Shown: one piece after another, positions 1 through 64,000 of the stretch
How positions within the stretch are numbered: the stretch's first letter is position 1
Layout: every line of letters starts with the position of its first letter
Source: Phycisphaerae bacterium
GTDB taxonomy: Bacteria; Planctomycetota; Phycisphaerae; UBA1845; Fen-1342
Direction: 5' to 3'
Assembly (NCBI GenBank): GCA_028279405.1
Contig: JANQNU010000007.1
Span: 1 to 64,000, forward strand
Length of the DNA: 64,000 bases
Program-made: the position numbers and the translations under genes
The notes under the pieces: model-generated
Databases searched by the model: none
What the model was told of the DNA's origin: nothing
The model's input: only the letters and a program-made list of their open reading frames with translations

Positions 1-1752
1 GGCGGCGGGGGCGGCGGAGGCGCGAACGGCACCGGCAACGGAACGCCCGGAACCGGCGGAACCTTCGGCGGGAACGCCGGCGAGCCGCGAAACGGCGGCG
101 GCGGCGCGGGCCTCGGCGGCGCAATCTTCGCGCGAAACGGAAACCTCACCCTCGTCGACTGCACACTCAAAAACAACTCCGCAACCGGCGGCGCCGCAGG
201 CGGCGCGTCCGCAACCGCCGGCCAGGGAAAAGGCGGCGCCATCTTCCTGCACCCGGACGCCAACGCCGTCGCCGAGAACCTGACGTTCGGCACCGGCGGC
301 GAGGCCAACAGCGCCTCCGATGACACCGCCTCATCCGGCGATGACGACGACACCTTCGGTACGTTCGGCAATATCCCCAGCGTCAACTCCGTCGCCCGCG
401 ACGATACGACGCCGACAAACGCCGACACCGTCGATTACACCGTCACATTCTCCGAGGACGTCACCGGCGTCGGGACTGCCGACTTCAGCCTCTCGACCAA
501 CCCGGACATGACCAACCCGCTCGTCGGGACCTCAGTCCAGTCCGTCAATATGGTCAACGGCTCGACCTACACCGTCACGATCGATACCGGCACCGGCGAC
601 GGAACGATCAGCCTCAACGTCGAAGACGATGATTCCATTCAGGACACGGACAGCACACCCATCGGCGGCATGGGGACGGCCAATGGACGGTTTGTCTCGA
701 ATGTCAGCTACTCGCTCGACCGCACGGCACCCACGATCGCGGGTACCAACGTGCCCGTCGGTGCAGGCGAGTCCACCAACGCCGCCTCGGTCACGATCAC
801 GATCGAGTATGACGAGGACGTGACCGGCTTCACCAATTCCGACGTCACCCTCGACACGACGGGCGACGCGTCCACCGGCAGCGTATCGATCGCAACCGTC
901 AGCACCCGCGTTATCAACGCCACGATCAACGGACTCTCGGGCACCGGCGACGTGACCCTCTCCGTGAAGGATGCCGCGGTCGCCGACACGGCCGGAAACA
1001 ACAGCGCCGCCGCCAATGACGTCGTTAGCTTCCAACTGGACCGTACAGCCCCGAAGGTCCTTTCCATCACCGCGGTCGAGACCGAAATCGTCGACGTCGC
1101 GACCGCCGACTTCACCGTAACGTTCACCGAGGCGGTTGAGGGATTTGCGCCAGGGGACGTGACCGTGAACCACGTCGGCACCTCGAACGCCGGCGTCGAT
1201 ATCACGGCCCAGACAGACGCGGTCTATACCGTCACCGTCACCGGCCTGAGCGGAAACGGGAGCTTTTGGATCACGATCCCGTCCGGAGTCGTCACCGACG
1301 ACGCCGGCAATACCAGCACGCTCGTCGCGCTCAGTTCAGCCGTCATGCGAACCCAAACGGAATCGGGCGGGAATGATGACGACGATCCAGACGACAACGG
1401 TGACGATGATGATGGGAACAACCCCGGAACGCCGACCGACCCGGACAATCCGGGCAACGACGACAATCCGACCACTCCCAACGACAACGACGGCGATGGC
1501 GGGACCGGCGGGACCAGCGGGACCGGGGACGACGGCGACGGGCCTGACGATGGTGGCTCGGATGACGGGACCGATACCGACTCGAGCGACGACGGGATGG
1601 ATGACGCCGGGAATGATGTAACGGGCGCCGGTCTCGAAGAGATCGACCCGACCCTACCGTGCGGCTTCGGTGTCTGCGCGAGCAGCACGCTGACGCCGAT
1701 CGTCATCTTCTACGGGCTTTGGTTCACTCGCCGAGGTCGTCGGAACCGCTGA
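1..1752 (+). CDS. Partial large surface protein: beta-helix, Ig-like repeats and C-terminal sorting tail
   Basis: The frame is open from the first base of the window to a TGA, so the start lies upstream; 583 residues are visible. Residues about 1-95 are Gly/Asn-rich with 'GGAIF' and 'CTLKNNSA' motifs, typical of right-handed beta-helix (chlamydial Pmp or pectate-lyase-like) repeats. Residues about 124-450 hold three Ig-like repeats with the pattern 'T..ADTVDYTVTFSEDVTG' and 'LDRTAP', as in bacterial Ig-like (Big_13-type) domains of large adhesins. A very acidic Asp/Gly/Asn linker follows (about 454-540). The end has a CGFGVC motif, a hydrophobic stretch and the tail RRGRRNR. Such a Cys/hydrophobic/Arg tripartite end is the architecture of sorting signals processed by a membrane peptidase (PEP-CTERM and MYXO-CTERM are examples). 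Role inferred: surface-anchored adhesin or structural protein. Function is not known. Confidence 0.85.
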   Translation, partial: GGGGGGGANGTGNGTPGTGGTFGGNAGEPRNGGGGAGLGGAIFARNGNLTLVDCTLKNNSATGGAAGGASATAGQGKGGAIFLHPDANAVAENLTFGTGGEANSASDDTASSGDDDDTFGTFGNIPSVNSVARDDTTPTNADTVDYTVTFSEDVTGVGTADFSLSTNPDMTNPLVGTSVQSVNMVNGSTYTVTIDTGTGDGTISLNVEDDDSIQDTDSTPIGGMGTANGRFVSNVSYSLDRTAPTIAGTNVPVGAGESTNAASVTITIEYDEDVTGFTNSDVTLDTTGDASTGSVSIATVSTRVINATINGLSGTGDVTLSVKDAAVADTAGNNSAAANDVVSFQLDRTAPKVLSITAVETEIVDVATADFTVTFTEAVEGFAPGDVTVNHVGTSNAGVDITAQTDAVYTVTVTGLSGNGSFWITIPSGVVTDDAGNTSTLVALSSAVMRTQTESGGNDDDDPDDNGDDDDGNNPGTPTDPDNPGNDDNPTTPNDNDGDGGTGGTSGTGDDGDGPDDGGSDDGTDTDSSDDGMDDAGNDVTGAGLEEIDPTLPCGFGVCASSTLTPIVIFYGLWFTRRGRRNR

Positions 1753-1813
1753 CCCCTCCGGCGGTTCCCAGCCGCGATCATCGCTGGAGTCGGGTGGTGC
1801 GTTCCTACACGTT

Positions 1814-1904
1814 GACCGCTCGCTCGCGCTCGCGGCTCGTTGTGGGCGGTGTACTGTCCGGAGCCGGTCGCGCCAATGCGAGCCCGGAGCGCAAGCGACG
1901 GGTC
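1814..1904. repeat. Imperfect inverted-repeat element (REP/BIME-like)
   Basis: The left arm (1814-1840, GACCGCTCGCTCGCGCTCGC then GGCTCGT) and the right arm (1876-1904, read on the minus strand as GACCCGTCGCTTGCGCTCCG then GGCTCGCAT) are close variants of one sequence in opposite orientation, separated by 35 bases. A nearly identical single copy (28 of 29 bases match the right arm) occurs at 60581-60609. This looks like a short dispersed palindromic element. It carries no gene. Its mobility or function is unknown. Confidence 0.6.
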
Positions 1905-2194
1905 GATGCCGGGGACAAGCCGCAATGCCACTCCCCCCTGTAGTGTCGAACGTCTCGGTCCGGCGCATCGCGCCCTGGCTCGGAGGCCGGGTACTGCAAG
2001 TCTTCGCAATGTGAAGGGCAAGCTGCGACGGTGGCCACAAAAAAATATGGGCCACGATCGTGCCAGTAGCGACGACTCGTGACCCATGCGCTGGGATGGG
2101 CTAGTTTAAGCGTTCAAATAGTAAAACCAGCCAGGCCCGAGAAAGTGTCGATCGGTTGGCGCGATTCACGGGAAAAAATGTCGGAATGCCTCGT

Positions 2195-2233
2195 AACCAG
2201 TTGTGATGAAACTGGTTAGGTCGTTGTTTTTTT
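2195..2233 (+). terminator. Possible intrinsic terminator for the surface-protein gene
   Basis: AACCAGTT and AACTGGTT form a perfect 8-bp stem with a 7-base loop, and a run of seven T begins nine bases after the stem. The gap between stem and T-run is longer than in a classical terminator, and it lies about 440 bases past the stop codon, so the call is tentative. Confidence 0.4.
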
Positions 2234-2262
2234 GTCGGGGAATGCAAATCGAAATGGGTTCA

Positions 2263-2287
2263 CTCCGGGGCACTGAGGTCCCCGGAG
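2263..2287. terminator. GC-rich hairpin at the 3' end of the PilZ operon
   Basis: CTCCGGGG and CCCCGGAG form an 8-bp perfect stem with a 9-base loop, just 15 bases beyond the stop of the last PilZ gene. There is no T-run on the minus strand directly after it, so it may act as a 3' stabilising hairpin or a Rho-assisted stop. Confidence 0.4.
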
Positions 2288-2302
2288 CCCTCCGGAGAGC
2301 TT

Positions 2303-3085
2303 TCAGGAGAAACGGGAGTTCCACTCCTTCGAGCCGGTCGCGATCACGAGTCGGTGGAATCGCTGAACGGCGGCGGCGAGTCGCTGAAGCACCAGTCGGC
2401 CGTCGGGCGACATTTCTAGTCCGATAAACTGAATCGCCGCTCCGAGTTGGCCATCGTTCTCAGCGCGTGTGCCGCGGAAGCGGACATCGCACAGGATTGG
2501 CGGCCGGCCGTCACCGATGTGGATTTCGGCGCCGAGGGTCTGGTCCTCGGTCCAGTTCGGCAGTGTCGCCTGGTTCAGGCGGACGAAGGCGCCGCCACAG
2601 GAGATATCGAGAAGCTGGCCGGTGACAACCGGGTTCGCTTCCTGGCGACGACGAACGCCGTTGGGCCACAGGGTTGCGAGCAGAATCTGGTTGTCGGGCA
2701 CGGGCGTGCGAAAGTATGCCCGGCGTTGGAGTTCCGTGAGCGATTCCGGCCAACGGTAGCGGACCGCAGCGATCGTGCTCTGATCGTCAACGACGTACTG
2801 GCCCTTGGCTTCTACTGAGGTGGCAAACAGGACCTTTCGGCTGCGATGCCGGAGGCTGACGCCGACGTAGCGACCGGGGGACATTTCCGGTAGCTGGCTC
2901 CCGTTCATCGAAACGTGATCGAGAACGAAGAAGTTCCGATTGGCATCGCGTTCGAGGAATCGCGCCTTGAAGGTCCGCCATTGGTCGCCGTCCTGAACGG
3001 TGAGAACGGCGAGGGCGCGATCCATGACGGCCTGATCGAAGATGTCGGCGGCGTCCGTTGTCGGGATCATTCGTCGCGAGCGCAT
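2303..3085 (-). CDS. PilZ-domain c-di-GMP receptor (YcgR-like), third gene of operon
   Basis: 260 residues. The N-terminal half (about 15-100) resembles the YcgR N-terminal domain that precedes PilZ in flagellar brake proteins. The C-terminal half is a PilZ domain with the two c-di-GMP-binding signatures: RRAYFR (RxxxR) and DISCGGAFV (D/NxSxxG). The protein should bind cyclic di-GMP in the cytoplasm and control motility, surface attachment or polysaccharide output; the target is not visible. The start codon overlaps the stop of the preceding gene (TGATG), a sign of translational coupling. It is the third of three consecutive PilZ genes on this strand. Confidence 0.85.
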   Translation of the reverse strand: MRSRRMIPTTDAADIFDQAVMDRALAVLTVQDGDQWRTFKARFLERDANRNFFVLDHVSMNGSQLPEMSPGRYVGVSLRHRSRKVLFATSVEAKGQYVVDDQSTIAAVRYRWPESLTELQRRAYFRTPVPDNQILLATLWPNGVRRRQEANPVVTGQLLDISCGGAFVRLNQATLPNWTEDQTLGAEIHIGDGRPPILCDVRFRGTRAENDGQLGAAIQFIGLEMSPDGRLVLQRLAAAVQRFHRLVIATGSKEWNSRFS

Positions 3086-3813
3086 CAGGTCCCCTCCGAT
3101 TCTACAAAGCCCTGTGCCGGGTCGTTGAGGCAGGCGCGCAGTCGTTCGATGGTCAGTGCGATCGCCGGATCGTCGGATTTCTCGTTGAATTCGAACCCGA
3201 TGGTCATGTTGGTGCGGTCCAGTTCGAGCGTCTTGCTGCAGAGCGTGGCGAGAATCGCGAACGTCTCGTCAATGGTCTGCAGGTCGAGCTCCAGCGCGAT
3301 GTCATCCCCAACGAAGAGCACCTCGTCCAGATCGCCGCGATGGGCGCGGCAGGCAAGGCCATTCGGTCCGATATCGACCAATCGACACGTGTACGCGTTT
3401 TGGGCACCCGGGGGCCAGAGCCGGACGTGCGTCTCTCGGTCGGGCACGTAGCGCACGAACTGTCGGCGGTTGGTAACGTGGATGACCTCGGGCTTCGCGA
3501 GCATGAGTGTTCGGGGCTGGTTGGCCTCGAGCACGTCGACGATACAGGTGGAGAATGCGTACTGCTCGCGGTCGATCGACATCTGCACGTCGCAGTAGGC
3601 GCCCACGACCGGGAGCAGCGACTCGTCGGCGCTGATCGAGTGGTCGTCGACGCGGATACGAAGCAGGTTTTCGAGCTGCGCATCGAGCGTTCCGCTCAGC
3701 GCCGGCCGAGAATTGCGTGGCCGCGCGTCGACCAGCAGCGTCGTATGAGCGCGCGCCGCCTGATTCAGGACGCGCGATACCTGACGCGACGTCAGGTCCA
3801 GTACAGCTACCAT
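3085..3813 (-). CDS. PilZ-like protein with degenerate second c-di-GMP motif, middle gene of operon
   Basis: 242 residues from the ATG preceded by GGGAGGTGAGTGAC, a near-ideal Shine-Dalgarno; a longer in-frame extension upstream has no ribosome-binding site and overlaps the preceding gene. Architecture matches its neighbours: an N-terminal YcgR-like domain (about 1-110) then a PilZ domain. The RxxxR motif is present in NRRQFVRY. The second motif reads DIGPNGLAC, so the usual Ser of D/NxSxxG is Gly. This may weaken or abolish nucleotide binding, and the protein may work as a partner of the two intact paralogues. It starts 5 bases after the upstream gene ends and overlaps the downstream start. 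Confidence 0.8.
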   Translation of the reverse strand: MVAVLDLTSRQVSRVLNQAARAHTTLLVDARPRNSRPALSGTLDAQLENLLRIRVDDHSISADESLLPVVGAYCDVQMSIDREQYAFSTCIVDVLEANQPRTLMLAKPEVIHVTNRRQFVRYVPDRETHVRLWPPGAQNAYTCRLVDIGPNGLACRAHRGDLDEVLFVGDDIALELDLQTIDETFAILATLCSKTLELDRTNMTIGFEFNEKSDDPAIALTIERLRACLNDPAQGFVESEGT

Positions 3814-3818
3814 GTCAC

Positions 3819-4565
3819 TCACCTCCCAAGGCGGCCCTTCTCGCGCGCCCGCCGCAATTGCACTTGCTGGCGCTCGGCAACGAAGCGTTCCAGCTGTCGT
3901 GTGTTCTCCGCATTTGGCTGCGGATCCTCGAGCGGGCAGTATCGGACGCCCAGCGTCGCCCCTTGTCCGTCCTTGTGGCGGCGAACGTGCATGACCTCGG
4001 CCGCCAGATTGAACTCGTAGTCGATGTCGGGGAGCGAGAATCGCACCCGAAACACCTCTCGCAGGCGGATCCCGCGGACGTCCCTCCACAGGATCGAGAT
4101 CGCCATCCCGCTGGAGGAAATGTTCGTAACGCGGCCGCGGATGTCCACTTTCTGTTCGTCTTCCACGGTCAACGTGGTGTGTATCGGGGGAAGGTCGTTG
4201 ACGCTGACCCGAAATGCTTCGCGCTGCTGCCGATGCTCGATCGCGGTCGGCGCGGTGAGCCGCAAGGCGATCGTCGTGGTCCGGTCATTGAGCTGATATC
4301 GGACGCGTCCGACGGTCTCCACGACCAATGCGTAGTGCTCGCCATCGTGCTCGAAGAACACCTCCACCGACAAGCCGCGACCCGCCATCTCGATGCCGCC
4401 TTCCGACGGCCAGAAGACGATCAGGTGTTCGTCGGTGCATGCCAGCAGGCGCGTGAAGACAGTATGGTCATCGTCGTGAGCCGCGAGCAACCGCAAGCGA
4501 ACACGCTCATTGCGTTCACAGGCATGCGCCAGCAACTGCTGTCTTGTTGTGCGGGCTGCGCTCAT
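3819..4565 (-). CDS. PilZ-domain c-di-GMP receptor (YcgR-like), first gene of operon
   Basis: 248 residues. The N-terminal region (about 10-110) is a YcgR-type beta domain ('LLACTDEHLIVFWPSEGG'). The C-terminal PilZ domain has QQREAFRV (RxxxR) and NISSSGMAI (NxSxxG), both intact, so binding of cyclic di-GMP is expected. The C-terminus is a charged helix rich in Arg and Gln. It is the promoter-proximal gene of a three-gene PilZ operon. A 15-base palindrome about 75 bases upstream may be a regulatory site. Confidence 0.85.
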   Translation of the reverse strand: MSAARTTRQQLLAHACERNERVRLRLLAAHDDDHTVFTRLLACTDEHLIVFWPSEGGIEMAGRGLSVEVFFEHDGEHYALVVETVGRVRYQLNDRTTTIALRLTAPTAIEHRQQREAFRVSVNDLPPIHTTLTVEDEQKVDIRGRVTNISSSGMAISILWRDVRGIRLREVFRVRFSLPDIDYEFNLAAEVMHVRRHKDGQGATLGVRYCPLEDPQPNAENTRQLERFVAERQQVQLRRAREKGRLGR

Positions 4566-4930
4566 CGTGGCGGTTGTCCTCTTGATCCAACGTACGTACG
4601 AGGTCTCTTCGTCGACGCCAGCGGTCGCCTTTGGTTTCGGAACCGGTTACCGGTTGGCGGGCCGTTTTCGGAGCGCGGGCCGAATCAGTCTTTATCGGGG
4701 GGTCGGGTGTGTTTCGGGACGCATCCCGCGTATCGATCGGCGATTGTCCCGAAACGATCGGAGCCCCCCCCGTCCGCGCCAGTTATTCTCGGCGCCGAGG
4801 CACCGGGGACAGACGCGGCCCGAGAAAATGACAGGAGCAGAAATGTCCCGGTTCTTGGAAGATTCGGCCTCGGTCCGAGGGTGCTGGCGGCCAATAACGG
4901 CATCGGTTTCGGATACGGGCTGTCGGGAAA
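4566..4930. other. Upstream region of the PilZ operon
   Basis: About 365 bases separate the PilZ operon start from the stop of the FemAB-like gene on the same strand. I see no gene in it. It should contain the PilZ operon promoter, but no clear -35/-10 pair is evident. The palindrome at 4641-4655 is the only marked feature. Confidence 0.5.
4641..4655. promoter_or_regulatory. AACCGGT-T-ACCGGTT palindrome, possible operator
   Basis: A perfect 7-bp inverted repeat around one central base lies about 75 bases before the ATG of the first PilZ gene. Position and symmetry fit a dimeric regulator site. No factor is identifiable. Confidence 0.3.
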
Positions 4931-5761
4931 TCAGCCTGAGATTCCGGGATCGGCGTCGACGACCCCGTCGGCAGCGCCGATCGAGACCATTCGGGTGAGC
5001 CATTCCTCATCGAGGAGGTCCGCCGGCAACCACATGTCGATCAGGCCTTGCCTGCGGCAACGCTCCAGCCAGGGGCTGACGGAGGCGGTGGAGGTGGAAG
5101 CGCTCGCGTCGAGCAGATAGGTCGAGCATCCATCGACGATCCAGGCCAGTGCTGCGGTTGCGTAGACCATGCCGGCCAGTGGTCCCTGGGCCTGTTCACG
5201 AAGTGTCCGACTCAGCCGGCGCCGCCGATCGCTCCGGCGATCACTGAATATTCGGCCGGCGTCGCGCGCCGGAACGGCTGCGATCGGAACCCGGGCCCAG
5301 CGAAACCGGGAGGCCGCGACCGCGTTCCCCGCGCGGGTTCGGACGCTGCGCCGCGCCGAAAGCTGATCGGACAGTTCGACGGCATGACGCTGGAGCAAGG
5401 CAACGACGGACGGGTCGTCGGCGAGGATGCCTCCGAGCGGCGCCCCCGGCACGCTTGCCAGCGCCGTGCCACCCTCGTATTCGTCGATGTGGTAGAGCGG
5501 GTAGACGCCGAGCACGCGCGAGCCCTGGCAAGCCATGAGCAACCGCGGCGCACCGAGCCCCGCCGCTTCCAGCAAGTGGGCCCAGGATTTTCGGTAGAAG
5601 AACGGCACGGCGGCCCGCGGCGCGACGAACGCATCCCAAAGCGGGGTGTCTGATGCGTCAGCCTCCCGCACCACCGGCTCGGAACGGGCTCCGCGACGGA
5701 GGGTCTGGGCGCGGCGCCGACTTGGGGCCACGTAACCCGATTGTCTTCGAAAGAGCGTCAC
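4931..5761 (-). CDS. FemAB/GNAT-like acyltransferase, divergent C-terminal half
   Basis: The middle of the protein resembles the FemAB-type acyltransferases found with PEP-CTERM/exosortase systems: 'LWDAFVAPRAAVPFFYRKSW', 'LLMACQGSRVLGVYPLYHID' and 'SVPGAPLGGILADD' follow the order of that family. Such proteins transfer amino acids or other acyl groups to a cell-surface precursor. The family usually has about 330-350 residues; this one has about 276, and its Arg-rich C-terminal half is hard to match, so it may be truncated or decayed. The start is uncertain. I chose the GTG preceded by AAGGGAAG; the open frame continues upstream without a good start signal. It diverges from the phosphodiesterase gene across about 150 bases. 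Confidence 0.5.
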   Translation of the reverse strand: MTLFRRQSGYVAPSRRRAQTLRRGARSEPVVREADASDTPLWDAFVAPRAAVPFFYRKSWAHLLEAAGLGAPRLLMACQGSRVLGVYPLYHIDEYEGGTALASVPGAPLGGILADDPSVVALLQRHAVELSDQLSARRSVRTRAGNAVAASRFRWARVPIAAVPARDAGRIFSDRRSDRRRRLSRTLREQAQGPLAGMVYATAALAWIVDGCSTYLLDASASTSTASVSPWLERCRRQGLIDMWLPADLLDEEWLTRMVSIGAADGVVDADPGISG

Positions 5762-5914
5762 GCTGCACTTCCCTTGGCACACTGGCGCGTCACGGATCGC
5801 GTTGGAGCGATCTGGACCGATGTGACGCGCTGCCTCTCCATTGATGACTATCGGGACGGCCCCTCGTAGAATTGAGATCGAACGGACATCTCGGCGCATA
5901 CCGGACATGATGCG

Positions 5915-6394
5915 ATGAAGATCGGTCTCATCTCGGACACACACGATCGGTTGCCGGCAATTCGGTGCGGATTGGCGCTCTTTCGCGAACGCGGAATCGA
6001 AACGCTGATTCATCCCGGCGACATCATCGCACCATTTGCCGCGAAACTGCTGGCGGAGTGGGCCGGCACGCTCCACGTCACCTATGGGAACAACGATGGT
6101 GAACGGGCGGGCCTCCTGAACGTACTCCCACAGATCCAGGACGGGCCGGCGTGGATCGGACTTGCCGGTCAGCAAATCCTGGTGCACCATTTCATCGACT
6201 GGTGCACCCCGGAAGACGTCGCGAAGGCGGACTTCGTGATTACCGGTCACACGCACCGGGTCGAGATCCGCGACGCGGACCGCACTCGTCTGATCAATCC
6301 CGGCGAATGCTGCGGGTGGGTGACGGGGCGTTGCACGGTCGGTATCCTGGACCTCGAGACGCGCGAAACGGAGATCATCGAGTTGACGCCATGA
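5915..6394 (+). CDS. YfcE/MJ0936-family metallophosphodiesterase
   Basis: 159 residues, close to the usual size of this small calcineurin-like family. All metal-binding blocks are present in order: SDTHD, HPGDI, YGNNDGE, VHH and TGHTHR, followed by INPGE, a further conserved block of YfcE proteins. It should be a cytoplasmic Mn2+-dependent phosphodiesterase; the physiological substrate of this family is not settled. The stop overlaps the start of the next gene (ATGA), so the two are probably cotranslated. Confidence 0.85.
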   Translation: MKIGLISDTHDRLPAIRCGLALFRERGIETLIHPGDIIAPFAAKLLAEWAGTLHVTYGNNDGERAGLLNVLPQIQDGPAWIGLAGQQILVHHFIDWCTPEDVAKADFVITGHTHRVEIRDADRTRLINPGECCGWVTGRCTVGILDLETRETEIIELTP

Positions 6395-6798
6395 GAAGCA
6401 CGCTAGCGATCGGCTGTCTGTCAGGTTTGATGTTGGCCGCACTGAGCGGCTGTGTGGAGCGAACCGTCAAGATCGAGACGGATCCGCCGGGTGCGCTGGT
6501 TTACGTCAACGACGAACAGGTCGGCGTCAGCCCGGTGAAGTTCTCCTTCTTGTGGTACGGGGACTACGACCTGATCTTTCGCAAGCCGGGCTACCGGACG
6601 CTCAAGACGCATCAGGTCATCACGGCGCCGTGGTATCAGATTCCGCCGATCGACCTGGTTGCGGAGACGGTACCCTGGACGATTCGCGACGAGCACATCC
6701 TGCCGACCTTCAAGCTAGAGCAAGAGCCGTCTCCGGTCGTCGCGGAGGTGGTTGACCGGTCCCTCGAGTTGCGCGATCGAGCCCTTTTTACGGATTGA
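6391..6798 (+). CDS. PEGA-domain lipoprotein
   Basis: 135 residues starting at the ATG that overlaps the stop of the phosphodiesterase gene. The N-terminus is a lipoprotein signal peptide ending in LSGC. The next stretch, 'KIETDPPGALVYVNDEQVG' with 'SPVKFSFLWYGDYDL' and 'KPGYRTLK', is a PEGA domain, a short beta fold common in surface-layer and envelope proteins. The C-terminus has a conserved-looking WYQIPPIDL and ends in a polar tail. It is likely an envelope lipoprotein; the binding partner is unknown. The phosphodiesterase overlap looks like operon organisation rather than a functional hint. Confidence 0.75.
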   Translation: MRSTLAIGCLSGLMLAALSGCVERTVKIETDPPGALVYVNDEQVGVSPVKFSFLWYGDYDLIFRKPGYRTLKTHQVITAPWYQIPPIDLVAETVPWTIRDEHILPTFKLEQEPSPVVAEVVDRSLELRDRALFTD

Positions 6799-6843
6799 TG
6801 CCGCCCCCCGCTTCAGCGGAATAGCACCCCCGACCCACCGCCC

Positions 6844-6871
6844 CGGGACGACGCTCCTTCGCATCGTCCCG
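6844..6871. terminator. Hairpin between converging genes
   Basis: CGGGACGA and TCGTCCCG form an 8-bp perfect stem with a 12-base loop in the 94-base gap between the converging PEGA lipoprotein and dockerin-type genes. It may stop or protect transcripts from both sides. No T-run follows on either strand. Confidence 0.4.
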
Positions 6872-6892
6872 AGACTGGTGATCCCCTTCAAG

Positions 6893-9274
6893 CTATGGCT
6901 GGCACGGTTGACCGCTGGTGACGGCGGTGACGAAGCCGTTGATATCGCCGACCGAGACGCTGCCGTCGCCGTTTGCGTCGTTTGCGCACTGATAGTCGCA
7001 GGGGGCGTTTCCGCCGGGGAACAGCGCGTTCCACGCCGCCTCGCCACCCGTGACCGCGGCGACGAAGAAGTTGATGTCGCCGACCGAAACGCTCCCGTCG
7101 CAGCTGGAATCGCCACACGGACCGCAATTCGGGCATTCCGGAAGGAAATCGACCTGGAGTCGATAGGCGGTCGGGCAGGGTGTTTCGTGCACGACCGTCG
7201 TCGACGTTGACACGAACACGTAGTGCGTGCCGGCAGGTACGGCAATGGCGCCCTCGGCCGTCGGCTGGCCGGGCGCGTTGGCTACGGGCAAACCCGGTAT
7301 CTGGAGTTGTGCGCAATCGTTCCCCTCATCGACCACGACGAACGCGATCGCGGGGAAGGTCAGGTCGCTCAGCCTGATCCGAATCGTGGTCGGTGTCGCG
7401 GTCGTGATGCGGTACCAGTCGGTATCCCGGCTGAACCCGCCCTTCCCGTCGGCGGTTCCGCGGATCGTGCCGCAGATCGTGTCGCCGCAGTCGATATCCA
7501 CGAACGCGGCCGGTGTCTGATCGCAGCCGCCGTTGGTCTGCGGCGTGCCGCAATTCGGCTCGCCTTCCACCAGGCAGGGCCGGCAGGCGACGCTGCCGCA
7601 ATCGGATCCGCCGCCTTGGAAGACGCCGTTCTGGTTGCCGCAGTCGATCTGGCCCGCTTGAATGCAGAATCCATTCGGAAGGCAGCAGGCACCGATGCAT
7701 GCGACGTTGTCGCACGCGGTCCCGGCGCCCTGGAAGATGCCGCCGCGGGCTCCCTCGCACTCGCAGCGACTCACGTCGTCGACGCAGCCGCCATCAGGTG
7801 TGCAGCAGGCTCCCGTCGCGCCGGTAGTACACGACAGCGCCAAGCGATAGGTGCTCGGACAGGGCGCATTGTGGGCAACCGCTACCGTAGAGGTCAGGAG
7901 GATGTAGTGAACGCCCGCGGGCAGGCACACGGTCGCGGAGATATCATCGGTCCCGGCGTTCGCCGCGATCAGCCCGACTTCCAGATCGTCGCAGGGCGCT
8001 GCAGGATTCGGCGGCGTGAGACGGATGAGGGTGGCGGGAAACGCGGCGTCGGTGAGTTCGATCGTTACGACCTCGCTCGTCGCGAGATCGAGACGGTACC
8101 AATCCGTGTCGCGATCAAAGCTTCCGTCGCCGTCGGCGACACTCCGCATCGAGCCGCAGATCACATCGCCGCACTGGACGTCAGAGAAGACCGCCGGTTC
8201 GCTGTTGCATCCGCCATTGACGGTGTCGACCGGGTCGCCGCAATCGAGTTCGCCTTCCGGGATGCACGGTGTGCACATCTGGCCGGCGCAGACACTTCCG
8301 CCGCCGAAGTAGATGCCGTTCTGCGCGCCGCAGGCTTGCTGGCTGGTGTTCTCGACGCACGCCCCGTTCAGCAGGCAGCAGGCGCCCGCGCAACTTGCCT
8401 CGAGACATGAAGCGTCATCTCCGTTGTAGATGCCGCCCTGTCCCACGCAATCGACCTCCGGCAGTTCGGCACATTCGCCGGTCTCCAGGCAGCAGGCGCC
8501 AGTTACGCAGGGTGCGCAGGTGGCGGTGGCGAAATAGTCGGCACAAGCTACGCCCTGTCCGACAATGGCGCCGAGCGCATCAGGATCGGTAGGAGCGACG
8601 AACAGCACGTAGCGTCGATCCCCGGCCAGGCACTGCGTGACCGTTGCGGTCGCTCCGGCGACGGCACTGTCCGCGGCGAGGATCGTCGTATCGCAGGGGT
8701 CGAAGCCCGGCGAAAGCTCGATGATGATCGCAACGCTTGCAAACTCTGCGGTCACGCTCCAGGTGACCAACTCGGTCTCCGCCGACTGGTATTCGTACCA
8801 ATCGGTGTCGCGCTCGCCTTCGTTGGCCCATGCTTCTCCGCAGATCGTCTGTCCGCACGTCACCTTTGAGAACGGCTGAATCGGCGTCAGCGGGTCGTTA
8901 CAACCACCATTGAAGGTGTCCGGTCCGCCGGGGCACTGCGGCTCGCCTTCGAGTTGCCCGCCGGCCGGGCAATCCAGGACGACGCAGGTGACGCCGGCGC
9001 AGGTCGAACCCGTCCCGTAGTACACCCCGCCCGCCTGGAAGCACTCATCCGCTTCCAGCTGGTCCGTGCATTGGCCGGTGGTCGGGTCGCAGCAGGCGCC
9101 GGGGTTCACCGCACCGAGTGTGGCCGACGCTCCGCTCGAAGATGCGGTCACATCGAGACTCCGTGTGTACGACGCCAACTCCGGACCCGACCTAGTCACC
9201 GGTTGTTGCGGATCCATCGGGCCCGTTGAAAAGGCCCCGAGCGCTATCGCTAGCGCGAGTGATGTGCTGAACAT
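6893..9274 (-). CDS. Exported Cys-rich three-module protein with C-terminal dockerin-like repeats
   Basis: 793 residues with an N-terminal signal peptide, starting at an ATG behind a strong GAGGAGAGGG site. The body is built of three repeats of roughly 200 residues. Each has one or two small cysteine knots starting GACC (for example GACCLETGEC, GACCLPNGFC; five in total) followed by a beta domain with 'NGGCN..P..F..I.CGDTICG' and '(R/D)DTDWY'. The latter resembles pre-peptidase C-terminal-like folds. The C-terminus carries two EF-hand-like loops, CDGSVSVGDINFFV and NGDGSVSVGDINGFV, the dockerin-like calcium motif frequent in planctomycete exported proteins. No catalytic residues are evident, so a structural or adhesive surface role is inferred. 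Confidence 0.85.
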   Translation of the reverse strand: MFSTSLALAIALGAFSTGPMDPQQPVTRSGPELASYTRSLDVTASSSGASATLGAVNPGACCDPTTGQCTDQLEADECFQAGGVYYGTGSTCAGVTCVVLDCPAGGQLEGEPQCPGGPDTFNGGCNDPLTPIQPFSKVTCGQTICGEAWANEGERDTDWYEYQSAETELVTWSVTAEFASVAIIIELSPGFDPCDTTILAADSAVAGATATVTQCLAGDRRYVLFVAPTDPDALGAIVGQGVACADYFATATCAPCVTGACCLETGECAELPEVDCVGQGGIYNGDDASCLEASCAGACCLLNGACVENTSQQACGAQNGIYFGGGSVCAGQMCTPCIPEGELDCGDPVDTVNGGCNSEPAVFSDVQCGDVICGSMRSVADGDGSFDRDTDWYRLDLATSEVVTIELTDAAFPATLIRLTPPNPAAPCDDLEVGLIAANAGTDDISATVCLPAGVHYILLTSTVAVAHNAPCPSTYRLALSCTTGATGACCTPDGGCVDDVSRCECEGARGGIFQGAGTACDNVACIGACCLPNGFCIQAGQIDCGNQNGVFQGGGSDCGSVACRPCLVEGEPNCGTPQTNGGCDQTPAAFVDIDCGDTICGTIRGTADGKGGFSRDTDWYRITTATPTTIRIRLSDLTFPAIAFVVVDEGNDCAQLQIPGLPVANAPGQPTAEGAIAVPAGTHYVFVSTSTTVVHETPCPTAYRLQVDFLPECPNCGPCGDSSCDGSVSVGDINFFVAAVTGGEAAWNALFPGGNAPCDYQCANDANGDGSVSVGDINGFVTAVTSGQPCQP

Positions 9275-9287
9275 GTTTCCCTCTCCT

Positions 9288-9374
9288 CATAATAGACCTG
9301 TTCCGTTGCGCCTTACGCCCCTGACGCGCCACTATTATGTACTCCGGCATGCTGGCGGCAAAACCGCATAATAG
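9288..9374 (-). promoter_or_regulatory. Three copies of CATAATAG upstream of the dockerin-type gene
   Basis: The octamer CATAATAG occurs at 9288-9295 and 9367-9374, and inverted at 9332-9339, within the first 100 bases upstream of the ATG. Read on the minus strand the outer copies contain TATTAT, a passable -10 hexamer. The 9332/9367 pair can also form an 8-bp stem. This may be a promoter with overlapping operator sites. No regulator is known. Confidence 0.35.
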
Positions 9375-9515
9375 CGAGGGACCGATCATCGTGGCCTGAT
9401 TTGCGAACGATGGGACGCAACCGGCTAGTATCCGCTTGCGCGTGAGCGTCGCCGCTGCACCAAGTCATCCTGCGCCCCACGACGTCCTGTAGGAAGGCCG
9501 CAGACGGACCGACGG

Positions 9516-10391
9516 CTAGTCGCCGTGCCTGCGAGGCGCCGCATAGTTGGGGTCAACAAACCGCTTGAGCCGACGTACATCCTGGACGATGAGCTGCTTC
9601 GGGAACATCCCGCTACGCGTCTTGAGCACCTCGAGGGCCTTAACATCAGGAAAGAACTCCGGATCGGAACCGAAGCTGACGTCTCGAAAGTGCATGCGGC
9701 CACAGTTCTCGCCAAACACCCAGCGATACTCGGTGTGCAGGTCTTCGACGACGGCGTCGTCGACCGCAGCTATCTTGATTGCCACTGCGGTCTTTCCTTT
9801 CCAGGGCGACAAGCCGTCGCGCGGGACTACGATGTGTCGGACACGCAACCGCCGACAGGGCTTGCTGCGCGGATCGACCTGAAGTGCGACAAGCAACGCC
9901 TGGTTGACTCCGCGATTGCTGCGAATATAAAGGTGTTCAAACTCAAGCGACTCAACTGGTTTTCCGCAATGAACCGCACGGATGCCTTTGGAAGTGAAGT
10001 CGAGTATCCGACAGTTGCGAATAACAGATCGCAGGGCCTCGACGCTGATACCATTCGCAACCTTTCCGTCGCATTCAACCGTGAACCCATCCAGCCCACC
10101 TTCGCCTTGGACGCGAATCAGTGCCGACCACGTGTTGGTTATCGACAACGAACCCTGAGATGCCGCACGAATGGTCGGGATGTCAACGCCCACCAAGCGC
10201 GCTTTTACAATCAGCGGCGGCTCGATCTCGTACACACCCGCCGCAACGCGATAGGTCCGCCCCGGCTCGGCTGCCCGCCGCACGAGTTCTTGCGCGTTGG
10301 TAATCTCAGGAACCGAGCGCCCGTCAGCCCGGAGGGCGGGCGCGCACCCAATAACCCCTGCAGCCGCGAGTAACGTGACCAAGCATCTCAT
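9516..10391 (-). CDS. Right-handed beta-helix lipoprotein next to the T6SS genes
   Basis: 291 residues from the ATG preceded by GGAG seven bases away; an upstream TTG is a weaker choice. The signal peptide ends in VIGCAP, so lipidation of that Cys is plausible. The rest reads as a parallel beta-helix: 'GLDGFTVECDGKVANGISVE', 'SVIRNCRILDFTSKGI', 'LEFEHLYIRSNRGVNQAL', 'AVVEDLHTEYRWVFGENC', the pattern of pectate-lyase-like carbohydrate-binding or -cleaving proteins. It begins 31 bases after clpV ends on the same strand, so it may be the last gene of that operon. No catalytic site could be assigned. A secretion-linked role is only suggested by position. Confidence 0.65.
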   Translation of the reverse strand: MRCLVTLLAAAGVIGCAPALRADGRSVPEITNAQELVRRAAEPGRTYRVAAGVYEIEPPLIVKARLVGVDIPTIRAASQGSLSITNTWSALIRVQGEGGLDGFTVECDGKVANGISVEALRSVIRNCRILDFTSKGIRAVHCGKPVESLEFEHLYIRSNRGVNQALLVALQVDPRSKPCRRLRVRHIVVPRDGLSPWKGKTAVAIKIAAVDDAVVEDLHTEYRWVFGENCGRMHFRDVSFGSDPEFFPDVKALEVLKTRSGMFPKQLIVQDVRRLKRFVDPNYAAPRRHGD

Positions 10392-10422
10392 CGGGCGGCT
10401 CCGAACATTCCGGTGAGCTAAT

Positions 10423-13140
10423 CTAGGCAAAGGCGTAGGTGAACTCGCCCTCGTCGTCGCAATCGATGACCAGCCTCTCGTACTTCTGCTCCTGGCCGAG
10501 GATTTCGAGCACGCGGCGGGCGATCTCGGGCAACACGGTTTCGTTAATGATCAGGTTGATCAGACGCGCGCCAATCGTGATCTGCTGACAACGGGCCGCA
10601 ATCGCGTCGGACACGGCCGGCGTAATTTGCAGGTCGAGCTTGTAGATCGCCTGCATGCGCTTGCGAATCTTGTTCAGCTTCAGGTCGACGATCTTGCGCA
10701 ACGTCTCCGGGAACAACGGATAGTAGGGGATCACCGTCGTACGGCCGACAAAGGCCGGCGTAAAGCGCTGCTCGAGGATCGGCTGAATCGCGTTGCGCAT
10801 CTCGTCGAGTGTCGGCAGTTCGCCGTCAGCGCACATTTCCATGATCATGTCCGAACCTTCGTTGCTGGTCATCATGATCACGGTGTTCTTGAAACTGGCC
10901 ACACGCCCTTCGCTGTCGGTGAGCGCGCCCTTGTCGAACACCTGCATGAACAGCAGGTTGACGTCGATATGCGCCTTTTCCATCTCGTCGAGCAGCACGA
11001 CGCTGTAGGGCCGCTGCCGAACCGCCTCGGTCAGGACGCCGCCCTCGCCGAAGCCGACCAGCCCCGGCGCCGAGCCGATCAGTCGGCTGACATTCATCGA
11101 GCTGGAATACTCGGTCATGTTGATGCTGGTCATGAAACGCTCACCACCGAAGATGAGATCCGCGACCGAGAGCGCCGTTTCCGTCTTTCCGGTGCCCGAG
11201 GGTCCGACCAGGAAGAACACCGCCAGCGGCAGCGTCGGATCCTGGAGCTTGCCGGCGGCGATCCGCAGCCGCTTGCCGATCTCTGTGATCGCATGGTCCT
11301 GCCCGATGATCCGTTTGCCGATCCGTTGCTCGAAGGTCAGCATCGCCTCGGCAGTGTCCTTGACCATGTTGCCCGCAGGGATCCCCGTCCAGTCACTGAG
11401 CACTTGCGCGACGATGTCGCCGTCGACCTGCAACGGCACCATCGGCGCCTCCTTGCCGACGTACTCTTCCAGGGCCGTCGTCGCTTGCGCGAGCTCCTGC
11501 TTGATGACATCGACCGCCCGCGCCTCCGTAGCGGCCGTGCCATTGTCACCCTCCGTCTCCGACGCGACGGCTTTCGGGTTGGCCTCCGGCGCCACGGTGC
11601 TGGCTGCGGCACCATTGCCGTCGGTCGCTCCCTCCAACTCCTCACGCAGCGCCACGACCTGCTCGGCGCGAACCTTCTCTTCCTTCCAACGCCCCTCCAG
11701 CTCCTCGAACTCACCTTGTCGCTGATCGCGCTCCTTGCGGTAGCTCGCAAGCAGATCCTCGTCGATCGGATTGCCGGACTCGATGTCGCGCTCGAAGGCG
11801 CGGATCGCTGTATCGAGCTGCAGGATCCGACGACGAACATCCTCGACCGCTCCCGGCGTCGCACTCAACCCGACCGCCACGCGGGCACACGCCGTGTCGA
11901 GCAACGAGACCGCCTTCCGCGGCAACTGCGTCTCCGACAAGTACTGATGAGACATCGACACCGCCGTTTGAACCGCATCGTCCAGCACGCGAACGCGGTG
12001 GTGCTTCTCGAACTTGTCCTTGGTTCCGCGAAGCATGTCCGTGCATTCGGCCACAGACGGCTCGTCGAGCTTGATCAGCCCGAACCGCTGTGCAAACGGC
12101 GGGTCCTTCTCGATGTACTTCTTGTACTCCGCGAAGGTCGTCGCCGCGATCGTGCGCAACTCGCCGCGGGCAAGCGCCGGCTTGAGCAACTGAGATGCGT
12201 CGTTACCGCCACCGCCACCTATGAGCGTGTGCGCCTCGTCGATGAACAGAATGATCGGATTGCCGGCGGCGTTGCTCGCGTCAACCTCCTTGATCACGCC
12301 CTTGAGCCGACGCTCGAATTCACCCTTGACCGACGCACCGGCCGACAACATTCCGACGTCCAGCGACCGCAGCGTCACACCCTGGAGCATCGGCGGAACA
12401 TCGTTGGCGACGATCCGTAACGCGAAGCCCTCGACGATCGCGGTCTTACCCGTTCCCGGCTCGCCCACGATCAGCGGATTGTTCTGGAAACGGCGCATCA
12501 GGATATCCACCACCTGTCGCACCTCCCGACCGCGACCGATGACCGGATCGACCTTGCCGTCACGAGCCCGCTGCGTCAGGTCGACCGTGAACTGCTGCAA
12601 CGCCTCACCCGGTCCCGCGCCCGTCGCTGCGGATGGTCGGTCCCCCGCGCCGGACTCCGATTCCTGGTTTTCGCTGGAGTTGGTCGTGATCGTGGCGAAT
12701 TTGCTCTTCAGTTCGTTCGCGTTGATCTTCTCGAACTCGTCGGTGTAGTCCGTAAAGTACGCACGGTTCGGCGTACGCAACAATGCCAACAGGAGCGCGC
12801 CGCTGCGGATGCTGCCGAATGACAGTTCGAGCGACGCGATTTGCCACCCTTCGGCGAGCCACTCCGCGAGAAACGGCGAAAACTGCGGCCGGCCGCTGTT
12901 GCCGACCTTCAACTCATCGAGATAGCGGTTGATCGCGGACCGAACCGCGGACACATCCACCTTGAAGTGATCGAGGATGCACATCAGGTCGCTGCTGCCC
13001 ACATCCAGCAGCGGCGCCAGCATGTGCTCCGCCGTGATCTCGTAATGCGTCCGGCTGATGCAAGTGCCGGCGGCGCTCTCCAGCGCGCGCACACAAGTAG
13101 TATTCAACTGCTGCCGCAGGAGCTTCATGTCGACGGTCAT
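10423..13140 (-). CDS. clpV: Type VI secretion ATPase ClpV (TssH)
   Basis: 905 residues, the expected size. An N-terminal Clp repeat domain (about 1-150) is followed by AAA+ domain 1 with GEPGTGKTAI (Walker A) and ILFIDEAHT (Walker B). A middle coiled-coil region then carries an Ala/Glu-rich insertion. AAA+ domain 2 has GPSGTGKTET and VVLLDEMEK, and a ClpB-type C-terminal domain ends the protein. The N-terminus and the company of tssF and tssG identify ClpV rather than ClpB. ClpV disassembles contracted TssB/TssC sheaths in the cytoplasm so that subunits can be reused. TssG ends 72 bases upstream. The Shine-Dalgarno is GAGG seven bases before the ATG. Confidence 0.93.
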   Translation of the reverse strand: MTVDMKLLRQQLNTTCVRALESAAGTCISRTHYEITAEHMLAPLLDVGSSDLMCILDHFKVDVSAVRSAINRYLDELKVGNSGRPQFSPFLAEWLAEGWQIASLELSFGSIRSGALLLALLRTPNRAYFTDYTDEFEKINANELKSKFATITTNSSENQESESGAGDRPSAATGAGPGEALQQFTVDLTQRARDGKVDPVIGRGREVRQVVDILMRRFQNNPLIVGEPGTGKTAIVEGFALRIVANDVPPMLQGVTLRSLDVGMLSAGASVKGEFERRLKGVIKEVDASNAAGNPIILFIDEAHTLIGGGGGNDASQLLKPALARGELRTIAATTFAEYKKYIEKDPPFAQRFGLIKLDEPSVAECTDMLRGTKDKFEKHHRVRVLDDAVQTAVSMSHQYLSETQLPRKAVSLLDTACARVAVGLSATPGAVEDVRRRILQLDTAIRAFERDIESGNPIDEDLLASYRKERDQRQGEFEELEGRWKEEKVRAEQVVALREELEGATDGNGAAASTVAPEANPKAVASETEGDNGTAATEARAVDVIKQELAQATTALEEYVGKEAPMVPLQVDGDIVAQVLSDWTGIPAGNMVKDTAEAMLTFEQRIGKRIIGQDHAITEIGKRLRIAAGKLQDPTLPLAVFFLVGPSGTGKTETALSVADLIFGGERFMTSINMTEYSSSMNVSRLIGSAPGLVGFGEGGVLTEAVRQRPYSVVLLDEMEKAHIDVNLLFMQVFDKGALTDSEGRVASFKNTVIMMTSNEGSDMIMEMCADGELPTLDEMRNAIQPILEQRFTPAFVGRTTVIPYYPLFPETLRKIVDLKLNKIRKRMQAIYKLDLQITPAVSDAIAARCQQITIGARLINLIINETVLPEIARRVLEILGQEQKYERLVIDCDDEGEFTYAFA

Positions 13141-13212
13141 GGTCTTGCCTCGTTGAATGCGTCCGAAGTCACGCGAACCGTGACTGTTTCCATCTTAGCG
13201 GGAACGGCCACC

Positions 13213-14256
13213 TCATTGGAGCGATGCCCGCTTCATACCCGCGCGCGGCGCGAAGATCACAGACTGGTCCGGGACGGGTTTGGATTTCACCCAGCTGGTC
13301 CACGCGATCCGCCCCAGCACCGCATCGCCGCCAAGCTGCATGCTCGGGACCTCCTCCCCTTTCAGGATGAGCTCCGCGTCGAACTCGAGCGGATCCGTGC
13401 TGTAGTAGCCGGCAATCTCGCGAAGGTCGTGCATGGCGTCCCCGGTCGGCAGGAAGGTCAGGTACTGGTTGAAGCCCATCGGCCCGACCCGCACCCGAAA
13501 CTTTCCGCTGCAATCGTAGACGCGATCGCCAATAATCGTGTCCTGTCCCAGGCGACAATTGTCACGGCCCAGCACGTTCTTCTGCGACTCGTCCACCGGG
13601 AGCCAGCGTCCGATACACTGCGCGACCTCCACCGGTACCTGACCATAATAGTCGCGTAACATCCCTTCGAGCCCGGCCGCCGACCGCGGCCGCTGCGAAA
13701 GCAGCCCCGTGTAGCGGAAGTAGCGCGTCGGCGCCACCTCGAGCTGTTCGGCGGTATCCGCGGTACCGATTCCGAGCAGTCCGCAGACCACCCGCGAGAT
13801 CGGGTCCTGCGCGTCGGGACGGTAGGTGACATAGTAACGGTACTTCTTCCAGACGCGGTAGAGCAACGAAAAGATGCGATGGTGAAAGAGGTCGAGGAAA
13901 TCGCGCACCACGCGATCCTCGTCGCGGTCGGCAAGCAGCGCCTCGGTAAAGTGCGTCGCGAGCGGAGAGTTGCTGCCGTAGAGACCCATGAACGTGGTCG
14001 TGACGCGCAAGCGACCGACGGCCTGTTCGTCTTCGTGCCAGTCAGCAGTCGCGATGTCGCCTGCGGGGAAGGTCATGCCAAGCTCCGGGCGCAGCCGTAC
14101 GCGCTCGCGCCGTGCCGGCCCGCTCTCTCCGGGCAGCGCCTGGTCGTTGTTCGTCAGCTCCATCAGGTGCAGGAGTTGAAAGAACTGGTAGTCGACCGGC
14201 CGTTCCAGGATCGCCCGGATCAGAGGATGGTCTGCTGTCCAAGCCTCGGCTTCCAC
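13213..14256 (-). CDS. tssG: Type VI secretion baseplate protein TssG
   Basis: 347 residues with a GTG start inside the 3' end of tssF (37-base overlap), so translation is probably coupled. The order of conserved blocks fits the TssG/ImpH/VasB family: 'YQFFQLLHLME' near the N-terminus, 'ERVRLRPELGMTFPAGDI', 'TFMGLYGSNSPLATHFTE', 'FLDLFHHRIFSLLYRVWKKY', then 'GLLSQRPRSAAGLEGMLRDY' and 'FRVRVGPMGFNQYLTFLP'. TssG forms the baseplate wedge with TssE, TssF and TssK. TssE and TssK are not in the window, so the system must be split or continue elsewhere in the genome. Confidence 0.92.
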   Translation of the reverse strand: MEAEAWTADHPLIRAILERPVDYQFFQLLHLMELTNNDQALPGESGPARRERVRLRPELGMTFPAGDIATADWHEDEQAVGRLRVTTTFMGLYGSNSPLATHFTEALLADRDEDRVVRDFLDLFHHRIFSLLYRVWKKYRYYVTYRPDAQDPISRVVCGLLGIGTADTAEQLEVAPTRYFRYTGLLSQRPRSAAGLEGMLRDYYGQVPVEVAQCIGRWLPVDESQKNVLGRDNCRLGQDTIIGDRVYDCSGKFRVRVGPMGFNQYLTFLPTGDAMHDLREIAGYYSTDPLEFDAELILKGEEVPSMQLGGDAVLGRIAWTSWVKSKPVPDQSVIFAPRAGMKRASLQ

Positions 14257-15980
14257 TGATAGACCTCACCGTACTTCGTTCCGCGCATTCGCAACTCGGT
14301 GAACGCGTTGATCGAGGCGTACAGCGCAAAGAACTCGTTGAGAATGCTCGCGAACATGTACATGTCGCCTTCGCCGGCGAAGTTGTCCTCGTGCATGTCC
14401 AGGTGAATGTGCATCCCGCGGACGGGCGCACCGCGAATCAACCGCTCGGCCGGACGCGCTTCCATCGCGGCCAGTCCCTCGAGTCGCAGGATGTTCTCGC
14501 GGGCCGCCTGACGGTCGTACATCGCCTGGTAGTTGTACAGCTCGAGAATGCCGCGCAACGCCTCGACCGACTTCAGCGACAGATAGTTGAGCGAAAGGTG
14601 CGAAATCAATCGCCAATGTAACCCGCGCCCGAGCGGCGGCCGAAGCGAACGCGTGATGGGTGTCACGTTGCGGAAACGCGCGAACTCAGGCGAGCCCGAC
14701 GTCGGCACCGTCACATCATTGACCTTGAGGCGCGATGCCAGGTTGCGATTGGAGCAGGTCAGATCGATCGAGATCGTCTCCGTCGGCGGTACCGCGTTCT
14801 TCTGATCTGCGGCCACGAATGAGATGTAGGTATCCGTTCCCTCGCCGACGACCGACTCCAGCAGTCGCGTCTGGTAGTAGATGTTGTCCTCGGATGCCGC
14901 GCTGACGCCGTGTTGGAAAGCGTGCAGCGGCGGATACTCCCGGCGTTGCGCCTCACCTTGCACCAGACCCACGACGCGATCGATCGAATAAATCTCGTAG
15001 TGGTCCGGGATCGATCCGACGGTGCTCGGTCGGATCGGATATTGCGTCCGCGAGTGGTCCACCCGCAGACCGTCCGCCGCGTGTTCGAAGAGATTGACGA
15101 TCGGGGTACAGTTCAAACGGAGCGAGTCACGCTCGACGCGCAGCGTATCTTCGGGACGCCGTGTGAACGGGATCGCGATCTCGATCGTCGACTCGGCCTT
15201 GATCGTCTCGAGCCGTTCGAGTCCCGTGATGTCGATGAAGTAGAACTTGCGCGGACAGGTGAAATACTCCTGGAGCAGTCGATAGCCAACGAACGAATGA
15301 TCGGGGTAGGGAAGAATCGCCTCTTCGCGAGCGAATCCTCCAGGTTTGATTTGGTCGGCCGGAAGCGTAAACGAGCGCTCGGAGTCGGGATCGCGAACCA
15401 CCACGTGGCGTGCGTAGCGTCTGAGCCAGAGATAGAGGGTCGATGCCCGGACCGTCTCGTCTGCGAGATAAAGCCGCAGTTTGTGGAGCCGCAAGCGTTC
15501 GAACGGCACCTTACCCGCTGCGCGCAGGCGGATTCGCAGTTGGGCCTCTTGCGCCATGGGCATTTCGAGCTCGGCCCGCTCGATCCCGATCGGTGCCAGC
15601 TCGACGTCATAGCAGGTTCGGAACCGGCACGCGGTGCCGTCCACGGGAATGCTCTCCACTTCGGTTCCGCGCGGGACGGGTGTCGTCTCGGTCAGCTGCT
15701 CGGCCAGCGGCTGGAATTCGAGGATGCCGGTCGAGGGGACGGGGCGCAGATAATGCGGCCATAGCAGCGACATCATCGACTGGAACAGTTCGGGGATTTC
15801 GTCGTCGAGTTTCTGCCGAACGCGGCCGGTGAGAAACGCGAACCCCTGGAGCAGGCGCTCGACGTCCGGATCGGAGCCGGACGTTTCGAGCATGTGGGCG
15901 ACGGTAGGGTGCGCAGACGCGAACTCGCGCCCCATTTCGCGGAGAAACGCCAACTCTTCCTGGTAGTAGGTGTTGTACAT
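14220..15980 (-). CDS. tssF: Type VI secretion baseplate protein TssF
   Basis: 586 residues from the ATG of MYNTYYQEEL; the open frame extends 18 codons upstream but the family normally starts at this motif. The TssF/VasA/ImpG pattern is clear: 'YYQEELAFLREMGREFA..HP', 'SDPDVERLLQGFAFLTGR', 'ELFQSMMSLLWPHYLRPVPS' and a C-terminal region with conserved Arg residues. It is the largest wedge component of the T6SS baseplate. It is the first gene of a minus-strand operon tssF-tssG-clpV; the upstream gene is divergent. Ribosome-binding signal is weak. Confidence 0.92.
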   Translation of the reverse strand: MYNTYYQEELAFLREMGREFASAHPTVAHMLETSGSDPDVERLLQGFAFLTGRVRQKLDDEIPELFQSMMSLLWPHYLRPVPSTGILEFQPLAEQLTETTPVPRGTEVESIPVDGTACRFRTCYDVELAPIGIERAELEMPMAQEAQLRIRLRAAGKVPFERLRLHKLRLYLADETVRASTLYLWLRRYARHVVVRDPDSERSFTLPADQIKPGGFAREEAILPYPDHSFVGYRLLQEYFTCPRKFYFIDITGLERLETIKAESTIEIAIPFTRRPEDTLRVERDSLRLNCTPIVNLFEHAADGLRVDHSRTQYPIRPSTVGSIPDHYEIYSIDRVVGLVQGEAQRREYPPLHAFQHGVSAASEDNIYYQTRLLESVVGEGTDTYISFVAADQKNAVPPTETISIDLTCSNRNLASRLKVNDVTVPTSGSPEFARFRNVTPITRSLRPPLGRGLHWRLISHLSLNYLSLKSVEALRGILELYNYQAMYDRQAARENILRLEGLAAMEARPAERLIRGAPVRGMHIHLDMHEDNFAGEGDMYMFASILNEFFALYASINAFTELRMRGTKYGEVYQWKPRLGQQTIL

Positions 15981-16127
15981 GGGTCGCCGCCGTGTTCCGT
16001 CCAACCTGAGTCGGGTCGATTGTACGGGGAGCACGCTCGCTTTACGAGGCAGGTGTTAGCGACGTCTGCCCCGGCCCGACCAGGGACCGCTCAATACGAG
16101 GCCGGATCGCACAAAGAGGTCGCAATA

Positions 16128-16154
16128 GGGCACCGGCTGATCGGTGCGGTGCCC
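16128..16154. promoter_or_regulatory. Hairpin in the divergent tssF / exporter promoter region
   Basis: GGGCACCG and CGGTGCCC make an 8-bp stem with an 11-base loop, about midway in the 247-base gap between the divergent tssF and AI-2E-type exporter genes. It could be an operator or the 5' part of either leader. A TAGAAT hexamer (16209-16214) lies just before the exporter ATG and may be its -10 element. Confidence 0.3.
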
Positions 16155-16227
16155 CACCCTCTCGCGGCCTCTTGCGGCGCGAAACCGGCACCGGGCGCCG
16201 AAAAACGGTAGAATCCGCCAACAGCCG

Positions 16228-17559
16228 ATGAAGGAACCATCTGTCAAATCGCCGTCGCCAGCAGATCCGTTAGAGCCGGACGTGCTCGCGCTATTGACCG
16301 AGGCCCGTCAGGCCCGGCTCCGCAATGGACTGACCATCACGGCACTCGGGTTGCTCATCTGCGTTTTGCTGTACGTGATCGTCCGCGAGCTGGCGCTGAT
16401 TCTGCGTCCGTTGCTGGTAGCGGTGCTGATTGCCTATCTGATCGTGCCGGCGCACCGCTGGCTGGTCCGACATCGCATCCGGAGTTGGCTGGCCTACATC
16501 GTGATCGTCGGCACGGTGCTGGTGAGTATGTACTTCGTCGCACGCCTGGCGTTCAGTGGCGTTGCGGAGCTCTCTGACGCGCTTCCAGGCGCGATGGCCA
16601 AGCTGCAAGCGATCGGGGAGGACACGTATGGCCGTTTTCAGGAGACATTACGGCGTTACATCCCGCGCCTGGAGGACGAGGATTCGGAGGCCCTGACCAC
16701 CAACCCGGCGGCGACATCGGGACCGGCCAGTCAGCCGATCGCGAGCCAGCCGTCTCATCAGCCGGCGTCCGCGCCGTCGCCGACCGGTCCCATCGACGCG
16801 GCAGCGCAAAAACCGCCCGCAGAACGCCGGGGGCTGAGCCCGGAGGAATGGCTGAGCCAGATCAACAGTCAATTGATCGTGGTCGGGCAGGCAACGCTCG
16901 GCACGTTTGCGGGCTTCTTCACCGCGGCCCTGGTGGTCATCTTCTATCTGATATTTCTGCTGGCCGAGGAGGCCAGCCTGCCGACGCGGCTGGTCGCGGC
17001 CTTCGGCGCCAATCAGGCCGGGCGCATTCAGAACGTCATCACCAAGATCAACATCGCGATCTCCCGCTATCTGGCGACCAAGACCTTCGTCAGCTTTTTG
17101 GTGGGGGCGCTGACCGCCGGCATTCTGTTCATGTTTCAAGTCCGGTTCTATCTGATCCTGGGCCTGGTGACGTTCTTCATGAACTTCATCCCCTACGTGG
17201 GCAGTCTCGCAGCGGTTTTGCTCGCGGTCGCCATGAGCATCGTGCAGTTCGAGTCGATCGGCACGCCGACGGCGATTGCGCTCCTGCTGTTCCTGGCCCA
17301 ACAGGTGACTGGAAGTTATCTGGAACCCAAGCTGCTCGGCCAGCGGTTGGGCGTCAGCCCGCTGATGATCCTGCTCTCGCTCGCGTTCTGGGGCTACACC
17401 TGGGGCGTGCCCGGAATGATCCTGTCCGCCCCGCTGATCGTGACGCTCAAGATCATCCTCGAGAACATGGACAGCACCCGTCCGCTGGCCATGCTCATGT
17501 CCAACGTCACAAGGACCGAGGGGGAGCACGATTCGTCGTCGGACGATGCCTCGGGTTGA
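16228..17559 (+). CDS. AI-2E family transporter with a Pro/Ala/Ser-rich insert
   Basis: 443 residues starting at the ATG of MKEPS; a longer upstream frame is out of character with the family. Membrane segments lie near residues 35-90 and 100-125 and again in the C-terminal half, as in AI-2E/PerM exporters (PF01594). The family core is visible in 'FLVGALTAGILFMF', 'FFMNFIPYVGSLAAVL' and 'SYLEPKLLGQRLGVSPLMILLS' (split here for length). Between the first membrane pair and the core there is a low-complexity insert rich in Pro, Ser and Gln (about 155-205), longer than usual. Substrates of most members are unknown. Confidence 0.85.
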   Translation: MKEPSVKSPSPADPLEPDVLALLTEARQARLRNGLTITALGLLICVLLYVIVRELALILRPLLVAVLIAYLIVPAHRWLVRHRIRSWLAYIVIVGTVLVSMYFVARLAFSGVAELSDALPGAMAKLQAIGEDTYGRFQETLRRYIPRLEDEDSEALTTNPAATSGPASQPIASQPSHQPASAPSPTGPIDAAAQKPPAERRGLSPEEWLSQINSQLIVVGQATLGTFAGFFTAALVVIFYLIFLLAEEASLPTRLVAAFGANQAGRIQNVITKINIAISRYLATKTFVSFLVGALTAGILFMFQVRFYLILGLVTFFMNFIPYVGSLAAVLLAVAMSIVQFESIGTPTAIALLLFLAQQVTGSYLEPKLLGQRLGVSPLMILLSLAFWGYTWGVPGMILSAPLIVTLKIILENMDSTRPLAMLMSNVTRTEGEHDSSSDDASG

Positions 17560-17636
17560 AGCCTCTTGCAGCCTACCGACCGGATGACCGATAGCAGAAA
17601 TAGGAACTTGTCGGGCACGGAGGCGCATTTTCTGCC

Positions 17637-18011
17637 ATGTTGATTGATCAGGACGAAATCAATGCCTTGCTGAGCGAGGCCGGCGATCTTTCACAGGGTC
17701 CGAGCCGCCCCAAGGCGGCCGAATCGCGGGAGCTTTCCTTGCCCAATCAGCCGGAACTGCAACGGATCCTCAAGATTCGCGTTCCGGTGATCGTCCAGCT
17801 GGCCTCGCGGCATATGACCGTCTCCAAGATCCGCAACTTCGCGACCGGCTCGATCGTCGAATTCGACAAGGGCGTGGACGAACCGCTCTCGCTGATGATC
17901 AACAACCGCTTGATCGGCAAGGGCTCCGCGGTCAAGGTCGGCGAGTTTTTCGGACTGAAGATCGACGATATCAGCGACGTCATCGAGCGAATCCGCTCGC
18001 TGGGCAGATAG
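17637..18011 (+). CDS. FliN/FliY-like flagellar switch protein with FliM-type N-terminal peptide
   Basis: 124 residues. The C-terminal 75 residues form a SpoA/FliMN_C domain ('ILKIRVPVIVQLASRHMTVS', 'EFDKGVDEPLSLMINNRLIG' and 'AVKVGEFFGLKID'), the core of the flagellar C-ring protein FliN. The N-terminus MLIDQDEINALLSEAG closely resembles the CheY-P-binding peptide LSQDEIDALL of FliM, a combination known in FliY-type proteins. It lies alone, away from other flagellar genes. It probably belongs to the motor switch; a role in a secretion C-ring is the alternative. Confidence 0.8.
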   Translation: MLIDQDEINALLSEAGDLSQGPSRPKAAESRELSLPNQPELQRILKIRVPVIVQLASRHMTVSKIRNFATGSIVEFDKGVDEPLSLMINNRLIGKGSAVKVGEFFGLKIDDISDVIERIRSLGR

Positions 18012-18083
18012 TCGGCTCCCCGCCGACTTCGAACAGCACATCAGCCAGCAATTCCCGATCGTCCGTTGCGTGCATTTCGGGTG

Positions 18084-18110
18084 TTGCGACCGCTCGCTTG
18101 CGAGTACAAT
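18084..18110 (+). promoter_or_regulatory. Possible promoter of the radical SAM gene
   Basis: TTGCGA and TACAAT are separated by 15 bases, shorter than the ideal 17, about 180 bases before the start codon of the radical SAM gene. The -10 hexamer is good and the -35 fair. Tentative. Confidence 0.3.
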
Positions 18111-18292
18111 CCCCCGGCTATTGTAAATGGGTATTGGGACGGGTAGCGCTGGCGCGGCCCTTCCGCGGAGCGGCTTCCGCTCACAGGCACGAATTGACCC
18201 ACGGACGTGCGGTCAACGCTCGGAATCACCACCAGTCGGCGGAACGCGACGATCCCGTCGTGGCGGTTCGCCCGCTCGGGAAAGGCTGTTTC

Positions 18293-19813
18293 ATGCGAAT
18301 TGCGCTCGTCAATCCGATCTCTCGCCGATCGCAAGGGTACCACACGGTCGGCAGCTATATTCCACAGCTGGGCCTGCAGGTGCTGGCGCAGGGCGTCCCC
18401 GCTCCCCACGAGGTAGACATCATTGACGAAGTCTTCGGCACTGACGCCACCGAGACGCTGCTGACACGCGACCGCTATGACCTCGTTGGCATCACGTCCT
18501 ACACGAGTGGCGCCACGCGGGCCTATGAGATCGCCGAAATGTGTCGACGACAGGGGATTCAGACCATCATGGGCGGGCCGCACGCGTCCGCGTGTCCGGA
18601 TGAGGCCGGGCAGCATTTCGACGCGGTAGCGATCGGCGAGTGCGACGAGATCTGGCCGCAGATCATCGAAGACGCCGACCAGCACCGCATGCAGTCTCGC
18701 TACCACGGGAAACTGAGTGATCTGGAAAGCACAGGCTTCGGTCGCGCCAACCAGTTCCTCAACGCCATCAACGGTCGTTACGACGTTTCGGCCATCCAGA
18801 CTTCGCGCGGCTGCCCCGTCGGGTGCGAATACTGCTCGGTCACCAAGTTCAACGGCGCGCCGATCCGTCGCCGACCGATCGAGGATATTCTCGACGAGTG
18901 GAACTCCACGCAGAAGCGATTCATCTTCGTGGTCGACGACAACTTCTTCGGCGTCGGCGAAAAACACGCCGAGTGGGCCAAGGAGCTGCTGCGGGAGATC
19001 ATCAAGCGCGGCAAGAAGCGGCTCTGGTTCAGCCAGACGACGATCAACATGGGCGGCGACCCCGAGGGACTCGAGCTGGCCTACAAGGCGGGCTGCCGCG
19101 GCATGCTGGTCGGCTTCGAGACCTTCAACGAGAAGACGCTCAAGGAATATCACAAGGGCATCAATCGCAAGAACCTCGAGAATTACCAGCAGCTCGTCGA
19201 CGGGTTTCACCGAGCGGGCATCGCGGTCTTCGGCGGTTTCATCATCGGCTCCGATCAGGACACGCCGCAGGCGGTGGCGGATACCGCGATGATGGCGGTG
19301 CAGATGGGTATCGACATCATCCAAATCACCAATCTGACGCCGTTGCCGGGCACCAAGATGTACGACCGGTTCAAGATGGAAGGCCGACTGATCGCGGAGG
19401 ACTACCCGCTGGACTGGGAGCGCTACACCTTTGTCGAGACGGTTTATCAACCGCGACAGATGACGCCCCGCGAACTGGATGAGGCGATTTTCGAACTGCG
19501 CCACGCGGCGGCGCGCTCGCCGTGGGTGATCAAACGGGCGCTGCGGACGCTGGTCCGGACGCGCTCGCTGACGACCGCCCTGTTCGTCTATGGAATGAAC
19601 AGGGGTTGGAAGCGCATGGCGCGGATTCAGGCACCGCATGACGCCCAGACGTTGGGCTTCACCGCCCAGCCATCGGCACGGTTGCGAAAAGTCTTCGATG
19701 CGTTTCGAATCCACCTGTTCGATCGCGTGACCGGATTGGGCGCGGCGACCGCACCGCAGACGCCCGTGCGCGAGTCGCTGCCGGTTATTGGCGGCGTTCC
19801 GGGCAGTGAATGA
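18293..19813 (+). CDS. B12-binding-domain radical SAM protein
   Basis: 506 residues from the ATG preceded by GGGAAAGG. An N-terminal Rossmann domain of the cobalamin-binding type (about 1-140: 'MRIALVNP', 'YDLVGITSYTSGATRAYEIA', 'IMGGPHAS') precedes a radical SAM barrel with the CxxxCxxC cluster motif in CPVGCEYC, then 'GGFIIGSDQDT' and 'ITNLTPLPGTKMY'. The DxHxxG cobalamin-lower-axial motif is not present in the N-domain, as in many members, so B12 may be bound base-off or not at all. This large family includes hopanoid and lipid modifying enzymes; the substrate cannot be named from sequence. The next gene (MCE protein) starts 39 bases downstream. Confidence 0.8.
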   Translation: MRIALVNPISRRSQGYHTVGSYIPQLGLQVLAQGVPAPHEVDIIDEVFGTDATETLLTRDRYDLVGITSYTSGATRAYEIAEMCRRQGIQTIMGGPHASACPDEAGQHFDAVAIGECDEIWPQIIEDADQHRMQSRYHGKLSDLESTGFGRANQFLNAINGRYDVSAIQTSRGCPVGCEYCSVTKFNGAPIRRRPIEDILDEWNSTQKRFIFVVDDNFFGVGEKHAEWAKELLREIIKRGKKRLWFSQTTINMGGDPEGLELAYKAGCRGMLVGFETFNEKTLKEYHKGINRKNLENYQQLVDGFHRAGIAVFGGFIIGSDQDTPQAVADTAMMAVQMGIDIIQITNLTPLPGTKMYDRFKMEGRLIAEDYPLDWERYTFVETVYQPRQMTPRELDEAIFELRHAAARSPWVIKRALRTLVRTRSLTTALFVYGMNRGWKRMARIQAPHDAQTLGFTAQPSARLRKVFDAFRIHLFDRVTGLGAATAPQTPVRESLPVIGGVPGSE

Positions 19814-19852
19814 TGTCTGCCGCGATCGTCACGTCGGCGTAAGAGGTTGCTC

Positions 19853-21193
19853 ATGACTCGCATGCGGCATGATTTCCTGCTGGGGATCACCGTAATCATG
19901 ATGGCCGCGATCTTCCTCGGCACGTTTTTCTTTCTGTATGCGGGCTGGGAATCACCGTCGCGGATGATCCAGATTCACTTTCCACACGAAGCGGGCATGG
20001 TCCCGCTGAAACCCGGTAGCGCCGTGATGCTGGCCAACGCGATCGAGGTCGGAAAGGTCGAGACCGTGGGTGTCGCGGAGGTCGAGGACCCTCAGGACCC
20101 GCAGGGCCCGGTGACCATGATCACCGTCGGTGCGCGTATCGAGAACAGCGTGCCGCTCTACGGCGATTGCCGGATCGGATCCAACCAGCCTGCCGTCGGA
20201 GGCACGGGCTACGTCAATATTCTCGCTGTCGGAACGCCAGGAGTCGCGTTCGATCCGAGCAAACCCATCATCGGCAAGCCACCGGCGAGCTTTGGCGCCG
20301 CGATCGGGCAGCTTTCCGAGCGCATGCTCGGCGACGGCGGGCTCGTCGACCAGGTCGAGTTGCTCCTCGACCCGCGAAGAGAGGGCTCGCTCACCTTCAA
20401 GATTGGCGCCAGCCTCGACGACGTGAAGGCGATTACCGGCCAGTTGCGGGTCCAGATGAGTCCGGATGAACAACGTACGATTCTCGCCAAGTTTCACCGC
20501 TTGCTCGATGACCTGAATCGCACGACCGGTGCCTTGCGTGAGCAGATGGGGGCCGAGGATGCCGGCAGTATGGTCGCAAAGCTCCACACGCTCCTCGACC
20601 AGCTCGATGTCGGCCTTGGCGAAGCCGTTGCGATGCTGAGCGCCACCCGGCCACGCATCGAAGAAACGGTCGGGAACTTACAGGCCACCACCGCAACGGT
20701 GCGGACCGAGTTGCTGCCGGCGCTGGTCGGCGAGTTTGATCCGCAGAACCCCGGTGCGCTGCTCGGTAAGGTGCACACCGCCATGGACGCCGTCACGGGA
20801 ACGCTCAACGAGTTGCAGGACGTTGCGGCCACCGGGCGCAACCTGGTCGTCGCCAACGGCCCGGCGATCAACAGCACGCTCGAGAACGTAAAGGTCATGA
20901 GTACCGAACTTCGACGAACCAGCGAAGAGCTGTATCTCAACCCCTCGCGGCTGATCTGGGGACCGGAGAAGTGGAAGCAGGACAAGCAGTCCGTGTTCGA
21001 AGCGGCACGTAACTTCGCGCAGGCCGCAACGGCGCTGGACGATACGGCGATGCGACTCGAAGCGATCATATCCGCCGGAAAGGCCGGGCGCGGCGCTTCG
21101 GTAGAAGACGTGCGTGCGGTTCAAGCCGAGCTGCAGAACGCGTTTCAGCGATTCAGCCGGGCCGAGCAGTATCTGTACGAGAAGATGAAGTAG
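19853..21193 (+). CDS. MCE/MlaD-family lipid transport protein
   Basis: 446 residues from the ATG with AAGAGG six bases upstream. One N-terminal membrane segment (about 10-30) is followed by a single MCE domain ('IQIHFPHEAGMVPLKPGSAV', 'GKVETVGVAEVED', 'GSNQPAVGGTGYVNIL'). A long alpha-helical, coiled-coil-like region then runs to the end. MCE proteins form periplasmic hexameric tubes that carry phospholipids between membranes, usually with an ABC transporter. No permease or ATPase lies next to this gene, so its partners must be elsewhere. The coiled-coil tail suggests a PqiB/LetB-like or actinobacterial Mce-like needle. Product role is family knowledge, partner is unknown. Confidence 0.82.
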   Translation: MTRMRHDFLLGITVIMMAAIFLGTFFFLYAGWESPSRMIQIHFPHEAGMVPLKPGSAVMLANAIEVGKVETVGVAEVEDPQDPQGPVTMITVGARIENSVPLYGDCRIGSNQPAVGGTGYVNILAVGTPGVAFDPSKPIIGKPPASFGAAIGQLSERMLGDGGLVDQVELLLDPRREGSLTFKIGASLDDVKAITGQLRVQMSPDEQRTILAKFHRLLDDLNRTTGALREQMGAEDAGSMVAKLHTLLDQLDVGLGEAVAMLSATRPRIEETVGNLQATTATVRTELLPALVGEFDPQNPGALLGKVHTAMDAVTGTLNELQDVAATGRNLVVANGPAINSTLENVKVMSTELRRTSEELYLNPSRLIWGPEKWKQDKQSVFEAARNFAQAATALDDTAMRLEAIISAGKAGRGASVEDVRAVQAELQNAFQRFSRAEQYLYEKMK

Positions 21194-21215
21194 TAGTCAG
21201 GGGCGGGCCGAGATT

Positions 21216-22313
21216 GTGACCGCAGAGGACCACTATCAGCTTGTCGTCTTCGGCGCCGGGCCGGCGGGTTGCGCCGCCGCGATCACGGCGGGCCGCGCCG
21301 GCGTACGTACCGCATTGGTGACACTCGACGACGCGCCCCCGGCATCGTTCCCCGCCTGGCTGGGCCCCAGCGCCACCGCGATTCTCGATACCCTCGGTAC
21401 CTCACCCGCGACATTGCAGTCGGTATCGGCACCCAGCCGGTACGCGCTGCGCTCGTGGGATCTGCAACGGACCGTCGATGTCGACGACCCGGACATCGCC
21501 GTCTCGATTGCCGACCACGCCGAGCTGGTCGAGAAACTCGGGGCGGCGGCGGCGAAAGCGGACGTCGCCTGCGTGCGCGGCACACTTGCGCACATTCAGC
21601 AGCACGAGCGCGGCGTGAAGTTGACACTCGCCGACGATCGAGTGCTGGTGACCGACGTACTGGTCATCGCCGACGGCGCACGTTCGGTCGCGGCGCCACT
21701 TTGTGGCGTCCGTACTGCCGCGGCCAACGAGCAACGCGGCCAAGCTGCGACGATCCGTTGCGCAGCCGGGGACGCTCCCGAAGTATGGCTGATGCCGGGG
21801 GTCGATCGTGCGTTTCAGATGGGTGTCGGTGTTTGCGATGGTCAGGCCGCGCAGCTCACGCTCATCAGCCATGCCATTGACGCCCCCGTCGAGCAGCAAC
21901 TCGCAACCCTGGCCGATCGTTGTGCAACGGCGGGACTGGTCGGGACGCCCGACCACCAATCGCTACGCCCGCTGGCCGGGCTGGCCGGCGGTGCCCTCGA
22001 TCTCGACACGCACGTCGGCAAGCATTGCCTGCTCGTGGGCGACGCCGGCGGGTTCGTTTGCGCATTCAGCGGCGAAGGCTACTTTCCGGCCTTGCGGTCC
22101 GGAATCATTGCAGCCGAGATCGTTGCCGACGCGCTCCAGGCGGACCTGCTGCAGGATGCCCTGCAACAATTCAGTCGGGCCTGGCGCCACGAACTCGCAA
22201 CATACCTCCAGATGCCCAACACGGACCTCTCGCTGTTGGTCCCGCTGATCTTCAACAACCAGCAGATGTCGAAACGGATGGCGCGCGCGTTCTTCCTGGG
22301 CGAATCGTTCTGA
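21216..22313 (+). CDS. FAD-dependent oxidoreductase, geranylgeranyl-reductase-like
   Basis: 365 residues from a GTG start 22 bases after the MCE gene. The N-terminal nucleotide fold has VVFGAGPAGCAAA (GxGxxG). The second FAD motif is 'CLLVGDAGGFVCAFSGEG', followed by 'ALRSGIIAAE', the arrangement of geranylgeranyl reductase and related flavoproteins that saturate isoprenoid or menaquinone chains. Co-orientation with the MCE protein and the radical SAM enzyme points towards lipid metabolism, which is inference. A halogenase or monooxygenase of the same fold cannot be excluded. Confidence 0.75.
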   Translation: MTAEDHYQLVVFGAGPAGCAAAITAGRAGVRTALVTLDDAPPASFPAWLGPSATAILDTLGTSPATLQSVSAPSRYALRSWDLQRTVDVDDPDIAVSIADHAELVEKLGAAAAKADVACVRGTLAHIQQHERGVKLTLADDRVLVTDVLVIADGARSVAAPLCGVRTAAANEQRGQAATIRCAAGDAPEVWLMPGVDRAFQMGVGVCDGQAAQLTLISHAIDAPVEQQLATLADRCATAGLVGTPDHQSLRPLAGLAGGALDLDTHVGKHCLLVGDAGGFVCAFSGEGYFPALRSGIIAAEIVADALQADLLQDALQQFSRAWRHELATYLQMPNTDLSLLVPLIFNNQQMSKRMARAFFLGESF

Positions 22314-22335
22314 ACTGGGCGAGTCTCGCCGCGTC

Positions 22336-23760
22336 TCAGGTCTCCGCGGCGCGGTGCGGCTTGTCGGCGGGGTTGTAGACGAGTTGCATGGCGCGCCAGC
22401 AGCGCTGCGCCAGGAACCAGCCGGCCAACGCCAGCAGCGGACCGGTCACGTCCGCGACCGAGCCGAAACGGAACATGGTGTAGGCCTCGATCAAGACCGA
22501 TAGCCCCATCACGAGCAGAAGGCCAAGCAGCCCGCCGAATCCGCGCCCGAATGCCAGACTCAGGAGGCTCAGGAACAGATAGAGCGTTACTGCCTGGATC
22601 ACGTGCGCGATGACCTTGTGAAACGGCATCATGAAATGCGCTTGAAACGGAATCCAGCGGACCGTAAGCGATTCCGTCCGTTTGACGGCTTCCTGTGCTG
22701 CGTCGATCGAGACGATGTATAGCGCCAGCAACCCGGCGACGAGCGCTCCGTAAACCAACGTCTGTTTCACGCGCGGTGATAGCGTAATGCCGCCGGGGTC
22801 CTCTTCCGCATCCGCGAGCCATGCAGCACGGATCAAGCCGCCTTCGACGAACTTCCACGCGACGCCACAACCGGCAGCGCCCCCGAGGAAGGCGATGAAG
22901 ATATCCAGCAACCCGCACTCGTGTGACGCGAGCGAGATCTGGGCCAGCTCGAGCCCCATCGACATGAAGGCGACCGCGCCAATCGAAGCGCGCAGGGCCG
23001 AGGCCGGCCGTAGCGCCCGTTGCGCCGCGCGGGCATAGAGCGCGAAGCCCAGCACCAGGAACATGCCGAATCGACGGACGTCGACCAGATCGAGGTCGCG
23101 GTCGAGCTCGATCTCGACCGAGGGCGTCGTAAAATCAAGCGGAATGACCATCAGCCCGCTGGTGACCACACCGGTCATGATCGCCAATACCCCCCAGCTG
23201 TTCGTTTGGTAGCGCGAGAATACCTTTGCATGGGTATTTCGCACCGTCTGCTGGAAATAGGGGGCAAAGAGTGCACCGACCGCAGCGCCGATCGTGTTGA
23301 ACACGATGTCCCATCCGTTCGAAACACGGGCGGGCATGAACTGCTGCAATAGCTCGGTTCCGTAGCTGAGCAGAACTGTAGCGAACATCGCCGCGAGGAA
23401 GTCCCCGAGCCCGGCTGCGCCACGTCGACGAATGAGCAGCCGGAGGGCAAGGCCTACCGGCAGGTACACCATCAGGTTGGTGAAGACGTCGTTTCGATCC
23501 GTCGGCTCCCAAGCCGGCACCCACGACCAACTCGTGGGCATTCGTAGCCAGCCATCCAGCGCGATTCCGAGCGGACCGAGTGTCCCATAAACGATGAGCA
23601 GCAGCGACAAGACGCTGGCGAAGCGTACTGACTTGCGTGTCAGAACAGTGGGCTTGGTGAAGCCATCGTCGTCCCGCTGACGTTCGTCGCGGCGGTCCGA
23701 GAGTTTTTGCGGTCGCGCGGCCATGGTGCGTGCCCATCTCCGGAGGAGAGTTCCCTTCAT
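22336..23760 (-). CDS. VanZ-like membrane protein with three VanZ-type repeats
   Basis: 474 residues with about ten membrane segments. VanZ proteins carry E..Q...P.R....D...N..G...G; here this pattern appears first as 'TELLQQFMPARVSNGWDIVF' followed by NTIGAAVG, then as LELAQISLASHECGLLDIFI (second copy, more diverged) and then as IEAYTMFRFGSVADVTGPLL (third, partial). A normal VanZ protein has one copy in about 150 residues, so this looks like an internal triplication. VanZ-like proteins accompany exosortase/PEP-CTERM systems and teicoplanin resistance; the biochemical role is not known. It converges on the flavoprotein gene with only 22 bases between. Confidence 0.75.
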   Translation of the reverse strand: MKGTLLRRWARTMAARPQKLSDRRDERQRDDDGFTKPTVLTRKSVRFASVLSLLLIVYGTLGPLGIALDGWLRMPTSWSWVPAWEPTDRNDVFTNLMVYLPVGLALRLLIRRRGAAGLGDFLAAMFATVLLSYGTELLQQFMPARVSNGWDIVFNTIGAAVGALFAPYFQQTVRNTHAKVFSRYQTNSWGVLAIMTGVVTSGLMVIPLDFTTPSVEIELDRDLDLVDVRRFGMFLVLGFALYARAAQRALRPASALRASIGAVAFMSMGLELAQISLASHECGLLDIFIAFLGGAAGCGVAWKFVEGGLIRAAWLADAEEDPGGITLSPRVKQTLVYGALVAGLLALYIVSIDAAQEAVKRTESLTVRWIPFQAHFMMPFHKVIAHVIQAVTLYLFLSLLSLAFGRGFGGLLGLLLVMGLSVLIEAYTMFRFGSVADVTGPLLALAGWFLAQRCWRAMQLVYNPADKPHRAAET

Positions 23761-23897
23761 TCGAGTCTTCCATTCGTTTCCGCGAAGCGTCGAAAAGAAA
23801 TGTGTGGGTCTGATAAACGACGCGCGGGTTGTCGGGGCCTGAGGTCGGGCGTATCTTCACCGCCGCCCTGACCGTAATACGTTCCAAAGAGGACGCG

Positions 23898-25169
23898 ATG
23901 CCGTTACCCGACGACCTTCCACGATTGCTGACGTTGCAACGACCGCCGGGTGCGATCAAGCTGGACTACGACGACTTCGTCGTTGAGGAACTGGCGCTCT
24001 ATCCCGCCGACGGATCGGGAACGCATACGTATTTTTGGCTCGAGAAGCGCGGTCTGAGCACACTGCAGGCGGTACGGGACGTGGCTCGCGCGCTCGGTGT
24101 TCGCCCTCGAGACATCGGATACGCGGGTCTGAAGGACGCGAAAGCGGTCACGCGACAGTGGCTCTCGGTGGAGCACATCGAACCCGCGCGACTGGAAGCG
24201 CTCTCGATCCCGCGCATCTCCGTGCTTGATACGACACGTCATCGCAACAAGCTCAAGCTCGGCCATCTTCGTGGCAACCGCTTTGCGATTCGGATCCGTG
24301 GTACGGACCCCAGCCGACTCGCGGAGTTGCAGGACGCACTCGCTTTTCTGCGGACGGCGGGCGTACCGAACTACTTTGGGCAGCAGCGGTTTGGCGGGCG
24401 CGGCGACTCCTGGAAAATCGGCCAGGCGATCATCCACGATCAACTCGAAGACGCGACTGATTTCCTGCTGGGCCGTCCCAACGAGCATGACCGTGGCGAT
24501 GTGCTCCGCGCGCGGGAGTTGTACGAAGCTGGCGATTACGAGCAAGCTGCGAAGCGCTGGCCCGGGATGTTCCGCGACGAGAAGCGGGTACTCCGGTCGT
24601 TACAACAATCGGGGCGCAAGCGGCGCGCCTTCCGTGCCGTCGATCGCGCGACGCGCAGCTTGTTCATCAGTGCGTATCAGTCCTGGCTGTTCAATCGCGT
24701 CGTCGGTGATCGACTGACGGCCGGAACGCTTGGGCAGCTTCTGCCGGGCGATCTGGCGTGGGTTCACCGGAATGGTGCTGTCTTCCACGTGGAGGATGCG
24801 GGTGTTGAGCAGCCACGGGCGCAGGCTTTCGAGATTAGCGCGACCGGACCGCTTTTTGGCTACCGGATGACGGAGGCAAGCGGCGTTCCCGGCGCGCTGG
24901 AATCCCAGCTTCTTGCGTCGGAAGGACTTACGACCGAGTCTTTTCGAACGGGATCGGCGCGCGTCAAGGGCGCACGCCGACCGCTACGATTCCCGATTGG
25001 TGACGACGCCACGATTGCGCTTGGCGCCGACGATCGCGGGCCCTATCTTCTGCTTTGCTTTGAACTCCCTCGGGGGTGCTACGCCACGTCGCTGCTGCGG
25101 GAGCTGGTCGACGATGTCACGTCCGGGACGTTCGAGCACGAGGTAACGGAGGATCCTCGGAACCGATAG
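23898..25169 (+). CDS. truD: tRNA pseudouridine(13) synthase TruD
   Basis: 423 residues from the ATG with AGAGG five bases upstream; an in-frame upstream start lacks a site. The TruD family signature is intact: 'FVVEELALYPADGSGTHTYF' near the N-terminus, GYAGLKDAKAVTRQ with the catalytic Asp, 'NRFAIRIRG', and VPNYFGQQRFG. The insertion domain (TRUD domain) and C-terminal 'RPLRFPIGD' and 'LLLCFELPRGCYATSLLREL' blocks are present. It modifies U13 of tRNA-Glu in the cytoplasm. It sits 121 bases upstream of dnaA on the same strand. Confidence 0.93.
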   Translation: MPLPDDLPRLLTLQRPPGAIKLDYDDFVVEELALYPADGSGTHTYFWLEKRGLSTLQAVRDVARALGVRPRDIGYAGLKDAKAVTRQWLSVEHIEPARLEALSIPRISVLDTTRHRNKLKLGHLRGNRFAIRIRGTDPSRLAELQDALAFLRTAGVPNYFGQQRFGGRGDSWKIGQAIIHDQLEDATDFLLGRPNEHDRGDVLRARELYEAGDYEQAAKRWPGMFRDEKRVLRSLQQSGRKRRAFRAVDRATRSLFISAYQSWLFNRVVGDRLTAGTLGQLLPGDLAWVHRNGAVFHVEDAGVEQPRAQAFEISATGPLFGYRMTEASGVPGALESQLLASEGLTTESFRTGSARVKGARRPLRFPIGDDATIALGADDRGPYLLLCFELPRGCYATSLLRELVDDVTSGTFEHEVTEDPRNR

Positions 25170-25290
25170 GGAAGGATCCGGTAGAGCGATTAACCCCTGG
25201 GTGGCGCACGCTCGATGAGACAGGTGAGCCGCCGTCCGTGGTTGGGTGAGGGTAGCTCTGCTCTAGTCCCCGGCGGGGAGAGGAGCGGCA

Positions 25291-26604
25291 GTGTCGACGG
25301 ACACCTTGTCTTGGGATGCACTGTTGCGAACGGTGCGGAGCGATCATCCGCATCTGTACCGATCCTGGTTCGAGGACCTCAAACCCCTGCAACTCTCCGG
25401 CGGCCAACTACAGGTCGTCGTCCCCGAGTCCGCCCAGACCCGTTACTTGCGCGACCATTGCACGGATTCATTCGTTCAGGCGGCGATGGCCATCAGCGGT
25501 CATCTGGTCACCGTTTCATTCCTGAGCGAGGGCGAGCTCGCGGGCGGCGGCGTCCTCGCCACGAGTGAACCGGGCCTCAGTCAAACGGATCTGAACCCGG
25601 ACTACACGTTCGATGAGTTCGTAGTCGGCCCGTCGAACCGCCTTGCCCATGCCGCCTGTCGGGCCGTCTGCCAGCAGCCGGGTACCTTGTACAACCCGCT
25701 GTTCATTCACGGTGCCTCCGGTTTGGGAAAATCGCACCTGCTCCAGGCGACCTGTGACCAGTTTCAGCGGGTCAACCCGGGGGCAACAGCGGCTTACGTT
25801 TCCTGTGAGGTGTTTGTCAACGATTTCATTCGCGCGATCGAGACCGGTCGTCTGGCCGTATTCCGCAACAGCGCCCGCAAGTGTGATGTGCTGGTCATTG
25901 ACGACGTTCAATTTCTGGCGAACCGCGAATCCAGCCAGGAAGAGCTCTTTCATACATTCAACGCGCTTTACCAGAGCCGTCGACAGATCATACTGTCCGC
26001 CGACTCGCCGCCGTCGGAGATTCCGACCCTCGAGGAACGGCTCATCAGCCGGTTCAATTGGGGGCTCGTGGCGCAGATTGACACGCCGAACCGTGAGACG
26101 CGACAGGCGATTCTCCAGAAGAAAGCCCGCCTGCGGGGCTGTGAGATCCCGGCGGAGATACTGGACTACATCGCCGAGCGCGTAGACGCCAATATCCGCT
26201 TGTTGGAGGGTGCGCTGACCAAGCTGATTACCGAGACCGAGCTGGGTGGGAAACCCATGAACCTCGAAACGGCACGGGCGATTCTCCCGTCATATGATGG
26301 CCGCGATCAGCGTCCGTTGCAGATCAGCGACATCCTGCAAACCGTCTGCGAACATTTCGGCATTCGCACGCAGGATCTCCTCGGCCGGAAGCGCACACGG
26401 TCGATTAGCCAACCCCGGCAGATTGCGATGTACCTTGCCCGGAAACTCACCCCTCTCAGCCTGGAGGAGATCGGCGCGCACTTTGGCGGCCGCGACCACT
26501 CCACGGTCATCCATGCCGAGCGGGTCGTCCAAACCGACTGCGAGCAGGATGACCGTTACGCTGATACGATCCAGGAACTTTCCCGACGACTGCTGACGAA
26601 GTAG
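25291..26604 (+). CDS. dnaA: Chromosomal replication initiator DnaA
   Basis: 437 residues from a GTG with a strong GGGGAGAGGAG site. Domain I (about 1-80) is followed by a very short linker, then the AAA+ domain with 'LNPDYTFDEFVVGPSNRLAH', GASGLGKS (Walker A, residues 141-148) and VLVIDDVQFL (Walker B). Domain IV ends with the DnaA-box-reading helix-turn-helix and the signature GGRDHSTVIHAER. It opens the origin and loads the replication machinery. The following about 640 bases before dnaN are non-coding and are the best candidate for the origin. Confidence 0.96.
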   Translation: MSTDTLSWDALLRTVRSDHPHLYRSWFEDLKPLQLSGGQLQVVVPESAQTRYLRDHCTDSFVQAAMAISGHLVTVSFLSEGELAGGGVLATSEPGLSQTDLNPDYTFDEFVVGPSNRLAHAACRAVCQQPGTLYNPLFIHGASGLGKSHLLQATCDQFQRVNPGATAAYVSCEVFVNDFIRAIETGRLAVFRNSARKCDVLVIDDVQFLANRESSQEELFHTFNALYQSRRQIILSADSPPSEIPTLEERLISRFNWGLVAQIDTPNRETRQAILQKKARLRGCEIPAEILDYIAERVDANIRLLEGALTKLITETELGGKPMNLETARAILPSYDGRDQRPLQISDILQTVCEHFGIRTQDLLGRKRTRSISQPRQIAMYLARKLTPLSLEEIGAHFGGRDHSTVIHAERVVQTDCEQDDRYADTIQELSRRLLTK

Positions 26605-26773
26605 CGTTCGTTGGCACCGAAGCGATCTGTCCGCTCTGTTCGAAACGAGCCAGCGCCCCCGCGCCGGGCGGTCCGGCCTGCCGCTCACGACGAGACGATC
26701 GCTTCCCCAATGACAGTTGTTCGTTCCGGCAACTTCATTGACACTAGTCGGTTACGTGCGACTTGGTCCCGAG

Positions 26774-26802
26774 TTGACGCAATTGACAGCGTAGAATATG
26801 AA
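26774..26802 (+). promoter_or_regulatory. Possible promoter inside the origin region
   Basis: TTGACG and TATGAA are 17 bases apart. A second hexamer TTGACA (26783-26788) follows nine bases after the first. Transcription from here would run through the AT-rich stretch towards dnaN. The -10 match is modest. Confidence 0.3.
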
Positions 26803-27012
26803 CACGGTGAACTCTTTTTTCATTCATAGATCAATCGTAAGACAAGCAGTCGTTCGTAACAGGCGGCCATCGAATGATCGTCAGATGGACTGCATCAGAC
26901 AAATGACAGCAACAACGACGGCTGACGGATCGTGATGACGTTCGAGTGTTCGGCTCGGCGTAGCCTGACCGGTCGAACTGTCGCTCTGGGGAAGTGGAAC
27001 GCTGAACGGGGC

Positions 27013-27090
27013 TAGGGCCCACCTGGTAGTCACCTGGGGCTGTATGACGTACAATATCCAGTTAGAGCAAACGCCGGTCCAGGTGCCCTA
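27013..27090. repeat. Long imperfect dyad upstream of dnaN
   Basis: TAGGGCCCACCTGG (27013-27026) pairs with CCAGGTGCCCTA (27079-27090): 12 base pairs with a two-base bulge, enclosing 52 bases. It contains the candidate dnaN promoter. It could form a cruciform in the DNA, or be a site for a regulator. Confidence 0.5.
27027..27055 (+). promoter_or_regulatory. Likely dnaN promoter
   Basis: TAGTCA and TACAAT are spaced exactly 17 bases apart, giving a predicted transcript start near 27062 and a leader of about 185 bases before the dnaN ATG. The -10 matches consensus in five of six positions and the -35 in four. Confidence 0.45.
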
Positions 27091-27248
27091 TGGGGGCGCC
27101 GATGCGTTGGTCGATTGCTCCGGCGGTCTGGTGTTCCAGGGGCTGAGGAGCAAGTGCTGGTCGTGCTGACAGGCGGCTGTGGTCGAGATGATTGATGGGG
27201 TACCCGTGAGTGACGGGGCTGGAGTGTAAAGGTTCTCCGGAGAGCTGC

Positions 27249-28364
27249 ATGAAAGTTACGCTTCCGCGGCACGAATTCCAGGATGGGCTGGGGGCGGTCG
27301 CGCACGTCACGAGCGGTCGGACGACGAAACCGATCCTGGCTTGTGTCAAACTGGCGTGTGATGGCGAGCGGCTCGAGCTGAGCGGTACCGACGGAGAGGT
27401 CGGGCTGCGCATCAGCGTGCCCTGTCTAACGTCCACTGAGGGTGGAGAAACAGTGGTTTCGGCTGCCCGGCTTCACGACATTATCCGTGAATTGCCGGAT
27501 GCGGAGGTGACCCTGGAGGCCGACGACCGGCACTGTGTGGTCCGTGGCGAGGGGAGTGAGTTCAAGCTCTTCGTGCAGGCGGTCAGCGACTTCCCGCCGG
27601 TGCCGGACTTTACGGATGCGGCTGATCTGGTCGTCGACGGCAATGAATTCCGACGGATGGTGGATCTGACGATCTACGCTGCCGCGCGCGAAACCAGCCG
27701 CTATGCAATCAATGGCGTGTTGTGGCAGAAGAAGAAGAAACGGATCCTGATGGTCGCCACCGACGGTCGGCGCCTGGCGAAAGCAGGCGGCCCGGTCGTG
27801 GAGTCGAGCACGGGGGACTTCGATGCGATCATCCCGTCTAAGGCGTTGCATCTGTTGAGTCATGTGTTTCCGACGACCAAGGGAGACTCTCCGCGCGGAC
27901 TCGAGGTCAAAGTCTTGCCGAATCAGGTGCTCCTGCGCGGCGATGGTCGGGTCTTGGCGGCGGCGCTGGTGGAAGGGACTTTCCCGGACTACGAGAAGGT
28001 GGTCCCGCAAGACTGCGACAAGGAAGCTTCCTTCGACCGGACGGAATTCTACGCGGCGATTCGACGGGCCAACCTGTTGACCACGGAGGATTCGCGGGCC
28101 GTTCGGCTGATGTTCGAGCCGGAGCGGTTGACGATTCGATCGTCGTCCCCGGAGCAAGGCGAGGCACGCGTCGAGTTGCCGGTGGAGTATGACGGGCCGG
28201 CCATCGATATCGGATTCAATCCCAACTTCCTGATGGATGCGTTGAAGGTTGTGAGCTACGACCGGTTGACGATCGAACTGAAGGAAAGTTTCAAGCCGGG
28301 GCTGCTGTCGGGTGGCAGCAAGGACGAGTTTCTGTACGTGCTGATGCCGGTCTCGATCGGATAG
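27249..28364 (+). CDS. dnaN: DNA polymerase III sliding clamp (beta subunit)
   Basis: 371 residues from the ATG of MKVTLPRHEFQ, preceded by GGAGAG. The three-domain clamp pattern is clear: 'GRTTKPILACVKLACDGERL', 'ELPDAEVTLEADDRHCVVRG', 'DFPPVP', 'YAINGVLWQ' with 'MVATDGRRLAKAG', 'FPDYEKVVP' and the C-terminal 'DEFLYVLMPVSIG'. It forms a dimeric ring that holds the polymerase on DNA. It is followed 21 bases later by the DciA-like gene, so dnaN-dciA-gyrB is likely one operon. Confidence 0.95.
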   Translation: MKVTLPRHEFQDGLGAVAHVTSGRTTKPILACVKLACDGERLELSGTDGEVGLRISVPCLTSTEGGETVVSAARLHDIIRELPDAEVTLEADDRHCVVRGEGSEFKLFVQAVSDFPPVPDFTDAADLVVDGNEFRRMVDLTIYAAARETSRYAINGVLWQKKKKRILMVATDGRRLAKAGGPVVESSTGDFDAIIPSKALHLLSHVFPTTKGDSPRGLEVKVLPNQVLLRGDGRVLAAALVEGTFPDYEKVVPQDCDKEASFDRTEFYAAIRRANLLTTEDSRAVRLMFEPERLTIRSSSPEQGEARVELPVEYDGPAIDIGFNPNFLMDALKVVSYDRLTIELKESFKPGLLSGGSKDEFLYVLMPVSIG

Positions 28365-28385
28365 TGCGGCTCGGGCGACCGAACG

Positions 28386-28745
28386 ATGAATAGCGGGCAA
28401 TTTGAACGGACGCTGGTAAACGATCACCAGCGAAAGATTGAAAGCAAGCTGCCGCGGTGCCTGTTTGGCGACCGCGCGGTGAACGTGCAGCTCGGTGAGT
28501 GGGCGGAGGCTTGTCGACTGCGGGCACAGGTCCAGGCAGTCTGGGAGAAGATTGCGGAGCCGGACTGGCTTCGGGAAGCACGGGTGTCGCGCGTTCGGCG
28601 GCAATTGATCGAAATCGAAGTCGACAGCCCCGTGCTGCTGGCGGAGGTTCGTCGGCAGCATTCGGCGTTGCAGCGCTTGCTGCTTCGGCGGGTGCCGCAG
28701 GCGCGTCAAGTGCGAATGACCCTCAGCGGGATGGAAGATAGATGA
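28386..28745 (+). CDS. dciA: DUF721 protein, DciA-type helicase loader
   Basis: 119 residues. The central block VWEKIAEPDWLREARVSRV, the strand 'RRQLIEIEVDSPVLLAEVRR' and HSALQRLLLRRVP are typical of the DUF721/DciA domain, a KH-like fold. DciA is the ancestral loader of the replicative helicase DnaB and is widely found near dnaA, dnaN, recF and gyrB. Here it takes the place usually held by recF and is fused tightly to gyrB: its stop overlaps the gyrB start in ATGA. Whether this protein loads DnaB is inference from the family. Confidence 0.75.
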   Translation: MNSGQFERTLVNDHQRKIESKLPRCLFGDRAVNVQLGEWAEACRLRAQVQAVWEKIAEPDWLREARVSRVRRQLIEIEVDSPVLLAEVRRQHSALQRLLLRRVPQARQVRMTLSGMEDR

Positions 28746-31228
28746 GTCAGATCGATGCAACCGATGCTCAGGCGATGCCGGCGCCCGACGAGCGCTCGGC
28801 AGATCCGCAGGGCAGTTACGATGCCAGCAAGATCCAGGTGCTGGAGGGCATCGAGCATGTGCGCAAGCGGCCCAGCATGTACATCGGGGACATCAGTCCA
28901 CGCGGGTTGCACCACCTGGTCTACGAGGTGATCGATAACTCGATTGACGAGGCGATGGCTGGGGCATGTACCCGGATCGAATTGGTGCTCGGGGCTGACG
29001 GGAGTGTGAGCGTCGCGGACAACGGCCGAGGTATTCCGGTCGATGAAAAGGCCGGCTACGGCAAGTCGGCGATGGAGTTGTGTCTGACGACCCTTGGCGC
29101 CGGCGGGAAGTTCGATCGGGACTCGTACAAGGTCTCCGGTGGGTTGCATGGTGTCGGCGTCAGCGTGGTGAATGCCCTCTCCGAGTGGATGAGAGCTGAA
29201 GTTCGTCGTCAGGGCAAGATCTGGACGATGGCGTTCGAACGTGGTCGGACGACACAAGGCTTACAGACTGTCGGGGACCACGAGCAAACCGGGACCAAGA
29301 TCGTATTCAAGCCCGACGGGCAGATCTTCCCGGATACTCACTTTTCATACGATAAGCTGGCGACCCGTTTGCGGGAACTGGCCTACCTCAACGCCGGGCT
29401 CGAGATCCGGATTCGCGATGACCGCGATGATCGGGAGGAAGAGTTTCACTTCGATCGCGGTATTCAACAATTCGTCGAGCATTTGAATGACGGCAAGCAA
29501 GCGGTCCATCAGATCATCTACTTCACCCGCGAGGACCCGGAGCAGCGATTGATCGCGGAGGTAGCGGTACAGTACACCGACAGTTACACCGAATCAGTCG
29601 TCAGCTTCGTGAACAATATCCATACGATCGAAGGTGGAACGCACCTTTCCGGCTTTCGCAGCGCGATGACGCGCTGCATCAATGCTTACGGCCGCAAGAG
29701 CAATCTCTTCAAGAGCAACGACCCGACGCCGTCGGGCGATGATGTGCGCGAAGGGCTGACGGCCGTCATCTCCGTGAAAGTACCGGAACCGCAGTTCGAA
29801 GGGCAGACCAAGACGAAGCTCGGCAACGGTGAAGTCGGAACATTCGTGGAGACGACCGTCAACGAGTTGCTGGGGACCTATCTGGAGGAACATCCGAGCG
29901 AAGCCAAGCGGATTGTCGGCAAGGCAGTTCAGGCCGCTCAGGCCCGCGAAGCAGCGCGCAAGGCGCGGGAAACCGCGCGCAAGTCGGCGCTGAGTGGCGC
30001 CGGCATGTCCCGCAAGCTGGTGGATTGCTCCAGCCGAAACGTGGACGAAACGGAGATTTTCATCGTCGAGGGAGATTCGGCGGCCGGGTCTGCGAAAGGG
30101 CATCGGGACGCGCGAACACAGGCGATTCTACCGATCCGCGGCAAGATCCTGAACGTAGAGAAGGCCCGGTTGCACAAGGTCCTCAGTCACGAGGAGATTC
30201 TGGAGATCATCAAGGCCCTCGGGACCGGGATTGGTGAAGATTTCGACATCAGCAAGTTGCGCTACGGAAAAGTCATCCTGATGACCGACGCCGACGTCGA
30301 CGGCTCCCACATTCGAACGCTACTCCTGACGTTCCTCTTCCGCCACATGCGCCCGCTGATCGAGCACGGGGCGATCTATATCGCACAGCCGCCGTTGTTT
30401 GGCGTGGGGAAGGGCAAGAAGCTCGAGTACGTGCTTGACGAAGGAGAACTGAACCGCTTGTTGGCCCGTTACGGAATCCAGGGAACCCGATTGGAGGTTC
30501 GTCGCGGTGACGAAGCGCCGCAGGTTCTGGAGCAGGAGCGGCTGATCGAGTTGCTCGGATTGCTGGAACGCATCGATCGGCAGAGTCGGACGCTCGGGCG
30601 CCGCGGCATTCCGTTTCGGAGCTATGTGGAGCGTCGCAACGCCGAAGGCGAGTTGCCCGTGATCCGGATCGCGACCGCAAGTGAGGATCATTTCTTCATG
30701 ACTGCCGCCGAGGCAGACCAGTTCCGTGATACGCTGGAGGCGCAGCAGATTGGCAGCGCCAGGCACGAGCTTACGGAGGCAGTAGCGCTTCGCGAGGCCT
30801 TCGCGGGGCTGGAAGCGTTCGGTTTCTCGGTTGACGACCTGTTCCTGGCGCGTGAGGAGACGGTGACCGGCGACCTCACGGCGGCCGTCTTCGTCCTGCG
30901 GATCAAGGATGGCGATGAGCACCCACTGGACAACCTGTTCGAGCTGCCGGCGGGAATCCGCTTGCTTGGTGCGCGCGGCCGCGAGGTGAAGCGGTTCAAG
31001 GGTTTGGGCGAGATGAACAAAGAAGAACTCTGGGAAACGACGATGAACCCGGAGAACCGTGTGCTGCGCGAAGTAAAGATCGGTCAACAGGAGGATGATC
31101 CCGATCAGGACGAAATCGATGCCGTGGAGACGGAGCGCATTTTCAGTATTCTCATGGGTGACGATGTCGCCAAGCGCAAGAGTTTCATCGAAACAAACGC
31201 GATCCACGTGAAGAACCTGGACGTGTAA
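28742..31228 (+). CDS. gyrB: DNA gyrase subunit B
   Basis: 828 residues. GHKL ATPase blocks: EVIDNSIDEAMAG, DNGRGIP and GGLHGVGVSVVNALS. The transducer domain follows, then the TOPRIM motif EGDSAAGSAK (around residue 443; the usual form is EGDSAGGSAK, so one Gly is Ala), 'ILPIRGKILNVEKARLHK' and DADVDGSHIRTLLLTF. An extra segment of roughly 170 residues lies between TOPRIM and the C-terminal RYKGLGEMN-like block (here RFKGLGEMN), as in the longer gyrB forms of E. coli type. It supercoils DNA with GyrA, which is not in the window. Confidence 0.95.
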   Translation: MSQIDATDAQAMPAPDERSADPQGSYDASKIQVLEGIEHVRKRPSMYIGDISPRGLHHLVYEVIDNSIDEAMAGACTRIELVLGADGSVSVADNGRGIPVDEKAGYGKSAMELCLTTLGAGGKFDRDSYKVSGGLHGVGVSVVNALSEWMRAEVRRQGKIWTMAFERGRTTQGLQTVGDHEQTGTKIVFKPDGQIFPDTHFSYDKLATRLRELAYLNAGLEIRIRDDRDDREEEFHFDRGIQQFVEHLNDGKQAVHQIIYFTREDPEQRLIAEVAVQYTDSYTESVVSFVNNIHTIEGGTHLSGFRSAMTRCINAYGRKSNLFKSNDPTPSGDDVREGLTAVISVKVPEPQFEGQTKTKLGNGEVGTFVETTVNELLGTYLEEHPSEAKRIVGKAVQAAQAREAARKARETARKSALSGAGMSRKLVDCSSRNVDETEIFIVEGDSAAGSAKGHRDARTQAILPIRGKILNVEKARLHKVLSHEEILEIIKALGTGIGEDFDISKLRYGKVILMTDADVDGSHIRTLLLTFLFRHMRPLIEHGAIYIAQPPLFGVGKGKKLEYVLDEGELNRLLARYGIQGTRLEVRRGDEAPQVLEQERLIELLGLLERIDRQSRTLGRRGIPFRSYVERRNAEGELPVIRIATASEDHFFMTAAEADQFRDTLEAQQIGSARHELTEAVALREAFAGLEAFGFSVDDLFLAREETVTGDLTAAVFVLRIKDGDEHPLDNLFELPAGIRLLGARGREVKRFKGLGEMNKEELWETTMNPENRVLREVKIGQQEDDPDQDEIDAVETERIFSILMGDDVAKRKSFIETNAIHVKNLDV

Positions 31229-31309
31229 CGGCCGGCGTCGCGCCGCTGCGACCGCAGGGTACCTGACGACCGGCTCATCCGGGCGTCAAATGGAACGGAG
31301 CAGAATTTC

Positions 31310-31492
31310 ATGTCGAAAACGGCCAACCTGATCGTCCTGTTGCTGATACTGGTCGGCGTCGTGGCACTCGTGGCATGGTTCTTCAACCAGCCGAAGGGCA
31401 CGATGCACGAACAGCCGCAGTTGGCGCCGAACGAAGAGGCGCCGCGCGTCGAAGAAAAGTACGGATTCAGCAGTGAGGGCGTCGGCGGTTGA
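31310..31492 (+). CDS. Small single-span membrane protein
   Basis: 60 residues: a short N-terminus, one hydrophobic segment (about 7-25) and a polar tail rich in Gln, Pro and Glu. A GGAG site lies 9 bases before the ATG. It sits between gyrB and the MgtC gene on the same strand and ends 4 bases before the preferred MgtC start. No family recognised. Confidence 0.5.
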   Translation: MSKTANLIVLLLILVGVVALVAWFFNQPKGTMHEQPQLAPNEEAPRVEEKYGFSSEGVGG

Positions 31493-31496
31493 GGGA

Positions 31497-32159
31497 ATGA
31501 TCAGTAGCGCTAATCTCATCGACCTGCTGCTGTCGATCCTGGCCGGGGGTCTGGTCGGGCTCGAACGACAGCTGCACGACAAACCGGCGGGCTTCCGCAC
31601 GAATATCATGATTTGCTTCGGCGCGGCGCTGTTCACCTTGCTCTCCATTCGAATCCCCGAACATTATCTCGCAGACGTCCCGGGACGGATCGGCGACCCG
31701 ACTCGGATCGCAGCGCAGATCGTAACCGGTGTCGGTTTTCTCGGAGCCGGTTCGATCATTCACGCGCGGGGCGGGGTGCGCGGGCTGACCACTGCTGCTT
31801 CAATCTGGGTGGTAGCAGCGATCGGGATGGCGTTCGGCGCGGGCTTCCGCTGGGTGGGCCTGCTCGCGGCGAGTGGGACGGCGGTCATTCTGTTCGCATT
31901 CGCGACGATCGAGTCCTGGATTATCCGCTACTACACGACCGTACGACTGCATATCAAGACGATCGCCTCTGAAGACGCGGCGGAGCGTGTCGAGCGGCTG
32001 CTTCGCGAGAGCGGACTGAAGATGCGCTATCGGCACTTCCAGAAGACGCTCGAGGGCTACTCCTACGACGTCTCGCTCGTTGGGGCCGAAGACGACCTCT
32101 TGCGGATCCAGCAGGCGCTCATTCACGACAAGGACATCCGTAGCGTCAAGCGAACCTGA
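31497..32159 (+). CDS. MgtC/SapB-family membrane protein
   Basis: 220 residues from the ATG directly after GAGGGA; an in-frame GTG 24 bases upstream is an alternative that would overlap the small gene. Five membrane helices with family motifs: 'LLSILAGGLVGLERQLHDKP', 'AGFRTNIMICFGAALFTLLS', 'RIAAQIVTGVGFLGAGSII', 'GVRGLTTAASIWVVAAIGMA'. The C-terminal 80 residues form a soluble ACT-like domain. MgtC proteins act in magnesium stress and in control of membrane ATPase or cellulose synthesis. The exact role here is unknown. Confidence 0.88.
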   Translation: MISSANLIDLLLSILAGGLVGLERQLHDKPAGFRTNIMICFGAALFTLLSIRIPEHYLADVPGRIGDPTRIAAQIVTGVGFLGAGSIIHARGGVRGLTTAASIWVVAAIGMAFGAGFRWVGLLAASGTAVILFAFATIESWIIRYYTTVRLHIKTIASEDAAERVERLLRESGLKMRYRHFQKTLEGYSYDVSLVGAEDDLLRIQQALIHDKDIRSVKRT

Positions 32160-32213
32160 CTCCGTCGACCGCGTTCTTGCCGCGGCTAGGGTGAATCGGC
32201 GTATCATGCGGTG

Positions 32214-33428
32214 ATGGAGGAGAATCCGTCGACAGCCGAGCGCGCGTCCGGCGCGGAACCACCGGTCGAAGAAGTTGCGCCGCAGACCAATCGCGCAGCG
32301 CACGACGACACGGGTGATGCACGCCGTTACGTTCCGGCCGGGTATTGCCCGCGTTGCGCCTATGCGATGGATGCCGGCGTTTGCTCCGAGTGCGGGTTCG
32401 TGTCCGAGAAGGTCGATCGGCATCCGGGGCGTCGGCAGTTCAAGGACCGTATCGTGCGCTTCGCGATAGCAGTGCTGCTTCTCGGAGGCGCACTGTGGGG
32501 CGGGCAGTTCAGCATTGCGCGCTACTGGTCCGAAGACCATCTGATCGCGCTGGCCGACGGCGACAGCGTGCTGAAGGCATGGGCCCAGCGAATTCTCGAC
32601 GAGCGCTGGGCGCGACGCTCCCGTCGGGAGCAACAGGAAACGATGCGGCGTCGGACGGCGATCCTGGCCGAGTTGGAGCAACTGCCGATGCATCCATGGG
32701 CAGGGATCTACACGCGGGTGTTCCCGCAAATGGGAACGATGTTGAGCCTGACCCCGACGTCCGGCTACCTGGGTTCCGACGGCGGACTGTCGTCGCCGGC
32801 CCGACGGATGTTCTTCGATTACGGTACGGTCACGGAACCGCGGACCGACGTGCTCGCACTGCGCTCCGAAGTCGATCCGATCATCGATGTCAAGACGTTT
32901 CCCGAGTTGACGCTGTTCTGGTGGGACGGACGACGTTGTGCCGTGCCGACGGATCAGATGCTCGCGTTCATCAACGCGTACAACGGAGGGCATCGACTGC
33001 CGACGGAGTGTTATTTCCGGATGACGTTCAACGGCACGAATCAGGCGCCGACCGCATTTATGCCGCTGTCGCCGCCAATCCTGCCGTCGCCGTACGATCG
33101 CTTTCTCCATGAACAGCCGTTGCGCGCACGAATTCGTTCGTTGTCGCTGTCGTCGACGCCGTCGGACAAGCAGTTCGTCGCCGGCGAATCGCGCCGCGTT
33201 CAGACCGGGAGCGCGGTGATCGAACTGTCACGGGGAGATGTTTCGACGTTCCTTGGCATGAAGTTCTATGGACGGACGAAACGCGGGGACGAACTGACCG
33301 CGACCGTTCGAGAGGAAGCCGGTGTCGAGGTCCAAGTCGAGGTCACGATCACGCCGCCACACAAAGCCACCGATGTGACGGACGGAATGACGGTTCAGAC
33401 CGAAAAACCGGCCAAGTTTCGCGGCTGA
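32214..33428 (+). CDS. Zinc-ribbon membrane protein, first of a tandem paralogous pair
   Basis: 404 residues from the ATG (an adjacent GTG is also possible). A CxxC...CxxC zinc ribbon (YCPRCAYAMDAGVCSECGF, about residues 44-62) is followed by one membrane segment (about 80-105) and a large C-terminal domain without known motifs. A conserved stretch after the membrane span reads 'LIALADGDSVLKAWAQRILD', then RWARRSRREQ and HPWAGIY. The next gene has the same order of motifs, so the two are paralogues by tandem duplication. The gene pair sits between MgtC and pdxA. The ribbon is presumably cytoplasmic and the C-terminal domain outside. Function is unknown; such proteins are frequent in planctomycetes. 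Confidence 0.65.
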   Translation: MEENPSTAERASGAEPPVEEVAPQTNRAAHDDTGDARRYVPAGYCPRCAYAMDAGVCSECGFVSEKVDRHPGRRQFKDRIVRFAIAVLLLGGALWGGQFSIARYWSEDHLIALADGDSVLKAWAQRILDERWARRSRREQQETMRRRTAILAELEQLPMHPWAGIYTRVFPQMGTMLSLTPTSGYLGSDGGLSSPARRMFFDYGTVTEPRTDVLALRSEVDPIIDVKTFPELTLFWWDGRRCAVPTDQMLAFINAYNGGHRLPTECYFRMTFNGTNQAPTAFMPLSPPILPSPYDRFLHEQPLRARIRSLSLSSTPSDKQFVAGESRRVQTGSAVIELSRGDVSTFLGMKFYGRTKRGDELTATVREEAGVEVQVEVTITPPHKATDVTDGMTVQTEKPAKFRG

Positions 33429-33483
33429 AATCAGCCGTGCGAGCTCTTGAAATTGGGTTCCGGTGCGCGCTTATCATTGGGAA

Positions 33484-34641
33484 ATGGGGACTTCGTCAAA
33501 AATCTCGTACACACCCCAGGGGTATTGTCCGCGGTGCGCGTATCCGATGGACGTCGGTGTTTGCCCGGAGTGCGGGTGTGAACTTCGGCGGATCCATCGT
33601 TTGGGAAGGCTGTATCGGTTGCGCAAGTGGGGCGTACGCGTTTGTGCGTGTCTGGCGTTCGTGGCGGGGCTGGCGTGGTCGGTTCATTACGGCGCGATAT
33701 GGTGGACCCCCGAATGGCGCTTGATCGAATTGGCGCATGGTCAGACCGTCCTGCAGTCGTGGGCGCATTCGACGGTCGAGATGCGCTGGGCCTATCGTCG
33801 TCAACGCGAGCAACGTCGATCGGCGCAGCAAAGGGCGGCGATTGAGGCGGAGATCGCGACGCTTGACGACCATCCATGGGCTGGCGTGTACATGGACTTG
33901 GACAGGCCCGGGCCTGCGATCTGGCTGGCGCCGCGAGAAGGGTATGTGGCGCCAGCGTGGGCGGCGGCGCCGCCACTCAAGATTCCCCGCATCGACTTCT
34001 CCGACTATGGCCGCATTGAGCCGCTAACGGACGGCAAACTTCGCCTGCATACGGCGGTCAACCCGGACGTCGGCGTGATCCCACGGACGGCGGTCTATTA
34101 TTTCAAGTGGGCCGAGCGCGACTGTGTCGTGCTAGGCGCGCAGATTTGGAGGTTCATCAATGCGTGCAACGCCGGGCGCGGGCAGTCGTTGTACTACTAT
34201 GAGCGCTCTCGGGCGTTCGGCGCGGTCCAATCGCCGTACTCTGTACCGGGGCCGGGTCAACCCGAGCTACCGACCCCGTTCCGGCGATACCTGCACGAGG
34301 TACCAGAGACAGCGCAGCTACACATCTACGAAGTATGGAGCGATTACCGCCGTTATCGCCCAACGGTCATGTACCTGGGGCCGAAGCTTGTCGGCCGCGG
34401 TCGCGGTGCCTTGCGATTCGACCCGGAGGTACTGCGTCCCTTTGTCGGAATGCAACTGTATGCCCACCCGGATGGGGATCTCCGCGTCATGGCAACCGTC
34501 ACAGACGCTGAGCAGGGGTTGGTAAAGCTGGAGTTTGATGCCCTCGGAGGCGCGTCAATAGAAGATTTCATCGCGTTGCACAGGATTGTGCTTTCGACGC
34601 GGGATGTACGGAGGAGGAACAACTTCGGCGAATGGGAATAG
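33484..34641 (+). CDS. Zinc-ribbon membrane protein, second of a tandem paralogous pair
   Basis: 385 residues from the ATG near GGGAA; a GTG 21 bases upstream is possible. It repeats the architecture of the preceding gene: zinc ribbon YCPRCAYPMDVGVCPECGC, one membrane segment, then 'LIELAHGQTVLQSWA', RWAYRRQREQ and HPWAGVY, then a long beta-rich domain. Sequence beyond these landmarks has diverged considerably, which suggests an old duplication with separate specialisation. It is followed by a hairpin at 34660-34685 and converges on pdxA. Confidence 0.65.
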   Translation: MGTSSKISYTPQGYCPRCAYPMDVGVCPECGCELRRIHRLGRLYRLRKWGVRVCACLAFVAGLAWSVHYGAIWWTPEWRLIELAHGQTVLQSWAHSTVEMRWAYRRQREQRRSAQQRAAIEAEIATLDDHPWAGVYMDLDRPGPAIWLAPREGYVAPAWAAAPPLKIPRIDFSDYGRIEPLTDGKLRLHTAVNPDVGVIPRTAVYYFKWAERDCVVLGAQIWRFINACNAGRGQSLYYYERSRAFGAVQSPYSVPGPGQPELPTPFRRYLHEVPETAQLHIYEVWSDYRRYRPTVMYLGPKLVGRGRGALRFDPEVLRPFVGMQLYAHPDGDLRVMATVTDAEQGLVKLEFDALGGASIEDFIALHRIVLSTRDVRRRNNFGEWE

Positions 34642-34659
34642 TATTGGCACAGTGGGCAA

Positions 34660-34685
34660 GGTACGTTCCGTTCGCGAAACGTACC
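34660..34685. terminator. Hairpin with UUCG loop between converging genes
   Basis: GGTACGTT and AACGTACC form an 8-bp stem; inside it a one-pair mismatch and CG-TTCG-CG add a stable UUCG tetraloop. It lies 18 bases past the second zinc-ribbon gene and before the converging pdxA end. It is a strong candidate for a bidirectional 3' end, although no T-run follows on either side. Confidence 0.5.
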
Positions 34686-34789
34686 GAATGTCGGCAGTGC
34701 GTTCCTTGAAATCCACTCTACGGAATTGTCCCAAAGCGATTGGTGATTCGGCATGTGACTGACCCTGGTGTCGTGACCGGACCGACCAT

Positions 34790-35869
34790 CTATGCCGGCG
34801 TGGATGCCTGGCGGTCCTCGGGGGCGGTGGTGCGCCGTTCCCGTCGACGATTTGCCAGTTTGATCGCCAGCTCGATCGCGGCGGTCATGCTGCCCGGGCT
34901 GGCCTGATTGCGGCCGGCGATGTCGAACGCCGTCCCGTGGTCCGGCGATGTCCGGACTACCGGCAAGCCGAGCGTCACGTTCACGGCGCGATCAAAAGCC
35001 GTCATCTTCAGCGGAATCAGGCCCTGGTCGTGATACATCGCCACGAGCCCGTCAAAACGCGCACGAACGTGCGGCAGGAATGCCGTATCCGGCGACAGAG
35101 GCCCGGTGACGTCGATGCCGTTGTTGCGGGCCATCGCGAGGGCCGGCTCGATGATTCGGCGTTCCTCGTCGCCGAGCAGCCCATCCTCGCCGGCGTGCGG
35201 GTTCAGGCCGAGGACGCCGATGCGCGGTCGGCGAATCCCAAACCAGTCACGCAGCGCCTGATCGAGCAGGTCGATCGGCTGATGTACGAGGCCGATGGTG
35301 AACGTGTTTCGCAGCTCCATCAACGGCAGGTGGTCGCTCGCGAGCGCGATGCGCAGGTCGTCGGCCACGAAGCTCATCGTGACCCGCTTGGTGTTGAAGT
35401 GAATGGACAACATCTCGGTGTGTCCACGCAGCCGAACGCGGGCCATGTGCCAGGCCTGTTTGCAGATCGGCCCGGTAACGAGTGCATCGAGACGATCTTC
35501 TTTCAACAGCCGGACACCCTCCTCGACGAATCGATAGGACGCCTGGCCGGCGATTTCGTTCGGCTCACGCTGGCCATTGACCCGTAGCGGCGAAAGCTCA
35601 TCGAAGTCTGCAACAAGCATCCCGCGGCGAACGGCGACGCGTCCGTCGTATGGCTCGCGCCACCAATAGGGCTGGATCTCGGCTTGGTCTGCGGCATACT
35701 CCAGCACGTCGTGCTGGCCGAGGATGACGAAACGCGCTTTTTGCCGGAGGGCAGGATCGTTGAGGGCCTTGACGATGACCTCCGGTCCGACGCCAAGTGG
35801 ATCGCCCATCGAGATTCCGACCAGCGGAAGCGGGTTGTCCGGGGCCGGGTCAGGCATGGAGGAATCCAT
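34790..35869 (-). CDS. pdxA: 4-hydroxythreonine-4-phosphate dehydrogenase PdxA
   Basis: 359 residues. Signature blocks: 'GISMGDPLGVGPEVIVKAL', ALVTGPICKQAW, GHTEML (metal-binding His), NPHAGEDG, MYHDQGLIPLK and VRTSPDHGTAFDIAG. PdxA oxidises 4-phosphohydroxythreonine in the deoxyxylulose-5-phosphate-dependent route to pyridoxal phosphate. The start overlaps the end of ribE by about 20 bases, so the two vitamin genes are coupled. An ATG 12 bases further in is an alternative start; neither has a strong ribosome-binding site. Confidence 0.93.
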   Translation of the reverse strand: MDSSMPDPAPDNPLPLVGISMGDPLGVGPEVIVKALNDPALRQKARFVILGQHDVLEYAADQAEIQPYWWREPYDGRVAVRRGMLVADFDELSPLRVNGQREPNEIAGQASYRFVEEGVRLLKEDRLDALVTGPICKQAWHMARVRLRGHTEMLSIHFNTKRVTMSFVADDLRIALASDHLPLMELRNTFTIGLVHQPIDLLDQALRDWFGIRRPRIGVLGLNPHAGEDGLLGDEERRIIEPALAMARNNGIDVTGPLSPDTAFLPHVRARFDGLVAMYHDQGLIPLKMTAFDRAVNVTLGLPVVRTSPDHGTAFDIAGRNQASPGSMTAAIELAIKLANRRRERRTTAPEDRQASTPA

Positions 35870-36509
35870 CCGCTTTGAGACGCGAGAGCGTGATTCCAGC
35901 TTCGTCGGCATTGCCGTCCATTCGCTTGAGCTGGTGAATCACCAGCCGCGCGAGAATGTCCGTTTCGATATTCACGGAATCGCCGACGGTGCGACTGCCG
36001 AGCGTCGTGCGTTCGAGCGTCGTCGGGATGAGTGCCACCGAAAAACAGCCGTCACGTACGTCAACGACGGTCAGGCTCACGCCGTCGATGGTGATGGAGC
36101 CCTTGGGGACGATGAACTCGAGCGCCGCGGCGGACGTCGGCCGGAACCAGCTCTTCCATTCGCCGGCCGTGCGATCGATGCGCTCGACGCGCGCTTGTCC
36201 ATCGACGTGCCCCTGGACGAAATGCCCGTCGATTCGGTCTCCGACACGCAGCGAACGTTCCACGTTGACGCGCGACCCGGGCGTGAGGCGTGCGAGGTTC
36301 GTCAGCCGCCAGGTTTCAGGAACGACGTCGAACCAGCCGACGCCCTGCTGCGAACGGGTCAGTGTGAGGCATACGCCGTTGATTGCGATCGACGCACCGA
36401 GAGCGAGTGAATCGAGCAGGTCGTTCAGCTCGACCGCTAGCCGAACGCCGGCTGAGGCGGGCTCGACTTGTCGCACGGGGCACATCTGTTCGACGATTCC
36501 GGCAAACAC
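35850..36509 (-). CDS. ribE: Riboflavin synthase alpha subunit
   Basis: 219 residues from a GTG start, with two lumazine-binding repeats: MFAGIVEQ at the N-terminus, then SIAINGVCLTLT and VQGHVDGQA in repeat 1, and KGSITIDGVSLTVV in repeat 2. The enzyme converts two 6,7-dimethyl-8-ribityllumazine molecules to riboflavin. It overlaps pdxA at its 3' end. The gene name follows the common ribE usage (ribC in E. coli). A TACAAT hexamer (minus strand, 36576-36571) about 62 bases upstream may be its -10; no FMN riboswitch is recognisable there. Confidence 0.93.
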   Translation of the reverse strand: MFAGIVEQMCPVRQVEPASAGVRLAVELNDLLDSLALGASIAINGVCLTLTRSQQGVGWFDVVPETWRLTNLARLTPGSRVNVERSLRVGDRIDGHFVQGHVDGQARVERIDRTAGEWKSWFRPTSAAALEFIVPKGSITIDGVSLTVVDVRDGCFSVALIPTTLERTTLGSRTVGDSVNIETDILARLVIHQLKRMDGNADEAGITLSRLKADGFLHA

Positions 36510-36650
36510 GGCTGTTCATCCTCTGGTTTCGTAGTCCGCTCTACGGTCGCGAAGCACGTCGAAACGATGGATTGTACCCCGCCCGGCAATGGAAGCGTAG
36601 CAGAAAGTGTTGACGCGCTGGGGCACGCGCGTCTTTCGTGGCCTGTGAAC

Positions 36651-37892
36651 TTAGCGCCTGGTAGCCATTCGCGGCGTGCGGCCATCGCGTAGGAACAGAT
36701 AGTACAGTCGGCCGTCGGCAGCAGTCGTGCCGGCCAGCTCAGCGGCTCCGTCTCCGACGCCGAAGTATAGGTCGCAGCGGCCTGCTGCGCGGATGGCACC
36801 GCCGGTGTCCTGATCGAGTGCAAATCCCGAGTACGGACGATCGACGAGCCGGCCTTCGTATCGGACGGGCAGACGGGTGTCGAGGAAAGCCAAGCACCCG
36901 GCGGGGAATACGGCCTTGTCCGTGGCCACTGTACGAAACTTCGTTACCGGTACATTGATGCTACCGAATGGTCCGCCGCGCGACTCCTGGAAGAAGACGA
37001 AGCGGTCGTTCTTCCAGATGTATGGCCAGACATGGGTCGGATTCTGGCGAAAATAGGCGATCATGGCTTGCAGCGAGAGTTGGGCGGCGGCAATCCGGCC
37101 GTCCTCGACGAGTGCGTGGCCGACGGATGCGTAGGCATGGCCGTTGTTGCCGGCGTATCCCAGTTCGAGCAGATCGCCAGTCTCGAGGCGCAGTCGGGCC
37201 GACCCCTGCACGTTGACGACGTAGGCCTCGAACGGGTCGGTCAGCCATGCAATCTCATCACCGCGAAGCAGTTGCGATCGGTCGATTTCCTCGCGCGTGG
37301 GATAGGGCACGAGTTGCCCGTTGGGTAGCCGCCGGCCGAGCGTTCGTCCGCGTTCGTCCTTGATCAGGTCGCGCGGCAGGCGGTACAGCGGATAACGGAA
37401 GCGCTCATCGCGCGTTCGTCGGCCCTCGAAAATCGGTGTGTAGTAACCGGTGACGTGAACACGGCCACGTCCGTCCCAGCCGACGGATTGATAGAGATCG
37501 AACCGTGCGCGAATCAGCTCTACGAAACTCCGGGCGTTCTTCGCCTGATCGAGAATCTCCAGCATCGCGATCAATGACGCGCGCGCCTGCGCGTGCGTGA
37601 CCTCGCCGTAGGGAAAACGGGCGTGACTGGATGGCCGGTCGAAGTACGCGAGGCTCTGTCGGATCGCGTCTTCGAGGCCGGCGTCATCGCCGAACGCGCG
37701 CGAGAGGTCCGGCCAGGCTTCCAAGGGGATTTTCCGGAGGGCCAGCGCCCCGGGCGGGAGCGGTTTTGCGTAGTCAACGTCTGCCGCCGGCGCGTGTTGG
37801 GGCTGGGGATTCCACGGCTCGAGGCGCTCGCGTTGGCAGGCAAGCGTTGAGAGCGGTAGCAAAGCGGTTATGATTTCCCGGTATCGGCGCAT
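36651..37892 (-). CDS. mltA: MltA-type membrane-bound lytic transglycosylase
   Basis: 413 residues from the ATG behind a strong GGAAGGAG. The signal peptide ends LSTLAC, so it is a lipoprotein. The catalytic domain has TGYYTPIFEG, the YPLYR block, EAYVVNVQGSARLRL and the C-terminal 3D-type motif DQDTGGAI..GRCDLYFG with the conserved Asp. It cleaves glycan strands of peptidoglycan to anhydromuropeptides. Presence of a murein hydrolase and of an amidase two genes away supports a peptidoglycan wall. It diverges from the large exported protein. Confidence 0.9.
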   Translation of the reverse strand: MRRYREIITALLPLSTLACQRERLEPWNPQPQHAPAADVDYAKPLPPGALALRKIPLEAWPDLSRAFGDDAGLEDAIRQSLAYFDRPSSHARFPYGEVTHAQARASLIAMLEILDQAKNARSFVELIRARFDLYQSVGWDGRGRVHVTGYYTPIFEGRRTRDERFRYPLYRLPRDLIKDERGRTLGRRLPNGQLVPYPTREEIDRSQLLRGDEIAWLTDPFEAYVVNVQGSARLRLETGDLLELGYAGNNGHAYASVGHALVEDGRIAAAQLSLQAMIAYFRQNPTHVWPYIWKNDRFVFFQESRGGPFGSINVPVTKFRTVATDKAVFPAGCLAFLDTRLPVRYEGRLVDRPYSGFALDQDTGGAIRAAGRCDLYFGVGDGAAELAGTTAADGRLYYLFLRDGRTPRMATRR

Positions 37893-38046
37893 GGTCCGGC
37901 TCCTTCCGGTCCCGAAATCGGCAATCCTTTGCACGACATGTTCATAACGACCTGTAGCGCCAGATTCTGCGGGCAAGCCGTCAGCGCGGCAAGCGCCCGA
38001 CGAGCCGTAAGAGAATTTTTAGCCGTCGACGCTGGGAGAAAGAGGC

Positions 38047-41000
38047 ATGCAACAGTCGCGTCACGTTCTGCTGTCACTGACAATCCTGACCCTGGGGTCG
38101 CTCGTGCGTGCGGACGAGCCGGCATCTGAGGCGCCGCCGACCGCACCCGCACCGTCTCCGGAAACGGTAACGATTCAATTGAAACCAAGTGAGGCAGATC
38201 GCGTCGACCCGCCGATCCGCTTCACGGCGCGTTTTACGGCGGAGGACCTGACCGCATTGCTGCTCGACCACACTGATGAGCTGCCGCTGGCACTTCGCAT
38301 CAATTCGGGAGCGACCCGTGACGCCTTGGAACGGGTGAACATGGGCGTGCTGGCGAAAACGCTTGCGGGCTATCTGGCGGAACACTTCCCGCAGCGGTTC
38401 GATCCGGGCCGCGACCTGATTTCCAAGCCTGTGGAAACGGAGAATCAGGTTGCGCTGCAGGTAGATGGCTGGAAGGCGCCGACCTACTCCGGACCGCGTA
38501 CCGAGATCGCTGGTTTCCTGATTCACGATGTTACCGAGCGCGAATACATCCGCGTCTCGGCGCGGGTAATGCAAACGGCGCGTCAGCTGCTCGATTCCGG
38601 CGACCCCCTGCTGGATCGTCAGTCTGAGGAGTACTACCGCCTGCTGGCCCAGGGTGAGCTGGATCAGTTGATGGCAATCGCAGCGGAAGAGGAGCGTGTG
38701 GCGGACGAGCGAGAGCAGGCCCGCCGACAAATCGGCGCAGCGCTCGGCGTGGTGGATCCGACCAACGGTGCGCCGACCGGTAAGGCAGCGCAGTGGTTGA
38801 AGGAAACACGCCGCTACTCATATATCGTCAAGGAGGGGAAGTTCATCGAACGATTGCGACCGGTTGTCCAGGCCCTGAACACGCGCGTGGCGCTGTCGGG
38901 ATTCTCTCCGCCCAACCCGCTCGATCAGGCAGGCGTCCATTTTGACCCGGACCTCGGTGACGTGGACATCGTCCTGCCGCGTTCGATGGTGGCTCAGTTC
39001 CTGGAACTGGCCGACGGCCTCGAGAAGCGAATGGCTGAGGATTACATCATCAGTATCGAGGCAGTGCGACTGACCGACCGAGAGATCGTGAATGGGGCCG
39101 TCGCGTCACGGCTCAATGCGCAGGTGCAGGGCGTGCACGACGTGCAGCGCTTCAACTCGGAGGCGGTGATTCGTCGGCTGGGACTGAACTCTCTGATGGC
39201 CGTGGCCAACCAGCAGTTGCAGCTTGCAACGCTACGGTCGATTGCGACGGGTGCGTTCCCGGACGGCGTCGGACCGGTGACGATTGCCTCGCCGGAATTG
39301 CCCGGTGTCCGGATGGCCCCGGAGGCGACGACGATCGGCAGCACCTTCTCCGTTGGGGCGGACGACATTTTCTTCGACGGTCGCGAGCAGCGCTATGGGT
39401 TCAGCTATGTCGGCCCGGACGGGATCGAGCACTCACTATCCTTGGACATCGTCGACAGCTTGCGCGAGTTCTGGGACCGCATCGAGCGCAATCTGATCGT
39501 GCACAAGATCAAGAAGGACGACGTGCTGACCAAGTTCACCGTGCCGGTCGGGCCGGAGACGAAGACCTACGAGGGTCTGGCGGCGCTGATCTCACAGGAG
39601 GACCAGCAGTTGATCGTCGCCACCGGTACCGGCGCCATTAGTGAGATCAGCGCGACGGCCGGCACGTGGCTGGTGATCAACGACTTCGAGATCTCGCCGA
39701 TTCCCGGTTCGTCCACGACGTTGAGCCGCGAAGAGAACGAGGCGCTGACCGACAGCGTACTGATGACGATGCTGATGCGCGACCCCTTGATTGAGAGTGA
39801 GACCAAGCTCCAGCTACTGGAGGCAACGGACGAGGGCGCCCTGCGCGCGCTGCTTCAGCGTCACTTCCAGCAGAACAAGAGCCGCAAGGCAGGTTTGCAT
39901 CACGGGGCTCGCGTATACGAGGAAGTGTTCGAACAGCGCGAGCTGCAGGTCAAGGCGGATGCCGCGGTCGAGAAGAAGGAGCGCAACTCGATCATCACGC
40001 TCAACTTCTTTTCGAGCCAGGGTAACATCATCCAATCGCCCGGCGCTACCCAGCTCGGTGCGGCCAACGACCTGACATCCTTCACGACGGAGCTGCGGCC
40101 GAACATGGTTACGCCGATCTCGTCGTTCTTCACGCGTCAGGGAAGTGGGGCCACCGGAACCTCGCCGCTCTCCGGGATCGACCAGGGTGAGCAACGCAAC
40201 AGCGACAAGACCATGACCCACCTGGTGATCCGGGCCCGTTTCCCGAATGCCGAGCGCGAGCGACGGGACCTCGAAGAGGGTCGTCACCTGGGGTATTTCA
40301 AGCTGCCGCTGACGCGTGAGCACGAGAGCAAGGTCGAATTGCCGCTGCTCTCGAGTTCCGAGCATCCGCTGGATCGTCTGGCCGGGTTGCGGTTTGGCCT
40401 GATCTTCGAAACGTTGAACCCGGAACGTGTTCGCAAACCGTTTTCGCTGCTCAATCCCAATCGCTTCCCCGGGACGGTGCGGGAGGACGTACATGAAGCC
40501 GCAATGACGCGGATGCTGATGATGGCCCGGATCATTGCCGACTCGCCGGGGCGCGACGAGGGCCTGACGCGCGACTATAAGACACGCTTCATCATTGCCG
40601 TGCGATCGCTGCTCGAATACGACGAGGACTTCTTCGATGCGCCGAACTTCGCGTTGCGGAATCTCGCGCAGTGGAACGATCCCGACCGTATCAGTGTCGC
40701 GCTCAATAACAGTCCCAATCGTTTTGCCCTCGACCGGCTGATCGCGATGCTCGATGAGATCGGCGTCCTGTTGATTCCGGATGAGTACGACGAAAAGCAC
40801 CTCGCACGCGCCAGGAAGGACTTCCTGGGGCCGAAGCGACTCGTGCCGCTGACGAAAGAAGAGCTGCGCACGCTGCGCCGAGATGTCGCAATTCACTTCC
40901 TCCGGACCCAGGAAGCCTGCGGCGATGCCTTCCTTGAAGCGACCTCCAACATCCTGGGCCTTGGTACCTATCGGAACGAGCGCAAGCGCATCCTGAATAC

Positions 41001-41244
41001 ACCGTTGCACAGTTACCGTGACCTGGTGATCTTCGCGCGTGGCGGGCGCCGTCACAGCGATCCCGAGGCCTACGAGGCGGCATGTGACGATTTCCTGCTG
41101 CTGAAGGACGGCGGCTACCGGGGCAAGCTGTTCGAACCGTCCTTTCTCGGTCTGGAGCACATGGCCAAGGATCGGCGGAAGTTCGTCCGGCACGGCCCCG
41201 AAATCCTCGAAGAGGCCAATCGCTGGCAGCCCTATCGCTTTTGA
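38047..41244 (+). CDS. Large exported protein of unknown function
   Basis: 1065 residues with a signal peptide cleaved near LVRADEP. No known domain was recognised. The protein is rich in charged alpha-helical stretches (around 200-260 and 590-660, possibly coiled coil) and has a serine/threonine-rich beta segment near 680-740. A middle segment (about 430-530: 'FSYVGPDGIEHSLSLDIVDS', 'VPVGPETKTYEG') has alternating hydrophobic residues like outer-membrane or secretin-type beta structure, but I could not match it to secretins. It lies between mltA (divergent) and an amidase lipoprotein, so an envelope role is likely. The codon use looks like that of its neighbours. Confidence 0.65.
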   Translation: MQQSRHVLLSLTILTLGSLVRADEPASEAPPTAPAPSPETVTIQLKPSEADRVDPPIRFTARFTAEDLTALLLDHTDELPLALRINSGATRDALERVNMGVLAKTLAGYLAEHFPQRFDPGRDLISKPVETENQVALQVDGWKAPTYSGPRTEIAGFLIHDVTEREYIRVSARVMQTARQLLDSGDPLLDRQSEEYYRLLAQGELDQLMAIAAEEERVADEREQARRQIGAALGVVDPTNGAPTGKAAQWLKETRRYSYIVKEGKFIERLRPVVQALNTRVALSGFSPPNPLDQAGVHFDPDLGDVDIVLPRSMVAQFLELADGLEKRMAEDYIISIEAVRLTDREIVNGAVASRLNAQVQGVHDVQRFNSEAVIRRLGLNSLMAVANQQLQLATLRSIATGAFPDGVGPVTIASPELPGVRMAPEATTIGSTFSVGADDIFFDGREQRYGFSYVGPDGIEHSLSLDIVDSLREFWDRIERNLIVHKIKKDDVLTKFTVPVGPETKTYEGLAALISQEDQQLIVATGTGAISEISATAGTWLVINDFEISPIPGSSTTLSREENEALTDSVLMTMLMRDPLIESETKLQLLEATDEGALRALLQRHFQQNKSRKAGLHHGARVYEEVFEQRELQVKADAAVEKKERNSIITLNFFSSQGNIIQSPGATQLGAANDLTSFTTELRPNMVTPISSFFTRQGSGATGTSPLSGIDQGEQRNSDKTMTHLVIRARFPNAERERRDLEEGRHLGYFKLPLTREHESKVELPLLSSSEHPLDRLAGLRFGLIFETLNPERVRKPFSLLNPNRFPGTVREDVHEAAMTRMLMMARIIADSPGRDEGLTRDYKTRFIIAVRSLLEYDEDFFDAPNFALRNLAQWNDPDRISVALNNSPNRFALDRLIAMLDEIGVLLIPDEYDEKHLARARKDFLGPKRLVPLTKEELRTLRRDVAIHFLRTQEACGDAFLEATSNILGLGTYRNERKRILNTPLHSYRDLVIFARGGRRHSDPEAYEAACDDFLLLKDGGYRGKLFEPSFLGLEHMAKDRRKFVRHGPEILEEANRWQPYRF

Positions 41245-41358
41245 TGCGGCGCACCGACGTCAGTGGGATTTGATCGACGTGTAGCGGCGCGTGACGGTCG
41301 TGAGCGGCTACTCCGGCCAATGCGCGCCGCCGGCCATACTCGAACGAAAGGACGGAAC

Positions 41359-42345
41359 GTGTACAACACCGCTCGAATCCGGCGTCTGACCGTGGCTGCG
41401 CCCGTGCTCATGTTGGCCATCGGCTGTGCTACACCCTATGGTCGACCGGGCCAGCCGGCCGATCGGCTCGGCGACGAGATCATGGTAGCTGGTCGGCTCT
41501 TTCACACTGGAGCGCCGGTCGTTCTTTGGACCGACGCGGGCGGTTATGACGCCTATCGTGCGGAATGTCGCTTCACGGATCGGCTTGCGCCGCGTCGGCC
41601 GGTGAGCGATGCGCCCATCCGCTACGGCACCTGGCGCCGTCGATTGCCGGCGGAGTTGCTGGAGCAGGTGCGGGCCGAAGGCTGGACACTACCGACGTTG
41701 CAGCAGGCCGTCACGCAGTTCGTACTGCATTACGACGTCTGCGGCTATTCGCGCCGATGCTTTGAGGTGCTGCATGACCTGCGCGGATTGAGCGTACATT
41801 TCATGCTCGACATTGACGGCACGATCTACCAGACGCTCGACGTCAAGGAGCGCGCCTGGCACGCCGGCACCGCCAACGACCGCAGTGTCGGTATCGAGAT
41901 CGCCAATATCGGCGCCTATCCGAACATGAGTACCCTGAACAAGTGGTACGCGACGAACGATGGCGGCGAGGTGACGATCACGCTGCCGGATAGGGCCGGC
42001 GATGGCGGCCTGCGAACGCCGAGCTATGTCGGCCGACCGTCAGGGGGTGCGGTGATCACCGGGGAGATCAACGGTCGCGAGCTGATGCAATATGACCTCA
42101 CGGATGCCCAGTACGACTCGCTCGTCAAGCTGACGGCGACGCTATGCACGGTCCTCCCTGAGATCCGCGTCGATTACCCACGGGATGCCGACGGTACCCT
42201 GCGTACCGACGCGCTCTCCGCCGACGAACTCTCGGCGTACACCGGCCTCATCGGCCACTACCACATCACGACCGGCAAGTCCGATCCCGGCCCGGCCTTC
42301 GACTGGGAACGGCTTGTCGCCGGCGTCAAGAAAGCGATGCGATAG
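41359..42345 (+). CDS. N-acetylmuramoyl-L-alanine amidase lipoprotein (Amidase_2)
   Basis: 328 residues from a GTG preceded by AAAGGACGGAAC; a longer upstream frame has no site. The signal peptide ends LAIGC, so it is lipid-anchored. The AmpD/T7-lysozyme fold is shown by FVLHYDVCG (first zinc His), 'HFMLDIDGTIYQTLDVKERA', AWHAG (second His), 'RSVGIEIANIG' and GHYHITTGKSDPGPAF, the usual GH..I..GK.DPGP end. It should cut the bond between muramic acid and the stem peptide. A long insert separates the last two blocks. It is 114 bases downstream of the large exported protein. Confidence 0.87.
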   Translation: MYNTARIRRLTVAAPVLMLAIGCATPYGRPGQPADRLGDEIMVAGRLFHTGAPVVLWTDAGGYDAYRAECRFTDRLAPRRPVSDAPIRYGTWRRRLPAELLEQVRAEGWTLPTLQQAVTQFVLHYDVCGYSRRCFEVLHDLRGLSVHFMLDIDGTIYQTLDVKERAWHAGTANDRSVGIEIANIGAYPNMSTLNKWYATNDGGEVTITLPDRAGDGGLRTPSYVGRPSGGAVITGEINGRELMQYDLTDAQYDSLVKLTATLCTVLPEIRVDYPRDADGTLRTDALSADELSAYTGLIGHYHITTGKSDPGPAFDWERLVAGVKKAMR

Positions 42346-42371
42346 GGTCTGATCGAAGAGGAGCCGGACCC

Positions 42372-42629
42372 ATGGAACACAACGACGAGACCAACGCTGT
42401 GTTGTGCGAGATTCGCGATTTGCTGCGTACGTCGACGGCTGACGAGCGGACCTACCGCGACGAGATGCGCGCCCAGATGAAACTATCGATGGAGCGTCAG
42501 GCCGAGGCGGTCCGCAATCAGCGCGTTGCCATGCTCGCTGGGGTGGTCGTGCTGTTGGCGGGCATCGCAGTGATTACTTGGTTGTTGCGCGGACTCGCGT
42601 GCAGTCCGGGGCCCGGTCCGGGTACGTGA
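42372..42629 (+). CDS. Small membrane protein
   Basis: 85 residues: an acidic, helical N-terminal half (about 1-50) and one membrane segment (about 53-72). GAGGAG lies eight bases before the ATG. The stop overlaps the start of the next gene (GTGA). No family assigned; the architecture is that of small membrane-anchored coiled-coil proteins. Confidence 0.55.
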   Translation: MEHNDETNAVLCEIRDLLRTSTADERTYRDEMRAQMKLSMERQAEAVRNQRVAMLAGVVVLLAGIAVITWLLRGLACSPGPGPGT

Positions 42630-43000
42630 CGGACGACAAATCGATTCGCTATGCACGCGGCCGCCCACCGAAGCCCAAGATCGACTTCGGGTGGATCCTG
42701 CTGGGCCTCGCTTGCCTGATCTTTGTGGGCCTCGCTTATCTGGCCGAGCCGCATGGCGGTGATTGGGTTCGCGGCGTTTACATGAGCGCCGCGACGCTCG
42801 CCGTCAACGTCTTGGGGTTCTGGTGCTTTGTTCGCGCATGTTGGAGAGCGCGCCGAATTCAGGAGCGGGACCTGACGCCGAGCGAGGGGCTGCAGTTGTT
42901 CGTTTCGGCCGCAATCGTCTTCCTGTTTTGCTGCGGAGGAGGACCCGCAAGCCCAGAGCTGGTCATAGACCGCTTCTGGGACGCCGTCGCGCGTCGGTAG
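42626..43000 (+). CDS. Small two- or three-span membrane protein
   Basis: 124 residues from the GTG that overlaps the preceding stop. Membrane segments lie near residues 20-40, 50-75 and 95-112. No family assigned. It ends 180 bases before the PEP-CTERM gene, with a promoter/operator region between, so the two small membrane genes form a separate unit from the PEP-CTERM operon. Confidence 0.5.
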   Translation: MTDDKSIRYARGRPPKPKIDFGWILLGLACLIFVGLAYLAEPHGGDWVRGVYMSAATLAVNVLGFWCFVRACWRARRIQERDLTPSEGLQLFVSAAIVFLFCCGGGPASPELVIDRFWDAVARR

Positions 43001-43110
43001 CCGAGGGTCGCGGTTTCCCGATTTCGTCCGTGTTCGAACGTCCTAACGACGGGAATTGGCGGCGTTTTGCCGGAATTCTCGAATTTTTCTTGGACTTTCA
43101 CAAAACACAC

Positions 43111-43126
43111 GGCTACAAATGTAACT
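43111..43126. promoter_or_regulatory. BlaI/CopY-like operator, site 1
   Basis: GGCTACAAATGTAACT: the left half is the GGCTAC consensus and the centre reads TACA-AA-TGTA, the core of BlaI/MecI/CopY operators. A possible -10 (TACAAA) overlaps it, with TTGGAC 18 bases upstream. Site 2 starts exactly 20 bases downstream. Confidence 0.6.
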
Positions 43127-43130
43127 GAAC

Positions 43131-43146
43131 GGCTACTCGTGTAGCC
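43131..43146. promoter_or_regulatory. BlaI/CopY-like operator, site 2
   Basis: GGCTACTCGTGTAGCC is a perfect GGCTAC-N4-GTAGCC dyad, two helical turns from site 1 and 35 bases before the PEP-CTERM start codon. Confidence 0.6.
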
Positions 43147-43180
43147 GCAATTCACCCTCTTAGTATTGGGAGAGAAGATA

Positions 43181-43846
43181 ATGCAGAAGTTTGTGGGAGC
43201 GGCCGCCCTCCTGATGGCTACAACTGTAGCCAGTGCGGTGACGGTGGACATTACGGGTGGTCAGACCAGTGTGGCGTTGGACACGGCGACGTTGAGTTCG
43301 GCGGCGAGTCTGGATTTGTCGAGTGTTTCGCCGGACGTGATTTCGCCGGGCTCGTTGCCGAATTCGGTGGCGTTCGGCATCAACGCGCGCGATGCGGCCA
43401 GCCTTCCGACCACGTTTTCGTACGATTCGGATGATTTTCTGGGCACGTTTTCCGGGACGATCGAGCACACGGGCAGTGTTTTCTTCAACAACGACGCTGT
43501 CGAGGTAGGCAACTTCACGATCGGATTCGACGGAGCCCGCGCCGGGACGCTTGGCGGCAATGCCAGCGGTTTCTTCGTCGCCAGCACGACCGGTATTGCC
43601 GCGACGCTGTTCGACATCGAGAATCCCAGTACGCTGAATGCAGGGACTGACAGCTTGACGATCGGCGCTAATCTGCTGGTGTCGCCGGAGTTCGGGCAGT
43701 TCCTTCTCGACCAGAACCTCGCGTCGACGAACCTGGCGGGTGCCGACGTCGGCGATGCGTTGGTCGAAGCGGTTCCGGAGCCGACGACGGCGATGCTAAT
43801 GCTGTTGGGGCTTGGTGGACTTCTGCGTTCGCGGCATAGAATCTGA
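43181..43846 (+). CDS. PEP-CTERM exported protein, first gene of a blaI-blaR1-type operon
   Basis: 221 residues from the ATG behind GGGAGAGAAG. A signal peptide (about 1-20) precedes a beta-rich domain dominated by Ser, Thr, Gly and Asp, with no catalytic motif. The C-terminus is a textbook PEP-CTERM signal: VPEPTT, a hydrophobic stretch and the tail RSRHRI, to be processed by an exosortase (not in this window). Three copies of a BlaI-type dyad surround its start, one of them inside the signal-peptide codons. It ends 53 bases before the repressor gene, so the three genes probably form one operon. It is probably an exopolysaccharide-associated or surface protein; function otherwise unknown. 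Confidence 0.88.
   Translation: MQKFVGAAALLMATTVASAVTVDITGGQTSVALDTATLSSAASLDLSSVSPDVISPGSLPNSVAFGINARDAASLPTTFSYDSDDFLGTFSGTIEHTGSVFFNNDAVEVGNFTIGFDGARAGTLGGNASGFFVASTTGIAATLFDIENPSTLNAGTDSLTIGANLLVSPEFGQFLLDQNLASTNLAGADVGDALVEAVPEPTTAMLMLLGLGGLLRSRHRI
43216..43231. promoter_or_regulatory. BlaI/CopY-like operator, site 3 (inside the coding region)
   Basis: GGCTACAACTGTAGCC is a perfect GGCTAC-N4-GTAGCC dyad with core TACA-AC-TGTA, in the codons of the PEP-CTERM signal peptide. It starts 85 bases after site 2, close to eight helical turns. Confidence 0.55.
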
Positions 43847-43856
43847 GGATTTGCGC

Positions 43857-43876
43857 TCCGCGGGCCGTTCCGCGGA
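43857..43876. promoter_or_regulatory. Hairpin between the PEP-CTERM gene and the repressor gene
   Basis: TCCGCGG and CCGCGGA form a 7-bp stem with a 6-base loop just after the PEP-CTERM stop. No T-run follows, so it is more likely a processing or mRNA-stability hairpin that would let the surface protein be made in excess over the repressor. Confidence 0.4.
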
Positions 43877-43899
43877 TGAGAACACGGCATCAGGCTGCG

Positions 43900-44295
43900 A
43901 TGGAGCCGGCTGTGCAATTGAGTGACGCTGAGTGGAAGGTGATGAACGCGGTCTGGCGGAAGAGCCCCGCCGGCGTGCGCGAGGTCCACGAACAGCTCAA
44001 GTCGGAGACCGGCTGGGCGTTCACGACGGTGAAGACCATGCTCACGCGGCTGGTCGAAAAGGGTGTGCTGACGGTCGAGAAACAGGGCAATGCCCGCATG
44101 TTTTCGCCGGTGGTGCAAAAGACCCAGGCGCGCAAGCAAGCCGTCAATGCGCTGATCGACAAGGCGTTCGACGGGGCCTTCGGACCGCTTCTTCACTATC
44201 TGCTCACTTCCGAGAAGCTGACGAAACAGGAGCTGCAGGAACTGCAACAGTTCCTGCAGCAGGACGAACAGCGCCCGCGCGACAAGCGCGGATAA
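43900..44295 (+). CDS. BlaI/MecI/CopY-family transcriptional repressor
   Basis: 131 residues from the ATG of MEPAVQLSDAEW; an ATG 24 bases upstream is possible but lies in a hairpin, while an AGG precedes the chosen start. The winged-helix DNA-binding domain shows LSDAEWKVMNAVWRKSPAGV, 'HEQLKSETGWAFTTVKTMLT' and RLVEKGVLTVEK. The C-terminal helices mediate dimerisation. Relatives are cleaved by a BlaR1-type protease when a signal arrives. The target is most likely the dyad GGCTAC-N4-GTAGCC near the PEP-CTERM gene. Confidence 0.88.
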   Translation: MEPAVQLSDAEWKVMNAVWRKSPAGVREVHEQLKSETGWAFTTVKTMLTRLVEKGVLTVEKQGNARMFSPVVQKTQARKQAVNALIDKAFDGAFGPLLHYLLTSEKLTKQELQELQQFLQQDEQRPRDKRG

Positions 44296-44314
44296 CGAGG
44301 GGGCACCGACACTC

Positions 44315-45382
44315 ATGGTCAGTGCGATGGGAATCGGGTCGTTGTGGTGGAGCTGGGCCTGGCCGATGTTCTGGCAGGTCATGGTGCTCGTGTTGCTCGT
44401 AGCGCTCGTCGATCGACTCATCCGGAGCTGGGCCTGGCCGCAGGTCCGCTTGGCGCTCTGGTGGGTTGTCATCCTGAAGCTGATCATCCCGCCGACGTTC
44501 GCACTCGGTACGAGTTTGACCAGCGCCGCGTTCGATCGGGCTACGGTGCCGTACACGGTTCTGCGCGCCGCGGGAATGTTCGACGATCTGGTCGGGTGTG
44601 GCGGCTTGTTGGTTCCCGCGTTGGAGGGTTCGGCGCCCACGAGTGATTGGGCCCATGCGCGTTCGCAATGGCCGGTGGCGGTCGGGGTCATCTGGTTGTT
44701 GGGAGTGCTGTTGCTTTCCGGTCTGCTGTTGATCCGCTATCGGTCGTTACGCCGGGCCTATCTGGCACGGCCAGCGCGGCGGACGCTGCCGTCGTGGCTG
44801 GACGCGATGGCCCGCTCGGCGGCTCGGCAACTCGGCATGAACCGTACGCCGGAGGTCGTGTTGACGTCCGCGATTGACTGCCCGGCGGTGCTCGGCGTGT
44901 TCCATCCCGTCGTGCTGTTGCCGACTGACGTCCCGGAGACCTTGTCGCGGACCGATCTTCGACATGCGCTGCTGCACGAGTTCGCGCACATTCGCCGACG
45001 GGATCCGGTGATCCAGGCAATGATCGCGTCGCTTCAGATCCTTTACTGGTTTGTGCCGTTGGTGTGGTGGGTCGGTCGGCGAATGCACGGGCTGCGCGAG
45101 CTGGCGTGCGATGCCACCGTAGCACGCACGATCGGGGATTCGCGTGATTACCGCCAGTTCCTGGTCGATGCCGCTCGGCGGGTCGTTGCACGCGTGCGCG
45201 TATCGGCACTCGAGATGGCGCTCTTCGAGCGCGAAGTCAACCTGCTTTCCAGACTCAAGGCGCTGGACCGCGACGGCTGGCGACACCAGCGCACGGCCAA
45301 CCTGACGGCGCTGCTGATCATTGCCGCCATGGTGCTGTATATCCTGCCAATGGGTACCGCCGTGGTCGGTTGCCCTACCTAG
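44315..45382 (+). CDS. BlaR1/MecR1-like M56 membrane metalloprotease
   Basis: 355 residues. Membrane segments lie near 12-35, 45-65 and 118-140, with a last one at the C-terminus (about 332-350). Between them is the M56 protease domain: CPAVLGVFHPVVLLP, then HEFAHIRRRDP (HExxH zinc motif) and RELACDATVA with the third zinc ligand Glu. It lacks the extracellular penicillin-binding sensor domain of BlaR1, so the signal is not obviously a beta-lactam. It should cleave the neighbouring BlaI-type repressor. It follows that gene by 19 bases. Confidence 0.88.
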   Translation: MVSAMGIGSLWWSWAWPMFWQVMVLVLLVALVDRLIRSWAWPQVRLALWWVVILKLIIPPTFALGTSLTSAAFDRATVPYTVLRAAGMFDDLVGCGGLLVPALEGSAPTSDWAHARSQWPVAVGVIWLLGVLLLSGLLLIRYRSLRRAYLARPARRTLPSWLDAMARSAARQLGMNRTPEVVLTSAIDCPAVLGVFHPVVLLPTDVPETLSRTDLRHALLHEFAHIRRRDPVIQAMIASLQILYWFVPLVWWVGRRMHGLRELACDATVARTIGDSRDYRQFLVDAARRVVARVRVSALEMALFEREVNLLSRLKALDRDGWRHQRTANLTALLIIAAMVLYILPMGTAVVGCPT

Positions 45383-45700
45383 CGTTCCCTCCGTTGGCGA
45401 ATTTGCCTGGCGAAGCGGTGAATGCGTCTTCAAGTGGCGCCAGCACCGCTGGGAGAGGCGCAGGCGCGTCTCGTCTCCTCGGGCATTGGTCCTCACCGGA
45501 CGGAGACGAATGCGGCTCTCCGTCCCGTTTTTGCTCCACCTTCGTCCGTTTGCGATCGTACCCGCACGAACGTAGGATTCGTGCAGGAACGAGCGGCGGG
45601 ACCTCGCTTCGGGGCGGTCCCGTTCTCGGCCGTACATGGTCCAGGCCCCGCGAATCGTGCGGGCGGGCCACAGATGGAACACAACGGGCCTTAGCGACGG
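45383..45700 (+). promoter_or_regulatory. Structured non-coding region before metG (possible attenuator leader)
   Basis: 318 bases without a supported gene. It holds a terminator-like hairpin (45498-45532), a competing 7-bp pairing between CGTCTCC (45472-45478) and GGAGACG (45502-45508), a hairpin GCACGAA/TTCGTGC (45564-45584), a hairpin CGGGACC/GGTCCCG (45597-45622), and a second possible partner for the left arm of the former: CCCGCACGA (45561-45569) with TCGTGCGGG (45655-45663). No T-box sequence was recognised. It could be the 3' end of the upstream operon plus the promoter of metG, or an attenuation leader. Confidence 0.4.
45498..45532 (+). terminator. Intrinsic terminator downstream of the M56 gene
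   Basis: GGACGGAGA and TCTCCGTCC form a perfect 9-bp stem with a 10-base loop, followed by CG and five T. It lies 115 bases past the M56 stop and 170 bases before metG. The 5' arm can also pair with an upstream CGTCTCC. Confidence 0.6.
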
Positions 45701-47392
45701 ATGGGGCGCATGCCGAAGCGTTATCTGGTGACTTCCGGGCTCCCGTACTCGAACGGCCGACCGCATGTCGGACACGTCGCGGGTGCGCTCCTGCCGGCGG
45801 ATACGTACACGCGTTACCTGCGGGCCTGTGGCCACGACGCGATCTACGTCTGCGGCAGCGATGACAATGGCGTCGCGATCGAGATTCGCGCCCTGCAAGA
45901 CGGTCGTACTCCGCAGCAGATCTCGACACACTACCACGAGCGGCAGAAGGAGGATCTCGAGGGCCTCGGGATCTGCTTCGACATCTACGGCGGAACACAC
46001 CAGCCTGCCTACCGTGAGCGGCATGAACGCTTCAGTCGCGCGTTCTTCACTCGGATTCACGAGAAGGGCTTCTTCAGCAAACGCAAGACCCGCCAGCTCT
46101 ATGATCCGCAGGCAGCGCGGTTCCTCCCGGATCGATACGTCAAGGGGATCTGCCACCATTGTGGCGACCATGAGACCAACGGCGATCAGTGCGAACGAAC
46201 CGGTGCCATCATCGATCCGCTGTTGCTCAAGGATCCTATCAGCGTCATCACGGGAACGCCGGCGGAGGTGCGCGAGACCACGCACTGGTACTTGCGACTG
46301 AACGATTTTGAGCAGCCGCTGAAGGAGTGGCTCGAATCCAAGCAGGGCCAATGGCGGCCGAGCGTGCTGAACTTCGCACTCGGACAGATCAAGCAGGGCC
46401 TGCCCGAACGGGCGATGACCCGCGATATCGAGTGGGGCATCCCGGTCCCGCTCGATGATCCGGATGCACAAGGGAAGGTGCTGTTCGTCTGGTTCGATGC
46501 ACCGATCGGCTATGTGTCGTTCACCGCGGCGCTCTGCGCCGAGCGGGACGCCGACGAAAGTGGCTATGAGCGCTGGTGGTGCGACCCGGAGACGCAGATC
46601 GTCAACTTCATCGGTGAAGACAACACGGTCTTCCACACGCTGATCTGGCCCGCGATGTGCATGGCCGATGAGCGATTTCAGCTCGCGTCACACGTGGTTG
46701 CCAACAACTTCGTCAACTTCAGGCTTGGCGACGATACGGACAAGGTCAGCAAGAGTCGTACGCCGAACGAGTCGCCGGTGTGGATCGAGGAGTATCTCAA
46801 GCGGTTCGACCCGGACGCATTGCGGTACTACCTGACCGCGATTGCACCGGAGACCGCGCGCACTGCATTCGATCCGGACGATTTCGTCGCCCGAATCAAC
46901 AACGAACTCGTGGCTGCGTTCGGCAACTTCGTCAATCGCGCGCTGACGTTCGCGGCGCGGTACTTCGAAGGCCGCGTGCCCGATCGCGCCGGCCTCACCG
47001 ACGTGGATCGAGAACAGCGTACACGGGCCGAGCAGGCATTCGAACGGGTCGGGCGAAACATCGAGGGATTTCGATTCCGGGCTGCCGTCGAGGAGTTGAT
47101 GGCTTTCGCTCGCGACTGCAACCTCTACTTCGGCAATCGACAGCCGTGGGCGACCCGCAAGACGGACCTGGCGGATTGTGCGGCGACGATCGCGACGTGC
47201 ATCGACAGCATTGCAGCGTTGGCGCTGCTGTGCAGCCCGTTCATGCCGGCCACCACTGAGCGGATCTTCGACCAATTGAATGCGACGGATCGACAGGTCG
47301 GCTGGAGAATGCCGGAGTCGTTGCCGAGCGGGCACGTGCTTGGGACGCCGAAGATCCTGTTCGAGAAGCTCGAGGAAGGAGCCTTGCGTTGA
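45701..47392 (+). CDS. metG: Methionyl-tRNA synthetase with incomplete zinc knuckle
   Basis: 563 residues (560 if the second ATG, nine bases on, is used). Class I motifs: LPYSNGRPHVGHVAG (HIGH as HVGH) and DKVSKSRTP (KMSKS as KVSKS). 'YVCGSDDNGVAIEIRA' and 'EDNTVFHTLIWPAM' are MetRS-specific. The zinc insertion reads CHHCGDHETNGDQCERTG: three of the usual four Cys are present and the fourth is Thr. There is no C-terminal tRNA-binding (EMAP-type) domain. It charges tRNA-Met in the cytoplasm. The stop overlaps the start of the lipoprotein gene (TGATG). Confidence 0.93.
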   Translation: MGRMPKRYLVTSGLPYSNGRPHVGHVAGALLPADTYTRYLRACGHDAIYVCGSDDNGVAIEIRALQDGRTPQQISTHYHERQKEDLEGLGICFDIYGGTHQPAYRERHERFSRAFFTRIHEKGFFSKRKTRQLYDPQAARFLPDRYVKGICHHCGDHETNGDQCERTGAIIDPLLLKDPISVITGTPAEVRETTHWYLRLNDFEQPLKEWLESKQGQWRPSVLNFALGQIKQGLPERAMTRDIEWGIPVPLDDPDAQGKVLFVWFDAPIGYVSFTAALCAERDADESGYERWWCDPETQIVNFIGEDNTVFHTLIWPAMCMADERFQLASHVVANNFVNFRLGDDTDKVSKSRTPNESPVWIEEYLKRFDPDALRYYLTAIAPETARTAFDPDDFVARINNELVAAFGNFVNRALTFAARYFEGRVPDRAGLTDVDREQRTRAEQAFERVGRNIEGFRFRAAVEELMAFARDCNLYFGNRQPWATRKTDLADCAATIATCIDSIAALALLCSPFMPATTERIFDQLNATDRQVGWRMPESLPSGHVLGTPKILFEKLEEGALR

Positions 47393-47952
47393 TGGCACGG
47401 AGATGCGTCCTTATCGTCTGCCTGCTGGCCGCGACGCTCGTGAGCGGGTGTGAGCGGAAGACACCCTCACCGTCCTCCCAGCCGGCGGACTTTGAAGTCG
47501 TCCTGGACACGCCGGAGGATACGGTACGGACGTTCATTACAACCATGCGGCACGCCATCGACACGCGGGCCCAGGGGGATCGCGAGCAGGCCTCCCGCTA
47601 TCGGCGACTGGTCGCACAGAATCTGATGGATCGTGAGCAGTTGCGCCAGAGCACGTTGCTCGTGAAGCGTTCGCAGATCGAACAGGATGACTACCTAGGG
47701 AAGCTCGCGGAAGGCTGGCACCGCATTGGCAGCTACTACGTCCACGGGGCGGCGTTGGATCAGCTTAGACGGACGGACGCCGGGGCGGACCCGGCATCGG
47801 CGAAGATCGAGCTGTCGGCAGCAGGTGCGGCGGATACGGCGACTTTCGGGTTCGAACTCCATCGCTGCCGCGATTTGAAGTGGCGGGTCGTGCACTTCGG
47901 GTACGTTTATCCGAAGGGTGCGGTCAAGCGCCCGCCGAGCCCCGAGGGGTAG
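47392..47952 (+). CDS. Lipoprotein of unknown function
   Basis: 186 residues with a lipoprotein signal peptide ending LVSGC. The body is mainly alpha-helical in its first half (TPEDTVRTFITTMRHAIDTR suggests a small all-alpha domain of the type seen in SnoaL-like or NTF2-like secreted proteins) and ends with beta structure (LKWRVVHFGYVYP). It overlaps metG and precedes mnmE by 9 bases, so it lies inside a tRNA-function operon. A specific role is not suggested. Confidence 0.6.
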   Translation: MARRCVLIVCLLAATLVSGCERKTPSPSSQPADFEVVLDTPEDTVRTFITTMRHAIDTRAQGDREQASRYRRLVAQNLMDREQLRQSTLLVKRSQIEQDDYLGKLAEGWHRIGSYYVHGAALDQLRRTDAGADPASAKIELSAAGAADTATFGFELHRCRDLKWRVVHFGYVYPKGAVKRPPSPEG

Positions 47953-47961
47953 GGGCGCGCG

Positions 47962-49326
47962 ATGTCGCTGCCCAGCCTGAGCGATTGCATCCTGGCGGTG
48001 TCGACCGGCTGGCAGGCCGCATCGCTCGGCGTCATTCGGCTCAGCGGTCCGGGCGCCTTCGAGTACCTCAGGGCCTTCGAGGTGGATGTTCCGGCTGTCG
48101 GGGCACGGTTTCCGTGCCATCGCGACGCATGGCTTGTTGCCGATATCGGTTCCGTGCCGGCGACCTGTTTCTGGTTTCGTGCCCCCCGCAGCTATACCGG
48201 CCAAGACCTGGTGGAGATCCATACGGTTGGAAGCCTCCCGTTGCTCCGTGCGGTTGGAGAACAGTTGATTCGGGCCGGCGCGAGACGGGCGATGCCGGGC
48301 GAGTTTACGGCGAGAGCCTTCATCACCGGAAAGCTTGATGCTGCCCAGGTCGACGGTGTGCTGGGGCTGATCCGTGCAGACGATGCGCGCAGAGCGCGGT
48401 TGGCGGCGCGGCTCGTAGCAGGCCAGACGCGTCACGCGTTCACCGCGATTCGCGAGACCTTGCTCGACCTGCTCGCGCGACTCGAAGCCGGTATCGACTT
48501 CGTCGACGAAGAGGATGTGCGGTTCATCACGCCCGACGAGTTGTCGACACGGCTCGACGCGCTCCAGCACGAATGCAAGACGGCCGAGACGGTTCGCGTG
48601 ATCGGTCGCGAGGTACCGCACGTAACCTTGGTGGGTTTGCCGAATGCGGGGAAGAGCACGTTGTTCAACGCACTGGTTGGACAGGAGCGAGCGATCGTCT
48701 CCCCCTTGATCGGAACGACGCGTGACCTGTTGCGCGCCGAGGTTCGGGTCGACGGCCGGGTGATCGTTCTACAGGACTGCGCGGGTCTCGGCGCGACGTC
48801 GAGTGATCTCGAGCTTGCAGCGCATCGCGCCAGCGAGTCGGCGGCAGAGCAGGCGGACCTCGTGCTCTGGGTTCACGAAACGGGTCGTCCACTCTCATCC
48901 ATCGAGGTACAGATCCTGGAACGGATCCCACGCGAGCGACGGATTCTCGTGCTCAGCAAGCAGGATGACCTTACACCGGTCGAGGATCGAAACAGTTTCG
49001 ACACCGAATTCGCGGCGATGGTCGCGATCAGCGCCCAGGCCAACTGGGGCCTCGAGCGCCTCCGATCAACGATCAGCCGGTGTCTGGCCGAGCATGGTGC
49101 ATCCGATGTTGGCAGTCACATCTTGGATGAAGCGCTGTTGCAGCTGTCCCATGCCGTGCGTGCGTGCCGAGAGATCCTCCAAGAGGATCCCGGGATGGAG
49201 CGGTCCGTCGATCTGCTGGCGATGGAGCTGCGTTCCGCGATCGGCTTGTTATCAGACGCGGGACCGTTACCGGTTACGGAGGAAATCCTCGGTCGAATCT
49301 ACGCCAGTTTTTGTGTCGGAAAGTAA
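47962..49326 (+). CDS. mnmE: tRNA uridine-5-carboxymethylaminomethyl modification GTPase MnmE
   Basis: 454 residues behind GAGGGG. The N-terminal formyl-THF-binding domain has 'GVIRLSGPGA' and RSYTGQDLVEIH and MPGEFTARAFITGKLD. The inserted G domain has GLPNAGKST (G1), GTTRD (G2), DCAGL (G3; usually DTAG) and SKQD (G4; usually NKxD). The C-terminal motif is FCVGK (C-I/V-G-K), which is required for activity. It acts with MnmG on the wobble uridine. The slightly unusual G3 and G4 motifs may alter nucleotide specificity or rates. Confidence 0.93.
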   Translation: MSLPSLSDCILAVSTGWQAASLGVIRLSGPGAFEYLRAFEVDVPAVGARFPCHRDAWLVADIGSVPATCFWFRAPRSYTGQDLVEIHTVGSLPLLRAVGEQLIRAGARRAMPGEFTARAFITGKLDAAQVDGVLGLIRADDARRARLAARLVAGQTRHAFTAIRETLLDLLARLEAGIDFVDEEDVRFITPDELSTRLDALQHECKTAETVRVIGREVPHVTLVGLPNAGKSTLFNALVGQERAIVSPLIGTTRDLLRAEVRVDGRVIVLQDCAGLGATSSDLELAAHRASESAAEQADLVLWVHETGRPLSSIEVQILERIPRERRILVLSKQDDLTPVEDRNSFDTEFAAMVAISAQANWGLERLRSTISRCLAEHGASDVGSHILDEALLQLSHAVRACREILQEDPGMERSVDLLAMELRSAIGLLSDAGPLPVTEEILGRIYASFCVGK

Positions 49327-49536
49327 GTGGTTGTCAATAATGAAGTTACATCGAATCTTGGTTGATTATTGGGGCGTGGAACGTTCTGGGCGGGGGTTGT
49401 CAAGAGGCGGGCGACAAAAAAAGTGCAAAAATTCCGAGAAATTCTAATCGTCGAGCGGCCAACCCGCGATAATTATGGTAGGAAGTGCGGACAGGCATTT
49501 TATGGGTAGTGCTGCGCCGCACGTGGTTCGATCGAT

Positions 49537-49641
49537 CGGAGGAATCATAACGCGGGCTTGATGCAGCCCGGCTGTACAACGGCTTCTTTCCCCTCCGGAG
49601 AGCACCGGACGCTTTATTAGGCCCCGGTGCCCTCTTTTTTT
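49537..49641 (+). ncRNA. Candidate small structured RNA with intrinsic terminator
   Basis: A closing helix CGGAGG (49537-49542) with CCTCCG (49592-49597) encloses a perfect 6-bp hairpin CGGGCT-tgatgc-AGCCCG (49553-49570). Directly after it comes a terminator: GCACCGG (49602-49608), a 15-base loop, CCGGTGC (49624-49630) and seven T (49635-49641). There is no start codon with an open frame of note. It may be a free small RNA or the processed 3' end of mnmE mRNA. I could not match it to 6S, SRP or tmRNA or a known riboswitch. Confidence 0.45.
49602..49641 (+). terminator. Intrinsic terminator downstream of mnmE
   Basis: A 7-bp GC stem GCACCGG/CCGGTGC with a 15-base loop is followed by CCTC and a T7 run. 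This is the clearest Rho-independent terminator in the window. It ends the mnmE transcript or the small RNA candidate. Confidence 0.75.
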
Positions 49642-49652
49642 ATGCGCCGACG

Positions 49653-49673
49653 CGGCCGGGACATGCCCGGCCG
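49653..49673. terminator. GC-rich hairpin at the 3' end of the globin operon
   Basis: CGGCCGGG and CCCGGCCG form an 8-bp stem with a 5-base loop, 18 bases past the globin stop. No T-run follows on the minus strand. It probably marks the operon end. Confidence 0.45.
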
Positions 49674-49690
49674 TATCATCGGCTGGCGCG

Positions 49691-50080
49691 TCAGGAGCCG
49701 GCGACCGGAGCCGGCGTCCGGTTCAGCACATCGTCGCGGGTCGTCTCGGCCAAGTTCGCGACCTGCTGGATCAGCTCGTCCGGAACCCCCAGCTCTTTCA
49801 GGGTGGCGCCCAGGTTTTCGACGACTGCGTCGAAGTGGGAGTCGTTCAGGCCGTTTTCAACGGCTTTCTTGTGCGCCGCGCGCATTGTACGGCCGGTGTA
49901 CTTGCTCGGACCGCCGAACACCATCGTCAGGAAGAGTTTCTGCTTAACCGCCTGGCGCTTCATGTCGAGCCCGTCGAAGAAACCCTTGATTCGATCATCG
50001 GCCAGAACCTTTTCGTAGAACTGATCTACCGCGGCGCTCACCGCGGCTTCGCCACCGAGTTGCTCGTACAGCGTGCTCAT
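49691..50080 (-). CDS. Group 1 truncated haemoglobin
   Basis: 129 residues from the ATG behind GGAGAGG; an upstream extension of the frame is antisense to other genes. Typical trHbN pattern: STLYEQLGG at the start, QFYEKVLADDRIKGFF with the distal-pocket Tyr/Phe, FLTMVFGGPSKYTGRTMR, and AAHKKA with the proximal haem His. Group 1 globins bind oxygen and often detoxify nitric oxide. It is the last gene of a minus-strand signalling operon, 64 bases after the receiver gene, which suggests a gas- or redox-linked stimulus. Confidence 0.9.
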   Translation of the reverse strand: MSTLYEQLGGEAAVSAAVDQFYEKVLADDRIKGFFDGLDMKRQAVKQKLFLTMVFGGPSKYTGRTMRAAHKKAVENGLNDSHFDAVVENLGATLKELGVPDELIQQVANLAETTRDDVLNRTPAPVAGS

Positions 50081-50144
50081 GACCTCTCCTTCATGTAAGT
50101 GCCCTGTCGTTTCCAAGTCTTTCAATGCGGGTTTCAGCGATCCG

Positions 50145-51290
50145 TCAACCGGCCGCTTTCGTACGCTCTTCCTGGTCGTCGATCGTCGGCTCCAGCGTCG
50201 GGTCCATTTCGTCCGGGTCGTCATCCACCTCGGCGGCAACGACGTAGGTCGCCGGCCGGGCGGCATGACACATTCGCAGGAACTCCACGAGTTTCTGGCG
50301 GATCTCGGTGTAGGGGAGTTCGTCGTGAATCGCCGACTCGACCCGCTCCGCGGCCTGCGAAATCGGCTCGAATCCGAATCCACCCGCTTCGCCTTTGAGC
50401 TTGCGCAGCTCGAACATCATCGCCTCGGTGTCGTTGGATCCGAAGAGCGATTCGATCTGCCGCATTCGGTCCGGCAGTTCGACCACGAATTCGTCGATCA
50501 GCGCGTGCATCTTGCCGTCGTCGATCATGCTGCTGACCAGCGGCTCGACGCGCGTGTAGCGGAAAACGGCATCCAAGGCCGTACGCGGAATGGGCTTCTC
50601 GAGGAAGTCGTCGCAGCCTGCTTCGAGGCAGTTCTGCCGCAGCGACGGATTGGTCAGCGACGAGATCGCCACGATCGGACGCACGTAGCCTTGCCGCCGA
50701 AGAATCCGGACGGCGCTCAGTCCATCGAGTTCCGGCATCTCGACGTCCATCAGGATCAGGTCGTAGGATTCCCGATGGGCGAGTTTGAGCGCTTCGAGGC
50801 CGTTCTCCACAGAGGTCACTTCGAGGTTCATATCGGTCAGGATGTGCTTGAGCAGCCGGCGCGACATCGCGCTGTCGTCGACCAGCAGCACCCGTGCGCG
50901 AAGCGCATTCGGTACGAACGACGACGGATCGATCGTCTGCGTAAAGGAGACCGTCGCCTCGTGAATGCCCGCGGACCCCGGCACGTAGCGGCAGGCGGTC
51001 ACCCGACCCGCGACCGTGTGCCAGTTGTTGCGAATCGTAATCAGGTGGATCAGGCAGGCGCGGCCGACACTGATGAGGTTGCTGCACAGGAAGGTGAGGC
51101 TGTCGCGACGAAGCACCCGGGCGGCAACACTGTATGTTGTTGTGCTTGTCGGACTGTCCTGCACATCGAGTCGCAAGTTCCGCACGCGATACGAGTACTT
51201 CGTGCCGCGCTGGGACTCCTCGAACTCCTGAACATCAAGCGTGTCCAGCAGATGCAGAATCTCGTTCTCGTCCAGTTTCAACTTGCGCAT
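50145..51290 (-). CDS. Response regulator with N-terminal PilZ-like domain and degenerate Hpt domain
   Basis: 381 residues from the ATG behind GGAAGGG. The N-terminal part (about 1-130) is PilZ-like: a helical cap, then 'YSYRVRNLRLDVQ' and 'GRVTACRYVPGSAGIHEATV' fit the planctomycete PilZ variant but lack a clear DxSxxG. A receiver domain follows (about 137-255) with LLVDDS, LILMDVEMPELDG (phosphoacceptor Asp) and FLEKP (Lys). The C-terminal part (about 265-355) has the Hpt core LRKLKGEAGGFGF, but the position of the phosphorylated His (AHxLKG) is Arg, so this domain cannot take part in a normal phosphorelay. It may be a scaffold. Confidence 0.82.
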   Translation of the reverse strand: MRKLKLDENEILHLLDTLDVQEFEESQRGTKYSYRVRNLRLDVQDSPTSTTTYSVAARVLRRDSLTFLCSNLISVGRACLIHLITIRNNWHTVAGRVTACRYVPGSAGIHEATVSFTQTIDPSSFVPNALRARVLLVDDSAMSRRLLKHILTDMNLEVTSVENGLEALKLAHRESYDLILMDVEMPELDGLSAVRILRRQGYVRPIVAISSLTNPSLRQNCLEAGCDDFLEKPIPRTALDAVFRYTRVEPLVSSMIDDGKMHALIDEFVVELPDRMRQIESLFGSNDTEAMMFELRKLKGEAGGFGFEPISQAAERVESAIHDELPYTEIRQKLVEFLRMCHAARPATYVVAAEVDDDPDEMDPTLEPTIDDQEERTKAAG

Positions 51291-51399
51291 GCAACGCCCT
51301 TCCGCCCCCACACGTCCTGGGTAGCGCTACCTGGAGATTTCAATTCGCAAGCGGATTGTGCAAAGACTTGATGCGATCCGGGATCGCTTTCGGTACGTC

Positions 51400-52278
51400 C
51401 TATTCGACTGACACGAATTTTCGGACGTTGCTAGCCAATTCGGCCGCCGAATACGTTCGGCCCAGGTCGATCGGCAAAAAGACCCCATGGTTATGGTCGC
51501 TGGCAAGGATGATCAACTGCCCGACGACCGTATGACCGGTCTCCTGCGGCGTATGTCCCACGATGAACACGTCCGCATCGAGCCGACGGGCGAAATGCTC
51601 GACGATCTCAGGAGTGTGAAACCGCCCCCACACGAGCGAGTAAGCCGCCCCGCCCGGCGAGCAGTCGGCCATCGTGGGCTTGCGGTCGAACACCGTCGAA
51701 TCGAAGGTCTCGATGGACAACGGGTCGGGCAGGCTATGCGAAAGGAAGATCCCGTTGGCCGTACGCGCCGCAAGTGGCAACGCATCGAGATATGCGCGCA
51801 CGCCTTCCATCACCACCGTCGCCAGCCTGCCGAAACGCGTCTCGACGCCGTGATCGAAATCCTCGATCACGATCCGTCCTCCCTTGGTAATCTCGTGCCG
51901 GCAAAGTTGCGAAAGCTCGTGATTGGACTGTAGGAAGAACACGTTGTCCGGGAACTGGCACTTCCACTCAGCGGCTTTGATCAGCAGATCGATCGAAAGG
52001 TCCGGCTGTCCGGGAGACGGCTCCTCGTGAATCAACTCGTGCAGGATCACACTTCGGCCCGGCGAGCGCTCCAAGGCACAAAACCGCTGCAGCTTCGCGA
52101 AGTTGCGGAGGTTGCCGTGCATGTCGCCGGTCATGACCAGTTGTCCGGCACTCCCGAACGCCAGTAGGGACGCGCTGCGATTGGGATCCTCGCGGATCAG
52201 CGCGGCCGCCTCCTGCAATACCTCGGCAGCACGCTGCCCATCAGTGGTCGGCTGCTCGGACACGAATGACTCCTGCAT
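51400..52278 (-). CDS. PPP-type phosphatase-like protein with altered motif II
   Basis: 292 residues. The calcineurin-type metal motifs are VMTGDMHGN (GDxHG), LQSNHE (in place of GNHE), SHSLPDP and VGHTPQ. The GDxVDRG block between the first and the GNHE motif, which supplies a bridging Asp, is replaced by the sequence ILHELIHEEPSP. The result HELIHEE resembles a HExxH zinc motif, although the rest of the fold looks like a phosphatase. It lies between a Ser/Thr kinase and a receiver protein on the same strand, 110 bases upstream of the latter. It may oppose that kinase. Activity is uncertain because of the altered motif. Confidence 0.75.
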   Translation of the reverse strand: MQESFVSEQPTTDGQRAAEVLQEAAALIREDPNRSASLLAFGSAGQLVMTGDMHGNLRNFAKLQRFCALERSPGRSVILHELIHEEPSPGQPDLSIDLLIKAAEWKCQFPDNVFFLQSNHELSQLCRHEITKGGRIVIEDFDHGVETRFGRLATVVMEGVRAYLDALPLAARTANGIFLSHSLPDPLSIETFDSTVFDRKPTMADCSPGGAAYSLVWGRFHTPEIVEHFARRLDADVFIVGHTPQETGHTVVGQLIILASDHNHGVFLPIDLGRTYSAAELASNVRKFVSVE

Positions 52279-52355
52279 CGCACTCTCTCAGACCAGGTTC
52301 AGGTTCCGCCCCGTTCGGCGGTACCGTCTTCTATCGTTATCGGCACACAGACGCG

Positions 52356-53222
52356 CTACGTGTCGCCCGCGCCGCGCTCCTGCGCTTGTTTCTTTTCGAG
52401 CAGATGCAGCGCCATCTCCACTCGCGAGATGACTGCCCGCATGTCCCGCGGTCGTTTCTCCGGGTTCGTCTCGCAACACTCCATGATCAGCTTCGAAAGC
52501 GGTAGCGGCAACTCCGGCCGCAACTCCACCGGGGGCCGACTGCTCTGCCGCGACTCGATCTCGTGCTTGCGAGCCGCGGTCGGCGCCGTCGAGATCATCG
52601 TGTCGAAGTAGACGCCGGTGACGACCCAGTACATCGTCGCACCGAAATTGAAAATGTCCGTGCGATGATCGAGCGGGTGCCGGTTGATTTGCTCGGGCGC
52701 CATGAAGTCCGGCGTACCCTGCACGCGCGTCTTCTGGTGCCCCAGTGCACAACTTTGCCCGAAGTCGATGATCCGGACGTCGCCGTCGGAGAGAATCAGA
52801 ATATTGTTGGGCTTGATGTCCGCGTGGACGAAACCCGCAGCGTGCATGGCGTGGAGTCCCTCGGCGACCTTGATGAAGATCGGCAGGATCTCCTCCAGTC
52901 GCTCCGGAGGGTGCTCTTCCAGTTTCGTACCGTCCACATACTCCATAACGAGAAACAGCTCACGGGTGCGCAACCATTTCTTGAGCCGGACGATCCGATA
53001 GTACTTTCGCAGGAATCGATGGTCCAGGTTGTGCGCGATCTCGTACTCGTTCTCCGCTTGAACGATGAACTTGTCGCTCTCCTCATCGACACGCTGCACG
53101 TGCTTGATTGCGACCTGGCGTCGCGTCGCGCGCTCTACCGCCAGACTGATCACGGCACCCGCGCCGCGACCGAGTCGATGCACAATCTCGTAGTCTGGGA
53201 GTTGTGAGAGAATCCGACCCAT
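52356..53222 (-). CDS. Serine/threonine protein kinase
   Basis: 288 residues from the ATG; a TTG 54 bases upstream is possible. Hanks-type motifs: glycine loop LGRGAGAV, VAIKHV with the catalytic Lys, a helix-C Glu in ENEYEIAHNLDH, HADIKPNN (catalytic loop HxDxKxxN with Ala in place of Arg, a non-RD kinase), DFGQS, and MAPEQ. There is no C-terminal membrane segment or sensor domain, so it is a soluble kinase with about 15 extra N-terminal residues. Non-RD kinases are not usually activated by loop phosphorylation. It is the first gene of the unit kinase, phosphatase-like protein, receiver protein and globin. Confidence 0.9.
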   Translation of the reverse strand: MGRILSQLPDYEIVHRLGRGAGAVISLAVERATRRQVAIKHVQRVDEESDKFIVQAENEYEIAHNLDHRFLRKYYRIVRLKKWLRTRELFLVMEYVDGTKLEEHPPERLEEILPIFIKVAEGLHAMHAAGFVHADIKPNNILILSDGDVRIIDFGQSCALGHQKTRVQGTPDFMAPEQINRHPLDHRTDIFNFGATMYWVVTGVYFDTMISTAPTAARKHEIESRQSSRPPVELRPELPLPLSKLIMECCETNPEKRPRDMRAVISRVEMALHLLEKKQAQERGAGDT

Positions 53223-53325
53223 CGCGTCCGCTAGCGCGCTGCGCAACCCTCCGTCAAACCGGGCACTGTCAAACAAGGCCGCGGCAGCGTGTCACGCCAC
53301 AGCCCCAAAATGTGAGCCGAGTAGT

Positions 53326-53796
53326 TTAGCGGAGGATGCCCTTGCGGACCAATATGGCGCGGAGGTCCACAGCCGCCGACGGCAGTGTGGTGTTTAGCCG
53401 CGCGTCCGACTCCGAGTGCAGCACGATCTGATCGAGCGGCAACCCATGCCGCGTCATTGCGCCCAATACCGACAGCAGCGCCTCGGCCTGCACTGCGGGG
53501 AGTCGCTCGGCTTCGCCCGCCAGCACCAGCAGGCGCACCGTCGCTTCCCGCGGCTGCCAAACGACCTTCCCTTCGGGGAAGACGACGCAATCGTATCCCG
53601 TCACGTCCGGTGCGGCGTTGGCCGACCCGAACTCGACAACGACGCGCTCGACGGATGGACCGCTCTCCGCCATCAGCAGCGTTTGCGGCTGCGAATACGC
53701 GCGACGCGGCTCGAGCCACATCAGCAGGATGGCACCGCAAGTCATGCTGGAGATGAGGGCGAGTACGACTCGCGCGTTCCGTGCGTCGTCCGTCAT
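53326..53796 (-). CDS. Exported protein with degenerate amidase-like fold
   Basis: 156 residues from the ATG with AGG six bases upstream. A hydrophobic segment (about 10-28) anchors or exports it. The remainder has the pattern of peptidoglycan-recognition/amidase_2 ends: 'YDCVVFPEGKVVWQP', 'VQAEALLSVLGAMTRHGLPL' and 'IVLHSESD', but no set of zinc His residues. I treat the similarity as weak. It converges with no neighbour; the gene to the right diverges. Confidence 0.45.
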   Translation of the reverse strand: MTDDARNARVVLALISSMTCGAILLMWLEPRRAYSQPQTLLMAESGPSVERVVVEFGSANAAPDVTGYDCVVFPEGKVVWQPREATVRLLVLAGEAERLPAVQAEALLSVLGAMTRHGLPLDQIVLHSESDARLNTTLPSAAVDLRAILVRKGILR

Positions 53797-53924
53797 GATG
53801 AACCTGATCCCAGTGCGTCGTGCGTCCATGCACCCGGTTTTGTACCGCAAAAACCACACCGCCGCAATCCAAATCACGCGTTATCGGGCTGATAATCGTC
53901 TCCCGAAACGCGCGAGCTCTGCGC

Positions 53925-53930
53925 TATACT
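53925..53930 (+). promoter_or_regulatory. Possible -10 element just upstream of a start codon
   Basis: TATACT lies six bases before the ATG of the downstream repeat protein, so transcription would begin at or near the start codon and the mRNA would be leaderless. No strong -35 is seen 17 bases upstream. No Shine-Dalgarno is present. Confidence 0.35.
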
Positions 53931-53936
53931 ATCGGT

Positions 53937-55052
53937 ATGGTTCTGACGCTTTGGCAAATACCGTTCCGCATTTTCCTGCTGACCGCCGTCGCCACTGCGT
54001 GTGCGGATACGGTTGTCCTGTCCGGAAAGCCGCCGTTTCGACACGTGCGCGTGACCAAGCTCGACAGCGAAGGTCGGCTGGTCTTTATCGGCGTCTCGCG
54101 GCAAACCTTGCGCAAGCCGCTGGAGCAGGTCGCGTGGCTCTCCATCGACAGCTTCGCATCGCTATCTGCCGCCGAGGATGCGGCTCGGGCCGGGAACCTG
54201 GACGACGCCGTTCGTCGATACCGTGATGCGATCGACCGGGCGCCCGAGCGTTGGCGACGTGACCTTGCGAAAAGTCGTCTGCTCAGGGTCCTGAGCGATG
54301 CCGGGCGCGTGGGTCCTGCCGTCGCGTTGCATCTCGAGCTGCGCAAGGCGATCGAGCCCTATGCGCTGCGAACATTGCCCGAGCCGGGTTCGGCGTCATC
54401 GCGCGAGGCGATCGAAACCGTTTCCGAGCTGCTTCGCCGAACGGAGTCGAGTCGTGTTCGGACCAACCTCGAGAGCGTCCTGGTGCAGCTGCTGATTCAC
54501 GAGGGCGCGGACACCATCCCGGCGTCCCTGACGCTGCCCGAAGAGGTGCTGCCGGGGCGGGTGCATCTGAGCGTCCCCGAGGAATCGAGCACGGCTCCGA
54601 CCTACGGTTTGATCCCGAAAGCGGTGCAAATCACCGACTTGCCGCGGATCCCGGCCGACTCAGTCCTGCTCCGATCGGCCGAAAACGCTTTCGGCGATCG
54701 CTCGGACCCGGCGCGGGCGCTGCGAATCCTGGAAGATGCCAAGCCGTTTGTCGAGCCCGACGCCTGGCCGCACTGGCGCATCATGATGGGACGTGCCCAC
54801 ATCGCCGGGAATACACCGGCGGCCGCCGCCGCGGACTTGCTGGAATTGGCCGAGAACCACCGCGACCCTGCCATTTCGCGAACAAGCCTGTATTATGTGG
54901 GACTTGCGCATGAGGGCATCGAGCGACCGGGTGTCGCTCGGGACATGTATGTCGAACTGCTCAAGGACGAGTCGACGCCTGACGATGTCCGTGGCCTGGC
55001 CCGTGAAGGGCTGAAGCGCGTTGGCGGCGACAACCGTTACCCAGCCGACTGA
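53937..55052 (+). CDS. Exported helical-repeat (TPR-like) protein
   Basis: 371 residues from the ATG of MVLTLWQ. A signal peptide (about 1-23) is followed by a small beta domain (VVLSGKPPFRHVRVTKLDSE) of the kind seen in many planctomycete exported proteins. The rest is helical, with TPR-like pairs such as AEDAARAGNLDDAVRRYRDA and a further one near residue 290-350 (AGNTPAAAAADLLELAENHR). It may assemble a protein complex at the envelope. It ends 61 bases before the chosen miaB start, and the miaB frame is open through the overlap. Confidence 0.6.
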   Translation: MVLTLWQIPFRIFLLTAVATACADTVVLSGKPPFRHVRVTKLDSEGRLVFIGVSRQTLRKPLEQVAWLSIDSFASLSAAEDAARAGNLDDAVRRYRDAIDRAPERWRRDLAKSRLLRVLSDAGRVGPAVALHLELRKAIEPYALRTLPEPGSASSREAIETVSELLRRTESSRVRTNLESVLVQLLIHEGADTIPASLTLPEEVLPGRVHLSVPEESSTAPTYGLIPKAVQITDLPRIPADSVLLRSAENAFGDRSDPARALRILEDAKPFVEPDAWPHWRIMMGRAHIAGNTPAAAAADLLELAENHRDPAISRTSLYYVGLAHEGIERPGVARDMYVELLKDESTPDDVRGLAREGLKRVGGDNRYPAD

Positions 55053-55113
55053 CGACCGACGCGACCCGTGGGGGACGCGGGTCTCGCGGCGCGCGGATGC
55101 AGGCAGAAAGCTC

Positions 55114-56715
55114 GTGTCGAAGACCTATTTCCTCGAAACCTTCGGCTGCCAGATGAACATCCTGGACAGTCAGCTTGTGGAGGGGCAGCTCCAGCAGATG
55201 GGGATGCGCGCCGTGGAGGAGTTCCGCGGTGCGGACGTGATCCTGTTCAACACCTGCTCCGTGCGTCAGCATGCCGAGGACAAGGTCCACTCGCGGCTCG
55301 GCGAGTTGAAGAAGCTCAAGTCAGAGCGGCCCGAAGCGATCATTGGCGTCATCGGCTGCATGGCGGAACGCGAAAAAGAGGGGTTGTTCGTCAAAGCGCC
55401 CCACGTCGATTTGCTCTGCGGGCCCGGCGAGCTCAACCAGCTTCCCGGCCTGCTCAGCGAGTTGCAGTCGCGCCAGGAGCGCATCACCGCGCTGGCGGGC
55501 AGTTTGTCGCGTCGGACGGAGGTGCTGCAACGCGCGCTGGAGTACGACAGCCTCGAAGCGCTGGATCTTGCCCGCGCCCCGGGGCTCGAAGGCAACGTGC
55601 TGCAATCGTATATCCGGGTGCAGCGCGGCTGCGACAAGTTCTGCACGTACTGTGTCGTACCGTTCACGCGCGGTCCGGAGCGGAGTCGACCGCCACAGCA
55701 TATCGTTGAGGAGGCGAAGCAACTGGCGGGCCGTGGCTGTCGGGAAATCACGCTGCTCGGCCAGACGGTCAACTCGTATGTGCATCAGGTAGAAGGCGCC
55801 GCGTTCCCCTTTGCAAAGCTGCTCGAAGCGGTTCACGCGGTTGACGGCATCGATCGCATTCGGTTCGTGACCAGCTTCCCGGCGGATTGGGACGACGACA
55901 TCTTTCGTGTGATGCGCGACTACCCGCGGATCATGCCGTATCTGCATATCCCCGCGCAGTCGGGCTCCGATACCGTGCTCAAGCGAATGAAGCGGACGTA
56001 CTCTTCGGCCAGCTACGTGGAGCTGATGGATCGGGCACGTGACTATCTGCCGAACGTTGCGCTGGCCGGCGACATCATCGTCGGTTTCAGCGGTGAGACT
56101 GACGCCGACTTCGAGAAGAGCATCGAGTTGGTACGCCGGGTTCGCTACCAGAATCTGTATGTTTTCAAATACAGCGCACGACCTGGGACTGCCGCCGACC
56201 GCAATTTGCCGGATGATATCCCGGAAACGGTCAAAGCCGAACGAAACAACGCGCTGCTAGCGGTCCAGCGCGAAGTGGGTCGGAAGATTCGGGACGCGGC
56301 GATCGGGAGCGAGGTCGAAGTGCTGGTCGAGGGGTTCAGTCGAGCGGCGCGCAAGGCGCGTGGCGAAGCCGGCAACCAACTCCGCATGCGCGGCAAGCGC
56401 AGCCCGACGCTGTCGACACAATCCGCCAAGGAGAGTGCCGTGCCGCCTCAGGACGCGCCGCACCAGGAGTCCGAGCAGGATCGCGGCGTGGAGGTCGGCA
56501 GGGAAAAGAGCAACCAGCTTGTCGGACGCACGCCGAGTGACCTGGTGGTGCTGTTCGAGGCGCCGCCGAGCTATGTCGGGTCGATCGTGCGTGTACACGT
56601 CGAGTCGGCAACGGCCTACTCGTTGTTCGGGCGCGTGACCGAGGTCGTCTCCGCACCGCGCGCTGCAAGCGACGATCGAAATCAGGGCAGCGTCTCGCTG
56701 CCGATTGCGGGGTGA
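55114..56715 (+). CDS. miaB: tRNA methylthiotransferase MiaB with an insert in the TRAM domain
   Basis: 533 residues from the GTG of VSKTYFLETFGCQMN; a TTG 93 bases upstream in the same frame is possible but overlaps the previous gene. MTTase cysteines lie in FGCQMN, NTCSVR and IGCMAE. The radical SAM cluster motif is CDKFCTYC. 'PFTRGPERSRPPQHIVEEAK' and 'GDIIVGFSGETDADF' follow. It adds a methylthio group to i6A37 in tRNA. The C-terminal TRAM domain (VEVLVEGFSRAARK ... NQLVGRTPSDLVVLF) is split by a charged, low-complexity insert of about 55 residues, which is unusual for MiaB. The next gene starts 5 bases after its stop. Confidence 0.92.
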   Translation: MSKTYFLETFGCQMNILDSQLVEGQLQQMGMRAVEEFRGADVILFNTCSVRQHAEDKVHSRLGELKKLKSERPEAIIGVIGCMAEREKEGLFVKAPHVDLLCGPGELNQLPGLLSELQSRQERITALAGSLSRRTEVLQRALEYDSLEALDLARAPGLEGNVLQSYIRVQRGCDKFCTYCVVPFTRGPERSRPPQHIVEEAKQLAGRGCREITLLGQTVNSYVHQVEGAAFPFAKLLEAVHAVDGIDRIRFVTSFPADWDDDIFRVMRDYPRIMPYLHIPAQSGSDTVLKRMKRTYSSASYVELMDRARDYLPNVALAGDIIVGFSGETDADFEKSIELVRRVRYQNLYVFKYSARPGTAADRNLPDDIPETVKAERNNALLAVQREVGRKIRDAAIGSEVEVLVEGFSRAARKARGEAGNQLRMRGKRSPTLSTQSAKESAVPPQDAPHQESEQDRGVEVGREKSNQLVGRTPSDLVVLFEAPPSYVGSIVRVHVESATAYSLFGRVTEVVSAPRAASDDRNQGSVSLPIAG

Positions 56716-56720
56716 GAAGC

Positions 56721-57272
56721 ATGATTATCGGGGGCCTGTCTCGTTTGCTCCGGTGGGATTACGACGGGCGGCCGCGCCCGCGGGTTCCGCGCACGATCAT
56801 CCGTGAGCTTCGTGAATATCTCGCGGGGCACGAAGACAAGGTTGAGGCGCACGTCGAGATGACGTGGAGTTTTCTAGGGGCGTTGGCGCTTTTCGGGCGC
56901 CACGAGTCGAGCTTGCGACGGGCTGGCTACGCACGGCGGAACGATCTGTTTCGAGTGCCGGCCGGCCGAACGCTGTTGCTGGAAGAAGAGCTGATCTCGG
57001 TCGAGATGCGACAGGAGCTGCACGTGATGATGGCCGCGATGGTTGTCGTGCAGCGGCTTCGGGCCGACACGGACATCTATCAGCTCGAGTTGCTCTGCTT
57101 CCTGTTGGCGGATGCCTGGGCGGTCCAGACCGGCTTCGGGACCGCCGGACGTGTTCCGGTCGAGTTGGCGGACGACATCGGTCGATTGCCGGTCGATGAG
57201 CCGATGGATCGACGGCAGGTGACGGCTGCGCTGGTGGACGAGATCGATCGGCTGAAGCGCGGCGCACGCTGA
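56721..57272 (+). CDS. Conserved-looking hypothetical protein
   Basis: 183 residues from the ATG behind GGGGTGAG, six bases after miaB ends. It is mostly alpha-helical, with hydrophobic helices near 48-62 and 97-112 that are too amphipathic to be clear membrane spans. No motif recognised. The tight spacing suggests cotranscription with miaB. No function can be named. Confidence 0.5.
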   Translation: MIIGGLSRLLRWDYDGRPRPRVPRTIIRELREYLAGHEDKVEAHVEMTWSFLGALALFGRHESSLRRAGYARRNDLFRVPAGRTLLLEEELISVEMRQELHVMMAAMVVVQRLRADTDIYQLELLCFLLADAWAVQTGFGTAGRVPVELADDIGRLPVDEPMDRRQVTAALVDEIDRLKRGAR

Positions 57273-57416
57273 CGGGCGTCAACTGCCATAAGTTCCGCGC
57301 AGGTTTTGCCGCTTCATCTCCGGTTCCAAACAACGGTCGGGGTTCTAATGGGAGCGAGCCGAATTTCAGCTTACGATACGCGAAATCATCATTGACCCGC
57401 TGCCCTGGAGGAACCC

Positions 57417-58298
57417 ATGCGCAGCGGCTCGGAAAGGACCGCAGCACCCTTGCACTGGATTGTGCCCGCTATCATCGCCGCCTTGCTGAGCCTCATCTCG
57501 GCGGCATCGGCCCACGCTGACCCGATCCCGGCGAAGCCGGAACGTTATGTCGTCGACCTCGCGAACCTGGTCGATGGTGCGTCCGAAACGCGCCTGCTCG
57601 GATACCTCCAGGAGTTGGAGCAGAAGACCGGCTATCAGATGATCGTGCTTACGGTGAATTCGCTCGATGGTGCTTCGATCGACGATTTCTCGCTTCGCAC
57701 CGCTGAAAAGTGGCAGCTCGGTCAGCGCGGCCGCGACAACGGCGTACTGGTCGTCATTGCGAAGAACGACCGGAAGTACCGTATCGAAGTCGGCTACGGT
57801 GCAGAAGCGGTGCTCAATGACAGCTTGGCAGGCCGGATCGCGCGTCGTTACTTCGTCCCAAACTTCAAGGCCGGCAACTACAGCGGGGGTATTCACGACG
57901 GAACGATCGCGCTGATCGATCGGATCGCGAAGAAGACGAATACCAAGATCGAAGGGTTGCCGAAGGTTCGGCGAGGACGTTCCGCGCCGCGCTCCGGTCG
58001 TCGCGCAGCCAAGGCCGGCGGAGTCGTCTGCATGATGAGCCTGTTTATTCTCGTCAGCATCGTCAGCGGGCTCGGACGTCGACGCCGACACTCCACCTGG
58101 GGCTACGGCGGCGGTTGGTTGCCGTGGCTGATTCTGATGAACTCGTCGCGGCACGGCGGAGGCTGGTCGAGCGGCGGCGGTTTCGGGGGCGGCGGCTGGT
58201 CGAGCGGGGGTGGCGGCTTCGGCGGTGGCGGTTTTGGTGGCTTCGGGGGTGGCGGCGGCGGCGGTTTCGGGGGCGGCGGTGCGTCCGGCGGATGGTAA
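57417..58298 (+). CDS. TPM-domain protein with glycine-rich tail
   Basis: 293 residues from the ATG behind CTGGAGG. A signal peptide (about 1-35) is followed by a TPM domain (YVVDLANLVDGASETRLLGY, EKWQLGQRGRDNGVLVVIAK, RIEVGYGAEAVLNDSLAGRI), then a membrane segment (about 200-215) and a C-terminal region of Gly, Ser and Trp repeats. This is the YgcG/TPM_phosphatase arrangement. Members are found beside lemA and act in membrane-protein quality control or stress signalling; the plant homologue is a thylakoid phosphatase. The Gly/Trp tail may be a disordered or condensate-forming segment. Confidence 0.88.
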   Translation: MRSGSERTAAPLHWIVPAIIAALLSLISAASAHADPIPAKPERYVVDLANLVDGASETRLLGYLQELEQKTGYQMIVLTVNSLDGASIDDFSLRTAEKWQLGQRGRDNGVLVVIAKNDRKYRIEVGYGAEAVLNDSLAGRIARRYFVPNFKAGNYSGGIHDGTIALIDRIAKKTNTKIEGLPKVRRGRSAPRSGRRAAKAGGVVCMMSLFILVSIVSGLGRRRRHSTWGYGGGWLPWLILMNSSRHGGGWSSGGGFGGGGWSSGGGGFGGGGFGGFGGGGGGGFGGGGASGGW

Positions 58299-58377
58299 TC
58301 GAACCCGCGTGCGCTGAATGAGACACAATCGAACACGAGTGTGTGTGATGAACGGGCAACTGCCCAGGAGGTTTGAT

Positions 58378-59001
58378 ATGCAATTTGCTCGACAAAGCCA
58401 AACGCTGCGCCGTCGGGGCGGGGTCGCCGCCGGGTTGCTGGCGTTTGTTGGCGCCCTGTTTCTCGTCGCGATTGTCCTCGGCGGCTGCGCCGTCTCCGGT
58501 TACAACTCCGCGATGAGCTACGATGAAGACGTCAAAGCGGCCTGGGCACAGGTCGAAAACCAGCTCCAGCGACGATTCGACCTGATCCCGAACCTCGTCG
58601 AGACCGTCAAAGGCTATGCGGACCACGAGTCGAAGGTGTTTACCGAGATCGCGAACGCCCGCAAGGCGTATTTCTCAGCCGGTTCCACTGCTGGCAAGGT
58701 GCAGGCGGCCGCGGGCTTCGAACGTGCTCTCTCGCGCTTGCTGGTCTTTTCTGAGAACTACCCGCAGCTACGCGCCCAAGAGAGTTTCCTGGGCCTCCAG
58801 GATGAACTGGCCGGCACGGAGAACCGCATCGCGACCGAGCGCAAGCGGTACAACGACTCGGTCAAGAAGTTGAACGCATTCGTCCGCAAGTTCCCGGGCA
58901 GCATCTACGCGTCTTGGGCCGGGGTCGAACGCGCCGAGTTCTTCGAAGTCACCGACGAAGCCGCTAAGGAAGCGCCGAAGGTCAAGTTCGGCCAGGGATA
59001 G
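58378..59001 (+). CDS. lemA: LemA-family protein
   Basis: 207 residues from the ATG behind CAGGAGG. A single membrane segment (about 17-35, ending LGGCAVSGY, possibly lipid-anchored) is followed by a long alpha-helical domain: WAQVENQLQRRFDLIPNLVE, GYADHESKVFTEIANARKAY and 'RYNDSVKKLNAFVRKFPGSI' are the LemA family core. Companion of the TPM-domain gene 80 bases upstream; this pairing is common. The exact role of LemA is not settled. Confidence 0.9.
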   Translation: MQFARQSQTLRRRGGVAAGLLAFVGALFLVAIVLGGCAVSGYNSAMSYDEDVKAAWAQVENQLQRRFDLIPNLVETVKGYADHESKVFTEIANARKAYFSAGSTAGKVQAAAGFERALSRLLVFSENYPQLRAQESFLGLQDELAGTENRIATERKRYNDSVKKLNAFVRKFPGSIYASWAGVERAEFFEVTDEAAKEAPKVKFGQG

Positions 59002-59054
59002 CAGACCCCCGAGCGACCTGGCTGGCGCCCGGGACGGGAAGCACCCTTGCACGA

Positions 59055-59078
59055 GTGCGTTCCGCGAACGGAACGCAC
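59055..59078. terminator. Perfect 10-bp hairpin with CGAA loop after lemA
   Basis: GTGCGTTCCG-cgaa-CGGAACGCAC. It lies 53 bases past the lemA stop in the convergent gap with the S74 lipoprotein gene. The GNRA-class-like tetraloop and full complementarity make it very stable. No T-run follows. Confidence 0.5.
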
Positions 59079-59110
59079 CCCTATCGTTTCGCGGTTCACT
59101 TGAAGCTCAG

Positions 59111-59135
59111 GTGCCCAGGTCAAACGCCTGGGCAC
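59111..59135. terminator. 9-bp hairpin in the lemA / S74 gap
   Basis: GTGCCCAGG-tcaaacg-CCTGGGCAC. It lies 32 bases after the previous hairpin and 26 bases before the end of the converging S74 gene. It may serve as the 3' stem of that gene. Confidence 0.45.
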
Positions 59136-59161
59136 CATGCTGCGCGGAAATGGGAGCCCCC

Positions 59162-60301
59162 TTACCGCGCTGCGACGGCGGGTTTGATCGCCGCCTCCAG
59201 TTGAGCCAAGCGGCGCTCGAGCGTCGCAATGTGCTCCGCTTGCCGCTGGCCGAGTGCGGTTAACGCATCGATCTGCGCGTCGCGGTTGCGGAGTTTGGCA
59301 TTCAGCTCCTGCACCGCGGCGGCGGCGTAGATCGTCAGCGGATAGGTATCGACCTGCAGGATCTCTTCGCCGTTTTCGAGCTTTTCGCCGCTACCTTTCA
59401 CGTGCTCGGGAAACACCTCGCGGAACTCCTGAGCGATCACATTCACATACTCGCGGTCGTTGATATCCGGGTTGCGGGCGCGGTGTGCGTCGGTGTAGCG
59501 GAAACGCACCAGCCGGACCTTGTCGAGCTTGCTCAGCGCATCGTCAATCGTCGTGACGTCGGTCTTGATCCGCGCGTCGGAGTTGGCCAACCAGTTGCCG
59601 GCGGTTGTCTTGGATGCAGTCCCCTGCACCTCGAGATCGTTGCTGGTCGGAGCGCGCCGCACGCCGACCGCGGCATTGAGCGTACGAATCGCGGTGAACG
59701 AAATCCGGGCGATGCTCGAGGATCCGCCGCTCTCGCTGAATCCGATGGCGATCTCGGTGTCGGTCGGGAAGACGCCCAGGCTGGTGTTTTCGCCTTGTAA
59801 ACGCAGGCCGCCCATGACGTGCAGATCGGTGGTCGGGTTCATCGTGCCGATGCCGACCCGCCCCCCCATGAAGATCGCGTTGTCGCCGATCAGTTCGAAC
59901 GGCGAGGCGCCGATCGGGCCCTGGGAACCCTGCGGACCGACAGGCCCTTCGGGGCCTTGGGGACCATCCGCACCCTGCGGTCCGACTGCGCCAGGGTCGC
60001 CCTGCGGACCTGCATCGCCTTGCGGACCGATCGGTCCCTGGGCACCGGTGTCGCCTGTCGGGCCAGGGCTACCATCCTGGCCGTCCGATCCGGCGGGGCC
60101 CTGGGCGCGGCCGCTCGCCAGGAGGTCGTCCAACGCGCGCATCACCTGCTGCTCGACGTCGGCTTCGGTGAGCGATTGGCCGGTGTTATTGTCGGTCATG
60201 TTATCGGCTGTCGGACAGCCGCCGACGAGCAGGCCCAGCAGGCATGCTACGCCCAGTGAGGCGCGGATGGAGAGGTACATTCGGGGTCTGGCATCGGACA
60301 T
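59162..60301 (-). CDS. Collagen-like lipoprotein with C-terminal S74 autoprocessing chaperone domain
   Basis: 379 residues from the ATG behind AAGGAG. The signal peptide ends LLVGGC, so it is lipid-anchored. A short helical part (about 25-60) precedes a collagen-like Gly-X-Y segment (about 65-135, for example [13 protein letters not shown]) and a beta domain. Next comes a Peptidase_S74 chaperone: [20 protein letters not shown] has the SDxRxK cleavage motif with its nucleophile Ser, followed by [26 protein letters not shown] and a coiled-coil C-terminus. S74 domains fold trimeric tail fibres of phages and then cut themselves off. In a cellular lipoprotein this suggests a trimeric surface fibre of similar build. 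Confidence 0.88.
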
Positions 60302-60637
60302 GTCGGCTCCTTGCGCTGTGCGCTGCATCGCATCCTCGGCCCGTCGACGTCCGCGTCCGTACAACTGCTCGCTCCGTGAGGACCGGGCCCTCGAGGTCAA
60401 TTCGATATCCGTCGCGACATGCTGTCAGGATGGGTATACATCGGGCCGTCGCGGCGGCATTACGGTTCCCATGTAGCGAGATTGGCGCCGGAACGTCGCG
60501 GCCTTTCTTGGGGCGCGTCCGCGCAAGCCCGCCAGTGGGGAGCAGGCTCCCAGGACGATGCCCGTGTGTTGCCGCCGCCGGACCCGTCGCTCGCGCTCCG
60601 GGCTCGCATCGACCGGCCCCCTGCCCCGAGCTGCCCA
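60302..60637 (-). other. Gap between the GH13 enzyme gene and the S74 lipoprotein gene
   Basis: 336 bases between two genes on the minus strand, without a supported gene. It should contain the S74 gene promoter; the minus strand has TTGACC (near 60399) but no matching -10 at the right distance. The dispersed repeat copy at 60581-60609 lies just past the GH13 stop. Confidence 0.5.
60581..60609 (+). repeat. Dispersed repeat copy
   Basis: GACCCGTCGCTCGCGCTCCG then GGCTCGCAT matches the right arm of the element at 1876-1904 (minus strand) in 28 of 29 bases. In both places it lies just downstream of an exported-protein gene and in the opposite sense to it. The distance from the GH13 stop is 28 bases. 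Confidence 0.6.
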
Positions 60638-63034
60638 TTACCCGCCCGTGATCAGTGTCACGAAGCAGTTGATGTCGCCGACGGTGAGCTGGCCGTCGTC
60701 GCTACAGTCGCCGTTGAGCGCGTCGCAGTCCGGGAACGCGTCCGCGTAGCCGGCCGGATCGGTCAGTGCGAGTACGAAGGGGTTGATGTCGCCGACGCTG
60801 ACGGTGCCGTCGCAGTTCAGGTCGCCGGGGACGGCGTTCTGGTCGTCACAGGCGTCGACGAGGGTGTCGCCGTCGGCGTCGAGAAAGTCGTCGGGGGGTT
60901 CATTGTGACGGAGGACCAGCAGCCCCATGCGCGGGACGGTGATCTCGATGGATTGTGGCTGTCCGTCGAAGTTGCCGGCGGTGGTGTCGACGCTGCCGCA
61001 GTTGGTGAGGCCGTTGCCGCCGTAGCCTGCCGCCTGGCTGTTGAGCAGCTCGTACCAGCGACCGGCGGCTGGCGCACCGACCCGATAATTGGTGTAGTCG
61101 TTGTTGCTGAAGTTTGCGACGATCAGCAGCACGTTGCCGTCGAGGTCGAACCGTTGCCAGGCGATGACGTTGCCGCTTTCGTTCTGCTGGATGATCTGAT
61201 GGCCGGCGTTGGCGCGCAGCGCCCCGTTGGTGCGTCGGATTCGATACAGGTCGCTGTAGTAGTCGAAGACGTCGCTGTAGGTCTCTTTCTTTGACCAGTC
61301 GATGCGGTCGGCGCCGGCTGCGCTACCGCCGCCGAAATCGGTACTCTCGAGCCATTCGGAGCCTTGCAGCACCATCGGGATGCCGGGCGCCGTTGCCACG
61401 ATGCCCTGTCCGAGCATCGTTCGTCCGCGTGCAAACTCGCTGTCATGGGGGTCTGAGGGGTCGATCGTGACCACCATCCGTTGCCCGCCGGAACTGGGCC
61501 AGGCTTCGTCGTGAAGCTCGAGGTAATTGATGACGGACGTTCGGTTGAGGTAGGTCCCGGAGCCGTTGATGATGCCTGCGATCTTCCACATTTCGGGATC
61601 GCCGAACGCCGCATCGAAGATTTCCTGGCGTAGATCGTCGGTAAAGCGGTCGTGCCACTGCGCGTCAAACCCGGCGCCGCCGAGGTCGGTAGGCCGGGTG
61701 ATCCACGGGTCGTCGGGTAGTTGTTCGGCAGAGCTGAGCTTGTCGGCGTAGCGGTTGTCGAACAGGTCGTTCATCCGCTGCATGAGTCCCCAGCCGCTGC
61801 TCTGGATGTCCATGAATTCGGTGGCATCCATGCGGATGCCGTCGATGTGGTACTCCTCGAGCCACAGGACCAGGCTGTCGATGAAGTAGTCCCGTACGCC
61901 GGCCTGGTCGAAGTCCGCCTGAGCGCCCCAGGGAGTGTCGATCGCCGGGCTGTCGAAATAGAGCTGACTGCCGTCGTAGTTCCACATGAAGTTGTCGGTC
62001 GGCGAGAAGTGGTTCCAGACGATGTCGACGATCACCGCGATTCCGTTCTGATGCAGGACGTCGATCATGTGCTTGAGGTCGTCGGGGTCGCCGTACTTCC
62101 ACTCCGGCGCGAACATCGTGATCGGGTTGTAGCCCGCCGAGAAGTCGAAGGGAAACTCGTTGATTGGCGTCAGTTCGACCGCGTTAACTCCAAGCTCGAC
62201 AAAATGGTCGACGTGGGCGGCGACATCCGCGTACGTTGCGGGGATGGCGCCTGAAGCGACCGGGTCGTTGCGGCCGGCGAAAGTGCCGACGTGCATCTCG
62301 TAGATCACCAGTTCTTCGAAGGGCGGCGGCGTGAAGTCGGCGTCACCCCACGGGTACGCGAAGGGGTCGATGATGACCGAGTTCAGGTTGTCGATCGGAT
62401 TGACCTGTCGCGCGCGGGCGTCCGTGTTCCATTTGTTGTTGTTGAAGAAGAACTTGTATTCCTGGCCCGGAAGGGCATTCGCTGCGAAGCCGACAAAGTG
62501 CTCGCCGACCTTGAGCAGCGGGTCGGCCAGGCTCCAGTTGTTGAAGTCGCCGCGCACGTGACAGGTGCTGCGGCTCGGCGCCCAGACCTTGAAGACCGTG
62601 CCGCCGGTGGCCGGCGTCGCGCCGATCGGAGCGTGCACGAGCGTCGTATAGTCGATTGACCAAGCGTCCGCGGGCAGGTCCTCGGACATGCCGGCTGGAC
62701 TCAAGTAGTCGGTGTCGGTCCCGTCGGTCAGTTCGATCAGGTAGCTGAAGCTGGCCGCTGGTCCGGTCGCGGGGAGCTGCGCCTCCCAGATCGCGTAGGG
62801 CCCGCGGTCTGCGACGAAGGTCGCGTCGAAATACGCGATCACATCGCTCGTGACCCGGACGCGTGCCGCGGTGATGTCGAAGCGGAACGTCTGAAATCGG
62901 ACGGAGAACGTTTCGCCCGCCACCGGGCAGAGCGGTCGGCGATCGGCGTGTCCGATATGCGAAACGCCGGCCCATTCCACATTGTCGTCGGCACCCGCCA
63001 GCAGCAGACCGACCGTCAGCAATACGATCATCAT
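60638..63034 (-). CDS. Secreted GH13 alpha-glucan enzyme with CBM48 and dockerin-like repeats
   Basis: 798 residues behind GGGAG, with a signal peptide (about 1-15). An N-terminal beta domain is followed by a CBM48-like domain (about 145-225: TVFKVWAPSRSTCHVRGDFN). The GH13 barrel then has DIVWNH (region I), GIRMDATEF (nucleophile Asp), SAEQ (catalytic Glu) and LELHDE (transition-state Asp). 'PWITRPTDLGGAGFDAQWHD' is typical of branching-enzyme-like members. The C-terminal beta domain and a Ca2+-type repeat pair, NCDGTVSVGDINPFV and DDGQLTVGDINCFV, end the protein. It probably attacks or branches starch or glycogen outside the cell. The dockerin-like pair may attach it to the surface. Exact specificity is uncertain. 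Confidence 0.87.
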   Translation of the reverse strand: MMIVLLTVGLLLAGADDNVEWAGVSHIGHADRRPLCPVAGETFSVRFQTFRFDITAARVRVTSDVIAYFDATFVADRGPYAIWEAQLPATGPAASFSYLIELTDGTDTDYLSPAGMSEDLPADAWSIDYTTLVHAPIGATPATGGTVFKVWAPSRSTCHVRGDFNNWSLADPLLKVGEHFVGFAANALPGQEYKFFFNNNKWNTDARARQVNPIDNLNSVIIDPFAYPWGDADFTPPPFEELVIYEMHVGTFAGRNDPVASGAIPATYADVAAHVDHFVELGVNAVELTPINEFPFDFSAGYNPITMFAPEWKYGDPDDLKHMIDVLHQNGIAVIVDIVWNHFSPTDNFMWNYDGSQLYFDSPAIDTPWGAQADFDQAGVRDYFIDSLVLWLEEYHIDGIRMDATEFMDIQSSGWGLMQRMNDLFDNRYADKLSSAEQLPDDPWITRPTDLGGAGFDAQWHDRFTDDLRQEIFDAAFGDPEMWKIAGIINGSGTYLNRTSVINYLELHDEAWPSSGGQRMVVTIDPSDPHDSEFARGRTMLGQGIVATAPGIPMVLQGSEWLESTDFGGGSAAGADRIDWSKKETYSDVFDYYSDLYRIRRTNGALRANAGHQIIQQNESGNVIAWQRFDLDGNVLLIVANFSNNDYTNYRVGAPAAGRWYELLNSQAAGYGGNGLTNCGSVDTTAGNFDGQPQSIEITVPRMGLLVLRHNEPPDDFLDADGDTLVDACDDQNAVPGDLNCDGTVSVGDINPFVLALTDPAGYADAFPDCDALNGDCSDDGQLTVGDINCFVTLITGG

Positions 63035-63434
63035 TCGACTCCCGTTGCGCGCTCGCGCCGCGTCTGGAACCAGGTCGGCTGCGGTTCCACGTCACCGGAT
63101 GGCTCTAACCGGTGGTGCCTGTTGCGCTTTTGCGCTCTCAGTATCAGTGATGTCAGTTGACAGGTGCGGGCGAACGGGAGATTCCGGTCCGCGCCGAACC
63201 AGCTCGTTAACTCTATAGTATAGCAGCGTGTGACGCCGCTCCGATGGTCAAAGTCTCCAGGTGCTTTCAAACCGGGTGAAAAACACGGCATTCGGGCTGA
63301 TCGGAGGGCCGTCCCATGGACGTTGATGAAACGGTGCGGGTCGGCCGGGTCGGTTTGCGTGTTTGGATGAGGTAGGGTAGCCCGGTTCGCGGGGACCGGC
63401 CGGTTGGTCGTTCCGCAGGTCGTCAGGAGGTCGG
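63035..63434. other. Divergent region between the GH13 enzyme and ABC permease genes
   Basis: 400 bases. The AT-rich stretch near 63211-63222 reads TATACT on the minus strand and could be the -10 of the GH13 gene. On the plus strand a short frame (63316-63375, ATG GAC GTT to TAG, 19 residues) has a good GGAGG site; it may be a leader peptide or chance, and I do not list it as a gene. No other feature seen. Confidence 0.4.
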
Positions 63435-64000
63435 GTGAATCGCGGGCTGATCGCGAAGTTCCTTCGGGACTCACGCTGGTTGCGCTGGGGGGCGCTCTTC
63501 GGCATCGTTCTGTTCGAAGTGCTGTTTACCCGCATCATGCGCGAGATCGACAAGGAATATCTGGGCATGTTGCTGTCGAGCCCATTCTTCAGCCGACTGA
63601 TCAACATGCTCATCGGTTCGGAGATTGGTGGCGATCTGAACATCACCGTACTGCTGACGGTCGGGTTCGCACACCCGGTGCTATTCACGCTCACCTGGGC
63701 CGTGTTGCTCACTGACGGCACCCGCGTGCTGGTGGGTGAACTCGAGCGCGGGACGCTCGATCTGACCCTGGCGCTACCGGTTTCGCGCTGGGACGTGTTT
63801 CTGGCGGCAACGGTGTCGTGGCTTCCGTGGGGGATCCCGATGTCGCTGGCGCCACTGTTCGGCGCCTGGATCGGTGGCCAACTCTTCTATGAAGAGCCCA
63901 TCGCCTACGCGCGGCTGGCGCCGATGACGCTCAACCTGTTCGGGCTCTACGTTGCTGTCGGGGGGCTGACAATGCTCGTTGCGACTTTCCATGAGCGTAG
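63435..64000 (+). CDS. ABC-2-type transporter permease, partial (runs off the window)
   Basis: 188 residues are visible from a GTG behind GTCAGGAGG; the gene continues past the window edge. Hydrophobic segments near residues 15-35, 75-100, 120-145 and 160-180 are typical of ABC-2 membrane proteins. 'ERGTLDLTLALPVSRWDVFL' closely matches the ABC-2 motif before the third span ('E+..GTLELLLSTPVSR..il'). The ATPase partner probably lies downstream, outside the window. Substrate is unknown. Confidence 0.85.
   Translation, partial: MNRGLIAKFLRDSRWLRWGALFGIVLFEVLFTRIMREIDKEYLGMLLSSPFFSRLINMLIGSEIGGDLNITVLLTVGFAHPVLFTLTWAVLLTDGTRVLVGELERGTLDLTLALPVSRWDVFLAATVSWLPWGIPMSLAPLFGAWIGGQLFYEEPIAYARLAPMTLNLFGLYVAVGGLTMLVATFHER

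Follow-up and report, generated by a model that had tools for sequence, protein, structure and literature searches.

BlaI and MecI bind TACA/TGTA dyads (PMC5460165) and are inactivated by BlaR1 and MecR1 once a signal has reached the sensor domain (PMC7593790). For PEP-CTERM genes, regulation by sigma-54, probably with PrsK/PrsR, was described (PMC9850573). A literature search, thin on subscription journals, yielded no relevant work joining PEP-CTERM with BlaI and nothing relevant on BlaI/M56 of Planctomycetes or on HtaA with PEP-CTERM. Likewise, no literature was found on what the BlaI/M56 pairs of planctomycetes sense and control.

The operon described here is located in a 64-kb stretch (the window) of the 5.63-Mb genome of a planctomycete bacterium. 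It shares with BlaI-BlaR1 and MecI-MecR1, the beta-lactam-induced pairs of penicillin resistance, a repressor of the BlaI family, promoter dyads of the TACA/TGTA type and an adjoining M56 gene with HEXXH motif, whereas the M56 protein has no penicillin-binding sensor and the cargo is a PEP-CTERM protein instead of a beta-lactamase or PBP2a. With PrsK/PrsR and sigma-54 it has in common the transcriptional control of PEP-CTERM surface proteins (PMC9850573). In contrast to that system, the putative regulator is of the BlaI type, and no −24/−12 promoter was found at the locus (near 43000-43180, up to two mismatches; matches elsewhere were at chance level). The locus suggests a route of PEP-CTERM control besides sigma-54/PrsK-PrsR.

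Genes and dyads of the operon

The first gene (43181..43846, forward strand) encodes the PEP-CTERM protein P0001 (221 aa; PF07589). It has the features of an exosortase substrate, namely a signal peptide (identified by eye), a PEP motif, a hydrophobic stretch and a basic tail, and exosortases are encoded in the genome. It is followed on the same strand by the genes for the repressor P0002 (139 aa; 43876..44295) and the BlaR1-type M56 membrane metalloprotease P0003 (355 aa; 44315..45382). The intergenic gaps are 29 and 19 bases in length, so that an operon is likely. Further upstream, a putative lipoprotein with an Amidase_2 (peptidoglycan amidase) domain is encoded at 41320-42345, for which no link to a dyad was seen, and a predicted exported protein of 1065 aa, with no Pfam match at E 0.001, at 38047-41244.

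P0002 belongs to the BlaI/MecI/CopY (Penicillinase_R) family, with PF03965 spanning the whole protein (residues 15-129, E 2.7e-35), and matches the MecI structure 1sd6 (E 5e-17). The Asn-Phe cleavage site of MecI and BlaI of S. aureus is not kept; an alignment with MecI structures places Tyr-Leu at this position. The best NCBIfam score of P0002 was obtained for CopY_TcrY (96 bits, under the cut-off of 122), and the TACA-N2-TGTA dyad resembles the cop box of the CopY/TcrY copper repressors. Unlike CopY/TcrY, the operon has an adjoining M56 gene and no copper ATPase gene.

P0003 (PF05569, E 4.5e-43) contains HEFAH at residues 221-225, ELACD at residues 262-266 and four transmembrane regions. It stops at residue 355, directly after the last hydrophobic stretch (326-355). 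The C-terminal extracytoplasmic penicillin-binding sensor domain is absent, and the match to blaR1_generic spans positions 106-333 of the 585 model positions. The Pfam matches and this end after the last transmembrane helix confirm the gene calls of the original prediction, which had named a PEP-CTERM protein, a BlaI-type repressor and an M56 protein without penicillin sensor. Short M56 proteases of this kind lack the domain through which the family is understood.

Around the start of the PEP-CTERM gene, three operator-like dyads (no strand assigned) were identified, and their position inside 121 bp is the striking point. Dyad 1 (43111..43126; GGCTACAAATGTAACT) has two mismatches, with a TACA-AA-TGTA core and a degenerate outer right arm. 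Dyad 2 (43131..43146; GGCTACTCGTGTAGCC) is exact and starts 20 bp after dyad 1, and the likewise exact dyad 3 (43216..43231; GGCTACAACTGTAGCC) starts 85 bp after dyad 2. The positions, the start spacing and the degenerate first site predicted originally were all reproduced. The proposed phasing by whole helical turns is roughly true here (20 and 85 bp), but is not strict, as related loci use 20-23 bp.

With up to two mismatches allowed, the dyad pattern gave four matches in the window compared to 1.4 expected, so a single dyad with two mismatches carries little weight. A score of at least 9/10 against CTACANNTGTAG was reached at exactly three sites of the 64-kb window, which are dyads 1, 2 and 3. 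A sigma-70 promoter scan of the operon region in the window gave no match. The −35 and −10 elements are weak, and the candidate TTGGAC-N18-TACAAA was considered and is not claimed; because of this weakness, the placement of the promoter relative to the dyads is a guess.

In the complete genome, GGCTACNNNNGTAGCC was found exactly at three places, two of them at this operon. CTACANNTGTAG occurs exactly four times, and every copy has either a blaI or a PEP-CTERM gene next to it. Besides dyad 3, these are a copy preceding a paralogous blaI (C67:4514), with a second dyad 21 bp away if one mismatch is allowed, and two copies upstream of a second, unlinked PEP-CTERM gene (G000:C57:91242 and G000:C57:91362). 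The latter lie about 270 and 390 bp before the start, at a distance of 120 bp from each other, and no M56 gene lies beside this PEP-CTERM gene. Its product (G000:C57:90196-91374; L016:8897-10075) appears jelly-roll-like by eye. Neither a beta-lactamase nor PBP2a was found as co-regulated cargo; the cargo of the operon is the PEP-CTERM protein, and the other targets with exact dyads are the operon of the blaI paralogue and the second PEP-CTERM gene. In the genomes of four relatives no exact copy of CTACANNTGTAG was found, and in a fifth (G103) there was one, upstream of its blaI.

About 70 PEP-CTERM genes of the genome exceed the family cut-off. Since only two of them have exact dyads, BlaI as a global PEP-CTERM regulator was rejected. 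A conserved BlaI control of the family of the second PEP-CTERM gene was rejected as well, with 11 homologous loci having no dyad.

Recurrence in related genomes

A search for BlaI in the order resulted in a distinct group of 13 loci at 42-51% identity, made up of the window, the paralogue at C67 and a further 11 loci from ten relatives. A TACA/TGTA-type dyad is located upstream of the operon in all 13, mostly as a pair with a distance of 20-23 bp. Six promoters were inspected by eye, five upstream of blaI (L066, L067, L068, L071 and L075) and one upstream of the PEP-CTERM gene of L093. In each, the first dyad occupies the spacer between a −35 resembling TTGACA and the −10 element, and the second dyad comes after it. 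The base preferences derived from 31 sites are biased, since the sites were picked using the dyad pattern. As the dyad accompanies all 13 loci, it is very probably a BlaI-family operator, with further comparative support from the paralogue in the same genome and from three Pirellulales loci. Conservation of the dyad in relatives had been set beforehand as a check that could refute the original prediction; the dyad is conserved, and the reading was not refuted.

A GTDB-wide scan with P0001 gave 15 planctomycete loci with close homologues. At four of these (L067/L085, L086, L087 and L093; 61-70% identity) the P0001 orthologue is linked to BlaI and M56. Five loci pair a P0001-type protein with BlaI and M56, three of which are from Pirellulales. 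At the remaining 11 of the 15 loci, neither a nearby BlaI nor a dyad was found in the sequence examined, and BlaI control is therefore not universal in the P0001 family. In addition, at three loci (L069, L070 and L073/L206) the gene after BlaI and M56 encodes a PEP-CTERM protein with DUF4397, which is unrelated to P0001. The scan for triples of PEP-CTERM, BlaI and M56 that had been suggested thus recovered five loci with P0001 orthologues and three with DUF4397, and judged from these gene neighborhoods the combination of PEP-CTERM, BlaI and sensorless M56 is a recurring module.

The gene order varies between these loci, and the arrangement PEP-BlaI-M56 was found at the operon in the window only. 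The order is BlaI-M56-PEP at L085 (the same contig as L067) and at L086 and L087 (records titled Pirellulales/Pirellulaceae), and at L093 (Pirellulales) the PEP-CTERM gene is divergent from BlaI and M56. A dyad lies 83 bp before the PEP-CTERM start at L087. The PEP-CTERM promoter of L093 (TTGACA/TAACAT) has two dyads, one between its elements and one downstream of the −10 element. At L087, L093 and G000:C57, dyads are found before PEP-CTERM genes whose promoter is separate from that of blaI.

In the M56 tree, the short M56 sequences from the order fall into a single clade (SH-aLRT 99). One of its two branches is linked to PEP-CTERM (94), the other to DUF1579 (96). The three Pirellulales sequences group together (98), with weakly supported placement. 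BlaI/M56 pairs are common in the order, and at the BlaI loci outside this clade M56 is long (492-1193 aa) and has extra C-terminal sequence. Within the order, a PEP-CTERM neighbor was found at 5 of 13 loci of the short M56 clade compared to one doubtful case in about 63 other BlaI loci (Fisher p 4e-4; 2e-3 by genus; related genomes are not independent). The closest M56 matches outside the order are mostly in long open frames; two are short and occur with DUF1579 (L259 and L260), and several others end at contig edges or are unassigned.

Wherever the downstream sequence of a locus of the short M56 clade is complete, an exported partner is encoded, either PEP-CTERM or DUF1579; L075 and L203 are interrupted by contig ends. 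The exported DUF1579 protein is present at L018, L066, L068, L071, L072 and L074, and outside the order at L259 and L260, assigned by Pfam for L018 and L071 and by clear similarity for the remaining loci. These planctomycete operons resemble the operon in the window in their BlaI/M56 clade, the paired dyads and the adjoining exported protein, and differ in the cargo, which is DUF1579 instead of PEP-CTERM. The conserved operators tie one BlaI/M56 clade to exported surface proteins and point to a small, defined regulon.

At the same eight DUF1579 loci, BlaI, sensorless M56 and exported DUF1579 appear as a second conserved module with dyads before blaI. A gene resembling an SRPBCC-type protein (by appearance, not by Pfam) often follows.

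Proposed switch and alternative readings

The genes, the dyads, the conservation of the dyads and their association were read directly from the sequence. We infer repressor binding, the cleavage of BlaI by M56 and the direction of control. The reading preferred here, with a probability of roughly 0.72, is that a BlaI/M56 derepression switch was retooled to control, and perhaps also to sense, an exported surface protein. A dimer of the BlaI-type repressor would bind the TACA-N2-TGTA dyads, with dyads 1 and 2 at the promoter and dyad 3 in the first codons, and would keep the expression of all three genes of the operon low. P0002 would also repress the second PEP-CTERM gene (G000:C57), although the C67 paralogue of BlaI could share this target or control it in place of P0002. 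By analogy with BlaR1/MecR1, the sensorless M56 in the inner membrane, once activated, would inactivate the repressor, and the exported, exosortase-sorted surface protein would be made. Since the sensor domain of M56 is missing, the signal would have to enter in another way, which could be the TM2-TM3 loop (about 50 aa), the membrane itself or a partner, for instance the exported protein.

In one alternative, the PEP-CTERM protein provides the input as a detached sensor: M56 would read its presence, folding or exosortase processing, and derepression by BlaI would replenish it (a split BlaR1 or surveillance loop). This alternative is in line with the exported partner at all complete loci of the short M56 clade, set against the long M56 proteins (492-1193 aa) of the other BlaI loci, and with the PEP-CTERM branch, in which the PEP-CTERM tail stays while one ectodomain is exchanged for another (HtaA-like or DUF4397). 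The swapped ectodomains and the constant tail make the idea worth testing, and not more than that. Co-transcription, however, is equally compatible with an output, and the second dyad-bearing PEP-CTERM gene has no adjoining M56. We regard this alternative as rather unlikely, and only tentatively suggest its wider form, in which M56 would have lost a sensor domain of its own and the exported PEP-CTERM or DUF1579 partner, or its exosortase processing, decides the cutting of BlaI in a self-surveying surface-protein circuit.

Dyad 3 is located within the PEP-CTERM reading frame, on the signal-peptide codons for ATTVA, and could be a coding coincidence with only dyads 1 and 2 being functional, as the related loci examined show no third site at that place. 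On the other hand, it is among the only three exact copies of GGCTACNNNNGTAGCC and the only four of CTACANNTGTAG in 5.63 Mb and lies 85 bp from another dyad, and a coincidence appears improbable. That the operon is a plain autoregulated BlaI/M56 pair with the PEP-CTERM gene as a chance neighbor is very improbable: such pairs are common in the order, the genome has about 70 PEP-CTERM genes and most P0001 homologues are unlinked to BlaI, but the linkage spans two lineages and three gene arrangements, the PEP-CTERM genes at L087, L093 and C57 are independently preceded by dyads, and PEP-CTERM is enriched compared to the other BlaI loci.

Predicted fold of the PEP-CTERM protein

The structure of P0001 was modeled using AlphaFold2 (pLDDT 80, 17 sequences). 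The top matches of the model were the CR domains of HtaA, HtaB, ChtA and HbpA (Foldseek E 2.7e-6), with a VIA-align Z of 13.4 compared to 7.0 for the next unrelated fold. The ectodomain is therefore predicted to fold like the haem-binding CR beta-sandwich of HtaA/ChtA; a sequence-profile comparison between P0001 and HtaA gave no match. In CR domains, a tyrosine in helix alpha-1 binds the haem iron, usually assisted by a histidine (PMC12494546). The equivalent helix of the P0001 model (residues 35-42) is free of tyrosine in all aligned members. His96 is invariant in the alignment, and its distance along the sequence would roughly suit the assisting histidine. As the axial tyrosine is missing, classical haem coordination by P0001 is not expected and haem binding is not claimed.

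P0001 resembles the HtaA/ChtA CR domains in its predicted fold and differs from them in the missing alpha-1 tyrosine, in the PEP-CTERM anchor and in its occurrence in planctomycetes instead of actinobacteria. It represents a family of PEP-CTERM proteins whose predicted fold is that of a haem protein (CR) but without the haem ligand. In two members of the HtaA-like family (L095:4304-5077 and L097:5905-6849) a dockerin-like tail replaces PEP-CTERM. A further P0001 homologue, with 44% identity in the alignment, is encoded outside the planctomycetes in a record titled Chromatiales (L099:6001-6525).
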